From positions 186,001 to 250,000 of the forward strand of contig NZ_CANLVZ010000003.1 in assembly GCF_947494755.1 (NCBI RefSeq): a DNA stretch of 64,000 bases. The letters run 5' to 3'. The DNA comes from an uncultured Tateyamaria sp. GTDB lineage: Bacteria > Pseudomonadota > Alphaproteobacteria > Rhodobacterales > Rhodobacteraceae. A model generated the notes under the pieces. That model had not been told where the DNA came from, did not search any database, and saw only the letters and a program-made list of their open reading frames with translations. The position numbers and the translations under genes are program-made. This document shows, in pieces, positions 1 through 64,000 of this stretch. The stretch's first letter is position 1; every line of letters starts with the position of its first letter.

Positions 1-200
1 TCGCCTTGCCCAATCACCACATTTCCGGTGAACAGCGCGGCCCCGGTGTCTTGGTTTACGTTCAATTCATCCGCCGTCACTTCGACCGGGGCCGAGGTGT
101 CTTGCTGGATCGTCCCAAAAGCGACCTGGGTGCCTTGTGCAAGTGCGGGTGTTGTGAGGCCCAGCAGGGCAATGCAGGAAAATGCGCGAAAAAACGTCAC
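1..200 (-). CDS. lptA: LptA-like lipopolysaccharide transport periplasmic protein (partial)
   Basis: N-terminal part only; the gene runs off the left edge after about 66 codons. Translation from a GTG at 200 gives a signal peptide (MTFFRAFSCIALLGLTTPALA, cleaved about residue 21), then the OstA/LptA N-terminal pattern: VEVTADELNVNQ followed by a GNVVIGQG strand. LptA is the periplasmic bridge that carries LPS from the inner-membrane LptBFGC complex to the outer membrane. The GTG lies 8 bases after the lptC stop, so the two are almost certainly co-transcribed. An earlier ATG is not available in this frame. The identification rests on the short N-terminus plus the lptC neighbour. Confidence 0.85.
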   Translation of the reverse strand, partial: MTFFRAFSCIALLGLTTPALAQGTQVAFGTIQQDTSAPVEVTADELNVNQDTGAALFTGNVVIGQG

Positions 201-208
201 TGATTGTA

Positions 209-805
209 TCACTCTTCTGACTTATTGGGGTCGTATACCAGCTTCACCCCGTTTGTGAAAATCAAATGGGCGTTTTCCTCACCCTCGCGCCGTTCAAACC
301 GCATTTTGCCCGCGTCCAGATCGCCAAGCGGGCCTGTTCCGACAATCGGCCCCGGCGACTCTACCACCAAGGTATCAAATTCTGCGTCCAACCTGTCGGT
401 AGTCAGTCTGTACCCTGTCGATGTGGTGATCACGACGTTTCCTTCAAGGGTGGAGGCACCGCCCTTGACGTCAAACCGCCCAGAGTCCGAAAACAACACC
501 ACCCGCGTGCCCGAGACGAGGTCGATCTGCGCGGACATATCGGTGACTGCATTGTCCAACTCGCTGAGCGTGGACATTGTGGCTGCCGTGATCGACACTT
601 GGTCACCGTCTTCGGTGGTGCCGGAAAAGAAGGGTGCGGTGACTTGCTGACCGCGCAGCTTTTCCTCGATTTCGTCGTCGGCAAAAGGCATGTCAGCCAC
701 CGGATCAATGGTGCGCGACAGCAAAAACAGGGTGGACAACAGCCCCAACGCGGTTAGCGGCAGCAAGATTTTGAGCCAGGCAATGATCTGCGAATAGCGG
801 TCCAT
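209..805 (-). CDS. lptC: LptC-family LPS export protein
   Basis: 198 residues. One N-terminal transmembrane anchor (about residues 9-30, IIAWLKILLPLTALGLLSTL) is followed by a periplasmic beta-rich domain with repeated strand motifs such as VSITAATMS and LEGNVVITTSTGYRLTTD, typical of the LptC/OstA fold. LptC receives LPS from LptBFG and passes it to LptA. It sits between kdsD (9 bases upstream) and lptA (8 bases downstream), the usual alphaproteobacterial kdsD-lptC-lptA order. Length is normal for the family. Confidence 0.88.
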   Translation of the reverse strand: MDRYSQIIAWLKILLPLTALGLLSTLFLLSRTIDPVADMPFADDEIEEKLRGQQVTAPFFSGTTEDGDQVSITAATMSTLSELDNAVTDMSAQIDLVSGTRVVLFSDSGRFDVKGGASTLEGNVVITTSTGYRLTTDRLDAEFDTLVVESPGPIVGTGPLGDLDAGKMRFERREGEENAHLIFTNGVKLVYDPNKSEE

Positions 806-814
806 GCGTGCCTT

Positions 815-1798
815 CTACCCCAGGCCGACCCGCAGGCAATCGTGGATGTGGATCAACCCGAGAGGCGGCCCATCGGCGCCGGGATCGCGGGCAAACAGGC
901 AGGTCACGGGCCGTTCGCCGGTAAGCCCATTCATGATCCCGACCGCCTCTTGTGCGAGGACACTCGGGTCAATGGTGCGCGGCGACGTGGTCATGACGTC
1001 TTGTGCGGTCAGATCCAGCAAGCGGTTGCTCATGTGTCGTCGCAAGTCACCGTCAGTGATGATCCCGGCAAGAGATCCGGCATCATCCAGCACCCCCACG
1101 ACGCCGAAGCCTTTCTGGCTGATTTCGATCAACGCTTCGGGCATTGGGGTGTTAACGGATACCAAGGGCAACGCCGCGCCGCTGTGCATCAGGTCTGACA
1201 CACGGGCCAATTGCGCGCCCAATTTGCCACCGGGGTGGAAGTCACGGAAGTGTTCTGCGGTGAACGCGCGGTGTTTCATGATGGCGACGGCCAGTGCGTC
1301 ACCCATGGCCAGCGTCAATGTGGTCGACGTGGTTGGGACAACTCCGGTGCCGCAGGCTTCCTCCAAATCAGGCAGCTGCAGAACCACGTCGCACTGGCTG
1401 CCAAGGGCGCTGTTTGGTGCTTTCGTGATCCCTACCAGCGGGATGTCAAAGCGGCGCGTGAAAGCGATGATGTTGGCCAGTTCCGGTGCCTCCCCGGAGT
1501 TTGAGATCGCCAGCACGACGTCAGCGCGGGTGACCATGCCCAGATCGCCATGGCTGGCCTCCGCTGGATGCACGAATTGCGCGGGGGTGCCCGTGCTTGC
1601 AAATGTCGCGGCGATCTTACGCGCGATGTGCCCTGATTTGCCGATGCCCGTGACGATCACCCGCCCCTTTGCATTCAGCAGTAGGTCGACACTGGTCCGA
1701 AACGTATCATCAAGCGCGTCAGCAAGCGTCATCAAGGCCTCCGCCTCGGTGCGGATCACCTGGCGCGCGGTGTCAATGAAAGGCGTGGTGCTGGTCAT
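815..1798 (-). CDS. kdsD: Arabinose-5-phosphate isomerase (KdsD/KpsF family)
   Basis: 327 residues with an N-terminal SIS sugar-isomerase domain (VIVTGIGKSGHIARKIAATF near residues 48-67; AISNSGEAPEL) and two C-terminal CBS domains (about 205-320). The enzyme interconverts ribulose-5-phosphate and arabinose-5-phosphate, the first step to Kdo for LPS. The context (lptC-lptA immediately downstream) supports Kdo synthesis rather than GutQ-type sorbitol metabolism, even though a sorbitol operon is elsewhere in the window. Its ATG overlaps the RNase D stop by 4 bases, so translation is probably coupled. Confidence 0.92.
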   Translation of the reverse strand: MTSTTPFIDTARQVIRTEAEALMTLADALDDTFRTSVDLLLNAKGRVIVTGIGKSGHIARKIAATFASTGTPAQFVHPAEASHGDLGMVTRADVVLAISNSGEAPELANIIAFTRRFDIPLVGITKAPNSALGSQCDVVLQLPDLEEACGTGVVPTTSTTLTLAMGDALAVAIMKHRAFTAEHFRDFHPGGKLGAQLARVSDLMHSGAALPLVSVNTPMPEALIEISQKGFGVVGVLDDAGSLAGIITDGDLRRHMSNRLLDLTAQDVMTTSPRTIDPSVLAQEAVGIMNGLTGERPVTCLFARDPGADGPPLGLIHIHDCLRVGLG

Positions 1799-2409
1799 GA
1801 GTGGGCGAAGATGTCCGTATCGGGCCAGCCGATCAGGTCCAGATTGGCCCGCATCGGCAGGAAGTCAAAACAGGCTTGCGCGACCTCCATGCGTCCTTCG
1901 CGCTCAAGCCGTTTGTTCAGTTCATCCCGCAGTTTGTGCAGATACAGCACATCCGATGCCGCGTATTCCAGTTGCGCATCACTCAGGTTATCTGCGCCCC
2001 AATCGCTGGATTGCTGCTGCTTCGAGATGTCGATTTGCAGCAATTCCTGCAGCAGATTCTTCAACCCGTGCCGGTCCGTGTAGGTGCGGATCAACCGGCT
2101 GGCGATCTTGGTGCAATAGACGGGCGCGGTCACGGCACCGAACGCGTTTTGCATCGCTGCGATATCGAAGCGGCCAAAGTGAAATAACTTGAGCACATCC
2201 GGGTCCGTCAGCAGTTTGCACAGGTTTGGCGCTGTCGTCTGGCCCTTTTTGATCTGCACGATATGGGCATCCCCATCACCGCCGGACAGTTGCACAACGC
2301 ACAACCGATCCCGGTGTGGATGCAACCCCATGGTTTCACAATCGATGGCGACGATCGGCCCCAGATCGAGATCGTCAGGCAGGTCGGAGATATGCAGATG
2401 GTTTGTCAT
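1795..2409 (-). CDS. rnd: Short ribonuclease D-type 3'-5' exonuclease
   Basis: 204 residues covering only the DEDDy exonuclease domain: motif I DCETMG (about residue 24), motif II HFGRFDIAAM, and motif III YAASDVLYL. The two HRDC domains of enterobacterial RNase D (about 370 residues) are absent, as is usual for the short alphaproteobacterial form. It is expected to trim 3' ends of structured RNAs such as tRNA precursors. It overlaps kdsD by 4 bases and follows paaX with a gap of about 40 bases. Confidence 0.85.
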   Translation of the reverse strand: MTNHLHISDLPDDLDLGPIVAIDCETMGLHPHRDRLCVVQLSGGDGDAHIVQIKKGQTTAPNLCKLLTDPDVLKLFHFGRFDIAAMQNAFGAVTAPVYCTKIASRLIRTYTDRHGLKNLLQELLQIDISKQQQSSDWGADNLSDAQLEYAASDVLYLHKLRDELNKRLEREGRMEVAQACFDFLPMRANLDLIGWPDTDIFAHS

Positions 2410-2451
2410 GCCCCCGCTATAGCCGTTGGCGCGGGGTTGGGAAAGCGTGGT

Positions 2452-3201
2452 TTAGCGGGCCTTGATCGCATCAAGGGCAGGCCGCGCAAACCGGTCCAGC
2501 ACTTCGGTGACACGTACCCGGCAATCGTGCCCGCGCCAGTCTGTCGAATGTGCGCTGCGTGGCAGATCGGGATGTTTCAACGTCAGTCGCCGCCACGCAT
2601 GTACGACCATCACCCGCAAGACTGCGATATCGAGGGGCGTCAACGACGGGGCATCTGTATCTATGTCGCACAGCACGTCATGCAATACTCGGTAGCCCTC
2701 GCGTAAATCCGCGTTTTCGTGTTGTTCACCAAGCCAAGTTGGCAGATCGGTTGGGGTCAGGTACATGGCATTCGCCGGTATCGGGGTGGTGTCATTGCTT
2801 AGGAAAACGCGATCAGACACGTGCGCGAATTGTGCCGGGTCAAGGTCAGTACGCGGCATCTGGATCATGACCATATGCGCCTTTGAGGACATATCCGATG
2901 GCCTGCCATAGATGCGAGGTCTCGCCGCTGCGCTGTCTCGCTGCCCTTTTGCAGTCAGGCTATGATGGCTGGTCCGACCGTTCTTTTGCGAGATGATCCA
3001 CCCATCGCTGCGCAGTCGGTGCAGGGCCACCCGTGTAGCTTCGGGTTTGATCCCGATTTGCGCCATGATCAGCGATAACGTCGGCCCATCAAGCGGGCGA
3101 TCCGGCGCAAGGTCGCCAAAAACGGTCACAAGCAGGGACCAGACGCGAATGGATCCCGACTCTGTCAGCCTTTGGATGGTGCGTGCGTAACTGTCAGGCA
3201 T
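2452..3201 (-). CDS. paaX: PaaX-type transcriptional repressor of phenylacetate catabolism
   Basis: 249 residues. The N-terminus has a PaaX winged-helix pattern (SIRVWSLLVTVFGDLAP; ATRVALHRLRSDGWI), followed by the PaaX central and C-terminal domains. PaaX represses paa genes and is released by phenylacetyl-CoA. Its start overlaps the end of paaZ by 8 bases, so it is the last gene of the paa operon and is probably autoregulated. In E. coli paaX is a separate unit; here it is translationally coupled to the catabolic genes. Confidence 0.9.
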   Translation of the reverse strand: MPDSYARTIQRLTESGSIRVWSLLVTVFGDLAPDRPLDGPTLSLIMAQIGIKPEATRVALHRLRSDGWIISQKNGRTSHHSLTAKGQRDSAAARPRIYGRPSDMSSKAHMVMIQMPRTDLDPAQFAHVSDRVFLSNDTTPIPANAMYLTPTDLPTWLGEQHENADLREGYRVLHDVLCDIDTDAPSLTPLDIAVLRVMVVHAWRRLTLKHPDLPRSAHSTDWRGHDCRVRVTEVLDRFARPALDAIKAR

Positions 3202-5206
3202 TCATGGTCAGCAGTTCATATTCGGCCACTGCCTCATCGTCTTGATTGGACAGTCTGACGTGCCAGCGTACCTCGCCATAGTCCGCTGTGCGCGGTGTCT
3301 TGGCCTTGACGGTCAGATGCACCTTGATGCTGTCGCCAGCTTGGACAGGTTTCATGAACCGCAAGTTGTCGAGGCCGGTATTCGCCAGAACAGGTCCGGG
3401 GTCGGGGTGTACAAACAGCCCTGCGGCAAAGCTGAGCAACAGATAGCCGTGCGCGACCCGTCCCGGAAAGAACGGGTTGGCGCGCGCTGCATCTTCATCC
3501 ATGTGAGCATAAAACGTGTCGCCGGTGAAATGCGCAAAAGTGTCGATATCGTCCAGCGTGATCGTGCGGTATTTGGACGCCAGCGTGTCGCCAATGGCAA
3601 GGTCGGCATAAGGCCGGGTAAAGGGGTGCGGCTTGTCGGTGTCTTGTGTGCCCCTCGCTACCCATTGTCCTGTGATCCCGCTCAGGATGTCGGGGCTACC
3701 TTGGATCGCGGTGCGTTGCATATAGTGCGTGACTGCGCGAATGCCGCCCAACTCTTCACCACCGCCCGCGCGCCCCGGCCCCCCATGGGTCATATGCGGC
3801 AGTGGCGCACCATGACCTGTCGCCTCGGCCATTGAGGCCCGGTTGTTGAAATACAGCCTACCGTGGAAACATGCCGACGCCATGGTGATATCGCGTGCAA
3901 TATCCGCGTCCCGCGTGATGACTGACGCCACGAGCGATCCCTTGCCCCGATTGAGGAGCGTCGCCGCATGGTCAAGGTCGCGATAGGGCATGATGGTCGA
4001 GACCGGACCAAATGCCTCGACATCATGCACCGCTTGGGCCGTGTCCGGGTCTGGGCAATGAAACAGCATTGGCGGCAGAAACGCGCCTTTGCTTTGTGCC
4101 ATCGCAAAATTTTCTGGGTCGCCGAATACCCGCTCGGTCTCTTGACCAAGTTGTTCCGCCTTTGTCAGAACGTCCGTTTTCTGCCTGTTAGAGACCAATG
4201 CGCCCATATGTGTCGCAGCTTCACGCGGGTCACCGATGGTGATTTTTTCCAGATGATCGGTCAACGCATGGATGACCGGATCGACATGCGCCTGTGGCAC
4301 CATTATGCGCCGGATGGCAGTGCATTTCTGCCCCGCCTTGGCCGTCATTTCGCGCCTGACTTCCTGCACAAACAGATCGAATTCCGGCGTGCCAGGGGCT
4401 GCATCAAGGCCAAGGACCGACGCGTTCAGGCTGTCTTGTTCGGCCGTAAAGCGCACTGCGTTCGACAACAGGTTCGGGTTGGCCCGTAACGTGCGCGCAG
4501 TATCGGCCGAGCCGGTAAATGTCACCACGTCCTGGCAATCGAGGTGATCCAGAATGTCGCCCACTCCGCCTGCGATCAGTTGCAACGCGCCATCGGGCAA
4601 CAGCCCGCTTTCAACGATCAGGCGTACGCAGGCTTCGGTCACATAGGAGGTTGCCGTTGCGGGCTTGATGATCGCAGGGACCCCGGCCAACAGCGCGGGC
4701 GCGAGTTTTTCAAGCATGCCCCATACTGGAAAATTAAAGGCATTGATGTGCAGCGAGACCCCTTGCAGAGGCGTGCAAATATGCTGGCCTACGAACCGCC
4801 CATCGCGTCCAAGCTGTTCAATCCCACCATCTAGATACACACGCCCATTCGGCATCTCGCGCCGCCCCTTCGACGCAAACACCAGCATCGTGCCGATGCC
4901 ACCGTCGACATCGATCAGGTGATCTGACTGCGTCGCGCCGGTGTCAAAGCTGAGGTCATAGAGCATCTTGCGATGGTCGCGCAGGTGTAGCGCGATGGAT
5001 TTGAGCATGCGCGCGCGGTCATGGAACGTCATTGCGCGCAGGGCAGGGCCGCCGACTTCGCGGGCAAAAGCGCGCATGCCTTGTACGTCCAGTGTTTCAT
5101 TGCCTGCTTGTGCGATCACATCGCCGGTTACTGCGCTTTCTATGGGTCGTGCGCCCGGGCCGGGTGCAATCCACTGGCCTGCGCCAAAGCTGTGAACGTC
5201 TCGCAT
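3194..5206 (-). CDS. paaZ: Bifunctional oxepin-CoA hydrolase / semialdehyde dehydrogenase PaaZ
   Basis: 670 residues. The N-terminal aldehyde dehydrogenase domain (about 1-510) has the catalytic cysteine in GQKCTAIRR and the FTAEQDSLNA glutamate region. The C-terminal MaoC-like hotdog hydratase domain (about 540-670) carries HFTGDTFYAHMD and FPGRVAHGYL. The enzyme opens the oxepin-CoA ring and oxidises the semialdehyde to 3-oxo-5,6-dehydrosuberyl-CoA. I chose the ATG at 5206 because AGGGG lies 8 bases before it; an in-frame ATG at 5230 would overlap paaE and lacks a clear ribosome site. The paaE stop is 10 bases upstream. Confidence 0.93.
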   Translation of the reverse strand: MRDVHSFGAGQWIAPGPGARPIESAVTGDVIAQAGNETLDVQGMRAFAREVGGPALRAMTFHDRARMLKSIALHLRDHRKMLYDLSFDTGATQSDHLIDVDGGIGTMLVFASKGRREMPNGRVYLDGGIEQLGRDGRFVGQHICTPLQGVSLHINAFNFPVWGMLEKLAPALLAGVPAIIKPATATSYVTEACVRLIVESGLLPDGALQLIAGGVGDILDHLDCQDVVTFTGSADTARTLRANPNLLSNAVRFTAEQDSLNASVLGLDAAPGTPEFDLFVQEVRREMTAKAGQKCTAIRRIMVPQAHVDPVIHALTDHLEKITIGDPREAATHMGALVSNRQKTDVLTKAEQLGQETERVFGDPENFAMAQSKGAFLPPMLFHCPDPDTAQAVHDVEAFGPVSTIMPYRDLDHAATLLNRGKGSLVASVITRDADIARDITMASACFHGRLYFNNRASMAEATGHGAPLPHMTHGGPGRAGGGEELGGIRAVTHYMQRTAIQGSPDILSGITGQWVARGTQDTDKPHPFTRPYADLAIGDTLASKYRTITLDDIDTFAHFTGDTFYAHMDEDAARANPFFPGRVAHGYLLLSFAAGLFVHPDPGPVLANTGLDNLRFMKPVQAGDSIKVHLTVKAKTPRTADYGEVRWHVRLSNQDDEAVAEYELLTMNA

Positions 5207-5216
5207 CGCAAAGCCC

Positions 5217-6281
5217 CTAATGTTGGTCATAGTCCACGCTCAGCGTATCGCTGAGCGGGTAGCATTGGCAGGTCAGCACAAAGCCCGCAGCGACTTCATC
5301 GTCTTCGAGCGCATGGTTGCTGAGCATCTCGTACTCACCCTGCGTGACCTTCGCCTTACATGTGCTGCACACCCCGGCCTTGCACGCAAAGGGCGCATCC
5401 AGGTCATTGGCAAGCGCGGCGTTGAGCACCGAGATGTCCTTGGCCATGTCGATGCTGTGCGTGGTGCCGTCAATGGTGATCTGAGTCGTGGTTTCGGGTC
5501 TGGATTGGGCGCGGGCGCTCAGGGTCTTTTGCGCTAGCTGGCCTTGTTGGCTTGCGCCGAAAAGCTCGAACTTGATGTCCTGTTTGGACATTCCACGCGT
5601 CTCTAACGTGGCGGAAATGGTCAGCATCATGGGTTCAGGGCCGCAAATGAAAGCCGTATCGACGGAGCTGATATCGATCCAGGACTTGAACAACGCCACG
5701 CATTTGTCATCGTCAAGGCGGCCCGAGAACAGGTCGATATCTTGCCCGGCTTCAAGCACGTGGATCAGGGTAAACCGACCCATATACCGGTTCTTGATGT
5801 CATCCAGCTCTTCACGGAACATGATCGTGTGCACGGCGCGGTTTGCGTAGATCAGCGTGATCGTGCTGTCAGGCTCGTAGGCAAGTGTTGTCTTGATGAT
5901 CGAAAGGATTGGCGTGATACCTGACCCACCAGCGAAACACAGGTAGGATTTTGCCTTTTTAGGGTCGATATCTGTATAGAACTTGCCTGCTGGCTGCATC
6001 GCGTGGAGTGTATCGCCCACCTTCAGGTCAGTGTTGGCGAAGGTCGAAAACGCGCCGCCATCGACCCGCTTGATCCCAACCTGAAGCGCTTCGTCCTGCA
6101 CGCCAGCGCAAATCGAATAGTTGCGCCGTAGCTCGACGCCATCAAAGTCATGCTTGAATGTAAGATACTGGCCTTGGACGAAGCGAAACGCCTCAGGCGC
6201 TTCGGGCTTAAGCGTCAGCACCACCGCGTCTCGAATGGTGCGTTGAATGTCAGTCACGGTCAGTGGCAGAAAATCATTCAT
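5217..6281 (-). CDS. paaE: Phenylacetyl-CoA 1,2-epoxidase reductase subunit PaaE
   Basis: 354 residues. The N-terminal ferredoxin-NADP reductase-like domain binds FAD (RRNYSICAG) and NADPH (CFAGGSGITPILS). The C-terminal plant-type [2Fe-2S] ferredoxin has the cluster motif CKAGVCSTCKAK plus the distal cysteine in VLTCQCYP. It feeds electrons to the PaaA di-iron centre. The start at 6281 overlaps the paaD stop in an ATGA junction; the open frame continues upstream inside paaD, but that extension has no homology character. Confidence 0.93.
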   Translation of the reverse strand: MNDFLPLTVTDIQRTIRDAVVLTLKPEAPEAFRFVQGQYLTFKHDFDGVELRRNYSICAGVQDEALQVGIKRVDGGAFSTFANTDLKVGDTLHAMQPAGKFYTDIDPKKAKSYLCFAGGSGITPILSIIKTTLAYEPDSTITLIYANRAVHTIMFREELDDIKNRYMGRFTLIHVLEAGQDIDLFSGRLDDDKCVALFKSWIDISSVDTAFICGPEPMMLTISATLETRGMSKQDIKFELFGASQQGQLAQKTLSARAQSRPETTTQITIDGTTHSIDMAKDISVLNAALANDLDAPFACKAGVCSTCKAKVTQGEYEMLSNHALEDDEVAAGFVLTCQCYPLSDTLSVDYDQH

Positions 6282-6745
6282 ATGCATTTGAAATAGTCGA
6301 AGGGTTCCAGGCAGTCGGTGCACCGCCACTGCGCTTTGCAGGGCGTCGAGCCGAATTGGCTGATCCGTTCTAAGGCGGTTGATTTGCAATGCGGGCAGTG
6401 CTGAGGACCGCCCGCCGCCTGAGGTGGCGCAATCCCGTACGCTTCCAGCTTGGCTTTGCCGCTGTCGCTAAGCCAATCTGTCGTCCATGGGGGCGCAATC
6501 TGCCTTTTTAGAGACAGGTTTTCTATTCCATTGGCCCGTAACGATGCTTCAATCTCCAGATTGATAACGGATGTTGCGGGACAGCCGGAATAGGTGGGGG
6601 TGACGGCGACTTCCAATGTATCGCCTTGCCACGTCACGTTCCGAATAATGCCAAGGTCAACGAGTGAGATCACCGGGATCTCAGGGTCTGGTACCTGGTC
6701 GAGCCACGCCCACACCTGATCCACCGAAGGGCGCGTCATTACCAT
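6278..6745 (-). CDS. paaD: Phenylacetyl-CoA epoxidase maturation protein PaaD
   Basis: 155 residues. The N-terminal MIP18/DUF59 domain (DPEIPVISLVDLGIIRNV; TYSGCPAT) is followed by a C-terminal zinc-ribbon-like segment with CPHCKS and CTDC. PaaD resembles Fe-S assembly factors and is needed for active PaaABCE, probably for maturing PaaE. Its ATG at 6745 overlaps the end of paaC; a second ATG at 6739 is equally possible (MTRPS). Confidence 0.92.
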   Translation of the reverse strand: MVMTRPSVDQVWAWLDQVPDPEIPVISLVDLGIIRNVTWQGDTLEVAVTPTYSGCPATSVINLEIEASLRANGIENLSLKRQIAPPWTTDWLSDSGKAKLEAYGIAPPQAAGGPQHCPHCKSTALERISQFGSTPCKAQWRCTDCLEPFDYFKCI

Positions 6746-7461
6746 GTCGCACCGGGATAGTTGCGCGGCAGCACCTGCATCGTCGCCAGCATGTGACCCA
6801 GATGCTCGGAATGCCGCGTGCCCGTCTTGCCGCCCTGATGTGCGAAGTCCGAATCCGGCTTGGTTAGGGTCGATTCAGAGAGTGTTTGACTGACATGCAC
6901 ATCGAACGCGTCGCGCAATACAGACATATCCGTCAGGTCATCATCGTCCTGCGCAAACATCTCACCCACATAGGGCCAGAGCCGGTCCAGCGCGCCCTGC
7001 ATCCTGTCATGGCTTTCCTCGGTTCCGTTGCCCAATGCGATCACGATATCGGTGGATCGCTCGCGATGATATGTGACCTCCTTGGCTGATTTTTGGGCGA
7101 TGGCGCTGATGTCGGCATCTGCATGATTGATCAGCGCTTGCAGTGCCTCAAAATGCCAGGTGTCGAACAGGAATTGCCGCGTCATCGTGACTGCAAAATC
7201 GCGATTGGGTTGTTCGACCAACAAAAGGTTGCGGAAATCCCAGGCATCGCGCGTGTAGGCCAGTGTGTCGGCGGTGCGCCCCTGCCCCTCACGCTGACCC
7301 GCAAGGTCAAGCCAAAGCTGAGTCTGCCCGATCAGATCGAGCGCCGTATTGGCGAGCGCGATGTCTTCTTCAAGCGCGGGGGCATGTCCGCACCATTCCG
7401 ACAAACGCTGTCCCAAAACAAGGGTATTGTCCCCCATGCGGATCAAGCCAATGACACTCAC
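6739..7461 (-). CDS. paaC: Phenylacetyl-CoA 1,2-epoxidase structural subunit PaaC
   Basis: 240 residues, all-helical ferritin-like fold. Recognisable blocks are LVLGQRLSEWCGHAPALEED, LLLVEQPNRDFAVTMTRQF and the C-terminal TEHLG-like stretch SEHLGHMLATMQ. PaaC pairs with PaaA but has no complete di-iron site. The start is a GTG at 7461 that overlaps the paaB stop; the next ATG at 7437 would remove conserved N-terminal residues. Confidence 0.92.
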   Translation of the reverse strand: MSVIGLIRMGDNTLVLGQRLSEWCGHAPALEEDIALANTALDLIGQTQLWLDLAGQREGQGRTADTLAYTRDAWDFRNLLLVEQPNRDFAVTMTRQFLFDTWHFEALQALINHADADISAIAQKSAKEVTYHRERSTDIVIALGNGTEESHDRMQGALDRLWPYVGEMFAQDDDDLTDMSVLRDAFDVHVSQTLSESTLTKPDSDFAHQGGKTGTRHSEHLGHMLATMQVLPRNYPGATW

Positions 7462-7742
7462 ATTGCCCCCACATCGTCAGGGATGTCGAAGAATGTCGGG
7501 TGGCGATACACCTTGTCATCCGCCGGATCATACAGCGGGCCCTTGTCGTCGGGCGACGAGGCGGTGATATCAGCCGCAGGGACGACCCAGATACTGACCC
7601 CTTCCTTGCGGCGGGTATAGACATCGCGGGCGTTCTGGATCGCGTGTTCGGCGTCGGTCGCATGCAGACTGCCCACATGGCGGTGCGACAGGCCGTGTTG
7701 GCCGCGGATGAACACTTCGTAAAGGGGCCATTCGGTCGACAT
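7458..7742 (-). CDS. paaB: Phenylacetyl-CoA 1,2-epoxidase subunit PaaB
   Basis: 94 residues, the usual size. Typical PaaB sequence: PLYEVFIRGQHGLSHRHVGS, ALQNARD-like HAIQNARDVYTRRKEG, and a C-terminal YDPADDKVYRHPTF. The small subunit bridges PaaAC heterodimers in the epoxidase. It starts 3 bases after the stop of the DUF3291 gene, which separates it from paaA; in most paa operons paaA and paaB are adjacent. Confidence 0.93.
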   Translation of the reverse strand: MSTEWPLYEVFIRGQHGLSHRHVGSLHATDAEHAIQNARDVYTRRKEGVSIWVVPAADITASSPDDKGPLYDPADDKVYRHPTFFDIPDDVGAM

Positions 7743-7745
7743 ATC

Positions 7746-8210
7746 CTACTCCGCCGCCATATTGCATCGCCGCCATGCGAACATATCCACCGCGTCCCAG
7801 CCAAAGGCGTGATCGGTCGAGCCGTGCGCGTGCAAGTGGCGCAGGTGCCCCATCGCTTCGGTCAGCGTCGGAATGTGCCCGTCATCGATGTTCCACATCA
7901 CGAAATGCGGCACCTTCATTGGATCGAACCACTTGGCCCCCTTTTCATAGAAACGGGCGTGAAGCGTGTTGAACACGTAGTGCCCAAGGCTTGCGACGTC
8001 CGACCAGACCGATAGGTTGGAAATCATGTCCGGGTCACCGGGCACCTGAATATCCGTCGCGTTGCCATTGTCGGCCTGCATCCGCCAGACAAAGCCGGGG
8101 CTGCGTTCGGCCTGCGCGTTCATCCGGTCGAGGTTGTCCATGAACTCTGCCATACGCGGATCATCGGTGGGATAGCGGGCATAGCCGACATTAAGCTGGG
8201 CGACGTTCAT
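7746..8210 (-). CDS. DUF3291-type protein inserted between paaA and paaB
   Basis: 154 residues, no signal peptide or membrane segment. The sequence matches my memory of DUF3291 proteins ([20 protein letters not shown] near the N-terminus; [34 protein letters not shown]), a ferredoxin-like alpha+beta barrel family of unknown function. Its start overlaps the paaA stop by 4 bases and paaB follows 3 bases later, so it is translated as part of the epoxidase block. A role linked to PaaABC stability or substrate handling is inference only. Family assignment is by pattern, not by search. Confidence 0.72.
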
Positions 8211-9184
8211 TCCGCGGCTACCTTTGCGCTGCGTTTCTTGGCGGCGTGTGCCATGCGCGCTTCACGCACCCAGGCTCCGTCATCCCAAGCCTTTTGCCGG
8301 GCTTCAATACGTTCGGTGCTGCATGGGCCGTTGCCTTTCAACACCTCGAAGAACTCGGACCAGTCGGGTTGGCTGAAGTCATAGCCGCCCTTGTCCTCGT
8401 TCCATTTCAGATTTTCGTCCGGCACGGTTAGCCCGAGATATTCCGCTTGCGGAACTGTCTGATCGACGAACTTCTGACGTAGCTCGTCATTGGAGTTCAT
8501 CTTGATCTTCCATGCCATCGACTGTTCGGAATGCACACTTTCGGCATCTGAGGGGCCGAACATCATCAGTGACGGATACCAGAACCGGTCGAGCGCATCC
8601 TGCGCCATGCGTTTCTGAGCGTCGGTCCCGTCGGCCATCTTCATCATAATGTCAAAGCCCTGGCGCTGGTGAAACGACTCCTCCTTGCAGATGCGCACCA
8701 TCGCGCGGGCGTATGGGCCGTAGGACGTGCGCTGTAACGGCACCTGGTTCATGATTGCGGCCCCATCGACCAGCCATCCGACGGCACCCATATCCGCCCA
8801 TGTCAGCGTCGGATAATTGAAGATCGACGAGTATTTCATGCGCCCGTCCAACAGCATCTCGGTCAGTTCGTCCCGGCTGACTCCAAGCGTTTCGGCAGCG
8901 CAGTAAAGGTAGAGCCCATGCCCCGCCTCGTCCTGTACCTTGGCCAGCAGGATTGCCTTGCGCTCGAGCGTGGGGGCACGCGTAATCCAGTTGCCTTCGG
9001 GCAGTTGTCCGACAATCTCGCTGTGCGCGTGTTGCCCGATTTGCCTTATTAGGGTCTTGCGATAGCCTGATGGCATCCAGTCCTTTGGCTCGATCTTGTC
9101 ACCTGCGTCGATGCGTGCCTGAAAGGCGGTTAGCTTTTCGGGGTCGTCCTGCGAGGCTTCGGATTTGATCATCTGTGCATACAT
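8207..9184 (-). CDS. paaA: Phenylacetyl-CoA 1,2-epoxidase catalytic subunit PaaA
   Basis: 325 residues. The di-iron carboxylate ligands are visible as KVQDEAGHG (ExxH) and [10 protein letters not shown]. The protein is ferritin-like throughout and hydroxyl/epoxidises the CoA-activated aromatic ring using O2 and electrons from PaaE. paaJ lies 3 bases upstream, and the DUF3291 gene overlaps its stop. Size and motifs are normal. Confidence 0.95.
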
Positions 9185-9187
9185 TGT

Positions 9188-10393
9188 TCAGACCCTTTCG
9201 AGGATAAGTGCAACGCCTTGTCCGACGCCCACGCACATGGTGCACAGTGCATACCGGGTTCGGGTGCGTTTGAGTTGAAATGCGGCCGTCATCACGAGGC
9301 GTCCGCCGGACATGCCCAACGGGTGGCCGATGGCGATGGCACCGCCCTGCGCGTTTACGCGCGGATCGTCATCCGCCACGCCAAGGTCGCGCAATGTGGC
9401 GAGCCCTTGGGCCGCAAAGGCTTCGTTCAGTTCGATGACGTCCATCTGGTCGATTGTGAGGCCCGCACGCGCCAACACCTTCTTGCAGGCGGGCACGGGG
9501 CCAATGCCCATGACGCGCGGCGCGACCCCGGCGGCGGACATGCCCACGATGCGCGCCATCGGCGTCAGTTTGTTGTCTTTTGCGGCCTGTTCGGACGCGA
9601 CCAGCAAAGCTGCCGCGCCGTCGTTCACCCCGGACGCGTTGCCTGCCGTCACAGTCAGGTCGGCCCCGTTGATGCCGCGCATCTTGGTCAGTTTATCGAC
9701 GCCTGTGCCGGGGCGCGGATGTTCGTCCGTGCTCACACAAATTGGATCGCCTTTGCGCTGTGGTACCATCACGGGCGCGATTTCGTCTGCAAAGGCGCCT
9801 GCGGCATGGGCCGCTGCCCACCGATCCTGTGATCGTGCGGCAAAGGCGTCCTGATCCGCGCGACTTACCGACCAATCGGCGGCCACATTGTCGGCGGTCT
9901 GAGGCATGGAATCGATACCGAACTCCACCTGCATCTTGGGGTTCACAAACCGCCACCCGATGGTCGTGTCATAGACCTGATTGGCGCGGCTGAAGGCACT
10001 TTCGGCCTTGGGCATAACGAACGGTGCACGGCTCATGCTTTCGATACCGCCTGCGATGGCCATATCCAGATCGCCCGCCTTGATCCCGCGTGCGGCCATA
10101 CCGACCGCATCAAGGCCTGAGGCACATAAGCGGTTCACGGTGATGCCCGGCACATCGACGGGCAGTCCTGCAAGCAGAGTCGCCATGCGCGCGACATTGC
10201 GATTGTCCTCTCCCGCCTGGTTGGCGCAGCCCATGATCACATCGTCAAGCCGCGCCCAATCCACATCCGGGTTGCGCGCCATCAGGGCTGCGATAGGGAC
10301 AGCGGCAAGATCATCCGCACGCACGGACGACAAGGCACCGCCATAGCGGCCAATTGGCGTGCGTTGCGCGTCGCAAATGAAAGCGTCCATCAA
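9188..10393 (-). CDS. paaJ: 3-oxoadipyl-CoA / 3-oxo-5,6-dehydrosuberyl-CoA thiolase
   Basis: 401 residues, thiolase fold. The nucleophilic cysteine is in NRLCASGLDAVGMAA (about residue 90); the C-terminal motifs are GHPLGMSGGR and CTMCVGVGQG. As first gene of the paa operon it carries out the thiolytic steps after ring opening. The PcaF function (3-oxoadipyl-CoA from the protocatechuate pathway) cannot be told apart by sequence, but the operon favours PaaJ. A GGAGG lies 5 bases before the first of two consecutive ATG codons, so the start could also be 10390. Confidence 0.92.
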   Translation of the reverse strand: MMDAFICDAQRTPIGRYGGALSSVRADDLAAVPIAALMARNPDVDWARLDDVIMGCANQAGEDNRNVARMATLLAGLPVDVPGITVNRLCASGLDAVGMAARGIKAGDLDMAIAGGIESMSRAPFVMPKAESAFSRANQVYDTTIGWRFVNPKMQVEFGIDSMPQTADNVAADWSVSRADQDAFAARSQDRWAAAHAAGAFADEIAPVMVPQRKGDPICVSTDEHPRPGTGVDKLTKMRGINGADLTVTAGNASGVNDGAAALLVASEQAAKDNKLTPMARIVGMSAAGVAPRVMGIGPVPACKKVLARAGLTIDQMDVIELNEAFAAQGLATLRDLGVADDDPRVNAQGGAIAIGHPLGMSGGRLVMTAAFQLKRTRTRYALCTMCVGVGQGVALILERV

Positions 10394-10444
10394 GTCCTCC
10401 GGTGGTTCTGAGTGTATCGGCGGAAAGGATTCGCTTCAAATGAA

Positions 10445-10473
10445 ATGTTACACAATGGGGTTGCTGATGCCAA
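10445..10473 (-). promoter_or_regulatory. Candidate paa operon promoter with flanking inverted repeat
   Basis: Reading the minus strand, TTGGCA (10473-10468) and TAACAT (10450-10445) are separated by 17 bases, a good sigma-70 match about 55 bases before paaJ. An inverted repeat GTTAC (10447-10451) / GTAAC (10479-10483), centres 32 bases apart, brackets it. This is the only space available between phnM and paaJ. The repeat is a candidate PaaX site by position only; it does not match the E. coli PaaX box that I recall. Confidence 0.5.
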
Positions 10474-10498
10474 AATTGGTAACGCATATTAAGGCGCT

Positions 10499-11677
10499 CT
10501 ATCCGACCCGTACCCCGTGGCTCCACACCCCACGGATCAGGGGGACTGTGTCAACAGTTTTGACGCGCAGGATATCGCCGCGCAGACCGACCTCAATGCG
10601 CCCGCGATCTGACAGCTTCACCGCCTGCGCCGGGTTGTCGGTGACGCAAGAGATGGCCCGCGGCAGGTCATCCCATCGCTCGGCCAGATGAAACGCGGAC
10701 AACAGCAGCGCCGAAGGCACATAATCGGACGACACGATATCAAGGAGGTCTGCATCGACCAGATCACCGGCAGACACGTTGCCTGAGTGTGATGCGCCAC
10801 GGATGATATTGGGGGCCCCCATCATGATCGCGACTCCCTTGTCCCGGCAGGCCTTGGCCGCTGCTTGGGTTGTGGGGAATTCGGCAAAGCGGACACCGTT
10901 CTTGTGTGACACGTGCACTTGCGCGGCCGTCGTGTCGTCATGGCTGGCAAGCACTGCGCCAAAGCGTGCGGCTTCGCGCACGGCACCGGCTTCGTGGGCG
11001 GCTGCATAGGTCGATTGCAGCCGCTTCAGGTTGGCAACATGGGCCTCAAAATCCGCGTCGGTCATCCCCCGCTTTTTGGCGATATAGGCTTTGAGTTTGA
11101 CGAGATCGCGGAATTGTCTCTGCCCGGGTGTGTGATCCATCAGACTGACAATGCCGATCCGGTCGGCGGGCCCGAACGCAGCCATCTCGTCAAGCAGGGT
11201 TTCAGAGCAAATCTCTGCCCGCAGATGCAAGAAGTGGCTGATCCGAAAATGCCCCGCGGCCCGCGCGTTCAACAATTCGGTGGCAAGGTTGCGGGCGTAA
11301 GGCGCGTATCCCGCCTTGGCGTTCAGGATCGACCCGACGCGCATCGCGTCAAAGACGGTCGTGATCCCGGTCGAGGCCAGTTCAGCGTCATGTGCGATCA
11401 GCGCGGGCAAATGGGGCCAGTCGACTTTCGGACGTGGTTCGATGTGGCGTTCAAGGTTGTCGGTGTGCAGTTCGACAAGGCCGGGCAGAACGTAGTCGCC
11501 CGCGCAGTCTATTGCACCAATGGGGACGTTATCGCCTTCGCTTACCTCGGAGATCAGGCCGTCTGCGATTGTCACCGATCCGCGCATGACGCGATCCCGC
11601 AGGATCAGCTGCGCGTTGGCGAGGCACGCAGACCCCACGCTGGAAATTGGAGGTGACGCAGAGTTCATGGCCCGCAT
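10499..11677 (-). CDS. phnM: PhnM-type alpha-D-ribose 1-methylphosphonate 5-triphosphate diphosphatase
   Basis: 392 residues, amidohydrolase fold. PhnM signatures are DYVLPGLVELHTDNLERHI (metal-binding region), TTVFDAMRVGS, ASHDDTTAAQV, and MMGAPNIIRGASHSGN with SSDYVPSALLL. In the carbon-phosphorus lyase pathway it removes pyrophosphate from the RPnTP intermediate. No other phn gene is in the window, so either the rest of the pathway is elsewhere or this copy has another phosphonate-linked role. ATG codons at 11677 and 11668 are both possible starts. It lies between the RND permease and the paa promoter. Confidence 0.87.
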   Translation of the reverse strand: MRAMNSASPPISSVGSACLANAQLILRDRVMRGSVTIADGLISEVSEGDNVPIGAIDCAGDYVLPGLVELHTDNLERHIEPRPKVDWPHLPALIAHDAELASTGITTVFDAMRVGSILNAKAGYAPYARNLATELLNARAAGHFRISHFLHLRAEICSETLLDEMAAFGPADRIGIVSLMDHTPGQRQFRDLVKLKAYIAKKRGMTDADFEAHVANLKRLQSTYAAAHEAGAVREAARFGAVLASHDDTTAAQVHVSHKNGVRFAEFPTTQAAAKACRDKGVAIMMGAPNIIRGASHSGNVSAGDLVDADLLDIVSSDYVPSALLLSAFHLAERWDDLPRAISCVTDNPAQAVKLSDRGRIEVGLRGDILRVKTVDTVPLIRGVWSHGVRVG

Positions 11678-11748
11678 GTCGCAGGTTCAGCAATTCTTTG
11701 TCAAACGTCGGCGCGGGCCAGTATTACGATCTGCAATATCCGTTGTTG

Positions 11749-14700
11749 TCAGCTGTCGGCGGCGGGCACCTGTTCCTTTTTGCCGACCGGAAACAGCCTG
11801 CGGATCGCGACATAAAAGACGGGGGTAAAGAACAGCCCCAAAAAGGTAACCACGGACATCCCAAAGAACACGGCTGTCCCAAGCGCTTGCCTCATCTCGG
11901 ATCCCGGCCCGGTCGCGAGCATCAGCGGCACAACGCCGAGGATGAACGCAAAGGCTGTCATCAGGATCGGACGCAGACGCAATCTGCTGGCCTCAATGGC
12001 AGCCTCGACTGGCGACATGTCATGCTCTTCCTGTGCCTGCTTGGCGAATTCCACGATCAGGATCGCGTTTTTGGCTGCCAACCCGACCAGTACGATCAAG
12101 CCCACCTGCGTCAGGATGTTGTTGTCCATGTCGCGGAACATCACCCCCGCAAGCGCACCTAGAACGGCCAAAGGCACGACCAAGACAATCGCGACCGGCA
12201 AGGCCCAGCTTTCGTAGAGTGCGGCAAGGAACAGAAACGCAAACAGGATCGAGAATGCAAAGATGTAGGCGGCGGTGTTGCCCTGGTTGCGTTCCTGCAA
12301 GGCAAGCTCGGTCCATTCGAAGTCGACGCCCGGCGGCATGACGGTTTCGGCCAACTCCTCCATCGCGATCAAGGCTTCGCCGGTTGAAATTCCGGGGCCT
12401 GCATTGCCTTGGATCGGCACCGACACCTGTTGGTTATAGCGCTGGACCAGCGCAGGCCCCGCCGTGTCGCGCACCGATACAAGCGTGCCAAGTGGCACCA
12501 GCGCACCCGTGGCCGAGCGAACGCGGAGAGAAGTTATATCCTCTTGGGCCAAGCGGAACTGCTCGTCCGCCTGAGCGCGGACCTGGAACAAGCGTCCAAA
12601 GGCGTTGAAGTCGTTTACATAAGAAGACCCAAGGTTGATCGACAGCGTTTCAAAGATATTGCCAATGGGCACGTTCAGCATCTGCGCGCGCACGCGATCA
12701 ATCTCAAGATAGACTTGCGGCGAACTGGCGGAGAATGTGGTGAACACCCCCTGCACCGCATCCGACTGCGATGAGGCTCCCATCAGCGCAAAGGCGGTCT
12801 CAAGAACGCGGTTCATGTCGGCGCTCTCGTTATCCTTCAGCTGCATCTTGAAGCCGCCACCGTTGCCGACGCCGCGCACCGCTGGCGGGGCGATGGCGAT
12901 GATGAAGGCGTCGCGCAAGACTTGCATCCGTCCAAACAACTGGCCGACGATCGCGTTGGCATCGAGGCCACTTTCAAGCCGGTTTTCAAATGTGTCGAAG
13001 GTCGTGAAAATGACACCCTGGTTGCTGGCATTGGTGAATGTCGCCCCCGAGAAACCTGCGAACGCGACCGCGTTGGTGACACCCGGCGTCTCGAGCGCGA
13101 TATCCGTGGCCTGGCGAATGACGCTGTCCGTGCGATCCAGCGACGCGCCTTCGGGCAATTGGACCACCACGATGGCATAGCCTTGGTCGGCGTCTGGGAT
13201 GAAGCCTGAGGGCACCTTTTGATTGATCCACCACGTCGTCCCGACCAATCCGGCAAACACGACAAAGCAGACGACAAGCATACCCGTCGAACTCACCAGC
13301 CCTTTGACGACGCTGGAGTACCATCCAGTCATTTTATCAAAGCCACGGTTGAAGGCGTTGGCAAACGGTCTGGTGACAATGGCAATCGGATTGCGCGATT
13401 TCTTGTCTGTTTTGGGTTTCAGGATCGCGGCGGCGAGCGCAGGGGACAGGCTGAGCGAGTTGACTGTCGAAATCACCGTGGCCACGGAAATGGTGACCGC
13501 GAATTGTTTATAGAATTGCCCGGTGATCCCCGGCACGAAGGCCGAAGGAACAAAGACAGCGATCAGAACAAGGGTGGTGCCAATAATCGCGCTTTGCACC
13601 TCGTCCATGGTGCGCGCGGATGCTTCGCGCGGGGTCATGCCGTCCGCAATGTTGCGTTCGACATTTTCAACCACCACGATGGCGTCATCCACAACGATCC
13701 CGATGGCCAGGATCAGGCCAAACAGCGTCAGCAGGTTCAATGTATATCCAAGCGCCAGCATCACGGCGAACGTCCCGATCAGCGACACGGGGATCGCCAG
13801 AAGCGGAATGACGGCCGTGCGCCAGTTCTGCAGGAACACGATGATTACAACGACGACCAACAGCACCGCTTCAAACAGCGTTTGGTAAACGGCGTTGACC
13901 GACGCTTCGATAAACTCGGTTGGATTGTAGACCACGTCGTATTCGAGCCCGGGGGGAAAATCCTCGGCCAGCACATCCATGAGATCGACGATTTCCTGAG
14001 CCGAGGCGAGCGCGTTGGAGCCGGGGCGCTGGAAAATGCCAAGCGCGACCGCGGGCTGGTTGTTGAGATACGAGTTGGTTGTGTAGGATCGAGCACCGAT
14101 CTCTACACGCGCGACGTCGCGCACACGTACAACCCTTCCGTCATCCGATGCCTTTACAATGACGCGGCCAAATTCGCGCGGGCTTTCCAGCCGTCCTTGG
14201 GTCGTGACGGTGACTTGGAACGCGTTGTCGGCAGTGTTGGGCGGGGCCCCAAGTGATCCGCCCGAGACCTGCACGTTCTGTTCGCGCAAAGCGGCGACAA
14301 CATCGCCTGCCGTCAGGCTGAGCGAGACAAGCTTGTCTGGATCAAGCCAGACGCGGGCCGAAAACTCGCGTTCGCCAAAGATCAGAAGATCGCCAACGCC
14401 GTCCAATCGCACCAACTGGTCGCGAACCCGCGATCGGGCATAGTTCGAGACATAAAGCTGGTCGAACGTCTCGTCCGGGGACAGCATGTGCACGACCATC
14501 ATCAGGTCGGGCGAGGACTTGGTTGTGGTCACCCCAAGCGCACGCACCTCTTGGGGCAGGCGCGCCTCCGCGATGGACACGCGGTTCTGGACCAGAACCT
14601 GTGCAGCATCCAGATCCGTGCCCAGGTCAAAGGTGATTGTCAGTACCATCGTACCGTCCGCTGTCGCATAGGAAGACAGGTACAACATGCCCTCGACACC

Positions 14701-14910
14701 GTTGATTTCCTGTTCAAGCGGGGTCGCAACCGTCGCCGCAATGGTCGCCGCATCGGCACCGGGATAGCTGGCGCGCACCACGATGGACGGTGGCGCGATC
14801 TGTGGATATTGCTCGATCGGCAGCTGGAGGTAAGAGATAATCCCAAGGATGGTCGTGATTACGGCCACGACAATGGCAAAGATCGGGCGGCTAACGAAAA
14901 AGCGACCCAC
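11749..14910 (-). CDS. RND multidrug efflux permease (HAE1/AcrB type)
   Basis: 1053 residues, the normal AcrB/MexB size. Twelve membrane segments are arranged as TM1, a large periplasmic loop, TM2-7, a second loop and TM8-12. Clear landmarks are the N-terminal PIFAIVVAVITTILG, YPGADAATIAATVATPLEQE, and the TM4 proton-relay region GLILAIGIVVDDAIVVVENV with its paired aspartates. It pumps amphiphilic compounds from the periplasm or membrane in exchange for protons. It starts 1 base after the adaptor gene. No TolC-type outer membrane gene is present nearby, so the pump must use one encoded elsewhere. Confidence 0.92.
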   Translation of the reverse strand: MGRFFVSRPIFAIVVAVITTILGIISYLQLPIEQYPQIAPPSIVVRASYPGADAATIAATVATPLEQEINGVEGMLYLSSYATADGTMVLTITFDLGTDLDAAQVLVQNRVSIAEARLPQEVRALGVTTTKSSPDLMMVVHMLSPDETFDQLYVSNYARSRVRDQLVRLDGVGDLLIFGEREFSARVWLDPDKLVSLSLTAGDVVAALREQNVQVSGGSLGAPPNTADNAFQVTVTTQGRLESPREFGRVIVKASDDGRVVRVRDVARVEIGARSYTTNSYLNNQPAVALGIFQRPGSNALASAQEIVDLMDVLAEDFPPGLEYDVVYNPTEFIEASVNAVYQTLFEAVLLVVVVIIVFLQNWRTAVIPLLAIPVSLIGTFAVMLALGYTLNLLTLFGLILAIGIVVDDAIVVVENVERNIADGMTPREASARTMDEVQSAIIGTTLVLIAVFVPSAFVPGITGQFYKQFAVTISVATVISTVNSLSLSPALAAAILKPKTDKKSRNPIAIVTRPFANAFNRGFDKMTGWYSSVVKGLVSSTGMLVVCFVVFAGLVGTTWWINQKVPSGFIPDADQGYAIVVVQLPEGASLDRTDSVIRQATDIALETPGVTNAVAFAGFSGATFTNASNQGVIFTTFDTFENRLESGLDANAIVGQLFGRMQVLRDAFIIAIAPPAVRGVGNGGGFKMQLKDNESADMNRVLETAFALMGASSQSDAVQGVFTTFSASSPQVYLEIDRVRAQMLNVPIGNIFETLSINLGSSYVNDFNAFGRLFQVRAQADEQFRLAQEDITSLRVRSATGALVPLGTLVSVRDTAGPALVQRYNQQVSVPIQGNAGPGISTGEALIAMEELAETVMPPGVDFEWTELALQERNQGNTAAYIFAFSILFAFLFLAALYESWALPVAIVLVVPLAVLGALAGVMFRDMDNNILTQVGLIVLVGLAAKNAILIVEFAKQAQEEHDMSPVEAAIEASRLRLRPILMTAFAFILGVVPLMLATGPGSEMRQALGTAVFFGMSVVTFLGLFFTPVFYVAIRRLFPVGKKEQVPAADS

Positions 14911-14911
14911 T

Positions 14912-16036
14912 CTAGTTTTCCGCGATCAGCGGCAGTTCGATCCGCTCGGGGGTTACGACGCTGCCCGGGCGGGCGCGAATGATCCCCTCGACCACAATTG
15001 TTTCGCTGCCATCCAGCCCCTCGCGCACCACGCGGTAACCATCAATTGTCGGACCGGGCCGGATCGGAATGGGCGTCACGTTGCCTTCGTCATCGACTGA
15101 CATAACAAGACGGCGGTTTTGATCGGCGACGATGGCCGCATCAGGGATCAGGATGCCCTCGTAAGGCAGTGAGCCGGGCACGTTCACGCGGCCGAACAGG
15201 CCGGGGGTAAGTATGTCGTCCGCGTTTTCCAACACGGCGCGGACACGCATTGTGCCTGTATCTGCATCCAGCCGGTTTTCGGAGAAATCGAGGTAGCCAC
15301 TGATCGGTTCAACACTGGCGTCCGACAGCGAAACTTTGACCTCAAGCTGGCCAGCGCCTTCCTGCAGGGAGGCACCGCGCACGCGTGCGTCGCGGGCATA
15401 AGCCAGAAAGTAGCGTTCATTGATATCGAACACGAAGTATATGGGGTCCGAAGACACGATAGACGTCAATCGGGTGTCATTGGCCCCGACAAGATTGCCC
15501 GGATCAACAAGCGTTTGGTCGATACGACCCGACATCGGCGCCGTAATCCGCGAATATTCCATGTCGAGTTCGGCCAATTCCAGTGCAGCACGCGCCTGTT
15601 CGCGTGCCCCTTGCGCTGACAGGTAGGCTTCGCGGCGTTCATCCACCAGGCTTTGCGGGATCGTCCCGTTCTCAATCAACGCTTCCGCGCGCTCGAGCTG
15701 CTCTTGCGCAAAGTCGAAACTGGCTTGGGCGACGTCGATTTGAGCCTGGGCTTGGCGTAGGGCGGTTTGAAACTGGCGTTGGTCAATGCTGAACAACAGT
15801 TGACCTTCTTCGACCCGCGCGCCTTCGGTAAAGTGGATTTCTTCTAGGTAGCCTGACACGCGAGAGCGCACGATGACTTCTGCCCGTGCTTCGAACCGGC
15901 CCACAAACTCGTCGTCCTCCACGATGGTTTTCACCACCGGTGAGGCGACAGTGACCGGGGGCGGCCCATCCTGTGCGGCGGCGAGTGTTGCTGCGAGGCT
16001 AAGTGTGAATGCTGCGAGGACGGGGCGAATTGTCAT
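14912..16036 (-). CDS. RND efflux periplasmic adaptor (membrane fusion protein)
   Basis: 374 residues from the ATG at 16036, which is followed by a signal peptide (MTIRPVLAAFTLSLAATLAA). The order is beta-barrel/lipoyl half (VVKTIVEDDEFVGRFEAR), an alpha-helical hairpin rich in A, Q and E (about 85-160), second lipoyl half (ITAPMSGRIDQTLVDPGNLV) and a C-terminal barrel. There is no lipobox cysteine after the signal. It links the permease to an outer membrane channel. The frame is open upstream to 16267, but that extension has no signal character. Confidence 0.9.
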   Translation of the reverse strand: MTIRPVLAAFTLSLAATLAAAQDGPPPVTVASPVVKTIVEDDEFVGRFEARAEVIVRSRVSGYLEEIHFTEGARVEEGQLLFSIDQRQFQTALRQAQAQIDVAQASFDFAQEQLERAEALIENGTIPQSLVDERREAYLSAQGAREQARAALELAELDMEYSRITAPMSGRIDQTLVDPGNLVGANDTRLTSIVSSDPIYFVFDINERYFLAYARDARVRGASLQEGAGQLEVKVSLSDASVEPISGYLDFSENRLDADTGTMRVRAVLENADDILTPGLFGRVNVPGSLPYEGILIPDAAIVADQNRRLVMSVDDEGNVTPIPIRPGPTIDGYRVVREGLDGSETIVVEGIIRARPGSVVTPERIELPLIAEN

Positions 16037-16453
16037 GGCAAAGCAACCTCTTTTTCGTGTCGGAGGCATCCCCGGGGCTGACCTTGGTTCTAGCTTTCGG
16101 CTGTCTGGGGTCAAGGGCCGCTTCACCCCGCCATCTTGCCTGTGATGGGGGGGGGAACCCTCGAAAGAGTACACCCCTGCAGCGGCTTGGCCGTGGTCGA
16201 GCAATTGATGGGCTCCTAAATCATTTATGTGTGAGGGGCATTCGGGATGACCCAATCTGCCCGCCATTTAAGCAGCCAGACCGGCCTGACGGCATTTCGC
16301 GCTTCGAGCTTAAGCGGGTTAGCTGCTGGCTGTGCGGCTCTGGTCTGGACCATGTAAAAAATTGCGAACAAATATTTTTTCGCATGTAAAAATATGTCGA
16401 CCTCTATATTTGAATTGGTATAGTGAAGAGCGAGAGACAGCCGGAGAGCACCC
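16037..16453. other. 417-base divergent intergenic region between RND adaptor and LacI-type regulator
   Basis: No convincing coding frame. It must hold the promoters for the efflux operon (leftward) and the LacI-type regulator (rightward). It contains a run of nine G (16147-16155), about 110 bases from the adaptor start. The AT-rich right half holds a direct repeat of CATGTAAAAA (16351 and 16383) and an inverted repeat TGCGAA/TTCGCA (16363-16368 and 16379-16384). The rest shows nothing I can name. Confidence 0.6.
16351..16392. promoter_or_regulatory. Direct repeat CATGTAAAAA with 32-base period before the LacI-type regulator
   Basis: CATGTAAAAA occurs at 16351-16360 and 16383-16392, three helical turns apart, with the inverted pair TGCGAA/TTCGCA in between. 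It lies 60-100 bases before the regulator ATG. GTAAAA is also part of the palindrome at the smoE promoter, so this could be an autoregulatory site. Function is inferred from position. Confidence 0.4.
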
Positions 16454-17491
16454 ATGCCGAAGCCAAGGATCAATACGATGGAGGAGTTGTCGGTTGCCAT
16501 CGGTGTATCCCGGCCGACGCTATCGCGTTTTTTTCAGGATCCAACCTCGGTCAAGGCCAACACGGTAGAGCGGATCGAGCAGGGACTGACCCAAGTTGAG
16601 TACGTGCCAAACTTCTTTGCGACGCGCCTCAATCGCAAATCGACAGGCATGATCGGGGTCATCATTCCCTACCTGAATGATCTGTTTTTCACCAAGCTGC
16701 TGCAGTCTGTGGAAGAGGCGGCTATGCACGCGGGGCTCACCGTTATCACGCAGTGCTCACACTCTGATCCCGCCATCGAGGCCCGCGCCGCAGAGACGTT
16801 TATGTCGATGAATGTGGATGGTGCATTGGTGGCCCCATTGGGCGATCACAGCGATCAGGCCGTGCAGCTTCGGCTCAAATCTCGGCTGCCCTTTGTGCTG
16901 ATGGATTCGCGCCCCACGACCATGCCAAACGTCGATTTTGTTGGTACAAATCACCAACAAAGCACTGGATTAATAACTGAATATCTGTGTCGCGTGGGTG
17001 ATCCACCGGCCTTTCTTGCCATGCCGCGAGTGAACTTTAACGCACTTGAGCGCGAGGCAGCGTACATCGCGCAGATGGAAAAACTGGGGTTCGAGCCCGA
17101 GGTTCTGGGCACCGAATCCATCTCTGACAGCGCCCATTTCGAAGAGCATGGAGAGGCGATTCTTGATACTGAATTTGCGCATGGCCGCCTGACCGATCGG
17201 TCGATTCTGTGCGTGAATGATCGCGTGGCCATCGGCGCGATACGTGCCGCAGCGCGGCACGGTCTGATGCCTGGGCGCGGGGCCAAAGGCGGATTGCGGA
17301 TTGCCGGGCATGACGACTATCCGCTGTGCCCTTACCTTAATCCTGCTTTGACAACTGTCGCGCAAAACACTGATGCCATTGGGAAGAAGGCGGTTTCTCG
17401 GCTGCTGCAAATGATCCGCGGTGAGGTATCCGACGATACGCCCGAGATAACGCTTTTCGATGGCGAGCTTAAACTGCGCGAGTCCGCCTGA
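16454..17491 (+). CDS. LacI-family repressor, probable regulator of the polyol operon
   Basis: 345 residues. The N-terminal helix-turn-helix and hinge read INTMEELSVAIGVSRPTLSR and ATRLNRKSTGMIGVIIPYL, followed by a periplasmic-binding-protein-like effector domain (about 60-340). LacI regulators usually sense the sugar of the neighbouring operon, here most likely sorbitol or mannitol. It is encoded just before smoE on the same strand; a separate promoter and operator lie in the 105-base gap. A GGAGAG ribosome site lies 6 bases before the ATG. Confidence 0.88.
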   Translation: MPKPRINTMEELSVAIGVSRPTLSRFFQDPTSVKANTVERIEQGLTQVEYVPNFFATRLNRKSTGMIGVIIPYLNDLFFTKLLQSVEEAAMHAGLTVITQCSHSDPAIEARAAETFMSMNVDGALVAPLGDHSDQAVQLRLKSRLPFVLMDSRPTTMPNVDFVGTNHQQSTGLITEYLCRVGDPPAFLAMPRVNFNALEREAAYIAQMEKLGFEPEVLGTESISDSAHFEEHGEAILDTEFAHGRLTDRSILCVNDRVAIGAIRAAARHGLMPGRGAKGGLRIAGHDDYPLCPYLNPALTTVAQNTDAIGKKAVSRLLQMIRGEVSDDTPEITLFDGELKLRESA

Positions 17492-17541
17492 AGTAAATCA
17501 GATGCCGCATCGCAGAATATGGCGAGCCCCAAAAAATAACC

Positions 17542-17571
17542 TTGACTCGTGTCGGACTCGCTCACAATATT
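17542..17571 (+). promoter_or_regulatory. Candidate smo operon promoter
   Basis: TTGACT (17542-17547) and AATATT (17566-17571) are separated by 18 bases, ahead of smoE. The LacI-type palindrome begins within the -10 element, an arrangement expected for repression by blocking RNA polymerase. The -35 is strong; the -10 is a 4 of 6 match. Confidence 0.5.
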
Positions 17572-17583
17572 TACGCGTGTAAA
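17570..17583 (+). promoter_or_regulatory. Candidate LacI-family operator at smoE
   Basis: TTTACGCGTGTAAA has perfect TTTAC/GTAAA arms with a CG-centred core, the symmetry that LacI-family helix-turn-helix dimers favour. It overlaps the proposed -10 and lies just before the GGGAGG ribosome site of smoE. Assignment to the adjacent LacI-type regulator is inference from position and motif style. Confidence 0.5.
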
Positions 17584-17596
17584 AGGGAGGACATCA

Positions 17597-18910
17597 ATGT
17601 CTATAATGAAAACACTGCTGACCACTGCGGTTGGCCTGGGCCTGACGGCTGGCATCGCTGCCGCGGATGGTCACGCAAAGACAATCACCATCGCTACCGT
17701 GAACAATGGCGACATGATCCGTATGCAGGGTTACACAGACCAGTTCACCGAACAGACCGGCATCAACGTCGAGTGGGTGACGCTGGAAGAGAACGTGCTG
17801 CGCCAGCGTGTCACAACAGACATCACGACAAACGGTGGGTCCTTCGACATCATGACGATCGGCATGTACGAAACGCCGATCTGGGGTGCCAACGGCTGGC
17901 TTGTCCCGCTGGATGACCTCTCGGATGAGTACAACGTCGGCGACATCCTGCCCGCGATGGCCGGTGGTCTGAGCCACGACGGCACGCTGTATGCGGCACC
18001 GTTCTACGGCGAAAGCTCGATGGTGATGTATCGCACCGACCTGATGGAAGCGGCTGGCATGGAAATGCCTGATGCGCCGACATGGGAATTCATCGCCGAA
18101 GCTGCGGCTGCGATGACCGACCGTGATCAGGAAATCAACGGCATCTGCCTGCGCGGCAAAGCCGGTTGGGGCGAAGGTGGTGCATTCATCACTGCGATGT
18201 CCAACTCGTTCGGTGCACGCTGGTTCGACGAAGACTGGAACGCACAGTTCGACACCGAAGCGTGGGCGAACACCGTCAACTTCTTCAAGAACATGATGGA
18301 CGCTTCCGGTCCTGCCGGTTACGCGACAAACGGGTTTAACGAAAACCTGTCGTTGTTCCAGCAAGGCAAGTGCGGCATGTGGATCGACGCAACAGTTGCG
18401 GCATCCTTTGTGACCAACCCTGACGAGTCGACTGTTGCTGACAGCGTCGGCTTTGCACTGGCACCTGACAATGGTTTGGGCAAACGCTCCAACTGGCTCT
18501 GGGCCTGGGCGCTCGCCGTTCCTGCGGGCACACAGCAAGAAGCTGAAGCCAAGCAGTTCATCGAGTGGGCGACAAGCACCGACTACATCGAACTGGTTGC
18601 CGGCAACGAAGGTTGGGCCAACGTGCCTCCGGGTGCGCGTACATCGCTGTACGAAAACCCTGAGTACCAGAAAGTGCCTTTCGCACAGATGACTCTGGAC
18701 TCGATCCTGTCGGCTGACCCCAACAACTCCACAGTTGAACCAAGCCCCTATGTGGGTGTCCAGTTCGCTGCGATCCCAGAGTTCGCGGGTATTGCGACCG
18801 AAGTGAGCCAGGAGTTCTCGGCCGCCTATGCCGGTCAGCAGACCGTCGAGCAGGCTCTTGCCAACGCGCAAGAGATCACGACCGAAGCAATGGAAGCGGC
18901 CGGCTACTAA
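17597..18910 (+). CDS. smoE: Sorbitol/mannitol ABC transporter substrate-binding protein
   Basis: 437 residues, family 1 extracellular solute-binding protein. The signal peptide (MSIMKTLLTTAVGLGLTAGI, cleavage near residue 23) is followed by the two-lobe fold, with TLYAAPFYGESSMVMYRTDL typical of polyol binders. The start at 17597 is set by GGGAGG 6 bases upstream; an in-frame codon at 17549 lies inside the promoter. It delivers polyols to SmoFG-SmoK. Codon choice is more biased than in the neighbours (few rare codons), as expected for an abundant periplasmic protein. Confidence 0.9.
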   Translation: MSIMKTLLTTAVGLGLTAGIAAADGHAKTITIATVNNGDMIRMQGYTDQFTEQTGINVEWVTLEENVLRQRVTTDITTNGGSFDIMTIGMYETPIWGANGWLVPLDDLSDEYNVGDILPAMAGGLSHDGTLYAAPFYGESSMVMYRTDLMEAAGMEMPDAPTWEFIAEAAAAMTDRDQEINGICLRGKAGWGEGGAFITAMSNSFGARWFDEDWNAQFDTEAWANTVNFFKNMMDASGPAGYATNGFNENLSLFQQGKCGMWIDATVAASFVTNPDESTVADSVGFALAPDNGLGKRSNWLWAWALAVPAGTQQEAEAKQFIEWATSTDYIELVAGNEGWANVPPGARTSLYENPEYQKVPFAQMTLDSILSADPNNSTVEPSPYVGVQFAAIPEFAGIATEVSQEFSAAYAGQQTVEQALANAQEITTEAMEAAGY

Positions 18911-18928
18911 GCCTTCCGACTCAACATC

Positions 18929-18957
18929 TCAGGCGGCGCGTTTGTCGCGCCGCCTGA
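18929..18957 (+). other. Perfect intercistronic hairpin after smoE
   Basis: A 12-base-pair GC-rich perfect stem (TCAGGCGGCGCG with its complement) with loop TTTGT, in the 152-base gap between smoE and smoF. No long T run follows, so it is not a canonical terminator. Hairpins at this place in ABC operons commonly protect the binding-protein mRNA and reduce read-through to the permease genes; that role is inferred here. Confidence 0.6.
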
Positions 18958-19062
18958 TCTGTCAGATCTTTCTGCGATTATCGGCTCTTTCGCGAATTCC
19001 GGCTGGAATTTCCGCAAGCTTCGATTCCGTGCGTATTCACTTTCAATCAAAGGAACACTGAC

Positions 19063-19929
19063 ATGGCTACAGCGCATTCCCGATCCGCCGCCCGCATCAT
19101 GATCGCACCCGCAGTGTTCCTATTGCTGGTGTGGATGCTCGTCCCGCTCTGCATGACGCTTTACTTCTCGTTTGCCGATTACCGCCCGCTGCGCGCCACG
19201 TTTGATGCATGGATCGGGTTTGACAACTACGTTCGCTTCGTCAGTTCGTCCTCGTTCCTGAGGTCGGTTGGCACAACCCTGTGGATGGTGGGCGGTATTC
19301 TGTCGATCACCATCGTGGGCGGAGTATTGATGGCGCTACTGCTCGACCGGCAGATGTACGGTCAGGGCATTGTCCGCATTCTCGTCATCGCACCCTTCTT
19401 TGTGATGCCCACTGTGTCCGCGCTTGTGTGGAAGAACATGTTCTTCAACGTTGACAATGGGCTGTTTTCCTACCTCTACAAGTTCCTCGGATTGCAGCCG
19501 TATGACTTTCTCAGTCAGGCACCGGTATTCTCGATCGTGATCATTGTGGCCTGGCAATGGTTGCCCTTTGCGACGCTGATCCTTCTGACGGCGGTGCAGT
19601 CGCTGGACAGTGAGCAGCTTGAGGCCGCCGAGATGGACGGGGCGCCCGTGCTGTCGCGGTTCCGCTTTATCATCCTGCCGCACCTCAGCCGAGCGATCAC
19701 GGTTGTAATCCTGATCCAGACGATCTTCTTGCTGTCGATCTTTGCCGAGATTTTCGTGACCACCAACGGCGCCTTTGGCACCCGCACGCTGACCTATCTG
19801 GTCTACCAGCGCGTGTTGGAAAGCCAGAACGTGGGCCTTGGATCCGCCGGGGGCATCATTGCCGTCATCCTTGCCAACATTGTTGCGATCTTCCTGATGC
19901 GGATCGTCGGCAAGAACCTCGATAACTGA
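19063..19929 (+). CDS. smoF: Polyol ABC transporter permease
   Basis: 288 residues with six membrane segments (MalF-type). The cytoplasmic EAA loop reads EQLEAAEMDGAPVLSRFRFI, which docks on the ATPase. The N-terminus is short, as in carbohydrate permeases outside the MalF subgroup. It pairs with SmoG, whose gene starts 14 bases after this one ends. Confidence 0.9.
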   Translation: MATAHSRSAARIMIAPAVFLLLVWMLVPLCMTLYFSFADYRPLRATFDAWIGFDNYVRFVSSSSFLRSVGTTLWMVGGILSITIVGGVLMALLLDRQMYGQGIVRILVIAPFFVMPTVSALVWKNMFFNVDNGLFSYLYKFLGLQPYDFLSQAPVFSIVIIVAWQWLPFATLILLTAVQSLDSEQLEAAEMDGAPVLSRFRFIILPHLSRAITVVILIQTIFLLSIFAEIFVTTNGAFGTRTLTYLVYQRVLESQNVGLGSAGGIIAVILANIVAIFLMRIVGKNLDN

Positions 19930-19943
19930 GGGAGGACTTAGAT

Positions 19944-20774
19944 ATGGCCCGCGCAATCACCACCAAACAGAAAGTCATCTGGACGGCCCTTGCATGGGCG
20001 TTTGGTCTGCTGATGTTCTTTCCGATCATGTGGACGTTCCTGACCTCTTTCAAAACCGAAGGGACAGCTATCGCCGATCCGCCCGTTTGGTTCTTCTTTG
20101 ACTGGACGCTTGAGAATTACACGGCCGTTCAGGAACGCTCGAACTATCCCAAGGCGTTGATGAACTCGATCATCATTGCGGTCGGCTCGACCTTGCTCGG
20201 TATCCTGATCGCGGTGCCAGCGGCCTGGTCCATGGCCTTTGTGCCCGGTAAGCGCACCAAGGACGTGCTCTTGTGGATGCTCAGCACCAAAATGCTGCCC
20301 GCCGTTGGCGTCCTCTATCCGCTGGTGCTGCTGGCCAAGTGGCTGGGTGTGATGGACAGTCGCGCGCTGTTGATCGTGGTGCTGATGCTGATCAACCTGC
20401 CGATCATCGTCTGGATGCTTTACACGTACTTCAAGGAAATCCCTGGTGAGATCCTTGAGGCATCGCGTATGGACGGGGCGAGCCTGCGTTCCGAAATCCT
20501 CTATGTGCTGACGCCCATGGCTTTGCCGGGTATCGCCTCGACCATTCTGCTCAACATCATTCTGGCCTGGAACGAAGCGTTTTGGACCATCCTTCTGACC
20601 ACCGTAGATGCGGCACCACTCACGGCCTTTATCGCCAGCTTCTCCGCTCCTGAGGGTCTTTTTTACGCCAAACTGTCGGCGGCTTCTATGATGGCAATTG
20701 CGCCCATTCTGATCATGGGCTGGTTCAGCCAGAAACAACTTGTCCGCGGCCTGACGTTCGGCGCGGTGAAATAA
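19944..20774 (+). CDS. smoG: Polyol ABC transporter permease
   Basis: 276 residues with six membrane segments (MalG-type). The EAA loop is EILEASRMDGASLRSEILYV. The N-terminal basic stretch is followed by WTALAWAFGLLMFFPIMWTF as the first membrane helix. It forms the channel with SmoF. A GGGAGGA ribosome site lies before the ATG. Confidence 0.9.
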   Translation: MARAITTKQKVIWTALAWAFGLLMFFPIMWTFLTSFKTEGTAIADPPVWFFFDWTLENYTAVQERSNYPKALMNSIIIAVGSTLLGILIAVPAAWSMAFVPGKRTKDVLLWMLSTKMLPAVGVLYPLVLLAKWLGVMDSRALLIVVLMLINLPIIVWMLYTYFKEIPGEILEASRMDGASLRSEILYVLTPMALPGIASTILLNIILAWNEAFWTILLTTVDAAPLTAFIASFSAPEGLFYAKLSAASMMAIAPILIMGWFSQKQLVRGLTFGAVK

Positions 20775-20786
20775 GGAACCTGACCA

Positions 20787-21788
20787 ATGGGACAGATCAC
20801 ACTTAACCAAGTCACCAAGAGCTTCGGCGACGTGCAAGTTATCCCGCCGCTTGATCTTCAGATCAACGAGGGCGAGTTTGTGGTTTTTGTCGGCCCCTCG
20901 GGTTGTGGCAAGTCGACCTTGTTGCGCCTGATCGCCGGGCTTGAAGATACAACATCCGGCGACATCAGCATCGACGGCAAGAACGCTACCGAATTGCCCC
21001 CCGCCAAGCGCGGGCTGGCGATGGTGTTCCAGTCCTACGCGCTTTATCCGCACATGTCCGTGCGCAAGAACATCGCGTTCCCGATGCGCATGGCGGGTCT
21101 GGACGAGGCAACGCAAAAGACCAAGATCGAGGCTGCGGCCAAGGCGCTGAACCTTACGGACTACCTTGATCGCAAGCCGGGGCAATTGTCCGGTGGTCAG
21201 CGCCAGCGTGTTGCCATTGGCCGCGCGATTGTACGTGAGCCTGCTGCGTTCCTGTTTGACGAGCCGCTGTCGAATCTTGATGCGGCCCTGCGTGTGGGAA
21301 TGCGCCTTGAGATTTCCGAGCTGCACAAAAAGCTCGAAACCACGATGATCTACGTGACGCACGATCAGGTCGAAGCGATGACGATGGCCGACAAGATCGT
21401 TGTGTTGCAGGCCGGAGTGATTGAACAGGTTGGCTCGCCACTCGAGCTCTACCACACACCACGCAACAAGTTTGTGGCGGGCTTTATCGGCTCACCCAAG
21501 ATGAACCTGATTGAAGGGCCCGAGGCGGCCAAGCACGATGCGACCACTATCGGCATTCGTCCCGAGCACATGACCGTGTCCAAGATCGAAGGGGCTTGGA
21601 AAGGCCGCGTTGGCGTGGCCGAACATTTGGGGTCCGATACATTTATTCACATCCATGAGACCGGGCTTATGGATATGATGACCGTCCGCATCACCGGCGA
21701 CATTGAGGCGACACATGGGGACACGATCTACCTGACGCCGATGGCTGATCAGATGCACCGTTTTGACGCGCAAGGCATGCGCATCTGA
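20787..21788 (+). CDS. smoK: Polyol ABC transporter ATP-binding protein (UgpC/MalK type)
   Basis: 333 residues. It has Walker [11 protein letters not shown]-loop [14 protein letters not shown], signature [14 protein letters not shown], Walker [12 protein letters not shown] and the switch histidine in [11 protein letters not shown]. The C-terminal TOBE/regulatory domain (about 235-333) is present (GIRPEHM). It drives import through SmoFG. Its stop overlaps the smoS start by 1 base. Confidence 0.92.
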
Positions 21789-22561
21789 TGAAACGGCTCG
21801 ACGGTAAATCGGCCCTGATCACAGGGGCCGGTCGCGGCATCGGGCGCGGGTTTGCCGAGGCCTATCTGGCCGAAGGGGCGCGCGTCGCGATTGCTGACAT
21901 CGATCTGGAGCTGGCGCAGGAGACTGCCAGGGCCCTGGGGGAAAGGGCCTATGCCATCCAGATTGATGTCAGTGACCAGGATAGCATTGATGCCGCCATT
22001 GCCTCCGTCGTATCACATGCGGGCAAGCTGGATATCCTGATCAACAACGCCGCCTTGTTTGACGCCGCCGAGACGGTGGATATCACCCGCGACAGCTATG
22101 ACAGGCTTTATGCCGTCAATGTGGCAGGCACCCTGTTCACCATGCAGGCAGCGGCCAAACAGATGATCGCCCAGGGCCACGGTGGCAAGATCATCAACAT
22201 GGCATCGCAAGCCGGGCGGCGCGGCGAAAGCCTTGTGTTGGTCTATTGCTCGACCAAGGCGGCGGTGATTTCGATGACGCAATCGGCAGGGTTGAACCTG
22301 ATCAAGCATGGGATCAACGTGAACGCCATCGCACCGGGCGTCGTCGATGGTGCCCATTGGGATCATGTGGACGCGATGTTTGCCAAACTCGAAGGCAAAG
22401 AGCCGGGCCAGAAGAAGGCCGAGGTGGCTGCGGGTGTGCCTGCGGGCCGCTTTGCGGAGCCTTCTGATTTGACGGGTATGGCAGTCTTTCTGGCATCCTC
22501 TGACTCCGATTATATTCTGTCGCAGACGTATAACGTCGACGGCGGCCAGTGGATGAGTTGA
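21788..22561 (+). CDS. smoS: Sorbitol dehydrogenase (short-chain, L-iditol 2-dehydrogenase type)
   Basis: 257 residues, classical SDR. It has the NAD-binding ITGAGRGIGRGFAEAY, DILINNAALF, and the catalytic serine-tyrosine-lysine set in NMASQAGRRG and VYCSTKAAV. It oxidises sorbitol to fructose with NAD+, as the Rhodobacter sphaeroides SmoS does. Stop and start overlap with both neighbours (smoK and mtlK), indicating coupled translation. Confidence 0.9.
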   Translation: MKRLDGKSALITGAGRGIGRGFAEAYLAEGARVAIADIDLELAQETARALGERAYAIQIDVSDQDSIDAAIASVVSHAGKLDILINNAALFDAAETVDITRDSYDRLYAVNVAGTLFTMQAAAKQMIAQGHGGKIINMASQAGRRGESLVLVYCSTKAAVISMTQSAGLNLIKHGINVNAIAPGVVDGAHWDHVDAMFAKLEGKEPGQKKAEVAAGVPAGRFAEPSDLTGMAVFLASSDSDYILSQTYNVDGGQWMS

Positions 22562-24024
22562 TGAAATTGAACCTGAATACCCTCAGCGATTTGCCAAGCG
22601 CGGTGCGCACCCCAAGCTATGATCGCGCCGACTTGTCCGCGGGTATCGTTCACATTGGGTTGGGGAATTTTCATCGTGGCCATCAGGCGTGGTATCTGCA
22701 TCGGCTGATGGATCAGGGGCTGGCGCATGATTGGGCGATCTTGGGTGCCGGTGTACGCGCAGGCGACGCGGCCCAACGCGAAAAGCTGTTGGCGCAGGAT
22801 TGTCTGACGACGCTGATCGAACTCGACCCCTCCGGCAAATCGGCGGAGGTGACCGGGTCAATGATCGGATTTGTCCCTGTTGCGGATGACAATGCGCCCC
22901 TGATTGCGCACATGGCTGAGCCGTCCATCCGTATCGTGTCGATGACAGTGACAGAGGGCGGCTATTATCAAACCGTTGAGGGTACGCTGGATGCGGATCA
23001 TGCTGATATCCAGCATGATGTTGCATTACCGGACACGCCCAGAACCGCCTTTGGCGCCATGGTCGCAGCCCTCAAGCTGCGCCGCGCAAGCGGAGCCGGT
23101 CCGTTTACCTGTCAAAGCTGTGACAACCTGCAAGGCAACGGAGACATCCTGCGTCAGACAGTTGTGGGGCTGGCGCGGTTGTCTGACCCCGACCTTGCCG
23201 ATTGGATCGAAGAGACCGTCACGTTTCCCAATTCCATGGTCGATTGCATTGTCCCGGCGACCGGGCAGACCGAACTGGCGCTGGCCCAATCCCTTGGGAT
23301 CGATGACGCTGTGCCCGTGACCCACGAAAACTTCCGCCAATGGGTGATCGAGGACAAGTTTTGCGCAGGCCGCCCTGACTGGGACAAGGTTGGTGCAACA
23401 TTTACCGACGATGTGCACACTTACGAGGCGATGAAGCTGCGCCTGCTCAATGCGGGTCACCAGATCATCGCGACGCCGGGCGAGTTGTTGTCTGTCGCCA
23501 CCATTGCAGGCACGATGGCCAACCCATTGATCGGACCGGTGTTTGCCAAGATCGCGGTCGAAGAAATCGTGCCTCACGTTGTCGCGGTCCCCGGAATGAC
23601 GCCCACGGCTTATGTCGATCTGATCACCAAGCGGTTTGCGAATCCTGAAATCTACGACACTACGCGGCGGGTCGCCTTTGACGGCTCGTCCCGGCATCCG
23701 GGCTTTTTGCACCCCGTGATCCGCGATGCGCTGGCGGCAGGAACGCCGATTGACGGCCTCGCCTTGGTCGAAGCGTTGTGGGCCCGCATGTGCGCCGGCA
23801 CCCGAGAGGACGGCAGCGTCATTGCCCCTAATGACCCTCATTGGGGACAGTTGACCGCACAGGCGCAACAGACCCGCAACGATCCGATGGCATGGTTGCG
23901 CCAGGAACAGTTTTACGGTGATCTCGGCAACAACGCCCGTTTTGCCGAAAGCTTTACGCGCTGGTTGACGTTGGTATGGGCCGAAGGCACAGAGGCGGCG
24001 CTGCGCACCTATCTGGGCCACTAG
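22561..24024 (+). CDS. mtlK: Mannitol 2-dehydrogenase
   Basis: 487 residues, polyol-specific long-chain dehydrogenase. It has the N-terminal Rossmann region GIVHIGLGNFHRGHQAWYLH, the NSMVDCIVPAT motif, and the active-site lysine region in the C-terminal domain (KLRLLNAGHQIIA). It oxidises mannitol to fructose. The ATG at 22561 shares one base with the smoS stop; an in-frame ATG 12 bases earlier is less likely. It is the last gene of the smo operon. Confidence 0.92.
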   Translation: MKLNLNTLSDLPSAVRTPSYDRADLSAGIVHIGLGNFHRGHQAWYLHRLMDQGLAHDWAILGAGVRAGDAAQREKLLAQDCLTTLIELDPSGKSAEVTGSMIGFVPVADDNAPLIAHMAEPSIRIVSMTVTEGGYYQTVEGTLDADHADIQHDVALPDTPRTAFGAMVAALKLRRASGAGPFTCQSCDNLQGNGDILRQTVVGLARLSDPDLADWIEETVTFPNSMVDCIVPATGQTELALAQSLGIDDAVPVTHENFRQWVIEDKFCAGRPDWDKVGATFTDDVHTYEAMKLRLLNAGHQIIATPGELLSVATIAGTMANPLIGPVFAKIAVEEIVPHVVAVPGMTPTAYVDLITKRFANPEIYDTTRRVAFDGSSRHPGFLHPVIRDALAAGTPIDGLALVEALWARMCAGTREDGSVIAPNDPHWGQLTAQAQQTRNDPMAWLRQEQFYGDLGNNARFAESFTRWLTLVWAEGTEAALRTYLGH

Positions 24025-24102
24025 GCCGCTCAGGAAGATACCCGATCCGAGTTGAAATTGCTGGCTGTCAGGCCCAGCTATCGGGTCAGCAAGGATCACG
24101 TC

Positions 24103-24348
24103 ATGCCCAAAACACCCAGCCCCTGTATTGATGTGTGCAAGTTCAAACGCGAGGGGCATTGCATCGGGTGTTCCATGACCAAGGCGCAGAAATCCATGTT
24201 CAAAGCCCTGAAGAAAGACACCCATCGCAAGGGCTTTATCGAAATGCTGACCGCGCAGCAGGCCCGCTTGGGCCGCTACGAGCATTGGGAGCTGGCCTAC
24301 CGCAAAAAGCTCGCCAAAAAGAAAATCGCGGCCGAGGATGTCCTCTGA
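24103..24348 (+). CDS. DUF1289 family small cysteine-rich protein
   Basis: 81 residues. The N-terminal cluster CIDVCKFKREGHCIGCSMT (four cysteines) and the following helix match the DUF1289 family, short proteins of unknown biochemical role that may bind metal or Fe-S. The C-terminus is basic (KKLAKKK). The ATG at 24103 puts the cysteine cluster at the start as is usual; the open frame extends 17 codons upstream without support. Confidence 0.75.
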   Translation: MPKTPSPCIDVCKFKREGHCIGCSMTKAQKSMFKALKKDTHRKGFIEMLTAQQARLGRYEHWELAYRKKLAKKKIAAEDVL

Positions 24349-24378
24349 CCGCGATGGGTTTGGAGTCTCGTTTGTGGA

Positions 24379-24852
24379 TCAGTCGGTGAGGTGGGCTCGC
24401 AGCATCCATGCAAACTTCTCGTGGGTCTGACCGCGCGCGATGCACAAATCCTCTGTCAGGGTGTCGCCGTGATCTGCCGCTAGCGCGCCACTGCCTGCAA
24501 GCGTCGCGGCAAGCGTTTCCTGCGCTTCTTTCAACAGCTTGATCATCTGCTGATCGCTTGCGTGACCATCATGTTCCTGCACTTTGGACCGCTTTAGCAT
24601 TCCGGCCAATGTACCGCCGGCGTGGGCGTCCAAGGCGCGGATTCGTTCGGCCAGGTCGTCCTGAGCCACAAAGTGATCTTCGTAGATCGTCTGGAACAAC
24701 TCGTGCAGCGGGCCAAAAGCCATCCCCTTGACATTCCAGTGGAAATTTTGCGCCAACATGGTCGCGACGGCGGTCTCTGCGACGGATTGGTTCAGTGCGT
24801 CCGCGATGGCGGTACGTGCGTCTGTGTTCAACGCTGCGGCGGTCTGTGTCAT
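24379..24852 (-). CDS. dps: Dps family DNA-binding ferritin-like protein
   Basis: 157 residues, four-helix ferritin fold. The ferroxidase residues lie in MLAQNFHWNVKG and TIYEDHFVAQDDLAERI. Dps stores iron using H2O2 and protects DNA in starvation and oxidative stress. The N-terminus lacks a lysine-rich tail, so strong DNA binding is not assured. An Irr-like ICE box and a promoter lie in the 240 bases before the gene. Confidence 0.9.
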   Translation of the reverse strand: MTQTAAALNTDARTAIADALNQSVAETAVATMLAQNFHWNVKGMAFGPLHELFQTIYEDHFVAQDDLAERIRALDAHAGGTLAGMLKRSKVQEHDGHASDQQMIKLLKEAQETLAATLAGSGALAADHGDTLTEDLCIARGQTHEKFAWMLRAHLTD

Positions 24853-24907
24853 ATGCTTACCCTCGAAAGTTGTCTGATCTGGCTGGCACTGTGCTGGCTA
24901 TGCCATG

Positions 24908-24935
24908 AACATAGAGGCTGGCTGTCACTTGCCAA
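24908..24935 (-). promoter_or_regulatory. Candidate dps promoter
   Basis: On the minus strand TTGGCA (24935-24930) and TATGTT (24913-24908) are separated by 16 bases, about 55 bases before the dps ATG. The ICE palindrome lies 6 bases upstream of the -35 element. Confidence 0.45.
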
Positions 24936-24941
24936 GTCGCT

Positions 24942-24958
24942 TTTAGAATTATTCTAAA
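24942..24958 (-). promoter_or_regulatory. ICE-type iron-response palindrome (probable Irr site) before dps
   Basis: TTTAGAATTATTCTAAA is a perfect 17-base palindrome with 8-base arms. It matches the iron-control element consensus TTTAGAA-N3-TTCTAAA reported for Irr in Alphaproteobacteria. Its position next to the -35 of dps, an iron-storage gene, fits regulation by iron status. Whether Irr represses or activates here cannot be read from sequence. Confidence 0.75.
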
Positions 24959-25090
24959 GTTTGGTGTGCTGGCTTGCAAAAATGTGATGACTGGAGTCTG
25001 CAACAGTCTTGCAGGATCGTCACTAAACAGGCTGATAGGGCGACGACGTCCTTATCAAAGGACCGGCCGTTCTCGGATTTTGGGGGTGGT

Positions 25091-25176
25091 TGGTGCCCAG
25101 AAGAGGACTCGAACCTCCACGTCCATACGGACACTAGCACCTGAAGCTAGCGCGTCTACCATTCCGCCATCTGGGC
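25091..25176 (-). tRNA. tRNA-Leu (CAG anticodon)
   Basis: The minus strand folds as a class II tRNA: acceptor arms GCCCAGA and TCTGGGC, discriminator A followed by an encoded CCA, anticodon loop with CAG in GCTAGCTTCAGGTGCTAGT, long variable arm, and T-arm GGTTCGAGTC. Length is 86 with CCA. The sequence closely follows the bacterial Leu-CAG tRNA. It is alone, between dps and the NDUFA9-like gene; no integrase or attachment duplication is visible beside it. Confidence 0.97.
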
Positions 25177-25374
25177 ACGAAGTGGTTCGGGCTGATTAAG
25201 CGTAGCGGGCAAAGGTGTCAATCTGATTCTGGACTGGGCCGGGGCCGGACTTGCAGACGGCTTCGGCTGGCCTTTTCCGGAACAAAGAACAGCGCCCCCG
25301 TGCCAATTTGGCGTCTTGTCTGTGCATGGGGCGGGGCGTAGATATGGACCAAATTTGTGTGCGAGGAGCGCGTT

Positions 25375-26355
25375 ATGTCCAAGCTGGTCACTATTTATGG
25401 CGGGTCCGGGTTTGTCGGTCGGTATATCGCACGCCGCATGGCCAAAGCCGGTTGGCGCGTGCGTGTTGCTGTGCGTCGCCCGAACGAGGCGATCTTTGTC
25501 AAACCCTACGGCGTTGTCGGTCAGGTCGAGCCGGTCTTGTGCAACATCCGCGACGACACCTCTGTCGGGCAGGTGATGGCGGGCGCGGACGCAGTTGTAA
25601 ATTGTGTCGGTATTCTCGCGGCAAACGGCAAGAACACTTTTGAAGCTGTGCAGTCCGAAGGTGCTGGCCGCATCGCGCGCATTGCTGCGGCACAGGGCGT
25701 GTCAAAGATGGTACAAATCTCGGCCATCGGCGCGGATGTGGACAGCGAAAGTGACTATGCCCGCACCAAGGGTCTGGGCGAACAGGCGGTTCTGGAGCAT
25801 ATGCCGGACGCCGTGATCCTGCGGCCCTCAATTGTGTTTGGGGCCGAGGATGAGTTTTTCAATCGCTTCGCATCCATGACCCGGCTAGGTCCTGTGCTGC
25901 CCGTCGTTGGGGCCGATACGCTGTTTCAACCGGTCTATGTCGATGATGTGGCCAAGGCGGCTGAGCTGGCGTTGACCACTGACGTGACCCCGGGGATTTA
26001 CGAGCTTGGCGGACCGGACGTGCGCGATTTCCGGTCGTTGATGGCCACAATGCTGGACGTCATTCGCCGTCGCCGCATGGTGGTGAACATCCCGTTCCCG
26101 ATGGCTGCCTTGATGGGTTTTGGCTTTGATATGGCCAACACGCTGTCTCTCGGATTGGTACCGGCCCAGATCACGCGCGATCAGGTGCGCAACCTGCGCA
26201 ATGACAATGTCGTCGCGGAGGATGCGATGGGGTTTGCCGCGCTGGGCATTGAACCTGTGGCCCTTGAAACCGTGTTGCCAGACTATCTGTGGCGTTTCCG
26301 CCCGTCAGGTCAATACGACGCGATCAAGGAAAGTGCCAAGAACCTGAAGGCCTAG
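25375..26355 (+). CDS. NDUFA9-like NAD(P)-binding protein (complex I-associated family)
   Basis: 326 residues. An atypical SDR with a Rossmann motif at the very start (VTIYGGSGFVGRYIARRMAK) and LRPSIVFGAEDEFFNRFASM. Alphaproteobacterial members resemble mitochondrial complex I subunit NDUFA9, which binds NADPH structurally rather than catalysing a known reaction. No YxxxK dyad of a classical SDR is evident; ARTKGLGEQ replaces the usual YxxxK block. The GAGGAG site fixes the ATG at 25375. It ends 4 bases into the convergent uppP gene. Confidence 0.82.
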   Translation: MSKLVTIYGGSGFVGRYIARRMAKAGWRVRVAVRRPNEAIFVKPYGVVGQVEPVLCNIRDDTSVGQVMAGADAVVNCVGILAANGKNTFEAVQSEGAGRIARIAAAQGVSKMVQISAIGADVDSESDYARTKGLGEQAVLEHMPDAVILRPSIVFGAEDEFFNRFASMTRLGPVLPVVGADTLFQPVYVDDVAKAAELALTTDVTPGIYELGGPDVRDFRSLMATMLDVIRRRRMVVNIPFPMAALMGFGFDMANTLSLGLVPAQITRDQVRNLRNDNVVAEDAMGFAALGIEPVALETVLPDYLWRFRPSGQYDAIKESAKNLKA

Positions 26356-27155
26356 GTGTAGGCCCAGATCAACAGGCTCACCCCCAAGGCGATCCGGTAG
26401 ATCACGTAAGGTGTGAAGCTGACGCTGCGCAATAGACGCATCATAAGGGTCAGCGCCAAAAGTGCGGCGACAAATGCAAAGGCCGCCGCGACAGACGCAT
26501 CGCGCATCAACGCCCAGTTCGCGTCCCCGATGATGTCGAGGCTCAGCACGGCACCCGACGCGATGATCACCGGGATCGACATCAGCATCGCCAGTTTTGC
26601 CGCGTCTTCACGTGCGTATCCCAAGCGTCGTGCGGCCGTGATCGTGATGCCTGACCGCGAAGTACCGGGGATCAGCGCAAGGCATTGGGCCAGACCCATG
26701 AGGGCTGCGTCCTTCAACGTCCAACGCTCTGCGGTGCGGGTTGTGCCGCCGGTTCGGTCCGCCCAATAAAGCACGACGCCAAAGATCAGCATGGTCCAGC
26801 CGATCACAGCTACCGACCGCATCGTCTCATCCAGACCTGTCAGTTTGATGACAAGGCCAACCAAGACCGCCGGTATCGTCGCAATGATCAGGCACAGCGC
26901 GAGGAAGGCACCGGGCGTATCGATCCGCCCCTTGATCAGCCGGGTCAGGCCGATCGTCGCGATCCAGACGTCCTGGCGGAAATAGAGGATGACGGCCAGC
27001 AAAGTGCCGACATGCACCGCAACGTCAATGGCCAGCCCTTGATCTGGTGTACCCGTCAACGCAGGCAACAAGATGAGGTGGCCAGAAGATGAAACCGGGA
27101 GGAACTCGGTCACGCCTTGGATGATAGCCACAATCAAGAGTTGAAACAGAGTCAT
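26352..27155 (-). CDS. uppP: Undecaprenyl-diphosphatase UppP (BacA)
   Basis: 267 residues, multi-pass membrane protein. BacA motifs are present: QGVTEFLPVSSSGHLILLP and PGTSRSGITITAARRLG, with the catalytic glutamate and arginine. It dephosphorylates undecaprenyl pyrophosphate to recycle the lipid carrier for peptidoglycan and polysaccharide; MtgA and the polysaccharide block elsewhere in the window draw on the same carrier. The ATG at 27155 is chosen because homology starts there; an in-frame ATG exists at 27191. Confidence 0.93.
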   Translation of the reverse strand: MTLFQLLIVAIIQGVTEFLPVSSSGHLILLPALTGTPDQGLAIDVAVHVGTLLAVILYFRQDVWIATIGLTRLIKGRIDTPGAFLALCLIIATIPAVLVGLVIKLTGLDETMRSVAVIGWTMLIFGVVLYWADRTGGTTRTAERWTLKDAALMGLAQCLALIPGTSRSGITITAARRLGYAREDAAKLAMLMSIPVIIASGAVLSLDIIGDANWALMRDASVAAAFAFVAALLALTLMMRLLRSVSFTPYVIYRIALGVSLLIWAYT

Positions 27156-27296
27156 GGGGTCGGGCACCTTTGTGTTATACCTTTGGTACAAGTCTCTGAT
27201 TCTGGACGCAAACGCGCAAATGAATCCGATTCGGACCTAATAATCATGAATGAGTAGCGATCGCTGAGTAAAATCGGCAAAAAATGTTTGTGGTAT

Positions 27297-27311
27297 GTCA
27301 GCAATGCTGAC
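27297..27311 (+). promoter_or_regulatory. Palindrome GTCAG-N5-CTGAC upstream of gltD
   Basis: GTCAGCAATGCTGAC is a perfect inverted repeat with 6-base arms and a 3-base centre, 62 bases before the gltD ATG in the divergent uppP/gltD gap. A second copy of the same architecture precedes the GFA gene. The recognising regulator is unknown to me. Confidence 0.5.
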
Positions 27312-27373
27312 TTTTATTCCACCCAAGTTTGATTTACTCCCCGCGCACGACCTTTGACTGGCAGGAGCGGACT

Positions 27374-28810
27374 ATGGCTGAGCAACCGATGCTGAAATTT
27401 GTTAAGATCGAACGCGACATGCCTGAAAAGCGTGAAGCCGAAGTGCGCCGTGAAGACTTCAACGAGATCTACGCCGAATACGCTGACGCCAAAGCCAAAG
27501 AACAATCGAGCCGGTGTTCGCAATGCGGTGTGCCCTACTGTCAGTCCCACTGCCCGCTGCACAACAACATCCCCGACTGGCTGCGCCTGACCGCAGAAGG
27601 CCGTCTGCGCGAAGCCTATGAGGTGAGCCAGGCGACCAACACGTTCCCTGAAATCTGTGGCCGGATTTGCCCGCAGGATCGCCTGTGCGAAGGCAACTGC
27701 GTCATCGAATCCTCGGGCCATGGCACCGTCACCATCGGCTCGGTCGAAAAATACATCACCGACACAGCGTGGGAAAAAGGTTGGGTGATGTCCATCGCAC
27801 CAAGCACGGAACGTGCCGAGAGCGTCGGGATAATCGGTGCGGGGCCGGGTGGGCTGGCAGCGGCTGATGTTCTGCGCCGCGCAGGGGTGCAAGTCACCGT
27901 TTATGACCGTCATGATCGTGCTGGTGGTTTGCTGACCTACGGCATCCCGGGTTTCAAGCTGGAAAAGGACGTCGTGATGCGGCGCAATGAACAGCTTGAG
28001 AAGGGCGGCGTGACGTTCAAGCTGAACTGCGCCGTTGGTGAAGACATCTCGTTTGCGGATATTCACGCCGCCCACGACGCCGTCATCGTTGCGACCGGTG
28101 TGTACAAAAGCCGTGAGCTTTCCATGCCGAACGCCGAAGCCGCAGGTGTCGAGCGCGCTATTGATTTCCTTACTGTCAGCAATCGCAAGAGCTTTGGCGA
28201 CGCGGTAGACGATTTCGAGTCAGGCCGCATGAACGCCAAGGGCAAGCGCGTCGTCGTGATTGGTGGGGGCGACACAGCGATGGACTGCGTGCGCACGTCA
28301 ATCCGGCAGGGTGCCACTTCGGTGAAGTGTCTTTATCGTCGGGACCGCGCCAACATGCCCGGCAGTCAACGCGAAGTGCAAAACGCCGAAGAAGAAGGCG
28401 TAGTCTTCGAATGGCTGAGCGCGCCCAAAGGGTTCACCACCGATGGCGATTATGTGTCGGGTGTCATGGTCCAGAAAATGCGTCTGGGTGCCCCCGACGC
28501 AACTGGTCGCCAAGCCCCTGAGGTGATCGAGGGTGCGGATTACGTCGAAGAGGCCGATCTGGTGATCAAGGCGCTTGGCTTCGAACCCGAAGAATTGCCA
28601 ACCCTGTGGGACCAGCCAGAGCTTGAGGTGACCCGTTGGGGTACGGTCAAGGCCGAGTTCACGACAGGCAAGACGGCCATGCCTGGCGTCTACGCGGTGG
28701 GCGACATCGTGCGCGGCGCATCGCTGGTTGTGTGGGCCATCAAGGACGGGCGCGACTGCGCCGAGGCGATCCTTGAGCAGTTCGGTGCAGCCGCCATCGC
28801 GGCTGAATAA
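27374..28810 (+). CDS. gltD: Glutamate synthase small subunit (NADPH-dependent)
   Basis: 478 residues. The N-terminal cysteine-rich segment carries the two [4Fe-4S] sites (CSQCGVPYCQSHCP and CGRICPQDRLCEGNC). It is followed by FAD binding (IGAGPGGLAAADVLRRAG) and NADPH binding (VIGGGDTAMDC) Rossmann motifs. It passes electrons from NADPH to GltB for glutamate formation from glutamine and 2-oxoglutarate. The start follows GCAGGAG. gltB is 1.2 kb downstream with two other genes between. Confidence 0.94.
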   Translation: MAEQPMLKFVKIERDMPEKREAEVRREDFNEIYAEYADAKAKEQSSRCSQCGVPYCQSHCPLHNNIPDWLRLTAEGRLREAYEVSQATNTFPEICGRICPQDRLCEGNCVIESSGHGTVTIGSVEKYITDTAWEKGWVMSIAPSTERAESVGIIGAGPGGLAAADVLRRAGVQVTVYDRHDRAGGLLTYGIPGFKLEKDVVMRRNEQLEKGGVTFKLNCAVGEDISFADIHAAHDAVIVATGVYKSRELSMPNAEAAGVERAIDFLTVSNRKSFGDAVDDFESGRMNAKGKRVVVIGGGDTAMDCVRTSIRQGATSVKCLYRRDRANMPGSQREVQNAEEEGVVFEWLSAPKGFTTDGDYVSGVMVQKMRLGAPDATGRQAPEVIEGADYVEEADLVIKALGFEPEELPTLWDQPELEVTRWGTVKAEFTTGKTAMPGVYAVGDIVRGASLVVWAIKDGRDCAEAILEQFGAAAIAAE

Positions 28811-28834
28811 GCCGCCAGATTACCGTAGTAAAAC

Positions 28835-28849
28835 GTCAGTTATACTGAC
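28835..28849 (+). promoter_or_regulatory. Second GTCAG-N5-CTGAC palindrome, between gltD and the GFA gene
   Basis: GTCAGTTATACTGAC is a perfect inverted repeat with 6-base arms and a 3-base centre, 17 bases before the GFA start codon. It shares GTCAG/CTGAC and the spacing with the site at 27297. It could be an operator or, as RNA, a small hairpin near the ribosome site. Confidence 0.5.
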
Positions 28850-28866
28850 AAAAACGGAGAAGTGAG

Positions 28867-29304
28867 ATGGACAAGTCCGGAGGATGCCTGTGCCGCGCAG
28901 TGCGCTTTGATGCGCGCAACGTGCCGTCGACCTACGGCATCTGCCATTGTCCGTCATGTCGCCGGTGGACGGGGTCGGCCCTGCTTGAGGTCTCGGTCAA
29001 GACCGATGATCTGACATGGTACGGTGCCGAGCATATCGCGACCCGTAAAACGAGCGCCTGGGCCGAGCGCGCGTGGTGCCGGGAATGCGGCACGGCCCTC
29101 TATTTCCGCCAGACCAAGCCTGGGGAGTGGTTTGGGGGCACCGATTTGGCGTTGGGTCTGTTTGACGATCCAAACGGCTTTACCCTCACCCACGAGATTT
29201 TCGTGGATGAGATGCCGGACAGCTTTGCCTATGCGCATGGCGATCACAAACGACTGACCCGCGCGGATGTGGCGGTGCTGAACCCGGACATCAAGCCGAC
29301 ATGA
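28867..29304 (+). CDS. GFA / CENP-V domain protein
   Basis: 145 residues. The zinc-binding cysteine pattern of the GFA family is complete: GCLCRAV near residue 7, CHCPSCRRW near 27, and CRECGTALYF. The family is named after glutathione-dependent formaldehyde-activating enzyme, but most members have no proven activity. It is co-directional with gltD and gltB, and its stop overlaps the next start by 4 bases. Confidence 0.85.
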   Translation: MDKSGGCLCRAVRFDARNVPSTYGICHCPSCRRWTGSALLEVSVKTDDLTWYGAEHIATRKTSAWAERAWCRECGTALYFRQTKPGEWFGGTDLALGLFDDPNGFTLTHEIFVDEMPDSFAYAHGDHKRLTRADVAVLNPDIKPT

Positions 29305-30008
29305 TGCGCCTGATCTACATCATATTGGGCATCGTACCTTTGGCCGCTACGGCGCAGGACGGCGATCTGTACTATCCCCCGGCGGGCTGCACCGGCACGC
29401 TGACCGTGCAGTCGCGCAGTTGTATGGTGTCTCACATCTATACTTGTGCGGCGGATCAACCGGGCGAAAGCTGGCGCATTCAGTTCAACGCTGACGGGCC
29501 TAACTTCCTGTCCAAGATTGACGCGGAAACGCAATGGCTCGAAAGCTATGAGTTATTCCCGATCCGCCGCGAAGTCTTGCAACAACCCGCGCCTGATCCC
29601 GCCAGCCTGAGCGAGTTGCTCAGCACCGGCACCGACGCCTATGACTTTGTGCAGCGCAGCGAGACTGGTGTTGTGCGCGTCGTCGGCTTCGACAGGCTTA
29701 GCGGTAATGACGTGGTGATTGACGGCGAACCGCTGCTGGGCACTGAATTTTCGGCCCGGTACGAAGATACCAGCGGCACATATCTGGAGGTGTCGGGGGC
29801 CGAGTTCGTATCGGTCAAACACCGCCGGTTTGTGTCCGGTCTGGTGACCCAAAAGTGGACCCGCGACGGGGACACGATCGAGTGGGACCGCACCCCTGTC
29901 GACTTCATCTACCCCGGCGAGCCGGGATTTTTTTCCAAGACCCCTCTTTATGATTGCGAGGCCTCATTGGCCAGCTATCGCCCGAACGTGAAAGGATCTG
30001 ACCAATGA
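29301..30008 (+). CDS. Secreted protein of unknown function between gltD and gltB
   Basis: 235 residues. A signal peptide (MMRLIYIILGIVPLAATA, cleavage near 18) suggests a periplasmic location. The mature part is beta-rich, with cysteines at GCTGT, SCMVSH, YTCAAD and YDCEAS that could form two disulfides. I do not recognise a family. It overlaps the GFA gene by 4 bases and gltB by 4 bases (ATGA), so it is translated with them. A direct role in glutamate synthesis is unlikely given its export. Confidence 0.75.
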   Translation: MMRLIYIILGIVPLAATAQDGDLYYPPAGCTGTLTVQSRSCMVSHIYTCAADQPGESWRIQFNADGPNFLSKIDAETQWLESYELFPIRREVLQQPAPDPASLSELLSTGTDAYDFVQRSETGVVRVVGFDRLSGNDVVIDGEPLLGTEFSARYEDTSGTYLEVSGAEFVSVKHRRFVSGLVTQKWTRDGDTIEWDRTPVDFIYPGEPGFFSKTPLYDCEASLASYRPNVKGSDQ

Positions 30009-33000
30009 CCAAATATGACGCTAACTGGGTGGCCCGCGAGGAAGCCAAGCGCACGTTCATGGCCGAAAATGGTCTCTATTCCAAAGCCGAAGAGCATTCG
30101 TCTTGTGGTGTCGGCCTTGTTGTGTCGGTGGATGGTTCTAAAAGCCGGGCGGTGGTTGAAAACGGGATCAAGGCCCTGAAGGCGATCTGGCACCGGGGCG
30201 CTGTTGATGCGGACGGCAAGACGGGCGACGGCGCGGGCATCCACGTCCAGATCCCGTGTGAATTCTTCTATGATCAGATCGAGCGGACAGGCCACACGCC
30301 TAACCGCGAACAACTGATTGCGGTGGGTCAGGTCTTCCTGCCCCGCACCGACTTTGGCGCGCAGGAAACCTGTCGCACAATCGTGGAAACCGAAGTTCTG
30401 CGCATGGGCTATTACATCTACGGCTGGCGGCATGTGCCGGTCAAAATCGCCTGCCTTGGTGAAAAGGCCAACGCGACCCGTCCCGAGATCGAGCAAATCC
30501 TGATTTCCAACTCCAAAGGTGTGGATGAGGAAACATTTGAGCGTGAACTGTACGTGATCCGTCGTCGTATCGAAAAGGCGGCATTGGCGGCTCAGGTGCC
30601 TGCCCTTTATATCGCGTCGCTGTCGTGCCGATCGATCATCTACAAGGGTATGATGCTGGCCGAGCAGGTTGCCGAATTCTATCCCGACCTGATGGACGAA
30701 CGGTTCGAAAGTGCCTTTGCGATCTATCACCAGCGCTATTCCACCAACACTTTCCCTCAGTGGTGGTTGGCCCAGCCCTTCCGCATGTTGGCCCATAACG
30801 GTGAGATCAACACGCTCAAGGGCAACCTCAACTGGATGAAAAGCCACGAGATCCGGATGGCCTCGGGTGCGTTCGGTGAGATGGCTGAAGATATCAAACC
30901 CATCGTTGCCAATGGGTCATCTGACTCTGCCGCGTTGGATGCGGTGTTCGAGGTGTTGGTGCGTGCGGGGCGGAATGCGCCGATGGCGAAGACGATGCTG
31001 GTGCCCGAGTCGTGGTCGAAGCAAGCGGTCGAACTGCCACAGGCGTGGCGCGATATGTATTCCTATTGCAACTCGGTGATGGAGCCGTGGGACGGCCCCG
31101 CCGCGCTCGCGATGACCGATGGGCGTTGGGTCTGTGCCGGACTTGATCGGAACGGGCTGCGCCCGATGCGCTATGTCGTGACGCGCGACGGGATGGTGAT
31201 TGCCGGGTCTGAGACCGGCATGGTCCCGCTGAACGAAGCCAATGTGATCGAAAAGGGCGCGCTTGGCCCCGGCCAGATTCTGGCCGTCGATATGCAAGAG
31301 GGCAAACTTTACCACGACACCGAGATCAAGGATCAACTGGCCGCCAGCCAGCCCTTCGGCGACTGGGTGGGCAAGATCAAGGACCTTGAATCCGAACTAT
31401 CGGGCGTGACCGAAACCGCCCTGTTTGAGGGCGATGAATTGCGCCGCCGTCAGATCGCGGCTGGCTATACCATCGAAGAGCTGGAAAGTATCCTCGCCCC
31501 AATGGCCGAGGATGGCAAAGAGGCGCTCGCCTCGATGGGCGACGATACCCCCTCGGCGGTTTTGTCCAAGAAGTATCGGCCCTTGTCACACTTTTTCCGC
31601 CAAAACTTTTCTCAGGTCACAAACCCGCCCATCGACAGCTTGCGCGAGTTCCGGGTGATGAGCCTCAAGACCCGGTTCGGCAACCTCAAGAACGTGCTGG
31701 ATGAAAGCAGCAGCCAGACCGAGATCATCACGCTCGACAGTCCCTTCGTGGGCAACGCGCATTGGGCCGACATCACGACGCACTTCAACGCCGATCTGGT
31801 CGAAATTGACTGTACGTTTGAGGCAGGACGGGGCGCGTTGAGCGCCGGTTTGGCCCGTATCAGAGCCGAAGCAGAGGATGCCGTGCGCTCGGGCTCGGGT
31901 CATATCGTGCTGACGGACCAGCACTCAAACGCCGACAAGATTGCGATGCCGATGATCCTCGCGACCTCGGCAGTGCACGGCCATTTGACCCGCAAGGGGT
32001 TGCGCACGTTCTGCTCGCTCAACGTCCGCTCGGCGGAGTGTATCGATCCGCATTACTTTGCCGTTTTGATCGGCTGCGGTGCCACGGTCGTGAATGCCTA
32101 TCTGGCCGAGGATTCTCTGGCAGACCGCATTGATCGCGGTCTGATCGACGGGACGCTGACTGAAGCCGTTGCGCGCTATCGCAATGCCATCGACCAGGGG
32201 CTGCTCAAGATCATGGCCAAGATGGGGATTTCGGTCGTGTCGTCCTATCGCGGGGGGCTGAATTTCGAGGCTGTTGGCCTCAGCCGCGCGATGTGTGCGG
32301 AATACTTCCCCGGCATGACCAGCCGCATCAGCGGCATCGGCGTCACTGGCATCCAGACCAAGGCCGAAGAGGTGCACGCGATGGGCTGGGGCGGCACCAA
32401 CGTGCTGCCCATCGGCGGATTCTACAAAGCGCGCAAGTCGGGTGAGACGCATGCGTGGGAAGCGACCTCGATGCACATGATGCAGACCGCCTGCAACAAA
32501 GCGTCCTACGAGATGTGGAAGCAGTATTCGGCCAAGATGCGGTCGGGCCCACCGATTCATTTGCGGGACTTGATGGATATTAAGCCCTTGGGGAAACCCG
32601 TTCCCCTGGACGAAGTCGAGAGCATCACGTCGATCCGTAAACGCTTTGTGACGCCGGGCATGTCGCTTGGCGCGTTGTCGCCCGAGGCGCACAAGACACT
32701 GAACGTGGCGATGAACCGGATCGGCGCGAAGTCCGACAGCGGCGAGGGCGGCGAGGACCCCGCACACTTCCACCCCGAACCCAACGGCGACAACCCATCC
32801 GCCAAGATCAAACAGGTGGCGTCGGGCCGGTTCGGTGTCACCGCCGAATACCTGAACCAGTGTGAAGAGCTCGAGATCAAGGTCGCCCAAGGTGCCAAGC
32901 CGGGCGAAGGTGGGCAGCTGCCGGGGATGAAGGTCACCGACCTGATTGCCCGTTTGCGCCACTCGACCAAGGGTGTCACACTGATCTCGCCGCCGCCGCA

Positions 33001-34534
33001 CCACGACATCTATTCCATCGAGGACTTGGCGCAGCTGATCTATGACCTCAAGCAGATCAACCCGCGCTGCAAGGTGACGGTCAAATTGGTGGCATCCTCA
33101 GGCGTAGGCACGATTGCAGCGGGTGTGGCCAAGGCCAAGGCGGATGTGATCCTGATCTCCGGGCACAATGGCGGCACGGGGGCTTCGCCCGCGACCTCGA
33201 TCAAATATGCAGGTCTGCCTTGGGAAATGGGTTTGACCGAAGCGCATCAGGTGCTGTCCATGAACAACCTGCGCGGTCGCGTCACCCTGCGCACCGATGG
33301 CGGGTTACGCACGGGGCGTGATATCGTAATGGCCGCGATGCTGGGGGCCGAGGAATACGGCATCGGCACCGCCGCGCTGATCGCAATGGGTTGCATCATG
33401 GTGCGCCAGTGCCAGTCCAACACCTGCCCGGTGGGTGTGTGTACTCAGGACGAAGCGTTGCGCGATAAGTTCACCGGCAATGCGGACAAGGTCGTGAATC
33501 TGATCACGTTCTATGCCCAGGAAGTGCGTGAGCTGCTGGCCTCGATCGGGGCGCGCAGCATGGATGACGTTATCGGGCGCGCCGATCTTCTGGCGCAGGT
33601 CTCGCGCGGGTCCGCGCACCTCGATGACCTTGATCTCAACCCGATGCTGATCACCGTCGATGGCGCGGCGGACATCGTCTATAACCGCGACAAGGAGCGG
33701 AACGCCGTGCCCGACACGCTTGATGCGCAGATCGTGCGCGATGCGGCGCGGTTCCTGCAGGACGGTGAAAAGATGCAACTGTCTTACGCGGTGCAGAATA
33801 CGCATCGGACAGTCGGCACGCGCACGTCGAGCCACATCGTGCGCCAGTTCGGGATGCGCAATACACTGCAACCCGATCACCTGACCGTCAAGCTGACCGG
33901 GTCGGCGGGGCAATCACTGGGGGCATTTGCGGCACCGGGGTTGAAACTGGAAGTATCGGGCGATGCCAACGACTACGTGGGCAAGGGGTTGTCGGGCGGC
34001 ACCATCGTCGTGCGCCCGCCCATGTCGTCGCCCATCGTTGCCTCGGAAAACACCATCATCGGAAACACGGTGCTTTATGGTGCGACGGACGGGTTCCTGT
34101 TTGCGGCCGGGCGTGCGGGTGAACGCTTTGCCGTGCGCAACAGCGGGGCGCATGTGGTGATCGAAGGCTGCGGATCGAACGGGTGCGAATACATGACCGG
34201 CGGCGTCGCCGTGATCTTGGGCGAGATCGGCGCGAATTTCGGTGCCGGCATGACGGGCGGCATGGCGTATCTTTATGACCCCGATGGCAAGGCCGAAGCG
34301 TTGATGAACATGGAAACGCTTGTGACCTGCCCGGTGACGGTCAATCACTGGATGAGCCAGCTTGAAGAACTGCTGGAGCGGCATCTGCGTGAAACCGGCA
34401 GTGTCAAAACTGCCGATATCCTTCAGCATTGGGACACGGAGCAGCAGAATTTTCTGCAAGTGTGCCCGAAGGAAATGCTGGTGCATTTGCCTGCCCCACT
34501 CAGCCACGAAGCGGGTGCGATCCCGGCCGAGTGA
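30005..34534 (+). CDS. gltB: Glutamate synthase large subunit
   Basis: 1509 residues. Removal of a 33-residue propeptide would expose the catalytic cysteine of the Ntn-type glutaminase domain (SSCGVGLVVS). The central domain is followed by the FMN-binding synthase barrel (about 830-1200), with the [3Fe-4S] cysteines in RQCQSNTCPVGVC. The C-terminal GXGXG beta-helix domain is visible as repeated glycine-rich strands. It makes two glutamates from glutamine and 2-oxoglutarate with electrons from GltD. Length and motifs are normal. Confidence 0.96.
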   Translation: MTKYDANWVAREEAKRTFMAENGLYSKAEEHSSCGVGLVVSVDGSKSRAVVENGIKALKAIWHRGAVDADGKTGDGAGIHVQIPCEFFYDQIERTGHTPNREQLIAVGQVFLPRTDFGAQETCRTIVETEVLRMGYYIYGWRHVPVKIACLGEKANATRPEIEQILISNSKGVDEETFERELYVIRRRIEKAALAAQVPALYIASLSCRSIIYKGMMLAEQVAEFYPDLMDERFESAFAIYHQRYSTNTFPQWWLAQPFRMLAHNGEINTLKGNLNWMKSHEIRMASGAFGEMAEDIKPIVANGSSDSAALDAVFEVLVRAGRNAPMAKTMLVPESWSKQAVELPQAWRDMYSYCNSVMEPWDGPAALAMTDGRWVCAGLDRNGLRPMRYVVTRDGMVIAGSETGMVPLNEANVIEKGALGPGQILAVDMQEGKLYHDTEIKDQLAASQPFGDWVGKIKDLESELSGVTETALFEGDELRRRQIAAGYTIEELESILAPMAEDGKEALASMGDDTPSAVLSKKYRPLSHFFRQNFSQVTNPPIDSLREFRVMSLKTRFGNLKNVLDESSSQTEIITLDSPFVGNAHWADITTHFNADLVEIDCTFEAGRGALSAGLARIRAEAEDAVRSGSGHIVLTDQHSNADKIAMPMILATSAVHGHLTRKGLRTFCSLNVRSAECIDPHYFAVLIGCGATVVNAYLAEDSLADRIDRGLIDGTLTEAVARYRNAIDQGLLKIMAKMGISVVSSYRGGLNFEAVGLSRAMCAEYFPGMTSRISGIGVTGIQTKAEEVHAMGWGGTNVLPIGGFYKARKSGETHAWEATSMHMMQTACNKASYEMWKQYSAKMRSGPPIHLRDLMDIKPLGKPVPLDEVESITSIRKRFVTPGMSLGALSPEAHKTLNVAMNRIGAKSDSGEGGEDPAHFHPEPNGDNPSAKIKQVASGRFGVTAEYLNQCEELEIKVAQGAKPGEGGQLPGMKVTDLIARLRHSTKGVTLISPPPHHDIYSIEDLAQLIYDLKQINPRCKVTVKLVASSGVGTIAAGVAKAKADVILISGHNGGTGASPATSIKYAGLPWEMGLTEAHQVLSMNNLRGRVTLRTDGGLRTGRDIVMAAMLGAEEYGIGTAALIAMGCIMVRQCQSNTCPVGVCTQDEALRDKFTGNADKVVNLITFYAQEVRELLASIGARSMDDVIGRADLLAQVSRGSAHLDDLDLNPMLITVDGAADIVYNRDKERNAVPDTLDAQIVRDAARFLQDGEKMQLSYAVQNTHRTVGTRTSSHIVRQFGMRNTLQPDHLTVKLTGSAGQSLGAFAAPGLKLEVSGDANDYVGKGLSGGTIVVRPPMSSPIVASENTIIGNTVLYGATDGFLFAAGRAGERFAVRNSGAHVVIEGCGSNGCEYMTGGVAVILGEIGANFGAGMTGGMAYLYDPDGKAEALMNMETLVTCPVTVNHWMSQLEELLERHLRETGSVKTADILQHWDTEQQNFLQVCPKEMLVHLPAPLSHEAGAIPAE

Positions 34535-34538
34535 CGGT

Positions 34539-34772
34539 TTACTTGTCGGGTCGGGCTGCCATCTTGGTGGCCCGATCCCGACTGCCGACATGGGTGTTTT
34601 CAGCCAAAATGTCAGCGACGCGGGTGGGCATCGTGCCCAGCTTGTGCGCGATCACATGATCAGCATCGCCGGACCATTTGAGCAGCCACACAAGGGCCGC
34701 ATCTGTCGTGTTCAATGCGCGAAACTGTGGGGCGATGGCGCCGGGCTGCGCGCTGGTTGTTGGGTCGATCAT
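34539..34772 (-). CDS. Small conserved-type hypothetical protein
   Basis: 77 residues, convergent with gltB and 4 bases from its stop. The middle (AALVWLLKWSGDADHVIAHK, then LGTMPTRVADILAEN) looks like a compact helix-turn-helix of the type seen in short Roseobacter-group hypotheticals. AGGAG sits directly against the ATG, so the true start could be a later GTG. No function can be assigned. Confidence 0.5.
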   Translation of the reverse strand: MIDPTTSAQPGAIAPQFRALNTTDAALVWLLKWSGDADHVIAHKLGTMPTRVADILAENTHVGSRDRATKMAARPDK

Positions 34773-34932
34773 CTCCTGACTCCAAAAGCGGTTGCGAATG
34801 ACCCAAGGCTAGCCGAGATCTTTGTTTTGCGTTAGCAATTAACGCTCTGTTTTTAAGTCGAGTTTTCTGAAAAGATGGTGAATGAATGATTGCAGGCTGG
34901 CATCGCCACCGCATCGCCTTATCTGTTCGCGC

Positions 34933-35583
34933 ATGCGGTACATCCTTTTCATTCTTTGCATCTGGCCGACCATAGCGCTGGCTGACCCTCCTCGTGTGTT
35001 GGCCATTGGTGACAGCATTCTGGCCTGGCACAAGTGGACGGGGCGCGACATCCCATCTGTCTTTGGGACGGCCTTGGGTGGCGAGGTCGAAAATGATGCG
35101 GTTGCCGGCGCGCGGTTTTCCAACACGTCGACCTTGGGCCGGGCCGTCGGTTTTGATGTGCGCGCACAGTTTCGGGATGGGCCTTGGGATGTCGTTCTGA
35201 TCAACGGCGGGGCGAATGATTTTCTGACTGATTGTTCCTGCAACGACTGCACGTCGGTGCTGGATGGCTTGATCACCGCAGAGCTGACAGGTGAGGTGCC
35301 GGCCTTTCTGGCCGAGGTGCTGGCGCGCGAGGTCGATGTGATCTGGATGGGATATTACGCGAGCAGCCGGTCGGGGCAATTCACAGGATGCAGACCCTAT
35401 TTGGTGGAATATGACGCGCGGCTGGCTCGGTTTGCGGCAGCCACCCCGCGATTGACGTTTCTGGATAGTGAAGCGGCGGTTGATCCGGATCTGCGCGACC
35501 TCTTTGCCTTTGATGGGATCCATCCCTCTCCCGAGGGGGCGCGCAGAATTGGCACATATCTCGCCCAATCGGTATCGGACTAG
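34933..35583 (+). CDS. Secreted SGNH/GDSL-family hydrolase
   Basis: 216 residues from the ATG at 34933. The signal peptide (MRYILFILCIWPTIALA) leads into the block I serine motif AIGDSILAW, the block III NGGANDF, and the block V DGIHPSPEG with aspartate and histidine. A likely esterase or lipase of the periplasm; substrate unknown. Cysteines in DCSCNDC are unusual and close together. An in-frame ATG at 34882 would hide the signal peptide. Confidence 0.82.
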   Translation: MRYILFILCIWPTIALADPPRVLAIGDSILAWHKWTGRDIPSVFGTALGGEVENDAVAGARFSNTSTLGRAVGFDVRAQFRDGPWDVVLINGGANDFLTDCSCNDCTSVLDGLITAELTGEVPAFLAEVLAREVDVIWMGYYASSRSGQFTGCRPYLVEYDARLARFAAATPRLTFLDSEAAVDPDLRDLFAFDGIHPSPEGARRIGTYLAQSVSD

Positions 35584-35619
35584 TTCACACATCGTGCGGC
35601 GCTGCCTATAGCTTGGTGC

Positions 35620-36345
35620 ATGGCAAAACCTCGCAAAACCCGCACCAAAAAGAGTAAGGCAAAGCGCCGATTTCGGCCCATGTGGTGGCTGACCCGATGG
35701 GCTGTGCGGGTGTTCAGTGTGGTGTTTTTGATCGCCGTGGCGGGGACCGTGTTGTGGTCGGTGCTGAACCCACCCACGACGCTTTACATGATGCAGGAAT
35801 CACGTCGCCTGAACGGCGTGGATCATGAATGGGTCGCTATTCAGGAAATCGCTCCGATCATGGCCCGGGCGGTGGTGGCGGCAGAGGATGCGAACTTTTG
35901 CCTGCATTGGGGTTTGGATATTGTCGCGATCCGCGCTGCCATTGACGAGGGCAGCAGCCGGGGGGCATCGACCATCAGCCAGCAGGTCGTCAAGAATGTG
36001 TATCTGTGGCATGGGCGGTCGTGGGTTCGCAAAGTGATGGAAGCCGCAATGACCCCTTTGGTCGAAGCGATATGGTCCAAGCGACGTATTCTCGAAGTGT
36101 ACCTGAACGTAGCGGAGTTTGACGAAGGCGTGTTTGGGGTCGAGGCCGCCGCGCGCCATTACTTCGGCGTAGGGCCCGAAGCGCTCAGCAATGTGCAGGC
36201 CGCGCGGTTGGCTGCGATCCTGCCCAATCCCAAGGGCCGCTCGGCCAGCAACCCCTCATCTTATGTCCGCAAGCGGGCGGCATCCATCCTCGATGGTGCG
36301 GCCACGATCCGCGCGGATGGGCGTAATGCGTGTTTCCAGAGTTGA
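35620..36345 (+). CDS. mtgA: Monofunctional peptidoglycan glycosyltransferase MtgA
   Basis: 241 residues. The basic N-terminus (KPRKTRTKKSKAKRRF) and one membrane anchor (about 35-50) are followed by a GT51 domain: AAEDANFCLHWGLD with the catalytic glutamate, GASTISQQVVKNVYLW, and KRRILEVYLNVAEFDEGVFG. It polymerises lipid II glycan strands without a transpeptidase domain. Size is normal. Confidence 0.93.
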   Translation: MAKPRKTRTKKSKAKRRFRPMWWLTRWAVRVFSVVFLIAVAGTVLWSVLNPPTTLYMMQESRRLNGVDHEWVAIQEIAPIMARAVVAAEDANFCLHWGLDIVAIRAAIDEGSSRGASTISQQVVKNVYLWHGRSWVRKVMEAAMTPLVEAIWSKRRILEVYLNVAEFDEGVFGVEAAARHYFGVGPEALSNVQAARLAAILPNPKGRSASNPSSYVRKRAASILDGAATIRADGRNACFQS

Positions 36346-36402
36346 AAATCCGGCCCGCGCCGTGCATGCATGCCTGACCTACTGCCTGACTTCGGATTAT
36401 TT

Positions 36403-37068
36403 ATGGCCCGCCTGTTTCACGTTCCGCTCTCTCCGTTCTGCCGCAAGGTGCGCCTGAGCCTCGCCGAGAAGAAGATTGAGGTCGAGCTTGTCGAGGAACG
36501 CTATTGGGAGGCGGACCCGGACTTCCTGCGCCGAAATCCTGCGGCCAAAGTGCCGGTGCTGCGCCTTGACGGGCTGATGATGTCTGAGAGTGCCGCGATT
36601 TGCGAGTATATAGAAGAGACACGGCCCGAGCCGTCCCTGATGCCGTCCGATGCGGCGGGCAAGCTGGAAGTGCGCCGCCTGATCGGGTGGTTCGATGACA
36701 AATTCCATAACGAAGTCACCTCAAAGCTACTATACGAGCGGGTCAACAAAAAGGTGATGGGCCAGGGCTTTCCCGACAGCCGCAATGTCAAAGACGGGGC
36801 AAAGGCGATCAAGTATCACCTCGATTACATGCAATGGCTGCTCGACCATCGGCGCTGGCTGGCGGGTGATGTGATGACCCTGGCGGACTTCGCGGCGGCG
36901 GCGCATCTGTCATCGCTCGACTACATTTCCGACGTGGATTGGAACCGGTCGGATGTGGTCAAGGACTGGTATGCCAAGATCAAGTCGCGCCCTGCATTCC
37001 GGTCCATTCTGGCCGATCAGGTGCCCGGCTTCCCGCCGCCAAAACACTATAACGATCTGGACTTCTAG
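36403..37068 (+). CDS. Glutathione S-transferase family protein
   Basis: 221 residues. The N-terminal thioredoxin-like domain has a serine/cysteine active-site region (PLSPFCRKVRLSLAEKK) and the glutathione-binding SESAAICEYIEE. The C-terminal helical domain includes RWLAGDVMTLADFAAAAHLS. Substrate unknown. It ends shortly before a GC-rich hairpin and T run that could terminate its transcript. Confidence 0.87.
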   Translation: MARLFHVPLSPFCRKVRLSLAEKKIEVELVEERYWEADPDFLRRNPAAKVPVLRLDGLMMSESAAICEYIEETRPEPSLMPSDAAGKLEVRRLIGWFDDKFHNEVTSKLLYERVNKKVMGQGFPDSRNVKDGAKAIKYHLDYMQWLLDHRRWLAGDVMTLADFAAAAHLSSLDYISDVDWNRSDVVKDWYAKIKSRPAFRSILADQVPGFPPPKHYNDLDF

Positions 37069-37084
37069 AGGCCGGCGTCCGACA

Positions 37085-37115
37085 GGGGCGCTGCCCCAGA
37101 CCCCGGGGTTTTTTT
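37085..37115 (+). terminator. GC-rich hairpin and T run after the GST gene (repeat-like)
   Basis: GGGGC-GCT-GCCCC (37085-37097) is followed by CCCCGGGG and seven T (37109-37115). It can act as a terminator for the GST gene. The same wording (GGGGCGCTGCCCC then ACCCCGGGG and a T run) recurs between genes in many Rhodobacterales genomes in my recollection, so it may be a dispersed element. The T run contains the proposed TTG start of queG. Confidence 0.55.
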
Positions 37116-38163
37116 GGAAAAGCGAACACAGACCCTGAAAGAGCGGATCGTGGAGCGTGCCCTTGACGAAGGGTTTGTGATGGCGCGCGTGTGCCGCCCC
37201 AACGCTGTGCCCGAGGTGGCGGATCGCCTCGCCGCATTTATCGCACAGGGGCGCCACGGTCAGATGGGATGGATGGCGGACCGGATGCAGTGGCGGTCCG
37301 ATCCGTCTGCGCTCTGGCCTGAGGCGCGGTCGATCTTGATGCTGGCCGAAAGCTATGCACCCGAACATGATCCGCTGGCGGTGCTGGAACACCCCGCGCG
37401 AGGTGCTGTGTCAGTCTACGCACAGGGGCGCGATTATCATGACATCGTCAAGAAGCGGCTCAAGCGGCTGGCCCGCTGGATGATTGAAGAGGCGGGGGGC
37501 AAGGTAAAGGTTTTCGTCGATACTGCCCCTGTGCCGGAAAAGGCGCTCGGGCAAGCCGCTGGTCTGGGCTGGCAGGGCAAACATACCAACCTCGTGAGTA
37601 GAGATTGGGGCAATTGGGCCTTTTTAGGGTCTGTTTTTACCACACTCGACTTGGATGTAGACCCGCCCGAGGTGGACCACTGCGGGTCGTGCCGAGCCTG
37701 CCTTGATGTGTGCCCCACCGACGCGTTTCCCGCGCCTTATCAATTGGACGCACGCCGGTGCATCTCTTACCTGACGATCGAACATAAGGGACCAGTCGAC
37801 GTTGCCCTGCGCTCGTTACTGGGCAACCGGATTTACGGATGCGATGATTGTCTGGCGGTCTGCCCTTGGAACAAGTTTGCGGTTGCGGCCAGCGATATGC
37901 GCTATCACGGAGCGGTCGGTGCGCCGCCTTTGGCAGAATTGGCCGCTCTGGATGACGCCGCGTTTCGAGCACGGTTCTCGGGGTCGCCGATCAAACGCAT
38001 CGGGCGCAATCGTTTTGTTCGCAATGTCTTGTATGCAATCGGAAATTCCAATGACATGAAATTGGCAGCTGTCGCGCAGGGCCTGTGCGAGGATCCGGAT
38101 GAAGCGGTTGCGGACGCAGCACGATGGGCCGTGACGCAATTGAGCGCGACTGGTCGCAAATAG
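37114..38163 (+). CDS. queG: Epoxyqueuosine reductase QueG
   Basis: 349 residues. The cobalamin-binding N-terminal half is followed by two [4Fe-4S] motifs ([12 protein letters not shown] and [13 protein letters not shown]) and a C-terminal HEAT-like segment. It performs the last step of queuosine synthesis in tRNA. The best start is TTG at 37114 ([12 protein letters not shown]); no ATG lies before the conserved region and the first internal ATG would cut the fold. The TTG lies in the T run of the preceding terminator-like element. Confidence 0.9.
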
Positions 38164-38196
38164 GCGCACTATTCATTGCCAAAAAAGGGGACGGGA

Positions 38197-40194
38197 ATGG
38201 CGGTGATCTTGGGCGTCGATACGGGCGGCACCTATACCGATGCGGTGTTGATGCGCGATGAAACCGAGGTTTTGGCGCGCGCCAAGGCGTTGACGACGCG
38301 CCACGACCTTGCCGTAGGCGTAGGCGCGGCCGTGCGTTCAGTCCTTAACGAGGCCGGAATCGCGCCTGGTGCCGTTGGCATGGCGTCCTTGTCCACGACC
38401 TTGGCCACCAATGCGCTGGTCGAGGGGCAAGGCGGACGGGTGGCGCTGATCTATGTCGGGTTCCGGGCGCAGGATCTGGAAGCCCAAGGTCTGGCTGATG
38501 CGTTGAAAGGTGACCCTGTCTGCCTCTTGAAGGGGGGGCACCGGCATGATGGCACAGAAGCGGTGCCATTGGATGAAATCGCCCTATTGGCCTTTCTAGA
38601 GACACATAAATCAAAGGTCAGCGGCTTTGCGGTGGCATCCCAATTCGCCACCCGCAACCCCGCCCATGAACTGCGCGCAATGGAACTGGTGCACGAGGTG
38701 ACGGGTCGGCCCGTATCCGCATCGCACCAATTGTCAGCTAAGCTGGGTGGTCCAAAACGGGCGTTGACGGCCGTTTTGAATGCGCGCCTGATTGGCATGA
38801 TTGATGCGCTTATCGGGCGGGCAGAGGAAGAATTGCGCGTCATCGGGATCGAGGCGCCGATGATGGTGGTGCGCGGTGATGGTGCACTGATGTCTTCTGC
38901 GCAGGCACGCGCGCGACCAATTGAGACCATCTTGAGCGGGCCGGCCGCCTCCATCGTTGGTGCGCGGTGGTTGACGGGGGCCGATCATGCGTTGGTCAGT
39001 GACATTGGCGGGACGACCACAGATGTTGCCATGTTGCGCGATGGACGACCCGAGATTGACCCTGACGGCGCGCGGGTTGGCCCTTATCGGACGATGGTTG
39101 AGGCTGTCGCGATGCGCACCACCGGTCTGGGCGGCGACAGCGAAGTGCATTTTCTCAGCGAGGGTTTGGTGGGCGGTGTTTCATTGGGGCCGCGCCGGGT
39201 GGTTCCGGTTTCATTGCTCGCGCACGAAGCCCCCGATGTTGTGTTGCCTGCACTTGAGGCGCAGGTGCGCGCGACCACGCCGGGCGAACATGATGGCCGT
39301 TTCGTGCGCGCGGTGGCGGGCGTTGGCATGGATGGATTGGCTGAGCGTGACGCCGCCCTCTTGGACCGGATCGGTACGGGGGTGCATCCACTGGCGGCCG
39401 TATTGCGCACCCGCATGGAGATGGGCGCGCTCAAGCGTTTGGTGGCGCGTGGTTTGGTTCAGGTTGCCGCACTGACGCCATCCGATGCGTGTCATGTTTT
39501 AGGCGAATTGACGGCTTGGAATGCAAATGCAGCCCATCTTGCCTGTCAGTTGTTCGGACGGCGACGCACCGGGTCTGGCGATGTTTTAGCCTATGACCCA
39601 ATCGTCCTGGCGCAGCGCATCGTGGATCAATTGAGGGACCAGACAGCCATCGCGTTGCTTGAGGTCGCGTTGGCGCAGGACGGGATGGACGAAGGTCTAG
39701 CCCACCACATTCTGATGCAAAAGGGACTGAACGGGCACGCCGGCGCAGTCAGGATCGCGACCGGTCTGAACGTGCCTGTCGTCGGCCTGGGGGCCTCCGC
39801 CGCAACCTACTATCCTCGCGTTGGGGTGCTGATGGGTACGGACATGATTTTGCCAGCAGACGCAGGTGTTGCCAACGCGATTGGTGCGGTCGTTGGGCGT
39901 GTCGTCGTACGGCGGAGCGGCTCTGTGACCGCCCCAAGCGATGGTCTGTTTCGAGTGCATCTCGAGGGTGGGCCAGTAGATTTTGCCGCCTCTGACGCCG
40001 CCCTTGCGCGGCTCGAAAGCGTGTTGCGCGCGCAAGCGTGTGAAGCGGCGGAGGCAGCGGGTGCCGCGGAGATCGAAGTCTGGGTCGACCGCGACATCCG
40101 CACGGCCAAGACAGAAGCGCGGGAGGTTTTCGTAGAGGCGACCCTGACCGTTGAAGCGACGGGTCGACCGCGTGTGGCGCGGTCCCAGACGTAA
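38197..40194 (+). CDS. Hydantoinase A / 5-oxoprolinase-type ATP-dependent protein
   Basis: 665 residues. The N-terminal actin-like fold has VDTGGTYTDAVLM and SLSTTLATNALVEGQGGR; the central SDIGGTTTDVAML and GPAASIVGARWL complete the nucleotide-binding region. Family members hydrolyse lactam rings (hydantoins, 5-oxoproline) with ATP and normally need a HyuB/OplB partner, which is absent next to it. Substrate is unknown. AAGGGG sits 4 bases before the ATG; an upstream in-frame TTG at 38176 is less likely. Confidence 0.83.
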   Translation: MAVILGVDTGGTYTDAVLMRDETEVLARAKALTTRHDLAVGVGAAVRSVLNEAGIAPGAVGMASLSTTLATNALVEGQGGRVALIYVGFRAQDLEAQGLADALKGDPVCLLKGGHRHDGTEAVPLDEIALLAFLETHKSKVSGFAVASQFATRNPAHELRAMELVHEVTGRPVSASHQLSAKLGGPKRALTAVLNARLIGMIDALIGRAEEELRVIGIEAPMMVVRGDGALMSSAQARARPIETILSGPAASIVGARWLTGADHALVSDIGGTTTDVAMLRDGRPEIDPDGARVGPYRTMVEAVAMRTTGLGGDSEVHFLSEGLVGGVSLGPRRVVPVSLLAHEAPDVVLPALEAQVRATTPGEHDGRFVRAVAGVGMDGLAERDAALLDRIGTGVHPLAAVLRTRMEMGALKRLVARGLVQVAALTPSDACHVLGELTAWNANAAHLACQLFGRRRTGSGDVLAYDPIVLAQRIVDQLRDQTAIALLEVALAQDGMDEGLAHHILMQKGLNGHAGAVRIATGLNVPVVGLGASAATYYPRVGVLMGTDMILPADAGVANAIGAVVGRVVVRRSGSVTAPSDGLFRVHLEGGPVDFAASDAALARLESVLRAQACEAAEAAGAAEIEVWVDRDIRTAKTEAREVFVEATLTVEATGRPRVARSQT

Positions 40195-40198
40195 GAAA

Positions 40199-40217
40199 GG
40201 CGGGCACATGGCCCGCC
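40199..40217. terminator. Hairpin between convergent hyuA-type gene and DUF1328 gene
   Basis: GGCGGGC-ACATG-GCCCGCC is a perfect 7-base-pair stem with 5-base loop, 5 bases after the hydantoinase stop. On the minus strand it is followed by TTTCTT, so it probably terminates the DUF1328 transcript best, and may act on both. Confidence 0.65.
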
Positions 40218-40243
40218 ATTTCCTGGTCTTATTGATGTGGTCG

Positions 40244-40417
40244 TTAGACCGGGGGACGACCCCGCACTGCGCGGGCGACCATAGCCACCACGAACAGTAT
40301 CAAAAAGACCACAAACAGGATCTGCGCGATACCTGCCGATGTGCCAGCGATTCCGCCGAACCCAAGAAGTGCCGCAATAACCGCGACCACAAGAAATGTA
40401 ATTGCCCAACCAAGCAT
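40244..40417 (-). CDS. DUF1328 small membrane protein (YtjA type)
   Basis: 57 residues. Two membrane helices ([18 protein letters not shown] and [19 protein letters not shown]) make up almost the whole protein, the standard DUF1328 arrangement. AAAGGA before the ATG at 40417 fixes the start. Stress-linked expression is reported for some family members, but its function is unknown. Confidence 0.88.
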
Positions 40418-40498
40418 TTGTTCATCCTTTCCATGTTTATCATGTTCTGGATAACAAACACGAAACGGTGGAAATGGTTCCACGTGTCTTGGCCGCCC

Positions 40499-41005
40499 CT
40501 ATTCTGCGGCGCGTTTGGGCAGCACCCAATCGGGTCTGACAAAGTGACATGTGTACCCGTGAGGAATACGCTCAAGATAGTCTTGATGCTCTGGTTCCGC
40601 TTCCCAAAAAGGGCCCACGGGTTCAAGCTCGGTCACGACTTTTCCGGGCCATATGCCAGACGCATCGACGTCCGCAATTGTGTCTTCGGCCACCGCCTTT
40701 TGAGCGTCATCCACATAATAAATGGCCGAGCGATAGCTGAGCCCACGATCATTTCCCTGCCGGTTCAGCGTGGTTGGATCGTGGATTTGAAAGAAGAACT
40801 CCAGGATGTCGCGATAGGAGATGATGGCCGGGTCAAAGACGATCTCGATCCCTTCGGCATGGGTGCCATGGTTGCGATAGGTCGCATTGGGCACATCCCC
40901 CCCCGTATAGCCGACGCGGGTGGATATGATGCCGGGCTTCTTGCGGATCAGATCCTGCATCCCCCAAAAACACCCACCGGCCAGAACTGCCCGTTGCTCG
41001 CTCAT
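40499..41005 (-). CDS. msrA: Peptide-methionine (S)-S-oxide reductase MsrA
   Basis: 168 residues. The catalytic GGCFWGMQ is at residue 10. Also visible are [17 protein letters not shown] and [13 protein letters not shown]. No obvious C-terminal resolving cysteine cluster is seen except C in HGYTCHFV. It reduces methionine-S-sulfoxide in proteins. It overlaps msrB by 4 bases (ATGA). Confidence 0.93.
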
Positions 41006-41451
41006 GCGACATCCTCCAATTGTTCGATATAGTCCCCGTAGCCTTCCGCCTCCATGTCATCGCGATGTACAAACCGCAGTGAGGCCGAGTTGATGCAATA
41101 CCGCAGGCCGCCCCGGTCACGTGGGCCATCGGGAAAGACATGCCCGAGGTGGCTGTCCCCATGTTTGCTGCGGACCTCGGTGCGGATCATGCCAAGGCTG
41201 GCATCCCGCAACTCTTCAACATGGGCGGGTTCAATCGGTTTGGTGAAGGATGGCCAACCACAGCCGGATTCGTATTTGTCGGACGACGCAAACAGCGGCT
41301 CGCCCGATACGATATCGACATAAATGCCGGGTTCCTTATTGTTCAGCAGTTTTCCTGTGCCGGGCCGTTCGGTCCCACTTTCCTGTGTGACGTGGAATTC
41401 CTCGGGTGACAGGGTTGCGATCACATCGGGGTCTTTAAAAAATTTGGTCAT
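41002..41451 (-). CDS. msrB: Peptide-methionine (R)-S-oxide reductase MsrB, zinc-free form
   Basis: 149 residues. The catalytic cysteine is in [19 protein letters not shown] carries the probable resolving cysteine, 54-55 residues earlier. Both CxxC zinc sites of E. coli MsrB are absent: [11 protein letters not shown] and [11 protein letters not shown] occupy those positions. This corresponds to the zinc-less MsrB group. It repairs the R epimer, complementing MsrA with which it is co-translated. Confidence 0.92.
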
Positions 41452-41665
41452 GGTCTGTTCCGATCTGGTGCGTTGCCCTGCGGCGCGGATAGGTCCGCAC
41501 GCGGGGTCTCCCCATATTTAGGTGTCGTTTGGTCAAAACAAAGGTGCAGACAAGTATTATGCACCGCATGGTCGGTTTCAACGAGGTCCGGCAAACAGGC
41601 CACGCGCCGTCGGCCGCTGTCGAGCCAATGCAACGTAGATGCTGGCAGATGCCTTCGTCAGCTTT

Positions 41666-43564
41666 CTAAGATGCTGGTATGGCTGTGGCACATGGGGCCG
41701 GGTCTTGTGTGCCATACCCCTCGACCCACCTCGCTGCGATGGTGCGAATTGCGGAGTCGTCACCATTTGCAAGCGCAACGCGCAGGGATCGCATCGCGGA
41801 TGCGACCTCGATCTCACTGAGATGCTGTTCGAAGGTAAAGAATATCTTTTTGTGAGGTGTCGGGACCAGCGCTGTGTTGAGTGTCAGCTCCTCGGTCAGT
41901 TTCTCGCCCGGTCGCAGGCCGGTGACTTCAATCGCTATATCACCTTCGGGGTTCTGTGCGTCGCGCACCGTGAGTCCCGCGCTCTCGATGACCTGGCGGG
42001 CCAGATGTTCGATCCGCACAGGCTTGCCCATATCCAACACAAACACTTCGCCACCTTGTGCCATTGATCCGGCGCGCAGAACAAGATGCACAGCCTCTTG
42101 CACCGTCATGAAATACCGCGCCACGTCGGGGTGTGTCAGGGTCAAGGGGCCACCGCGCCGAAGTTGCTCTTGATACAACGGAACGACCGACCCGGATGAT
42201 CCCAGAACATTGCCAAACCGAACCGTTGAAAAGATTTGGCCGCGCGGCGTGGTGATCCGGTGCGCGTGATCCTGCACGATCAGTTCGGCCAGCCGCTTGG
42301 ACGCGCCCATGACATTTGTTGGTCGCACCGCCTTGTCGGACGAGATCAGGATAAACCGCTCAACCCCCGCCTTGGCCGCAAGCGAGGCCAGAGTGTGCGT
42401 GCCCAACGCGTTGTTGGACATGCCCGACGATGGGTTTTCTTCAACCAGCGGGACGTGTTTGTAGGCGGCGGCATGCAGCACGACCTGCACATTATGCCGC
42501 TCCAAAGCGCGGGCAATATCCACCGGTTTCGTGACGCAGCCGAGTATCGGAACCAATTCGATTTTGCTGTCCCGCACCACTGGGTCAAGTTCCCGATGGA
42601 TCTGGTACAAAGTCAGCTCACTGTGATCGAATAGGACAAGTTTGGCCGGCTGGCATTCCAACACCTGACGGCACAACTCGGACCCGATGGAGCCACCAGC
42701 GCCCGTGATCAAGACGGTGCGCCCTGCATAGGCCTGTGCCCCCTCAAACGTCCCCCGATCCACGCCTGTGACCTCGTCGCGCCCAAGAAAACGGCGTGGG
42801 TTGAGCGGCTTGAGTTTTTCCACCAGCGCCTCTTCCCCGATCAGTTGCGAGAACGAGGGCAGCGTTTGTACCTCAAGGCCCATGTCCTGCAAGCGCCGGG
42901 CGATCTGCATCTGTTTGGGATGGCTTTGTGAGGGGATCGCCAAGAGGACCCGGTCAATTTGCTTGTCTGCGGCAAGGTCGGCAATGTGCACCGGGCTGTG
43001 CACCGGCATCCGCAAAACGCGCAACCCATGCAGCGCCTGATTGTCGTCCACAAATGCAACGGCTTCGATGACCTTGTGATTGCGCAGCGCCGACGCCAGT
43101 TGCATGCCCGTCGCGCCCGCCCCGTAGATCAAAACCCGGCAGCGGGTTTCATTGCGCCGATAAAGCCACAGCACGATCTGCAGCAAGATCACCCGGCTGA
43201 GGATCGACGCCACAAAGAGTGCGATGCCGAATGTAATCTGGGTGTTGAGCGCAAGTGCATCGCGACTGACCGCACTTAGCGCCATCGACGCGACCATCAA
43301 CAAGGCTGCAAAGATCGCGGTGCGCGCCACCGTGTCCGCAAAATCGTCGCCAAGCGTGCCACAGGACACGTTCAGCCAGAACGACACCGCGCCTGCCGCG
43401 ATCAGCAGGTAGGGCAGTACAACGATCAGGCGCCTCACGTCATACCCGGTCGCCGATGTCAGCCCCATCGCAAACAGCATGACCACCGGCACAAGCGCCG
43501 CATCAAACCCCGCCAAAATGCTGCGCTTGTGCAAACGCGGCAGTGATGTGAGCCCCGACAGCAT
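41666..43564 (-). CDS. Membrane-bound UDP-sugar 4,6-dehydratase (CapD/WbpM/FlaA1 long form)
   Basis: 632 residues. Four or so N-terminal membrane helices (about 20-140) precede a first Rossmann-like domain (IYGAGATGMQLASALRNH) and a second SDR catalytic domain (LITGAGGSIGSELCRQVLE). The usual SDR tyrosine is replaced by methionine in AVRPTNVMGASKRLAE, characteristic of long WbpM/PglF enzymes. It makes 4-keto-6-deoxy sugar nucleotides, probably from UDP-GlcNAc, for surface polysaccharide. The next polysaccharide gene upstream is 88 bases away. Confidence 0.9.
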   Translation of the reverse strand: MLSGLTSLPRLHKRSILAGFDAALVPVVMLFAMGLTSATGYDVRRLIVVLPYLLIAAGAVSFWLNVSCGTLGDDFADTVARTAIFAALLMVASMALSAVSRDALALNTQITFGIALFVASILSRVILLQIVLWLYRRNETRCRVLIYGAGATGMQLASALRNHKVIEAVAFVDDNQALHGLRVLRMPVHSPVHIADLAADKQIDRVLLAIPSQSHPKQMQIARRLQDMGLEVQTLPSFSQLIGEEALVEKLKPLNPRRFLGRDEVTGVDRGTFEGAQAYAGRTVLITGAGGSIGSELCRQVLECQPAKLVLFDHSELTLYQIHRELDPVVRDSKIELVPILGCVTKPVDIARALERHNVQVVLHAAAYKHVPLVEENPSSGMSNNALGTHTLASLAAKAGVERFILISSDKAVRPTNVMGASKRLAELIVQDHAHRITTPRGQIFSTVRFGNVLGSSGSVVPLYQEQLRRGGPLTLTHPDVARYFMTVQEAVHLVLRAGSMAQGGEVFVLDMGKPVRIEHLARQVIESAGLTVRDAQNPEGDIAIEVTGLRPGEKLTEELTLNTALVPTPHKKIFFTFEQHLSEIEVASAMRSLRVALANGDDSAIRTIAARWVEGYGTQDPAPCATAIPAS

Positions 43565-43652
43565 TGCGCCCTTTCAGCCTGACAAATGTTTCACGTGCCT
43601 TGATCGTTAGGGCAAAGGCGTAAGCAATTCGTTTACAAAGCCGCACGGCGCG

Positions 43653-44270
43653 TCATCGACGCCGAAACACAAATGCAATCGTTTGAAAAACAATACTGAA
43701 ATCGTAGCACGTGCTTTGATCCCGCTGATAGATCATGTCCAATCGAGCCTTGCGCGGCACACAAATCCGGGCATAGAGCGCGTCCGTTTCCTCTGACGTT
43801 TTGCACCGCGCGAGCAGCTTGTCTTCGTGGCCATGCATGACCACGCTGGCCAAACCCGTGACACCGGGGCGCGACTGCAAGACGGCCGCGTAGGTTTCTG
43901 GAAACCGCTCAACATATTCGCGCAACGGTGGGCGCGGCCCGACAAAGCTGAGATCGCCGCGCAGAATGTTCCAAAGCTGTGGAAACTCGTCCAGGCGTCT
44001 GGCGCGGAGTTTGGCCCCAAGCGGGGTAATCCGATCTGCCTTGTCACCGCCGGACACGCCTTTGTCTTTATCCGTGTCGATGACGCTCATGGTGCGGAAT
44101 TTCCACAGCCCAAAGCTTTGCGTAGGGGTTTTCATCCGTTCGGCGACGTAAAATAAAGGCCTGCCTTGTTTGCGCCAGATCACCCACATCAGACACAATA
44201 TGACCGGCCCAAGGATCACGACCAGCAGGCTGGCAAAGAATAGATCAAAAAGCCGTTTGCGCCACGTCAT
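43653..44270 (-). CDS. Undecaprenyl-phosphate sugar-1-phosphate transferase (polysaccharide priming)
   Basis: 205 residues. A single N-terminal membrane segment (LFFASLLVVILGPVILCLMW) is followed by the bacterial sugar transferase domain: GLWKFRTMSV, RRLDEFPQLWNILRGDLSFV, GPRPPLREYVERFPE. Short PglC-type form without the four extra helices of WbaP. It attaches the first sugar phosphate to undecaprenyl phosphate. The start at 44270 overlaps the epimerase stop by 4 bases. Confidence 0.9.
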   Translation of the reverse strand: MTWRKRLFDLFFASLLVVILGPVILCLMWVIWRKQGRPLFYVAERMKTPTQSFGLWKFRTMSVIDTDKDKGVSGGDKADRITPLGAKLRARRLDEFPQLWNILRGDLSFVGPRPPLREYVERFPETYAAVLQSRPGVTGLASVVMHGHEDKLLARCKTSEETDALYARICVPRKARLDMIYQRDQSTCYDFSIVFQTIAFVFRRR

Positions 44271-45046
44271 ATGTCTGGCCCTTCGCGCCAATCCGCAACA
44301 ATGCCCTGCGCGGTGCGGTCGGAGACCGCGAAAGAGGTGAGGGTGCACAGCAATGTCGTATCCAGCGTCACGTCTGCGATGGCTGTGCTTGGTGCGGGTC
44401 GTGCAACCCATTCAAGCCCGGCCGCGTCAAGCAACGCCCCCATCAATACCGCACCCGGTGCGGCGACGTTCACAACACGCGGCGCATCACGCAGATGCAC
44501 GAGGGCACCCAGACTGCGGGCCAGCGCGGTTGGCCCGATGTAGCTGCGCCTTGGCGTGCTGCCATCCGCGAACGTATCGAGGGTAAAGCCCGGCCTCCAC
44601 CCGCCCAGAATGGCATCCGCCCCCGCAAGGTTCCCGACCCGCATGATGGTACACGGGTGGGTGTGTGCGACTGCGACCTGCTCCATTGCGTGTTTGCCAT
44701 GTCCGTAGGGGGTAAGCGGCGCGGGTTGTCTGTCTTCGGTCAGGGGGCCGGTCTGATCGCCGTAAACGGCTGCTGTCGACATCAGAAACACGCGGCCCGC
44801 ACCTGCGGTTTGCGCGGCGTCCAGAACGCGGTGCGCCAGATCGGCGTTCAGCGTCTGAGGCACATCGCTGCGGTGGGTCACACCGGCAAGGTTCAACACC
44901 GCATCCGCGCCATGCAATGTGGCGCAAAGCGTGGGTGTGTCCGTGATATCAACGTCGTGTCGCGTCGCCCACATGGCAGAGCCCGTCCAGCGGGGGCGCA
45001 GAAAGCGCCCGACCTTGCTGTCGGCACCCAGGATGACAATCCGCAT
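44267..45046 (-). CDS. NAD-dependent epimerase/dehydratase family protein
   Basis: 259 residues. An extended SDR with an N-terminal Rossmann motif (VILGADSKVGRFLRP), DAVLNLAGVTHRSD and MSTAAVYGDQ. The catalytic YxxxK is YGHGK. It may reduce or epimerise a nucleotide sugar for the adjacent polysaccharide genes, for instance as a 4-ketoreductase after the 4,6-dehydratase; this is inference. Shorter than GalE. Confidence 0.82.
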   Translation of the reverse strand: MRIVILGADSKVGRFLRPRWTGSAMWATRHDVDITDTPTLCATLHGADAVLNLAGVTHRSDVPQTLNADLAHRVLDAAQTAGAGRVFLMSTAAVYGDQTGPLTEDRQPAPLTPYGHGKHAMEQVAVAHTHPCTIMRVGNLAGADAILGGWRPGFTLDTFADGSTPRRSYIGPTALARSLGALVHLRDAPRVVNVAAPGAVLMGALLDAAGLEWVARPAPSTAIADVTLDTTLLCTLTSFAVSDRTAQGIVADWREGPDI

Positions 45047-45049
45047 CTC

Positions 45050-46297
45050 TCAGGGCACCGGGATGGCAAGCGCCTTGGGAACCAGCGCGTTGATCTGTCG
45101 GATATGCTCGGGCAGGCACACGGTGTGAAAGTCGTATGTCTTGACAACGTGTTGCCGGGCGGCGTGCCCGATATGGGCAAAGGATTTGGGCGAAGCGAGA
45201 ACCTCGGCCACCTGGGCCGCCAGCGCCTCTGGATCGAAGAAATCGACCAACAGACCGGTTTCGTTATGGGTCATGGCCTCGCGCACGGGGGCCACGTCAC
45301 TGGCGACGATCACGGCTCCCATCGCCATGCTTTCAAGCAGGGACCATGACAAGACAAAGGGCATCGTCAGGTAAATGTGGCACGTGCTGATCTGGATAAT
45401 CTTCTGGTAACTCTCGTAGGGCACCTGCCCCAGAAAATGCAGGCGATCCCAGTCGATCAGATGGCCAACCTCGGCCTCCATCTCTCCGCGCAAACCGCCG
45501 GGATGCTTGGACTTGCCGCCATAGGATGCGTCGTTGCCGCCAATCACCAGAATGCGCGCGCCCGGTCGTGCCTTCTGGATGCGGGGCACGGCGCGCATGA
45601 ACTGGTGATAGCCGCGCGTGGTCTCAAGATTGCGTGCCATGAAAGTCACAACCTCGTCCTTGGCGGTCAGGGGGCGGCCAATGCGGCCAAGGCTGATGGT
45701 CGCCTTCTTGTTCGGCTTCAGTTTGTCGGTGCGGATACCGTCGTGACAGACATAGATCTTGTCATGAAAGCTTTCGGGAAAGCGGTTGCGCTGCCACATG
45801 GTCGGGCTGTGGGCGACATCCACGACCTCGATATTCATCAATGGCACGACGTTATGGCCGTGCATGAGATAGGGGGCGTGGTCACTGGGCGGGCTTGCAG
45901 GGTCAAAACCGACAGGGCCGCCATGCACTGAATAGAAATATTCGAAAAACCCGATGATCGGCACGTCGGGCAGCACCTCGCGAAAGAACGTCATCTCACC
46001 CCACCCTACATGGCCGATGACGATATCCGGGGTGAACCCTTCCGCCACCAACGCGCGCAGGGCCGTGACCGCGCCAAAACCGTTGCCGGCCGCATTCTCC
46101 CATGTGCGCGACAGCCCATAGGCCTTTTCATCCGCCTTGTGGTGCGTTTTGTAGACGACACTACGCACCCCCTTGAAGGTGGGTGCCTTGACGCGCTGGG
46201 TCAGGAAGACAATCTCGTGCGTGCCTAGCGCGCCAAGCCACTGGATCAGCTCGCGGTACTGACCGGGCATGTTCTGGTGCACAAACAATAGCTTCAT
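45050..46297 (-). CDS. GT4-family glycosyltransferase
   Basis: 415 residues. It has a GT-B fold: an N-terminal Rossmann-like half (MKLLFVHQNMPGQYRELIQW), an acceptor loop region FYSVHGGPVGFDP, and a C-terminal half with the GT4 signature LSWSLLESMAMGAVIVASDV carrying the nucleotide-sugar-binding glutamate. Substrate unknown. It is 3 bases upstream of the epimerase, so part of the same operon. The long upstream extension of the frame to 46420 lacks support; MKLLFVHQ is the natural start. Confidence 0.88.
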   Translation of the reverse strand: MKLLFVHQNMPGQYRELIQWLGALGTHEIVFLTQRVKAPTFKGVRSVVYKTHHKADEKAYGLSRTWENAAGNGFGAVTALRALVAEGFTPDIVIGHVGWGEMTFFREVLPDVPIIGFFEYFYSVHGGPVGFDPASPPSDHAPYLMHGHNVVPLMNIEVVDVAHSPTMWQRNRFPESFHDKIYVCHDGIRTDKLKPNKKATISLGRIGRPLTAKDEVVTFMARNLETTRGYHQFMRAVPRIQKARPGARILVIGGNDASYGGKSKHPGGLRGEMEAEVGHLIDWDRLHFLGQVPYESYQKIIQISTCHIYLTMPFVLSWSLLESMAMGAVIVASDVAPVREAMTHNETGLLVDFFDPEALAAQVAEVLASPKSFAHIGHAARQHVVKTYDFHTVCLPEHIRQINALVPKALAIPVP

Positions 46298-46349
46298 AAC
46301 GTCCTCACAACTATAAGGTGTAGATAGCGCCGACGCGCCCACCGCGCAA

Positions 46350-47336
46350 TCATCTGTGATCTTGCCAGATATCGCGCGTGCCGCGCTTTTCCTGCCCCGG
46401 TGACAACCCAAACGCGCCACGATAGCTTTTGGAGAAATGCGACAGCGACCGGAACCCGCAAGCGACGCAAATGTCGGTCACCGTGAGCGCGGTCTGGCGC
46501 AGCAGCCCGCGCGCTTTCTCAAGCCGCAGATGCAAGTAGTGCCGCTTGGGCGACACGCCCAGATGTTTGGCAAAGAGCCGTTCAAGCTGCCGGGTGCTGA
46601 TCGCGACGGCCTGCGCGATCTCGTCCGGGCGCAGCGGGTCCTCAAGGTTGTTTTCCATGATTTGCAGGGCAACGCCCAACTTGCCGTGGGCCAGATCGGG
46701 CCGGGTGCGGCGCGACAGCCGTTGACCATGTGTTGGCCCGCGCGGATCGGTATAGACCATCTGATCGGCAACCCATGTGGCCAGATCGGTGCCGTAGTCG
46801 TCCCTGATCCGGTGCAGCATCATATCCATCGACGCAGCCCCGCCTGCTGTCGTGAAAATGCGTCCGTCCACGGAATAGAGACTGTTTTGGATGATCACAT
46901 CCGGCAGTAATTCTGTCAGGGCATCGCGATATTCCCAGTGGGTCGTGACCCGCTTGCCCGACAACAACCCAGCCAAGGCCAGCGTGTAGGTGCCTGACGA
47001 TAGCGCACCAAAATCCATCCCCTTGCGCACCTCGCGGCGTATCCAGTTGAGGATGGGTTTGGTGCTGTTTTCTCCAGCGCCATGCCCGGCACAAACCACA
47101 AGCGTTTCATGTCGATCGAGGTCGGGCAGGGCCGCTTCGACCGCCGCTGTCACACCATTATAGGCGGGTACGGGATCACCGCTTTCGCCAATCAACCGCC
47201 ATGTGTAAAACACCTGACCCGAGGGATGCAGGTTGGCGAGGCTCAGCGCTTCGAGAGCGCAGGCAAAGCCAAGTTGGGAATAGCCGGGGATAAGCAGAAA
47301 GGCATAGGCCTTCGGGGTCGTCACCTCAGGCGGCAA
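46350..47336 (-). CDS. GlxA-type AraC-family transcriptional regulator
   Basis: 328 residues. The N-terminal DJ-1/PfpI (class I glutamine amidotransferase-like) domain (about 10-180) is followed by two AraC helix-turn-helix motifs (DEIAQAVAISTRQLERLFAK and TVTDICVACGFRSLSHFSKS). The usual nucleophile position of the PfpI domain reads GALSSGTYTLALAG, so the cysteine is a serine and the domain is a ligand sensor, not an enzyme. Members such as GbdR and CdhR respond to betaine or carnitine; the ligand here is unknown. It overlaps the next gene upstream by 11 bases. Confidence 0.88.
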   Translation of the reverse strand: MPPEVTTPKAYAFLLIPGYSQLGFACALEALSLANLHPSGQVFYTWRLIGESGDPVPAYNGVTAAVEAALPDLDRHETLVVCAGHGAGENSTKPILNWIRREVRKGMDFGALSSGTYTLALAGLLSGKRVTTHWEYRDALTELLPDVIIQNSLYSVDGRIFTTAGGAASMDMMLHRIRDDYGTDLATWVADQMVYTDPRGPTHGQRLSRRTRPDLAHGKLGVALQIMENNLEDPLRPDEIAQAVAISTRQLERLFAKHLGVSPKRHYLHLRLEKARGLLRQTALTVTDICVACGFRSLSHFSKSYRGAFGLSPGQEKRGTRDIWQDHR

Positions 47337-47721
47337 GGGCGGTGTCCAAGAGGGCGCGGACCTTGCGGGCGTAAGGTTCGTTCACCAGGCGCGCGACTTC
47401 TTCGCCATTCTTCATCACCAGCAGAGTGGAGCGACGGGTAACCTTTAGCCGCTCGGTCAGTTGGGCCCGCCCAAACGTGTCCCAATCCACATCCACAAAG
47501 GTCAGATTCGCGTAAGCCGGGGTATCGGCCAGCGCTTCGGCGATCAGGTCGGCCTTGATCTGGCAGGTGATGGACCAGCTTGCGCGGTAATTCAGAATGA
47601 TCACCTGATCGGTCGCGCGCAGGGTACGCCACACATCTGGGGTAAACGTCTCGGCAGGGTATGCACCGGCGATGGCAGGGATCAACGCGACGGTAGATAA
47701 CAAAAAGGTACGGCGGTGCAT
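47326..47721 (-). CDS. Exported thioredoxin-like protein lacking the CXXC pair
   Basis: 131 residues. The signal peptide (MHRRTFLLSTVALIPAIAGA) points to the periplasm. The thioredoxin fold is clear (VIILNYRASWSITCQ, FVDVDWDTFGRAQLTERLKV, STLLVMKNGEEVARLV), but the active site reads WSITC rather than WCxxC, so only the second cysteine remains. A monothiol or structural role is likely. Its stop lies inside the start of the GlxA-type regulator (11-base overlap). Confidence 0.8.
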   Translation of the reverse strand: MHRRTFLLSTVALIPAIAGAYPAETFTPDVWRTLRATDQVIILNYRASWSITCQIKADLIAEALADTPAYANLTFVDVDWDTFGRAQLTERLKVTRRSTLLVMKNGEEVARLVNEPYARKVRALLDTALAA

Positions 47722-47794
47722 GTGACGCGGGCTTTCACAACTGAGGGCTACGCAGAATCATATGGGGCAGGTGGGTGCGCGCAAGAGGCGGCGT

Positions 47795-48664
47795 TCAGGT
47801 TTTGGCCTGCCGTGACAATTGCACCGCAAGGATGCCAGCCGCGATAATGGCCACCCCGATCACATCCTGCGTTCCAAGCTGTTCGCCCAGTAACAGAGCC
47901 GCAATTGCGACCCCGAAGAACGGGTTGAGGAAGTGAAAGGTGGCCGCCTTGATCGCCCCGATCCGCGCCACCAACGCAAACCATATCCATGTCGCCAACA
48001 GACCCGGCCCGATGGTTGTATACGCGAATGCGATGACAAGCTCGGGGGTGACATCGACCCGGATCGTCTCGGTCAGGGCCGAGGCAATGGCCAGCACGCC
48101 CGAGCCGACAAACATCTGCAAGCCGACGACCATCATCAGGTTCCCGCCCGAAGACATGGTGCGCATCGACAGGGTCGCTATCGTCAATGCCACGGCTGCA
48201 ATAATACAAAGTGCAACACCGTAAAGGTCCACGCCCGTGTTCAGCCTCGCCGACATGATCAGAACAACGCCGCCGACGCCCAAAACCAGGCCCGCGACAC
48301 CCAACAACGGCAAGCGGTCGCGAAACACGATCCAGCCTGCGAAGGCGACCATCAGAGGCATCGTTGAAGCGATGATAGAGGCCAATGACGCCTGCACCGT
48401 CTGCATTGCGTAGAAATTCAAACCCAGATAAATTGCGTTCTGGCACACCCCGAAAATGATCGTTGCGCGCCACTGATCGCGGGTCAGGTTCCACGTCTGG
48501 CCCAGCATCCGAGCGATCACCACACCGATCAGCCCCGATAGAAAAAACCGCAACGCGAGCGACGCCAAGGGCGATGCATCCGCCACGATGATCCGGGCCG
48601 ACGTAAACGCAGAGGACCAGATCAGGGCAAATGTCAGCCCCATCAGAATTGCGCGGATGTCCAT
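47795..48664 (-). CDS. EamA/DMT-family transporter
   Basis: 289 residues with ten predicted membrane helices in two EamA repeats (residues about 8-140 and 150-285). FALIWSSAFTSARIIVADAS and ALRFFLSGLIGVVIARM are typical. These proteins export metabolites such as amino acids; the substrate is not readable. ATG at 48664 is used because the open frame upstream is not membrane-like. Confidence 0.87.
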   Translation of the reverse strand: MDIRAILMGLTFALIWSSAFTSARIIVADASPLASLALRFFLSGLIGVVIARMLGQTWNLTRDQWRATIIFGVCQNAIYLGLNFYAMQTVQASLASIIASTMPLMVAFAGWIVFRDRLPLLGVAGLVLGVGGVVLIMSARLNTGVDLYGVALCIIAAVALTIATLSMRTMSSGGNLMMVVGLQMFVGSGVLAIASALTETIRVDVTPELVIAFAYTTIGPGLLATWIWFALVARIGAIKAATFHFLNPFFGVAIAALLLGEQLGTQDVIGVAIIAAGILAVQLSRQAKT

Positions 48665-48798
48665 GAAGGTGCCTTTCGTCTTGCTGCGGGACGTTCTGGC
48701 AATTCGGTACGGGATGCAAGCGGGCTGATCACGACCCTGTTTGATGCAAGTGATCGCGTGCCGCTCCACATAAAGGGCAGACGCAAAAGAGGTGATTC

Positions 48799-50166
48799 AT
48801 GAAATTCACACGACGCAGGTTTGGCGGGTTGGCGATTGCAGGGGCAAGCGTACCCGTCACAGGGCTGGCTCAGGATATATCGCTGCTGGATGTGCAGCGG
48901 GCGGCCTTGTCCGGCACAACATCCGAGTTTGACGCAGCGATGGCGCGGATCAAGGAGCGGGGCAATCCGGATATGGCTGCGGCCCTGATCGTCTCCTTGC
49001 GCTTTTCCCGATCACGCGGGGTGCAGATTGCGGACGCGCTCAAGTCCATCACGAGCGAGGATCATTTTACCGATTGGTTCGAATGGATGCTGTGGCAGGA
49101 ACGCAATCCGCAGATCAAACCACATGCCGATTTCCCCACCTTCAAACGCGAGGTACTGTTGCGGGTGGACGAGAATTTCGCCGACTTCCTGCGCCCCGAA
49201 CATATCCAACCCGAGGCGATGCGTATCCGGCTTGAGGAGATTTCGTGGGGTGGTGTGGTCAAGGATGGCATCCCGTCGCTCGATAACCCGGACTTGCTGG
49301 AGGCGGCCGAGGCCGACTATCTGCGCGGCGATGATCTGGTCTTTGGTGTGTCGATCAACGGCGACACACGTGCCTATCCGCTGCGCATCATGGGCTGGCA
49401 CGAGATGTTCAACGAGGTGATTGGCGGTGTGCCGGTGGCGCTGGCTTATTGCACGCTATGCGGCTCGGGCATCCTGTTCGAGACGCAAGTGAGCGGTCGG
49501 CCCAAGCCGTTGGTCTTTGGGTCGTCCGGCTTTCTTTACCGGTCCAACAAGCTGATGTTTGATCGTGAAACCAACAGCCTTTGGAACCAATATACAGGCA
49601 AGCCGGTGGTCGGCCCGCTGGTCGGCAGCGGGATTGAGTTGAAACAACGACCCGTTGTCATCACCACTTGGGACAATTGGAAAGCGGCCAACCCGTCCAC
49701 AAAGGTGCTGAGCCTTGATACCGGGCATCGACGTGATTACGGCTCTGGTGTGGTCTACAACGACTATTTTGCATCGCCCGATTTGATGTTCCCCGCGCAG
49801 GTGGACCAACGGCAGCATGCGCAAAAGGACTACATCTTTACGGTCCGCCAATTCGGGGCTGCACGGGCGTGGCCGCTGGATGCGTTTGTGGGAATGCCGG
49901 TGATCAACGATGCGATTGCGGGCACACCATTACTGTTGATCGGTGATGCAGAGACGCGCAGCGTGCGCGCCTACGAACGGTCGGATCACACGTTCACGCC
50001 AACGGCCGGGCGGTTGCAGGACCAAAACGGCGGCGAGTGGCGGGTGACGGAGGACGCGCTTGTCGGCCCGGAAGGCGCGCGCCTACCACGGGTGGCGGGG
50101 CACATCTCGTATTGGTTTGCCTGGGACAATTACCTTGGCGATGCCGCGACGGTCTATCAGGGATAG
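48799..50166 (+). CDS. DUF3179 protein with Tat-like signal
   Basis: 455 residues. The N-terminus MKFTRRRFGGLAIAGASVPV is a twin-arginine-type signal. DUF3179 hallmarks are AYPLRIMGWHEMFNEVIGGV, LAYCTLCGSGILFE and WNQYTGKPVVGPL with the conserved CTLC cysteines. Function is unknown; the cysteines and Tat export suggest a periplasmic cofactor- or metal-binding protein. It is divergent from the EamA gene across a 134-base gap. Confidence 0.87.
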   Translation: MKFTRRRFGGLAIAGASVPVTGLAQDISLLDVQRAALSGTTSEFDAAMARIKERGNPDMAAALIVSLRFSRSRGVQIADALKSITSEDHFTDWFEWMLWQERNPQIKPHADFPTFKREVLLRVDENFADFLRPEHIQPEAMRIRLEEISWGGVVKDGIPSLDNPDLLEAAEADYLRGDDLVFGVSINGDTRAYPLRIMGWHEMFNEVIGGVPVALAYCTLCGSGILFETQVSGRPKPLVFGSSGFLYRSNKLMFDRETNSLWNQYTGKPVVGPLVGSGIELKQRPVVITTWDNWKAANPSTKVLSLDTGHRRDYGSGVVYNDYFASPDLMFPAQVDQRQHAQKDYIFTVRQFGAARAWPLDAFVGMPVINDAIAGTPLLLIGDAETRSVRAYERSDHTFTPTAGRLQDQNGGEWRVTEDALVGPEGARLPRVAGHISYWFAWDNYLGDAATVYQG

Positions 50167-50174
50167 TTCACAAA

Positions 50175-50200
50175 AAAGGGCCGCTCGAAAGCGACCCTTT
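50175..50200 (-). terminator. Rho-independent terminator of the HU gene
   Basis: AAAGGGCCGCT-CGAA-AGCGACCCTTT. The single C-A mismatch on the plus strand becomes a G-U pair in the minus-strand RNA, and the minus strand continues with TTTTTTG, so it is built for the leftward HU transcript. It also lies 9 bases past the DUF3179 stop and may work for both. Confidence 0.8.
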
Positions 50201-50221
50201 GGTACTTGAGGTGGCGTCGAC

Positions 50222-50509
50222 TTAACCGTTGACGCTGTCCTTGAGGGCCTTGGCAATTGTCATTTTGACAACCTTGTCGGCCTCTTTTTTGAATTGCTCA
50301 CCGGTGGCAGGGTTGCGCACCATGCGCTCGGGGCGCTCACGGCAATAGATCTTGCCGACGCCGGGCAGGGTGACGGCACCGCCGCCCGAAACTTCCTTGG
50401 TGATCAAGCCACAGATTGCGTCCAGTGCGGCACCTGCGGATTTCTTGTCTGAGTCCATCTCCTCGGCCAGCGCGGCGACGAGTTGGGTTTTTGTCATTGG
50501 TTTTGCCAT
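50222..50509 (-). CDS. hup: HU-type DNA-binding protein
   Basis: 95 residues, HU/IHF fold: MAKPMTKTQLVAALAEEMD, the dimerisation helices, and the beta arm GVGKIYCRERPERMVRNPAT, where the canonical GRNPxTG reads VRNPATG. A cysteine in the arm base (KIYC) is unusual. GGAGA before the ATG at 50509 sets the start. It compacts and bends DNA as a nucleoid protein. Confidence 0.92.
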   Translation of the reverse strand: MAKPMTKTQLVAALAEEMDSDKKSAGAALDAICGLITKEVSGGGAVTLPGVGKIYCRERPERMVRNPATGEQFKKEADKVVKMTIAKALKDSVNG

Positions 50510-50741
50510 TTTCTGGTCTCCTTCGTCTGCCCGAGAATTAGGGCCTCCTAACCGGTTTGTAACGGTATGTTGTGGGAAAACACAACGAATAGTGGCCTCT
50601 TGCAAGTAAAAACAGGGTTTTTTTTGGCGGTTTTTGGCTTCTGCGCCGCATTTGCCGGTCTGTGTTGTGGGCTCTGACGGGCAGTTTGGGCGTTCAACAG
50701 CCGACTTGCCGCGATGCAGAGACGATGCGATCATCCCCCAA

Positions 50742-51260
50742 ATGTTTACAAACGACACCGTCAGAAGGCCGTTCTCCTTCTATATTAGAAGAATCGGGTT
50801 CCCTTTTATCGGGCTGTTTTTTGCCCTCATGATGAGCGGCTGCACACCCGGCAACGTCATCGTCGTGACCCGCATCGACGTGCGGAGCGACTACGTATCG
50901 GCCATCGGTGCGCCCGCATTGAACCGGCGTATCGCAGCCCGCGCGACCGCATTGGGCGGGACATGCGGGCCATGGCTGCAGTCGACAACGGTACTGCGCT
51001 GCGGCAGCTTCGGCACCGATGCCTCGACGCAGGCAACCTTCGGCGTTTACGACGATGATGTATATCGGATCCGGATCAGAACATGGATTACGAAGCTGGC
51101 TCCCAAAGGTTCGGATACACTAGACAGCGGTGTCCTTTTGTCGGATGCGCACCGCGCGCTTGAAACATGGCTGCTCAGCCAAGGCGTGCCACGCGCCCAG
51201 ATGGCGCGCGCCATTCGCCAAGTCGGAGAGCGGGCACCACTTGACCTGTTCAACCGATAG
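50742..51260 (+). CDS. Probable lipoprotein of unknown function
   Basis: 172 residues from the ATG at 50742. A basic stretch (RRPFSFYIRR), a hydrophobic core (FPFIGLFFALMM) and the lipobox MSGC (cysteine 34) suggest lipid attachment. The mature part has two cysteines (GGTCGPW and LRCGSF) and an alpha/beta character. I do not recognise a family. An earlier ATG at 50634 would bury the signal. It is alone between HU and amn. Confidence 0.65.
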   Translation: MFTNDTVRRPFSFYIRRIGFPFIGLFFALMMSGCTPGNVIVVTRIDVRSDYVSAIGAPALNRRIAARATALGGTCGPWLQSTTVLRCGSFGTDASTQATFGVYDDDVYRIRIRTWITKLAPKGSDTLDSGVLLSDAHRALETWLLSQGVPRAQMARAIRQVGERAPLDLFNR

Positions 51261-51269
51261 CCGCAGCGA

Positions 51270-52730
51270 TCAGAGAAACGCAGTCTCGTCGAAGGACCGC
51301 AATTTCCGGCTGTGAATACGCTCCAACGGCATTTCGCGCAGATGTTCCATCGCCCGAATACCGATCATCAGGTGCCGCGCGACCTGTTCCTTGTAAAAGT
51401 TCGAGGCCATGCCGGGCAGCTTCAACTCCCCATGTAAGGGTTTGTCGGACACGCACAGCAGCGTGCCATAGGGTACGCGGAACCGATACCCGTTGGCCGC
51501 AATCGTTGCGCTTTCCATGTCCAGCGCCACGGCGCGCGATTGGCTCAACCGTTGAACAGGGCCACGCTGATCGCGCAATTCCCAGTTCCGGTCGTCATGG
51601 GTGGCAACTGTCCCGGTGCGCATGATCCGCTTCAGCTCGTAGCCTTCCAATTCGGTGACGCTGGCCACGGCCTGCTCAAGGGCGATCTGAATTTCGGCCA
51701 GCGCAGGGATGGGCACCCAGGGCGGTAAATCGTTGTCGAGCACGTGGTCTTCGCGCAGATACCCATGCGCCAACACGAAGTCCCCAAGCGCCTGAGAATT
51801 CCGCAGCCCCGCGCAGTGTCCGACCATCAGCCACGCATGTGGGCGCAGCACGGCGATGTGGTCCGTCGCCGTCTTTGCGTTCGACGGGCCGACCCCGATA
51901 TTGACCAGCGTGATGCCTGACCCATCTGCCCGCTTGAGGTGATAGGTCGGCATTTGCGGCGTTTTGAGGCTGTCGGGCAACGGTTGATCGCCCGCGGTAA
52001 TCTCGGCATTGCCAGTGGATACGAAGGCTGTGTAGCCGCTGTTTGGATCATCGAGCTGTGCGCGGGCATAGGCCTCGAACTCGGACACATAGAATTGGTA
52101 GTTGGTGAACAACACGTGGTTCTGGAAATGCGAGGGATCGGTGGCCGTGTAATGGGCCAGACGCGCGAGCGAATAGTCGATGCGCTGCGCCGTAAAGGGG
52201 GCCAACGGGCCGATGCCGTTTTCGGGTTCATAGGTCCCGTTCACGATATCATCGTTGGTGTTGCTGAGGTCCGGCACGTCGAAAAAGTCGCGCAGCGGAA
52301 AGGATGCGGCCCCCTGCTGTGGCACCGTCAGGTTCGGGTCGTTAGCGACCGCAAAATGCACCGGCATCGGTGTGCTGGAATAGCCGATTTCGACGGGCTG
52401 GTCGTGGTTGCAGATGAGCAGATCGATCTGTTGGACCAGATAGTTGGCGAACAGGTCAGGTCGCGTGACCGTCGTGGCATATGTGCCGGGTGCAGACACG
52501 TGCCCAAAGCTGAGCCGCGTATCGACCCGCGCATAGCTTGATGTGGTAAAGCGGATTTCGGGGTAGAACGCTCGCACGCGGCCTGCCGGTGCACCGTTCT
52601 CCATCGCGTCTAAAAACTGCGAGCACAGGAAATCAGAGGCCTCTTGGTAGAGGTTCTTAAGCCGTTCCACTGCGGCCGTCGCGTCGTTGAATTCCGTGTG
52701 GCTTTGATGGCTTTGATCAGGTGTTTTCAT
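51270..52730 (-). CDS. amn: AMP nucleosidase
   Basis: 486 residues, as in E. coli (484). The N-terminal Amn domain (FYPEIRFTTSSYARVDTRLS) is followed by the phosphorylase-like catalytic domain (VNIGVGPSNAKTATDHIAVL; ALDMESATIAANGYRFRVPYG). It hydrolyses AMP to adenine and ribose-5-phosphate. Its start overlaps the ade stop by 4 bases, joining adenine production with adenine deamination. Confidence 0.94.
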   Translation of the reverse strand: MKTPDQSHQSHTEFNDATAAVERLKNLYQEASDFLCSQFLDAMENGAPAGRVRAFYPEIRFTTSSYARVDTRLSFGHVSAPGTYATTVTRPDLFANYLVQQIDLLICNHDQPVEIGYSSTPMPVHFAVANDPNLTVPQQGAASFPLRDFFDVPDLSNTNDDIVNGTYEPENGIGPLAPFTAQRIDYSLARLAHYTATDPSHFQNHVLFTNYQFYVSEFEAYARAQLDDPNSGYTAFVSTGNAEITAGDQPLPDSLKTPQMPTYHLKRADGSGITLVNIGVGPSNAKTATDHIAVLRPHAWLMVGHCAGLRNSQALGDFVLAHGYLREDHVLDNDLPPWVPIPALAEIQIALEQAVASVTELEGYELKRIMRTGTVATHDDRNWELRDQRGPVQRLSQSRAVALDMESATIAANGYRFRVPYGTLLCVSDKPLHGELKLPGMASNFYKEQVARHLMIGIRAMEHLREMPLERIHSRKLRSFDETAFL

Positions 52731-54541
52731 GTTGTCGGCTCAAGTACTGGGATAAATTCAAAGGTACGCACGTCGACCAACCCAAGGTCCGAGATGCGCA
52801 ATTCAGGGATAACGACCAAGGCAAGCAAGGAGTGCTGCATATAGGCGTTGTTGAGGGTGCAGCCGCAGTCGAGCATCGCCTGCACGAGCTGGTCTGCCTT
52901 GGCGGCGACCTCGCGGGCAGGGCGGTCCGACATCAGGCCCGCAATCGGCAGTTCAACCAGCGCCAGTTCGATCCCGTCGCGAAAGATCGTGACCCCGCCA
53001 CCCACCTCGGCCAACCGGTTTGCAGCCAGCGCCATTTGGGTGCGATCAGTCCCCACCACGATCATGTGGTGACTGTCATGCGCCACTGTCGAGGCCATCG
53101 CCATTCTGCCGGCATAGTTGAAACCTGCGACAAGCGCGTTTGTGACGCCGCCCGTCGCGCGGTGTCGTTCAACCAGCGCGATCTGGCACGTGTCTCCATG
53201 CGGTTCGACCTTGCCATCATTGACGGGCAGGTCGCGTTTCAATGCTTTGGTCGGTGCCTGATTTTCGACGACGCCGATGACATTGGCAGTCAACGAATTG
53301 CGGCCTTCGGGTGCTTTGATCTCAAAGTCTGATGCGGTCAGCGTTTTGCCCAGATGCACGGTCTGCCGGGCTGTCTCCGGCCAGTCAAGATGTGGGCAGT
53401 CCACGACCAGCTTGCCATCCATCGCAACGGTCTTGCCACGTGCGATGACCTGCTCGATCGGCAGGGTTTTCAGATCCGAGGTCAGGATCACATCTGCGCG
53501 CCGTCCCGGGGTCAGCGACCCGATCTCGCGTTCCAGCCCGAAATGGGTGGCAGTGTTGATCGTTGCCATTTGCAGCGCGATCAGCGGGTCACATCCGCAG
53601 TCGATGGCGTGGCGCACCACCCGGTTCATATGTCCGTCATTCACCAAGGTGCCGGAATGGCAGTCATCGGTGCACAGGATCATGTTGCGCGGATCAAGGC
53701 CCTTTTCGGTGATGGCGGTGATCTGGGTTTCGACGTCGTACCAGGCCGACCCAAGACGGATCATCGACCGCATCCCCTGCCGCATCCGCGCAATCGCATC
53801 CGCCTCGCAGGTGCCTTCGTGATCGTCCGCAGGCCCGCCCGCAACATAGGCGGCAAAGTCGCGGCCCAGATCGGGCGAGGCATAGTGCCCGCCGACCGTC
53901 TTGCCCGCCCGCTGCGTGGCCGCGACCTCGGCCAGCATTTGCGGATCGCCCGCCGCCATGCCGGGAAAGTTCATCATTTCGCCCAGACCGATGATGCCAG
54001 GCCAGTCCATGGCTTCGGCCACATCTTCGGCACTGATCTCATAACCCGTCGTTTCCATACCCGGCGCGGAAGGGGCGCAGGACGGCATCTGTGTCCAGAT
54101 GTTGACGGGCTGCATCAACGCTTCGTCATGCATCAGGCGGACCCCGGCAAGGCCCAGCACATTCGCAATCTCATGGGGGTCGGTGAACATCGAGGTGGTG
54201 CCATGCGGGATCACCGCAGCGGCAAACTCGGCAGGGGTTAGCATCCCGGATTCGATGTGCATATGACCGTCGCACAGCCCGGGGATCATGTAGCGGCCCT
54301 GCGCCTCGATCACTTCCGTGTCGGGGCCCGTGCAATAGCTCGCATCGGGTACGACACAGGCAATGCGCCCGTCCTTGATGGCGATGTCGTGGTCTGACAG
54401 CGCCTCGCGGGTGTGCACGTTTACCCACGTGCCGCCACGAATGACTATGTCTGCAAATGCGCGGCCCGCGGCCACGTCCACAAGGGCCGGGGCAGTGTCA
54501 GGCCAGCTTGGAAAGGGGGTCGGGAAAAGGTCGTGTTCCAT
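52727..54541 (-). CDS. ade: Adenine deaminase
   Basis: 604 residues, amidohydrolase superfamily. It has PGLCDGHMHIESGMLTPAEF with the metal histidines, MFTDPHEIANVLG, LCTDDCHSGTLVNDGHMNRV and GRRADVILTSDL, and a C-terminal domain ending with HSLLALVVIPELRISDLGL. It deaminates adenine to hypoxanthine. The start at 54541 is the first ATG before homology; an in-frame codon at 54619 lies in the divergent gap. Co-translated with amn. Confidence 0.94.
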   Translation of the reverse strand: MEHDLFPTPFPSWPDTAPALVDVAAGRAFADIVIRGGTWVNVHTREALSDHDIAIKDGRIACVVPDASYCTGPDTEVIEAQGRYMIPGLCDGHMHIESGMLTPAEFAAAVIPHGTTSMFTDPHEIANVLGLAGVRLMHDEALMQPVNIWTQMPSCAPSAPGMETTGYEISAEDVAEAMDWPGIIGLGEMMNFPGMAAGDPQMLAEVAATQRAGKTVGGHYASPDLGRDFAAYVAGGPADDHEGTCEADAIARMRQGMRSMIRLGSAWYDVETQITAITEKGLDPRNMILCTDDCHSGTLVNDGHMNRVVRHAIDCGCDPLIALQMATINTATHFGLEREIGSLTPGRRADVILTSDLKTLPIEQVIARGKTVAMDGKLVVDCPHLDWPETARQTVHLGKTLTASDFEIKAPEGRNSLTANVIGVVENQAPTKALKRDLPVNDGKVEPHGDTCQIALVERHRATGGVTNALVAGFNYAGRMAMASTVAHDSHHMIVVGTDRTQMALAANRLAEVGGGVTIFRDGIELALVELPIAGLMSDRPAREVAAKADQLVQAMLDCGCTLNNAYMQHSLLALVVIPELRISDLGLVDVRTFEFIPVLEPTT

Positions 54542-54633
54542 GACCCAATATTTCACCACGCCCGGGGGGCTGCAAGTGATATTCCGATGACACGCGCGTG
54601 GAACCGCTGGGACAGCCACCGCGTTGCACTTCC

Positions 54634-55614
54634 ATGCAGGCCGACACCCATATTCCCGACAGCCTGATCTGGTACGGCGACGACCAGCCGGGCATCAAGC
54701 GGCATCGGGCCGGGCGCGGCTTCAGCTATGTCGGCCCCGACGGCACGAGGATTGATCGAGGGGCCGAGCGCAAACGGATCGAAGCACTTGCCGTTCCTCC
54801 CGCCTATGACAAGGTCTGGATCAGCCCACGCAAGAATGGTCACCTGCTTGCCACGGGATATGACGCGCGGGAGCGCAAGCAATACCGGTATCATCCTGAC
54901 TTCAGCGCCTTTCGGGCGGCGACCAAGTTTGATGATCTGGCGGCATTCGGAGCGATCCTGCCCCGTGTGCGGCGGCGGGTCCATGCGGCACTAACAGCCG
55001 AGGCGGGCGATGAAGAGTTTGCAATCGCTGCCGCCTTGCGCCTGATTGATCGGGCGTCACTGCGGATCGGCACACCGGACTACGCGGTGGACAACAATAC
55101 CTATGGCGCAACGACCCTGCGCGGGCGGCATCTGAAGCTGGACGGAAACACGGTGCGGCTGGATTATACCGCCAAGGGCGGCCAGCGGGTGCGCAAACGG
55201 CTGAATGACCGGACGCTAATGCGGGCGCTGGAAAAGATGGACGATCTGCCAGGTGGCGCGCTCATGCAATATTGCGACGAGGAGGGACAGTTGCGCCAGC
55301 TTGGCCCCGAGCAAGTCAACCGCTGGCTGCGGGGTGTTGCCGACCGCGAGGGGCTGACGGCCAAAACGTTTCGCACATGGAACGGTTCGGTTGCGGCCCT
55401 TGATGCGGCGCTGAACAGCGACGGCAAGGTGAGCATCAAAGCGATGGCAACCGCTGCGTCCGAAGTGCTGCACAACACGCCGACGATTGCGCGAAATTCC
55501 TATATCCACCCGGCGGTCATCGATCTGGCCGAAACCGGTGACCTGCCGAAAGTCCCCGACAGACCCACCGGGTTGCGCCAACCCGAACGGGCGCTCATGG
55601 CGCTTCTGTCTTGA
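54634..55614 (+). CDS. DNA topoisomerase IB (poxvirus/eukaryotic type)
   Basis: 326 residues. The N-terminal clamp domain contains GFSYVGPDGTRI and VWISPRKNGHLLATGYD; the catalytic domain has LRIGTPDYAVDNNTYGATTL, KTFRTWNGSVAALDA and the tyrosine nucleophile in ARNSYIHPAVI. It relaxes supercoils by a 3'-phosphotyrosine intermediate. Such enzymes are scattered among bacteria, probably by transfer, but base use here is like its neighbours. An upstream GTG at 54598 is a less likely start. Confidence 0.93.
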   Translation: MQADTHIPDSLIWYGDDQPGIKRHRAGRGFSYVGPDGTRIDRGAERKRIEALAVPPAYDKVWISPRKNGHLLATGYDARERKQYRYHPDFSAFRAATKFDDLAAFGAILPRVRRRVHAALTAEAGDEEFAIAAALRLIDRASLRIGTPDYAVDNNTYGATTLRGRHLKLDGNTVRLDYTAKGGQRVRKRLNDRTLMRALEKMDDLPGGALMQYCDEEGQLRQLGPEQVNRWLRGVADREGLTAKTFRTWNGSVAALDAALNSDGKVSIKAMATAASEVLHNTPTIARNSYIHPAVIDLAETGDLPKVPDRPTGLRQPERALMALLS

Positions 55615-55645
55615 CGCTTTGGCGTCAGGTCGCAAGGGTGTGACC

Positions 55646-56071
55646 ATGGACTACGACACGATAGATGCGGACCGGTTCGGGCGCGGTTTGCACGGCATCG
55701 GGCTGAACTTGCTTGTGCGGGATGTGGGGGCCGAGGTTGCGTTTCTGCAAGCGGTCTTCGGCATGACCACCCATCAGCCGACCGCCGATTTTGCAATCAT
55801 GTCCTATGGCGGGCAGGTGTTCCAACTCCACAGCGACGGAACCTATCATTCAAACCCCTTGCTCGGATTGCTGCCTGAAAACCCGCCACGCGGGGGTGGT
55901 ATCGAAATCCGGCTCTACGACACCGACCCCGAAGATGCAGTGGCGCGGGCCAAGGCGCATGGGGCGACCATTTTGCAAGAACCCACCGACAAACCGCACG
56001 GACTGCGCGAGGCGTATATTCTGTGCGAGAATGGCTACGCTTGGGTGCCGTCGCGCGGCAAAGACGCCTAG
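55646..56071 (+). CDS. VOC (glyoxalase-like) domain protein
   Basis: 141 residues, a single VOC module with beta-alpha-beta-beta-beta repeats: GLNLLVRDVGAEVAFLQAVFGM and GGQVFQLHSDGTYHSNPLLG, then GGIEIRLYDTDPEDAVARAK. Metal-ligand positions (H near start, E near end) are incomplete, so activity is uncertain. Start at 55646 follows a weak ribosome site; the frame is open inside the topoisomerase gene upstream. Confidence 0.78.
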   Translation: MDYDTIDADRFGRGLHGIGLNLLVRDVGAEVAFLQAVFGMTTHQPTADFAIMSYGGQVFQLHSDGTYHSNPLLGLLPENPPRGGGIEIRLYDTDPEDAVARAKAHGATILQEPTDKPHGLREAYILCENGYAWVPSRGKDA

Positions 56072-56122
56072 ATTCGATCTCGGCGCGTTTTTCCTAGACG
56101 GTCCGGCTAAAAAGGAGCTGTC

Positions 56123-56506
56123 ATGATCGACCATATCACATTTGGCGTGACAGATTTCGCGCGTTCCACAGAGTTTTATGATCGTGCGTTTGCCCCACTG
56201 GGCCTCAAGCGGCTGTTCAGCCTTCCCGAGGATGACGCTGATGAGGTCAATGTGACGGGCTACGGCGATGATCGTCCGTGGTTTTGGCTGGCCGAAGAAA
56301 AGGCGACGACCGGGCTGTTGCACGTGGCCTTGCAGGCGACCAGCCGCGCTGCTGTCGACGCGTTTCACGCGGCCGCAATCCGTGCGGGTGGTACAGACAA
56401 TGGCGCGCCGGGACTGCGCCCGCACTATCACCCCGACTACTATGCCGCCTTTGTGCTGGACCCGGACGGGCACAATATCGAGGCCATGTGCCCTACCCCA
56501 ACCTGA
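56123..56506 (+). CDS. VOC (glyoxalase-like) domain protein
   Basis: 127 residues. Its start IDHITFGVTDFARSTEFYDR and end YAAFVLDPDGHNIEAMC are the hallmark ends of VOC proteins with the conserved histidine and glutamate metal ligands (H4 and E near 121). A dioxygenase, lyase or resistance function cannot be chosen. AAAGGAG precedes the ATG. 51 bases from the previous VOC gene, with little sequence similarity to it. Confidence 0.88.
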   Translation: MIDHITFGVTDFARSTEFYDRAFAPLGLKRLFSLPEDDADEVNVTGYGDDRPWFWLAEEKATTGLLHVALQATSRAAVDAFHAAAIRAGGTDNGAPGLRPHYHPDYYAAFVLDPDGHNIEAMCPTPT

Positions 56507-56635
56507 CAATGGCTGTGCGGTTTGCGCCATCAACCGCACGCTTTGCCCGGCACGCAGGACATCAACGTCGCAAACAGGCTTGATCGCACCCCTGACCATC
56601 ATGCAGGCTTACCCTCAACAAAAGGGAGCACGCGC

Positions 56636-57391
56636 ATGGCAGTCACCGATCTTCGCCCGAACATGGACCACTGGCAGGAACGCGTGGACCTCGCTGCAGC
56701 CTTTCGCTGGACCGTGCGATTGAACATGCACGAGGCGGTTGCGAACCATTTTTCCCTCGCGATCAACGATGACGGCACAAAGTTCCTGATGAACCCGAAC
56801 CAGATGCACTTTTCGCGCATCAAGGCATCCGACCTGATCGTGGTTGATGCCAATGACCCGGCCAGTATGGAAGGGCCGGATGCGCCCGATCCGACCGCCT
56901 GGGGCCTGCATGGGGGTATGCACAAGTATTGCGCCCATGCCCGGTGCGCGATGCACGTGCATTCCCCCTATGCCACGGCTTTGGCGGCTTTGGCCGACAG
57001 CACCTTGCCACCCGTCGATCAGAACGGCTGCATGTTCTACAACCGGGTCGTCGTGGATGGCGATTATGGCGGGTTGGCTTTCGAGGAAGAAGGTGAACGC
57101 TGCGCCAAGCTGTTCGACGACCCGAAGAAAAAGGTCATGGTGATGGGCAATCACGGCATCATGGTGCTGGGTGACACCGTGGCGGACACCTTCAACCGGA
57201 TGTTCTATTTCGAGCGGGCCTGCCAGACCTACCTGCTGGCCCTGCACACCGGCAAACCGCTGCGGATCATCCCCGACGATGTGGCCGAAAAGACCGCGCA
57301 GGAAATCGAAGACTACCCCGAACAGGACGAACGCCATCTGGCTGAACTGAAGGCGATTCTGGACGAGGAAGGGGCCAGCTATGCAAGCTGA
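56636..57391 (+). CDS. Class II aldolase/adducin family protein
   Basis: 251 residues. The zinc site is visible as HKYCAHARCAMHVHSPYATA (histidine pair) and MGNHGIMVLGDTV; the N-terminal LNMHEAVANHFSLAIND matches the family. Relatives include fuculose-phosphate aldolase and decarboxylases, but this subgroup (adducin-like) has no set substrate. AAGGGAG before the ATG at 56636 gives the start. Its last 11 bases overlap the sterol-desaturase-like gene. Confidence 0.86.
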   Translation: MAVTDLRPNMDHWQERVDLAAAFRWTVRLNMHEAVANHFSLAINDDGTKFLMNPNQMHFSRIKASDLIVVDANDPASMEGPDAPDPTAWGLHGGMHKYCAHARCAMHVHSPYATALAALADSTLPPVDQNGCMFYNRVVVDGDYGGLAFEEEGERCAKLFDDPKKKVMVMGNHGIMVLGDTVADTFNRMFYFERACQTYLLALHTGKPLRIIPDDVAEKTAQEIEDYPEQDERHLAELKAILDEEGASYAS

Positions 57392-58370
57392 TGCCGAAGC
57401 CAAAGAAGCCGCGCGCTGGAACCACCGCCCGCCCACGCCTATTGCGCAGAACCCGTTGTTTCAGTGGCCGCCGCGGCCCATGGCGATTTTTCGCTGGTAC
57501 GCCGCCTTCTGGTTCGAGATTTCGACGACGACCCTGTGCCTTGTGCTGGCCCTTGGCACCTATTTCCTGATCCTGCCGGATCTGGCGCAGATGCAGACAT
57601 TCTCGCCGGGGTGGATGATCCGGGTGTGGCTTGCCAATCTGGTGCCGCAATGCCTGATCGCAGGTGGGTTGCACTATTGGCTGATCACCTGGAAAAAACA
57701 GGGCGACGAGAGCAAGTTTGACCCGCGGGATCAGAACCGCAACAACGGGTCGTTCACCTTCAACAACCAGGTCCTCGACAACATGTTCTGGCACATCGCG
57801 TCCGGCATCACGCTATGGAGCCTCGCGCAGATCGGTGTGTTCTGGATGATGGCAAATGGCTACGCGCCGACGCTGCTGTTTCCTGACAACCCGGTCTGGT
57901 TTGTGGCTGCTTTCGTGCTGATCCCGATTTGGTCGAGCTTCCACTTTTACTGGATCCACAGGGCGCTGCATTGGCCGCCGCTTTATAAGTTGGCGCACAG
58001 CCTGCACCACCGCAATGTGAACGTCGGCCCGTGGTCGGGCATTGCGATGCACCCGGTGGAACACGCGCTGTTCTACACGAATTTCCTAATCCATCTGGTG
58101 ATGCCGACGCATCCGATCCACCTGATGTTCCATGGCTATGTGCAGTCGACCCATCCCGTGTTTTCCCACTCGGGGTTCGAAAACCTGATGGTCAAGGACA
58201 GTCCGCAACTGCGCATGGGCGTGTTCTTTCACCAACTCCATCACCGCTATTTCGAGTGCAACTACGGAACAGTCGAAATGCCCTGGGATCGTTGGTTTGG
58301 CAGCTATCACGATGGCACCGGTGAGGCGACTGAAGAGGCCCGCGCGCGCAAGAAGCAGATGTATACCTAG
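57381..58370 (+). CDS. Sterol desaturase / fatty acid hydroxylase-family membrane protein
   Basis: 329 residues with about four membrane helices. The eight-histidine di-iron motifs are present: HRALH, HSLHHRN and HQLHHRYFECN. The family hydroxylates or desaturates lipids and sterols; bacteria of this group have no sterols, so a fatty-acid-like or terpenoid substrate is more likely. It is coupled to the aldolase by an 11-base overlap and ends 4 bases into the convergent methyltransferase. Confidence 0.88.
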   Translation: MQADAEAKEAARWNHRPPTPIAQNPLFQWPPRPMAIFRWYAAFWFEISTTTLCLVLALGTYFLILPDLAQMQTFSPGWMIRVWLANLVPQCLIAGGLHYWLITWKKQGDESKFDPRDQNRNNGSFTFNNQVLDNMFWHIASGITLWSLAQIGVFWMMANGYAPTLLFPDNPVWFVAAFVLIPIWSSFHFYWIHRALHWPPLYKLAHSLHHRNVNVGPWSGIAMHPVEHALFYTNFLIHLVMPTHPIHLMFHGYVQSTHPVFSHSGFENLMVKDSPQLRMGVFFHQLHHRYFECNYGTVEMPWDRWFGSYHDGTGEATEEARARKKQMYT

Positions 58371-58993
58371 GACTTGCGGAACGCCAAAAGCAGGGCGGTG
58401 TCGCGCGCATGTGGTCCGCTGGCGTCTGGCGAGTAGATTGCGACCTCGGTGTGCGACAGGGCGGTGATCTGCGGTGCGAGATCGGCCATCTTCGCCTCGA
58501 AACCGGCGGCACCGTAGTGTTGGGCATTGACCGATATCACGATCCAGCCGCCGGGGCGCACAACGCTCAGGATTGCATCGATGCCCTCGGGGCCAACATG
58601 GCCGTTGGTGAATGTGCCGGAGCTGACAGCCCCTTGATAAGGCGCACCGGGGGCCTGAAACCCATTCAGGATGTTGCTGGTAAACAAGGTGCGGTAGATG
58701 TCCTTGGCGCGCGCAACCTCAAGCATCTCGGGCGAGATGTCCGTCGCATCAACCGGCTCGATCCCTTGGGCACGCAGTGCGGCACCGCACAGACCGGTTC
58801 CGGCCCCCACATCCAGCACAGGCCCAAACCCGCCCATGAGGGCAAAATGGCGCGCGACGGCCTTATGCAGAATGTACCCGTTCGCCTGCGCAAACCCCAC
58901 GTCATAAGTATCCGCCCAATCGCGATAGAGGGCAACGGAGTCCTCGGATGTCTTTAGCCCATATGCACGGTTCAGGTCAGGATCATCTGTCAT
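58367..58993 (-). CDS. Class I SAM-dependent methyltransferase
   Basis: 208 residues. Motif I is VLDVGAGTGLCGAALRAQG, followed by DATDISPEMLEVARAKDIY and PGGWIVISVNAQH. The N-terminal AYGLKTSEDSVALYRDWADT is like the METTL27/Williams-Beuren-type methyltransferases. The substrate is unknown. Convergent with the sterol-desaturase-like gene by 4 bases. Confidence 0.84.
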   Translation of the reverse strand: MTDDPDLNRAYGLKTSEDSVALYRDWADTYDVGFAQANGYILHKAVARHFALMGGFGPVLDVGAGTGLCGAALRAQGIEPVDATDISPEMLEVARAKDIYRTLFTSNILNGFQAPGAPYQGAVSSGTFTNGHVGPEGIDAILSVVRPGGWIVISVNAQHYGAAGFEAKMADLAPQITALSHTEVAIYSPDASGPHARDTALLLAFRKS

Positions 58994-59068
58994 GCCACGA
59001 TTAGGCAAAGCCGCGCCCGTTTTGGCAAGGGGCTTGTCCCGACGCGATGCACAGGCCACCTATGAGGG

Positions 59069-59926
59069 ATGACCAAGACTCTGCTTTCGTTCGGCCACGG
59101 ATACTCTGCCAAGGCCCTCACCACCTTGCTGCTGCCCCAAGGCTGGCAGATCATCGGCACAATCCGCAGCGCGGACAAGGCGGATGCGTTGGCTGACACG
59201 GGCATCACTTCGATGGTTTTTCCCGGCGCGGATATGGCGGCGGCGATCCAGGCTGCGACCCATCTGTTAATTTCTGCTGGACCGGATGGAGAGGGCGATC
59301 CGGTCTTGCGAGACGTCGGTGACATGATCAAGGCGCGTGCAACCGCGTTTGAATGGGTCGGATACTTGTCTACTACCGGGGTCTATGGCGACCACCAGGG
59401 CGGTTGGGTGGATGAGACCACGGCGCTCACCCCCAGCACTCGGCGCGGACAGTGGCGCGCTGAGGCTGAAGGCGCGTGGGCCGCGATCCCCGGACTACCG
59501 CTGCACATCTTTCGGCTTGCCGGGATTTACGGGCCCGGGCGTGGTCCGTTCGCCAAAGTGCGGGCTGGCACCGCGCGACGGATCATAAAAAAGGATCAGG
59601 TGTTTTCCCGCACCCATGTCGAAGATATCGCGCAAATCGTTGCGGCTTCGATCGCGCAACCCAACCCCGGCGCAATCTACAATGTCTGCGATGATGACCC
59701 GGCACCACCACAGGACGTGATCGGGCACGCGGCAGACCTTCTGGGTCTGCCCTTGCCCCCCGCAGAGGACTTTGAGACGGCCGACATGACACCCATGGCG
59801 CGCAGTTTCTACGCTGAAAGCAAGCGGGTCCGGAACGATCGGATCAAGGAGGAGTTGGGTATCACGCTGCGCTATCCAACCTATAAGGAGGGGCTTGCCG
59901 CCCTGCTGACCGATGACTTTGACTGA
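59069..59926 (+). CDS. Epimerase-like SDR (YeeZ type)
   Basis: 285 residues. The N-terminal LSFGHGYSAKALTTLLLPQG is a YeeZ-style dinucleotide motif, followed by LSTTGVYGDHQGGWVDE. The SDR YxxxK is not intact, as in other YeeZ-like proteins, so catalytic activity is doubtful. It overlaps exoD by 14 bases. Reported YeeZ links are to cell shape, but function is unknown here. Confidence 0.82.
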   Translation: MTKTLLSFGHGYSAKALTTLLLPQGWQIIGTIRSADKADALADTGITSMVFPGADMAAAIQAATHLLISAGPDGEGDPVLRDVGDMIKARATAFEWVGYLSTTGVYGDHQGGWVDETTALTPSTRRGQWRAEAEGAWAAIPGLPLHIFRLAGIYGPGRGPFAKVRAGTARRIIKKDQVFSRTHVEDIAQIVAASIAQPNPGAIYNVCDDDPAPPQDVIGHAADLLGLPLPPAEDFETADMTPMARSFYAESKRVRNDRIKEELGITLRYPTYKEGLAALLTDDFD

Positions 59927-60506
59927 AGATCAGACCCTGGGTCACCTGCTTGACCAAATGGACATGGCGGCAGATGGCACTGAGGTGTCGGTGCAGGACG
60001 TGCTGGACCAGATCGGTGATCGGTCAATCATGCCGGTCGTGTTGGTCATCGCCCTCGCTCTGATTTCGCCCCTGTCGGGCATTCCTGGTGTGCCCACAAT
60101 CTCAGCGATCATTATCCTGTTGATTATCGGCCAATCACTTGCTGGTCGACAACATCTTTGGCTTCCGGGGTTTTTGCGCAATCGGTGTGTGCGGGCTGAT
60201 CGCATGGAAAAGGCCGTGGCGTTCCTGCGCCGACCAGCGGCTTGGGTGGACCGCCGCTCGGCTGTGCGGTTGCGTATTCTGACATCCGGGCCGTGGCGGT
60301 TCGTGACGTTGATCGCTTGCATGGTGGTGGCCATGATCTGGCCGTTTCTTGAGCTGATTCCGTTCATGACCACCATAGGCGCGACTGCGGTGGCTTTCAT
60401 GTCGTTCGGATTGCTGACCCGCGATGGTCTTTATGTGCTGTGTGGCTATGGGGTGGGGGCTTTGTTGATCGGGTTGGCGTTGGTCTTGTTTAAGGCCGCG
60501 ATCTGA
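59913..60506 (+). CDS. ExoD-family membrane protein
   Basis: 197 residues. The cytoplasmic N-terminus (SVQDVLDQIGDRSIMPVVLV) runs into hydrophobic segments with the ExoD motif SPLSGIPGVPTISAIIILLI and a C-terminal hydrophobic pair. ExoD affects exopolysaccharide and alkaline tolerance in Rhizobium. Coupled with the SDR. Its last 61 bases overlap the end of the next gene on the opposite strand. Confidence 0.88.
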   Translation: MTLTEDQTLGHLLDQMDMAADGTEVSVQDVLDQIGDRSIMPVVLVIALALISPLSGIPGVPTISAIIILLIIGQSLAGRQHLWLPGFLRNRCVRADRMEKAVAFLRRPAAWVDRRSAVRLRILTSGPWRFVTLIACMVVAMIWPFLELIPFMTTIGATAVAFMSFGLLTRDGLYVLCGYGVGALLIGLALVLFKAAI

Positions 60507-61150
60507 GGGCGGGCAAAGCGGTAAAGCACGGCACCCACCAGGCCGAAGACAACCAGCAGACCTATCGCCGTCCCTGCATTCACGGCGTAGAATCCGGCCC
60601 GATCCGCCCATTCCATCGAGTTCAGGAACGGGTAGGGCAGTCCGCTCGTCACGGACCCGAGCGGTTTGTCGTTGAACCGCTGCACGAACAGTTCGGCCCA
60701 CGCCACATAGGCCCCAATGATCAGCAACAATGGGATGGCCGCACGCCAGACGCGGCGAAACACGCAGGCGATAAACAGCGCGTCAATGATTTGCAGCACA
60801 GGCCCCAACCCATGCAGATAGTATTCCAGATACCAGATGATCTGCCCATTGCCATTCACCAGCGACGGGTCGGTGAAATAGAGCCGCCAATAGAGAAACA
60901 CGACCATCACGTTCAGCACGGCAGCGCACATGGCGGTGACTTCATGGCGGCGGGTGATCCGGTGTTCGCTCAGCGCCAGCATACGGCTGGCCGAATAGAA
61001 GGACAGAAACAATGCCCAGATTGTAAGGTATCGAAACGGGCCGCCCGGACCGGACCACGACCCCAGAAATATCTGATGCAGGCAGTATCCTGCTGCCAGC
61101 AAAAAGACGATCCAGCGGTAGGTGACAATGGCGCGCGCATGTATGTTCAT
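60446..61150 (-). CDS. FAR-17a/AIG1-like (Pr6Pr-type) membrane protein
   Basis: 234 residues, six or so membrane helices. The conserved pattern of the family appears as YLEYYLHGLGPVLQIIDALF (with the histidine) and GLPYPFLN. Eukaryotic AIG1/ADTRP proteins are threonine hydrolases of fatty acid esters of hydroxy fatty acids; bacterial members are uncharacterised. The C-terminal coding end overlaps exoD by 61 bases tail to tail. ATG at 61150 is used; an in-frame codon exists at 61168. Confidence 0.68.
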   Translation of the reverse strand: MNIHARAIVTYRWIVFLLAAGYCLHQIFLGSWSGPGGPFRYLTIWALFLSFYSASRMLALSEHRITRRHEVTAMCAAVLNVMVVFLYWRLYFTDPSLVNGNGQIIWYLEYYLHGLGPVLQIIDALFIACVFRRVWRAAIPLLLIIGAYVAWAELFVQRFNDKPLGSVTSGLPYPFLNSMEWADRAGFYAVNAGTAIGLLVVFGLVGAVLYRFARPQIAALNKTNANPINKAPTP

Positions 61151-61188
61151 CGCTCCAGCGTGGCCCAAGGGTCGCGCCGGTGCAAGCT

Positions 61189-63117
61189 TCAGGCACGCAC
61201 TTCGCCGAGTGACGCTACGCCAAGCAGGTTCAGCACTTTGGCCTCGATATGTTCGGCGTTCATGCCTGCGACGGCGTACATATCCGCCGGCCCCGCCTGA
61301 TCGATAAAGATGTCGGGCAGCACCATGGACCGGTATTTGAGGCCCGTGTCGAACACGCCCTCTTCGGCGAGCAGTTGGGCAACGTGGCTGCCAAAGCCGC
61401 CTATGGCCCCCTCTTCAATGGTGATCAGCGCGTTGTGCCGTGCGGCCAGATCAAGGATCAGATCGCGATCAAGTGGTTTGGCAAAGCGTGCATCGGCGAT
61501 GGTGGGTGTGATCCCCTTGGCGGTCAGACTTTCGGCGGCCTTTTCCACCTCGGACAGACGCGTGCCGAAGGACAGCAGCGCAATGCCTGTCCCCTCCTTG
61601 ATGATCCGGCCCTTGCCGATTTCAAGCGGGGTGCCGCGTTCGGGCATGTCCACGCCCGTGCCTTCACCGCGCGGAAACCGGAACGCGATAGGCCCGGTGT
61701 CATGCGCCGCTGCGGTGGCGACCATATGCGCGAGTTCAGCTTCATCTGCCGCTGCCATGACCACAAAGCCCGGCAGGTTCGACAGATAAGATATATCGAA
61801 GGCTCCTGCATGGGTCGCGCCATCAGCGCCCACAAGCCCGGCTCGGTCGATGGCAAAGCGCACAGGCAACCGCTGGATCGCCACATCATGCACCACCTGA
61901 TCGTACCCGCGTTGCAGGAAGGTCGAATACATCGTGCAAAACGGCTTCATCCCACCCGCGGCAAGTGCGGCCGAAAACGTGACACCGTGCTGTTCCGCGA
62001 TGCCGACATCAAAACAGCGGCTCGGGTAACGCTCAGCAAAAAGGTTCAGGCCCGTGCCATCCGGCATGGCGGCAGTGACTGCGCAAATCTTGTCGTCGTC
62101 CTGTGCGGCCTTCACCAGATGTTCGGCAAATACTTTGGTGTAGCTGGGCGCGTTGCTGGCTGCCTTCTTTTGTTCGCCTGTGACCACGTCGAATTTCGCA
62201 GTCGCATGGCCCTTGTCGCGCGCCGTTTCGGCAGGGGCATATCCCTTCCCCTTTTTCGTCAGCACATGGATCAGGATCGGGCCGCGCGCACGTTCCTTGA
62301 CGGTGCGCAGAACGGGCAGCAATTGGTCCATGTTGTGCCCGTCGATGGGGCCAAGATAGCTGAACCCCAACTCTTCGAACAGAGTTCCACCCACGGCCAT
62401 GCCCTTGAGCATTTCCTTCGCGCGCTTGGCCCCTTCGCGGAAGGGTTCGGGCAACAGGCTGACTGCACCCTTGGCGGCGGCCTTGAAATCCTGAAACGGG
62501 TTTTGGGCATATAGCCGCGATAGATAGGAGGACATCGCCCCGACTGGCGGTGCAATGCTCATCTCGTTGTCGTTCAGGATCACGATCAGGCGTTTGCCCA
62601 AGTGACCGGCGTTGTTCAGCGCCTCATATGCCATGCCCGCGCTCATCGACCCGTCGCCGATAACTGCGATGGCATCGCCTGCGCCCTCCGGGGTGACCCC
62701 GCCCAGATCGCGCGCAACGGCAAAGCCCAAGGCGGCGCTGATCGAGGTCGAGGAATGGGCTGCCCCAAACGGGTCATATGGCGACTCGGCGCGTTTCGTG
62801 AAGCCGCTCAACCCGTCTTTCATGCGCAGAGTGCGGATGCGATCGCGCCGTTCGGTCAGAATCTTGTGGGGATAGCATTGGTGCCCCACATCCCAGATCA
62901 GCTTGTCGCGCGGAGTGTCGAACACGGCGTGTAAGGCGACCGTCAACTCAACCACACCAAGGCCCGCGCCCAGATGCCCACCTGTCACAGAGACCGCTGA
63001 AATCGTCTCGGCCCGGACTTCGTCCGCGACCTGGCGCAGTTGCGCATCTGACAGATGTTTCAGATCAGCGGGGCGCTGGATCATATCCAGCAGCGGGGTG
63101 TCGGGGCGATCGGTCAT
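61189..63117 (-). CDS. dxs: 1-deoxy-D-xylulose-5-phosphate synthase
   Basis: 642 residues. It has the thiamine diphosphate motif [20 protein letters not shown] plus [16 protein letters not shown], the catalytic histidine region [13 protein letters not shown], and a transketolase C-terminal domain. It condenses pyruvate and glyceraldehyde-3-phosphate, the first step of the MEP pathway. ispA lies 9 bases upstream; co-transcription is likely, linking the entry step with prenyl chain synthesis. Confidence 0.96.
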
Positions 63118-63126
63118 CAGGTGTCT

Positions 63127-63993
63127 CTAACTCGTGCGGGTAACAACAAAGCGGGCAGTGTCCCGCAATATGTCGCCGTCCGCTCGGTATATATCTAACG
63201 CATCGCAGGCCTCAGTCACCAGATCATCTGCGCGGCGTTTCGCCTCGTCCAGCCCAAGCAGCGACACGAAGGTGGCCTTGCCCGCATCGGCGTCCTTGCT
63301 GGTGGCCTTGCCCATCGCTTCGGCGTCGCTGGTCACGTCCAGCACATCGTCCGCAATCTGAAAGGCGAGGCCAAGCGCGCGGGAATAGGTTTGCAGCGGG
63401 GTCAGATCCGCGCCCGCCATGCGCGCCCCGGCGGTGGCGGACCATTCGATCAAGGCCCCCGTCTTACCGCGTTGCAGGGCGGTGATCTGATCAAGGGTCA
63501 ACGGGGTGTTTGCCGTTTCCGCCGCAATGTCCAAGGCTTGGCCCAGAACCATGCCCTGCGCACCGGAGGCGCGCGCCAAGGACAGCGACAGGTCGGCGCG
63601 CACATCGCCACGGCCCACGTCCGGGTGTGATACCAATTCAAAAGCCAGAGTTTGCAGCGCATCTCCGGCCAGCACGGCAGTGGCCTCGTCCCATTTTACA
63701 TGAACGGTGGGCGCGCCGCGCCGCAGATCGTCGTCGTCCATGCAAGGCAGGTCGTCGTGCACCAGCGAATAGGCGTGCTGCGCCTCGATTCCCGTCGCGG
63801 GCCAGATCGCGGCTGCGGGATCGATCCCGTGCAATCGTGCGCTTTCGAGCACCATGAATCCACGCAGGCGTTTGCCGCCATTGGTCGCATGGGCCATCGC
63901 GTGCACCACGGGCAGATCATCAAACGTGCTCAGGACGGCGTCAAATTGCGCCTGAATGGCTGTACCAGCCTCGGTAAGTTTTTGGCGAAGCAT
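63127..63993 (-). CDS. ispA: Farnesyl diphosphate synthase (polyprenyl synthetase)
   Basis: 288 residues. First aspartate-rich motif DDLPCMDDD and second AFQIADDVLDV are intact, with GGKRLRGFMV before them. Chain-length context (small residues before the first motif) fits geranyl/farnesyl diphosphate synthesis. It starts 7 bases from the right edge, so xseB, the usual upstream neighbour, would lie outside the window. The gene appears complete. Confidence 0.93.
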   Translation of the reverse strand: MLRQKLTEAGTAIQAQFDAVLSTFDDLPVVHAMAHATNGGKRLRGFMVLESARLHGIDPAAAIWPATGIEAQHAYSLVHDDLPCMDDDDLRRGAPTVHVKWDEATAVLAGDALQTLAFELVSHPDVGRGDVRADLSLSLARASGAQGMVLGQALDIAAETANTPLTLDQITALQRGKTGALIEWSATAGARMAGADLTPLQTYSRALGLAFQIADDVLDVTSDAEAMGKATSKDADAGKATFVSLLGLDEAKRRADDLVTEACDALDIYRADGDILRDTARFVVTRTS

Positions 63994-64000
63994 TCCCGGT

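Follow-up and report, generated by a model that had tools for sequence, protein, structure and literature searches.

Our analysis of a 64 000-nucleotide stretch of DNA (the window) suggests that two matching palindromes in its glt locus probably serve a single DNA-binding regulator as operators, and that this regulator is most likely a MarR-family protein encoded divergently from ilvE. We take this protein to be PetP and its partner, an OmpR-type response regulator, to be PetR. By computation, a palindrome of about 23 bp was found to recur at petP/ilvE, before gltD, in the gap behind gltD and before iorAB, and it tends to co-occur with PetP. A sequence-only reading of the window had suggested that a single regulator acts both at the start of the glt operon and within it; the frequency and conservation of the motif support this proposal, with a single binder as the probable common cause. 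That reading could match the palindromes to no named factor, whereas the distribution and placement of the sites now favour a member of the MarR family. Further copies of the element, unseen in that reading, occur at ilvE/petP and iorAB, and another palindrome precedes the gltD site by 74 bp.

The palindromes of the glt locus

The first palindrome, GTCAGCAATGCTGAC, lies at 27297–27311 and the second, GTCAGTTATACTGAC, at 28835–28849, exactly as first described, and each consists of perfect 6-base arms around a 3-base centre. The distances given for them were likewise correct, with 62 bases separating the first from the ATG of gltD (27374) and 17 bases separating the second from the ATG of a gene for a GFA-family protein (28867). 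Both form the cores of a palindrome of about 23 bp, ATAGGTCAG-N5-CTGACCTAT, so that the putative gltD-proximal operator spans 27293–27315 and the putative internal operator, in the gap between gltD and the GFA gene, spans 28831–28853, with no strand assigned to either. The genes around them are gltD, encoding the small subunit of glutamate synthase (27374–28810, + strand; Fer4_20 and Pyr_redox_2 domains), the GFA gene behind the internal operator (28867–29304, + strand; PF04828, E 2.5e-19), a gene for a 235-aa protein with no Pfam match at E≤0.001 (29301–30008, + strand) and gltB, the reading frame of the large subunit (30005–34534, + strand), which was named by sequence and position. The start of the 235-aa gene overlaps the stop of the GFA gene, and its end overlaps the start of gltB. 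Used as a query, GltB was found adjoining gltD in most loci of the class. The bacA/uppP gene (26355–27155, − strand; BacA, E 9.4e-72) is divergent from gltD.

Exact matches to GTCAG-N5-CTGAC in the window were confined to these two, in agreement with the sequence-only reading, which had seen no third copy. This compares with 0.03 expected, and none of 100 shuffles contained two or more; when up to one mismatch was allowed, 7 matches were found against 1.67 expected, and none of 100 shuffles reached 7. The genome to which the window belongs (4.1 Mb, 60 contigs) holds 6 exact copies against 2 for a reversed control pattern, and the motif thus stands above background in both the window and the genome. 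All of the other four exact copies lie in stop-free frames (152, 177, 537 and 499 codons) and are poor fits to the motif, with scores of 3.7, 2.6, 10.0 and 6.6, respectively, on a matrix built from gltD and internal sites. With the same matrix the proximal palindrome ranked first in the window (30.8) and the internal palindrome second (22.4), although both are among its training sites. A matrix built from petP operators only gave the same first and second ranks, at 30.6 and 23.1, with the next-best score in the window at 9.3. This reciprocal test is only partly independent, since its petP sites were chosen with the gltD matrix.

Conservation before and behind gltD

A scan of relatives, which the sequence-only reading had called for, revealed that the palindrome upstream of gltD is kept. 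GltD matches were present in 45 of 61 genomes, and 44 loci (L007–L050) were read, a GltD fragment in G039 being left out; a palindrome of the ATAGGTCAG-N5-CTGACCTAT type was recognisable before gltD in 43 of them. A hand score with a maximum of 21 placed the best upstream match of each of these 43 loci between 14.5 and 19.5 and that of the remaining locus, L050, at 12.5. Since second-best background matches come to about 14 to 15, score alone does not clearly establish the weakest of the 43 sites, which are mostly in other families. The stricter matrix from petP operators only placed 31 of the 44 upstream regions at 14 bits or more and 38 at 10 or more; within the family of the window's own genome, 29 of 37 reached 14.

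Sites behind gltD were found in 23 of 43 loci with a loose hand cut. By eye, ten of these precede the start of a GFA gene, and elsewhere another gene start follows. Seven loci (L009, L012, L014, L017, L018, L020 and L023) were also seen by eye to carry, from the stop codon of gltD up to the internal operator, short repeats such as CTGCGTGTTT or CGTACAGTTT.

A further, gltD-distal palindrome, TCCGATTCGGA (27217–27243, centre 27230, no strand assigned), sits between bacA/uppP and gltD, 74 bp upstream of the proximal centre. Averaged over 37 family loci, palindromy was 7.08 of 11 pairs at the proximal centre and the next peak, 5.22 of 11, fell at −74 (mean over offsets 2.83, sd 0.54); in one of these loci, L033, the distal site served as the anchor. 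The distal peak lies between −73 and −75 in single loci, and some loci show no clear distal palindrome. Within the genus of the window the distal core is mostly GTCCG-N3-CGGAC-like, with a low score on the motif matrix, and in several other genera it is nearer to the proximal motif, for example GGTAACTATTCCTGACC in L035.

PetP and the proposed operator at its own gene

In the genome of the window, petP lies on the same contig (C3:251927–252433), about 1.9 kb past the window's right end. The gene product matches MarR_2 (Pfam, E 8.3e-12), with weak PDB matches to MarR proteins, and its neighbour matches Response_reg and Trans_reg_C. When tested for family membership, PetP showed the winged helix of MarR proteins, its recognition helix being conserved, and the string KQSL.RVL was invariant in 18 PetP sequences with identities down to 37 %. 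A mixed set of 47 petP loci gave a petR match in 44, so that the MarR gene there has a gene for an OmpR-type response regulator close by.

Operators at petP were scored with a matrix that contained no petP sites, in three sets of loci that overlap in some genomes. The mixed set gave a site of at least 14 in 43 of the 47 loci, the other four being L230 (9.6), L237 (5.2), L238 (12.0) and L241 (1.8). All 80 named Roseobacter-group petP loci, the best 80 of at least 572, scored at least 14.8, with 78 at 15 or more, and no other position in these loci reached 15. All 30 petP loci drawn from the class reached 14; these were the best-scoring among 110 PetP-bearing genomes, and 4 of them are in the window's own family. 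The operator was centred on the petP ATG in 18 of the 30, as in GTCAACATGGCTGAC, so that the first three codons also serve as the right half-site. Nearly all start-centred operators (L326–L350) read ATGGCTGAC or ATGACTGAC in the right half, and ATGGCTGAC provides the codons for Met-Ala-Asp and a half-site at once. With the operator on the start codon and its right half nearly fixed, the operator and the N-terminus of the protein constrain each other.

Position alone hardly tells petP and ilvE apart as the gene to which the operator belongs, since the two are neighbours in all 47 loci of the mixed set. The case for petP comes from the start-codon sites and from one decoupled locus, L335, where ilvE was not found beside petP and the operator is still present. 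At L335 an exonuclease-family gene and a GFA gene (L335:904–1353) stand before petP, the GFA gene directly; the GFA gene of the window follows gltD behind the same operator.

PetP distribution and the gltD site

The gltD site tends to occur together with PetP. PetP was found in 47 of the 61 genomes, including all 43 with a gltD site and G045; it is absent from G046, the only PetP-less genome among the 61 with a full GltD, and gltD has no site there. A class sample of 193 genomes contained GltD in 86, PetP in 110 and both in 75, and the comparison of PetP with the gltD site was made in 59 genomes of the class. At a cut-off of 14, which was our choice, a gltD site was present in 32 of 48 genomes with PetP and in none of the 11 without it (one-sided Fisher p 4.7e-5, ancestry ignored), leaving 16 of the 48 PetP-positive genomes without a site at this level. 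With ancestry again ignored, the counts were 36/48 against 2/11 at a cut-off of 10 (p 0.0008), 35/48 against 1/11 at 12 (p 0.00015) and 26/48 against 0/11 at 16 (p 0.0007).

Other sites and the predicted regulon

The predicted regulon in relatives is small, comprising gltD and the gene that follows it, iorAB, and the gap between ilvE and petP. A sequence-only model (R1) was run in 41 genomes, and contexts were read for 15 loci and for 40 hand-chosen hits. Thirteen of the 40 hits lay before iorAB, 8 between petP (the MarR gene) and ilvE, and a single one before gltB (L101, in another family); the remaining 18 were at non-recurring places, several of them within genes. The 15 loci added further iorAB sites (L063, L073 and L074), a gap between ilvE and a MarR gene in another family (L075) and a site at gltB (L078). 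None of the gltB upstream regions in the class sample reached 14.

In the window's own genome, R1 failed to pick up two sites, the one before iorAB and the internal one, and matrix scans recovered both. The copy before iorAB, ACAGGTCAGTCTTTGTGACCTAT (L137:2500–2522), is less exact than the glt palindromes, as is the copy in the petP–ilvE gap, TTAAGTCAGCCTTGTTGACATTC (L203:2047–2069), which lies just outside the window on contig C3 near 252474. The gene assignments were supported by NCBIfam PRK13029 for the iorAB fragment (E 9e-193, under the whole-protein cut-off because the query is a fragment) and by PRK07544 for ilvE, above its cut-off.

Two further contexts were encountered. Good operator copies at L059:1499–1521 and L053:1499–1521 (26.2 and 19.6 bits) precede, respectively, the gene of a type IV secretion coupling protein in the closest relative and, in the window's own genome, a gene that looks similar, the protein having been scanned for the relative's gene only; they possibly mark a mobile element linked to this regulator. 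In one relative, an operator copy stands before a gene for a YitT membrane protein, which is followed by an Lrp-family gene (L065:106–1490).

Alternative binders and readings

Among the competitors the strongest is the class-wide Lrp (L155), of the Lrp/AsnC family, which we consider an unlikely binder. Sites of this family are often 15-bp palindromes in phased sets, and the two palindromes at fixed spacing before gltD, together with the glt, ilv and amino-acid oxidoreductase targets, resemble what is generally known of the Escherichia coli Lrp regulon. Conservation of the protein itself is strong, with matches at E≤1e-30 in 50 of 61 genomes, G045 and G048 among them; the protein matches E. coli Lrp (2gqq, E 1.4e-31), and in L065 one operator copy precedes the YitT–Lrp gene pair. 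However, the operator stands on petP rather than on lrp: loci L164–L173 carry the Lrp gene with no site nearby (best 11.6, others ≤9.6). The Lrp ortholog is also absent from G033 (98 % complete, 4 % contamination), where the best match has E 1.5e-19 and 31 % identity and which has both gltD and petP sites. One gene missing from one draft genome is thin evidence; G027, 82 % complete, also lacks a close Lrp ortholog (best match 44 %), and its glt site is weak. Lrp was rejected on these two grounds, that it is not present wherever the site occurs and that lrp has no site.

A LysR-type regulator encoded beside iorAB, which we take to be LsrB/VtlR-like and whose best solved relative is a LysR protein (9hh1), is a good deal less probable. 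The palindrome can be read as T-N11-A and lies in the divergent gap, and a site of at least 14 was found in 27 of 30 LysR loci read, drawn from the 46 of 61 genomes with a match. T-N11-A sites occur with other regulator families too, and the site appears to track iorAB rather than the LysR gene: it stays with iorAB where a gene intervenes (L139 and L141) and is missing from L151 and L152, where no iorAB is adjacent. This argument is weakened by L142 and L185, which have iorAB without a site. The LysR ortholog is also absent from G045 and G048 (best identities 30 % and 26 %), both of which have glt sites (L101; L364, 19.8), and the LysR protein was rejected on the tracking of iorAB and on these two genomes. 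Lrp and LysR were profiled in the 61-genome set, in which PetP is present in G033 as well as in G045 and G048; as judged from these distributions, both appear to fit less well than PetP.

Still less credible is the reading in which the palindromes act as RNA, forming hairpins or intrinsic terminators with a 6–7-bp stem, a 3-base loop and a T-rich tail. Both were indeed called terminator-like (27297–27311 on the + strand and 28850–28834 on the − strand), with 4 such calls found against 2.6 expected, and all five core pairs are kept in 16 of 23 internal sites. At gltD, however, all five are kept in just 12 of 43 sites (14 with G-U pairs), and the other 31 break at least one, most stems being broken by one-sided base changes. 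Within the window no + strand gene reads into the gltD site, as uppP is divergent, and the same element straddles petP start codons. No Rfam match reached gathering strength, two snoRNA matches being far below it and away from the palindromes. The terminator or RNA hairpin was rejected on the unconserved arm pairing at gltD and the Rfam result.

That two unrelated short palindromes arose by chance can be practically discounted: the other four exact copies in long reading frames and the two occurrences of the reversed control pattern speak for it, but the window expectation of 0.03, the genome scan, the poor motif scores of those other copies, the conservation of the motif across genera and families and the top ranks of both glt palindromes with the petP-operator matrix led us to reject it.

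Proposed mechanism

With PetP as the probable regulator, a dimer would bind each palindrome, and PetP would repress petP by covering its start region. Before gltD, two dimers on one face of the DNA (74 bp, about 7 turns) may act jointly, and the internal copy would provide a second control point for the later genes of the operon. All the targets (glutamate synthase, branched-chain aminotransferase and indolepyruvate oxidoreductase) handle glutamate or 2-oxo acids, and we therefore guess that PetP might be released by a 2-oxo-acid or amino-acid signal. Repression is the default of the MarR family and is adopted here as that default, not as a finding, since no −10 box above background follows the site: the mean match after the gltD site was 2.70 in 37 loci, against a null of 2.46 (sd 0.57). 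Promoter prediction gave no promoter-like site. We also considered the right arm (CTGACT) as a −35 box, suggested by TATCAT 17 bases further on in L009 and L012, and dropped it with the −10 match at background in the 37 loci.

We are evenly divided over a broader proposal, in which PetP, class-wide in the alphaproteobacteria, would regulate its own gene and act as a switch of glutamate synthase, of branched-chain transamination and of the oxidation of aryl 2-oxo acids, with its operator in its own first codons in many families and two gltD palindromes about 74 bp apart.

Comparison with known systems

MarR-family autoregulators are winged-helix proteins with a palindromic operator in the gap to a divergent gene or over their own start, and the same site elsewhere. 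PetP resembles them in its winged helix and in an operator that lies in a divergent gap or over its own start and at other genes. It differs from typical members in its targets, which are core nitrogen and 2-oxo-acid genes, in the operator GTCAG-N5-CTGAC and in the paired gltD palindromes about 74 bp apart. The E. coli Lrp regulon of gltBDF and ilv, as generally known, has similar target functions and several phased sites before gltB/D; Lrp belongs to another protein family, however, and the distribution and location of the sites favour the MarR protein.

In the passages available, PetP and PetR of Rhodobacter capsulatus are cited as needed for photosynthetic and respiratory growth (PMC3616918, PMC9603854), and PetR, located upstream of the cytochrome bc1 operon, is described as required for expression of that operon (PMC9603854). 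As in that system, the MarR gene in our loci has a gene for an OmpR-type response regulator in its neighbourhood, and orthology to R. capsulatus PetP is presumed from family and neighbour. The R. capsulatus passages name no DNA site or regulon, and no bc1 gene was noticed adjoining the operator sites that we inspected. NtrC sites are in general GCAC-type dyads that accompany a sigma-54 promoter. Control of gltBD by NtrC in some alphaproteobacteria, and taxon-specific control by ArgR, are described in a source whose consulted parts do not mention the GTCAG-N5-CTGAC motif (PMC5343134). Cyanobacterial PetR/PetP, a CopY-type repressor and a BlaR-type protease according to the part consulted (PMC10141476), appear to share only the name, as protein families and function differ. 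The available main text of an LsrB paper (PMC11975290) is without the words 'motif', 'gltB' and 'indolepyruvate', and the open-licence PMC literature, as far as its texts were accessible, held no recognisable description of the motif or of a PetP regulon. A MarR regulator with palindromic operators is of a familiar kind; within this limited literature search, both the regulon and the placing of the operator on the start codon appear new.

In summary, for the question of how alphaproteobacteria control glutamate synthase, our study offers a DNA motif together with a protein candidate and a few testable target genes. An operator within the N-terminal coding sequence of its own regulator, in many families, is an unusual constraint. 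If the proposal is true, the petP–petR pair, reported as needed for growth of R. capsulatus, would be tied to nitrogen and 2-oxo-acid metabolism.
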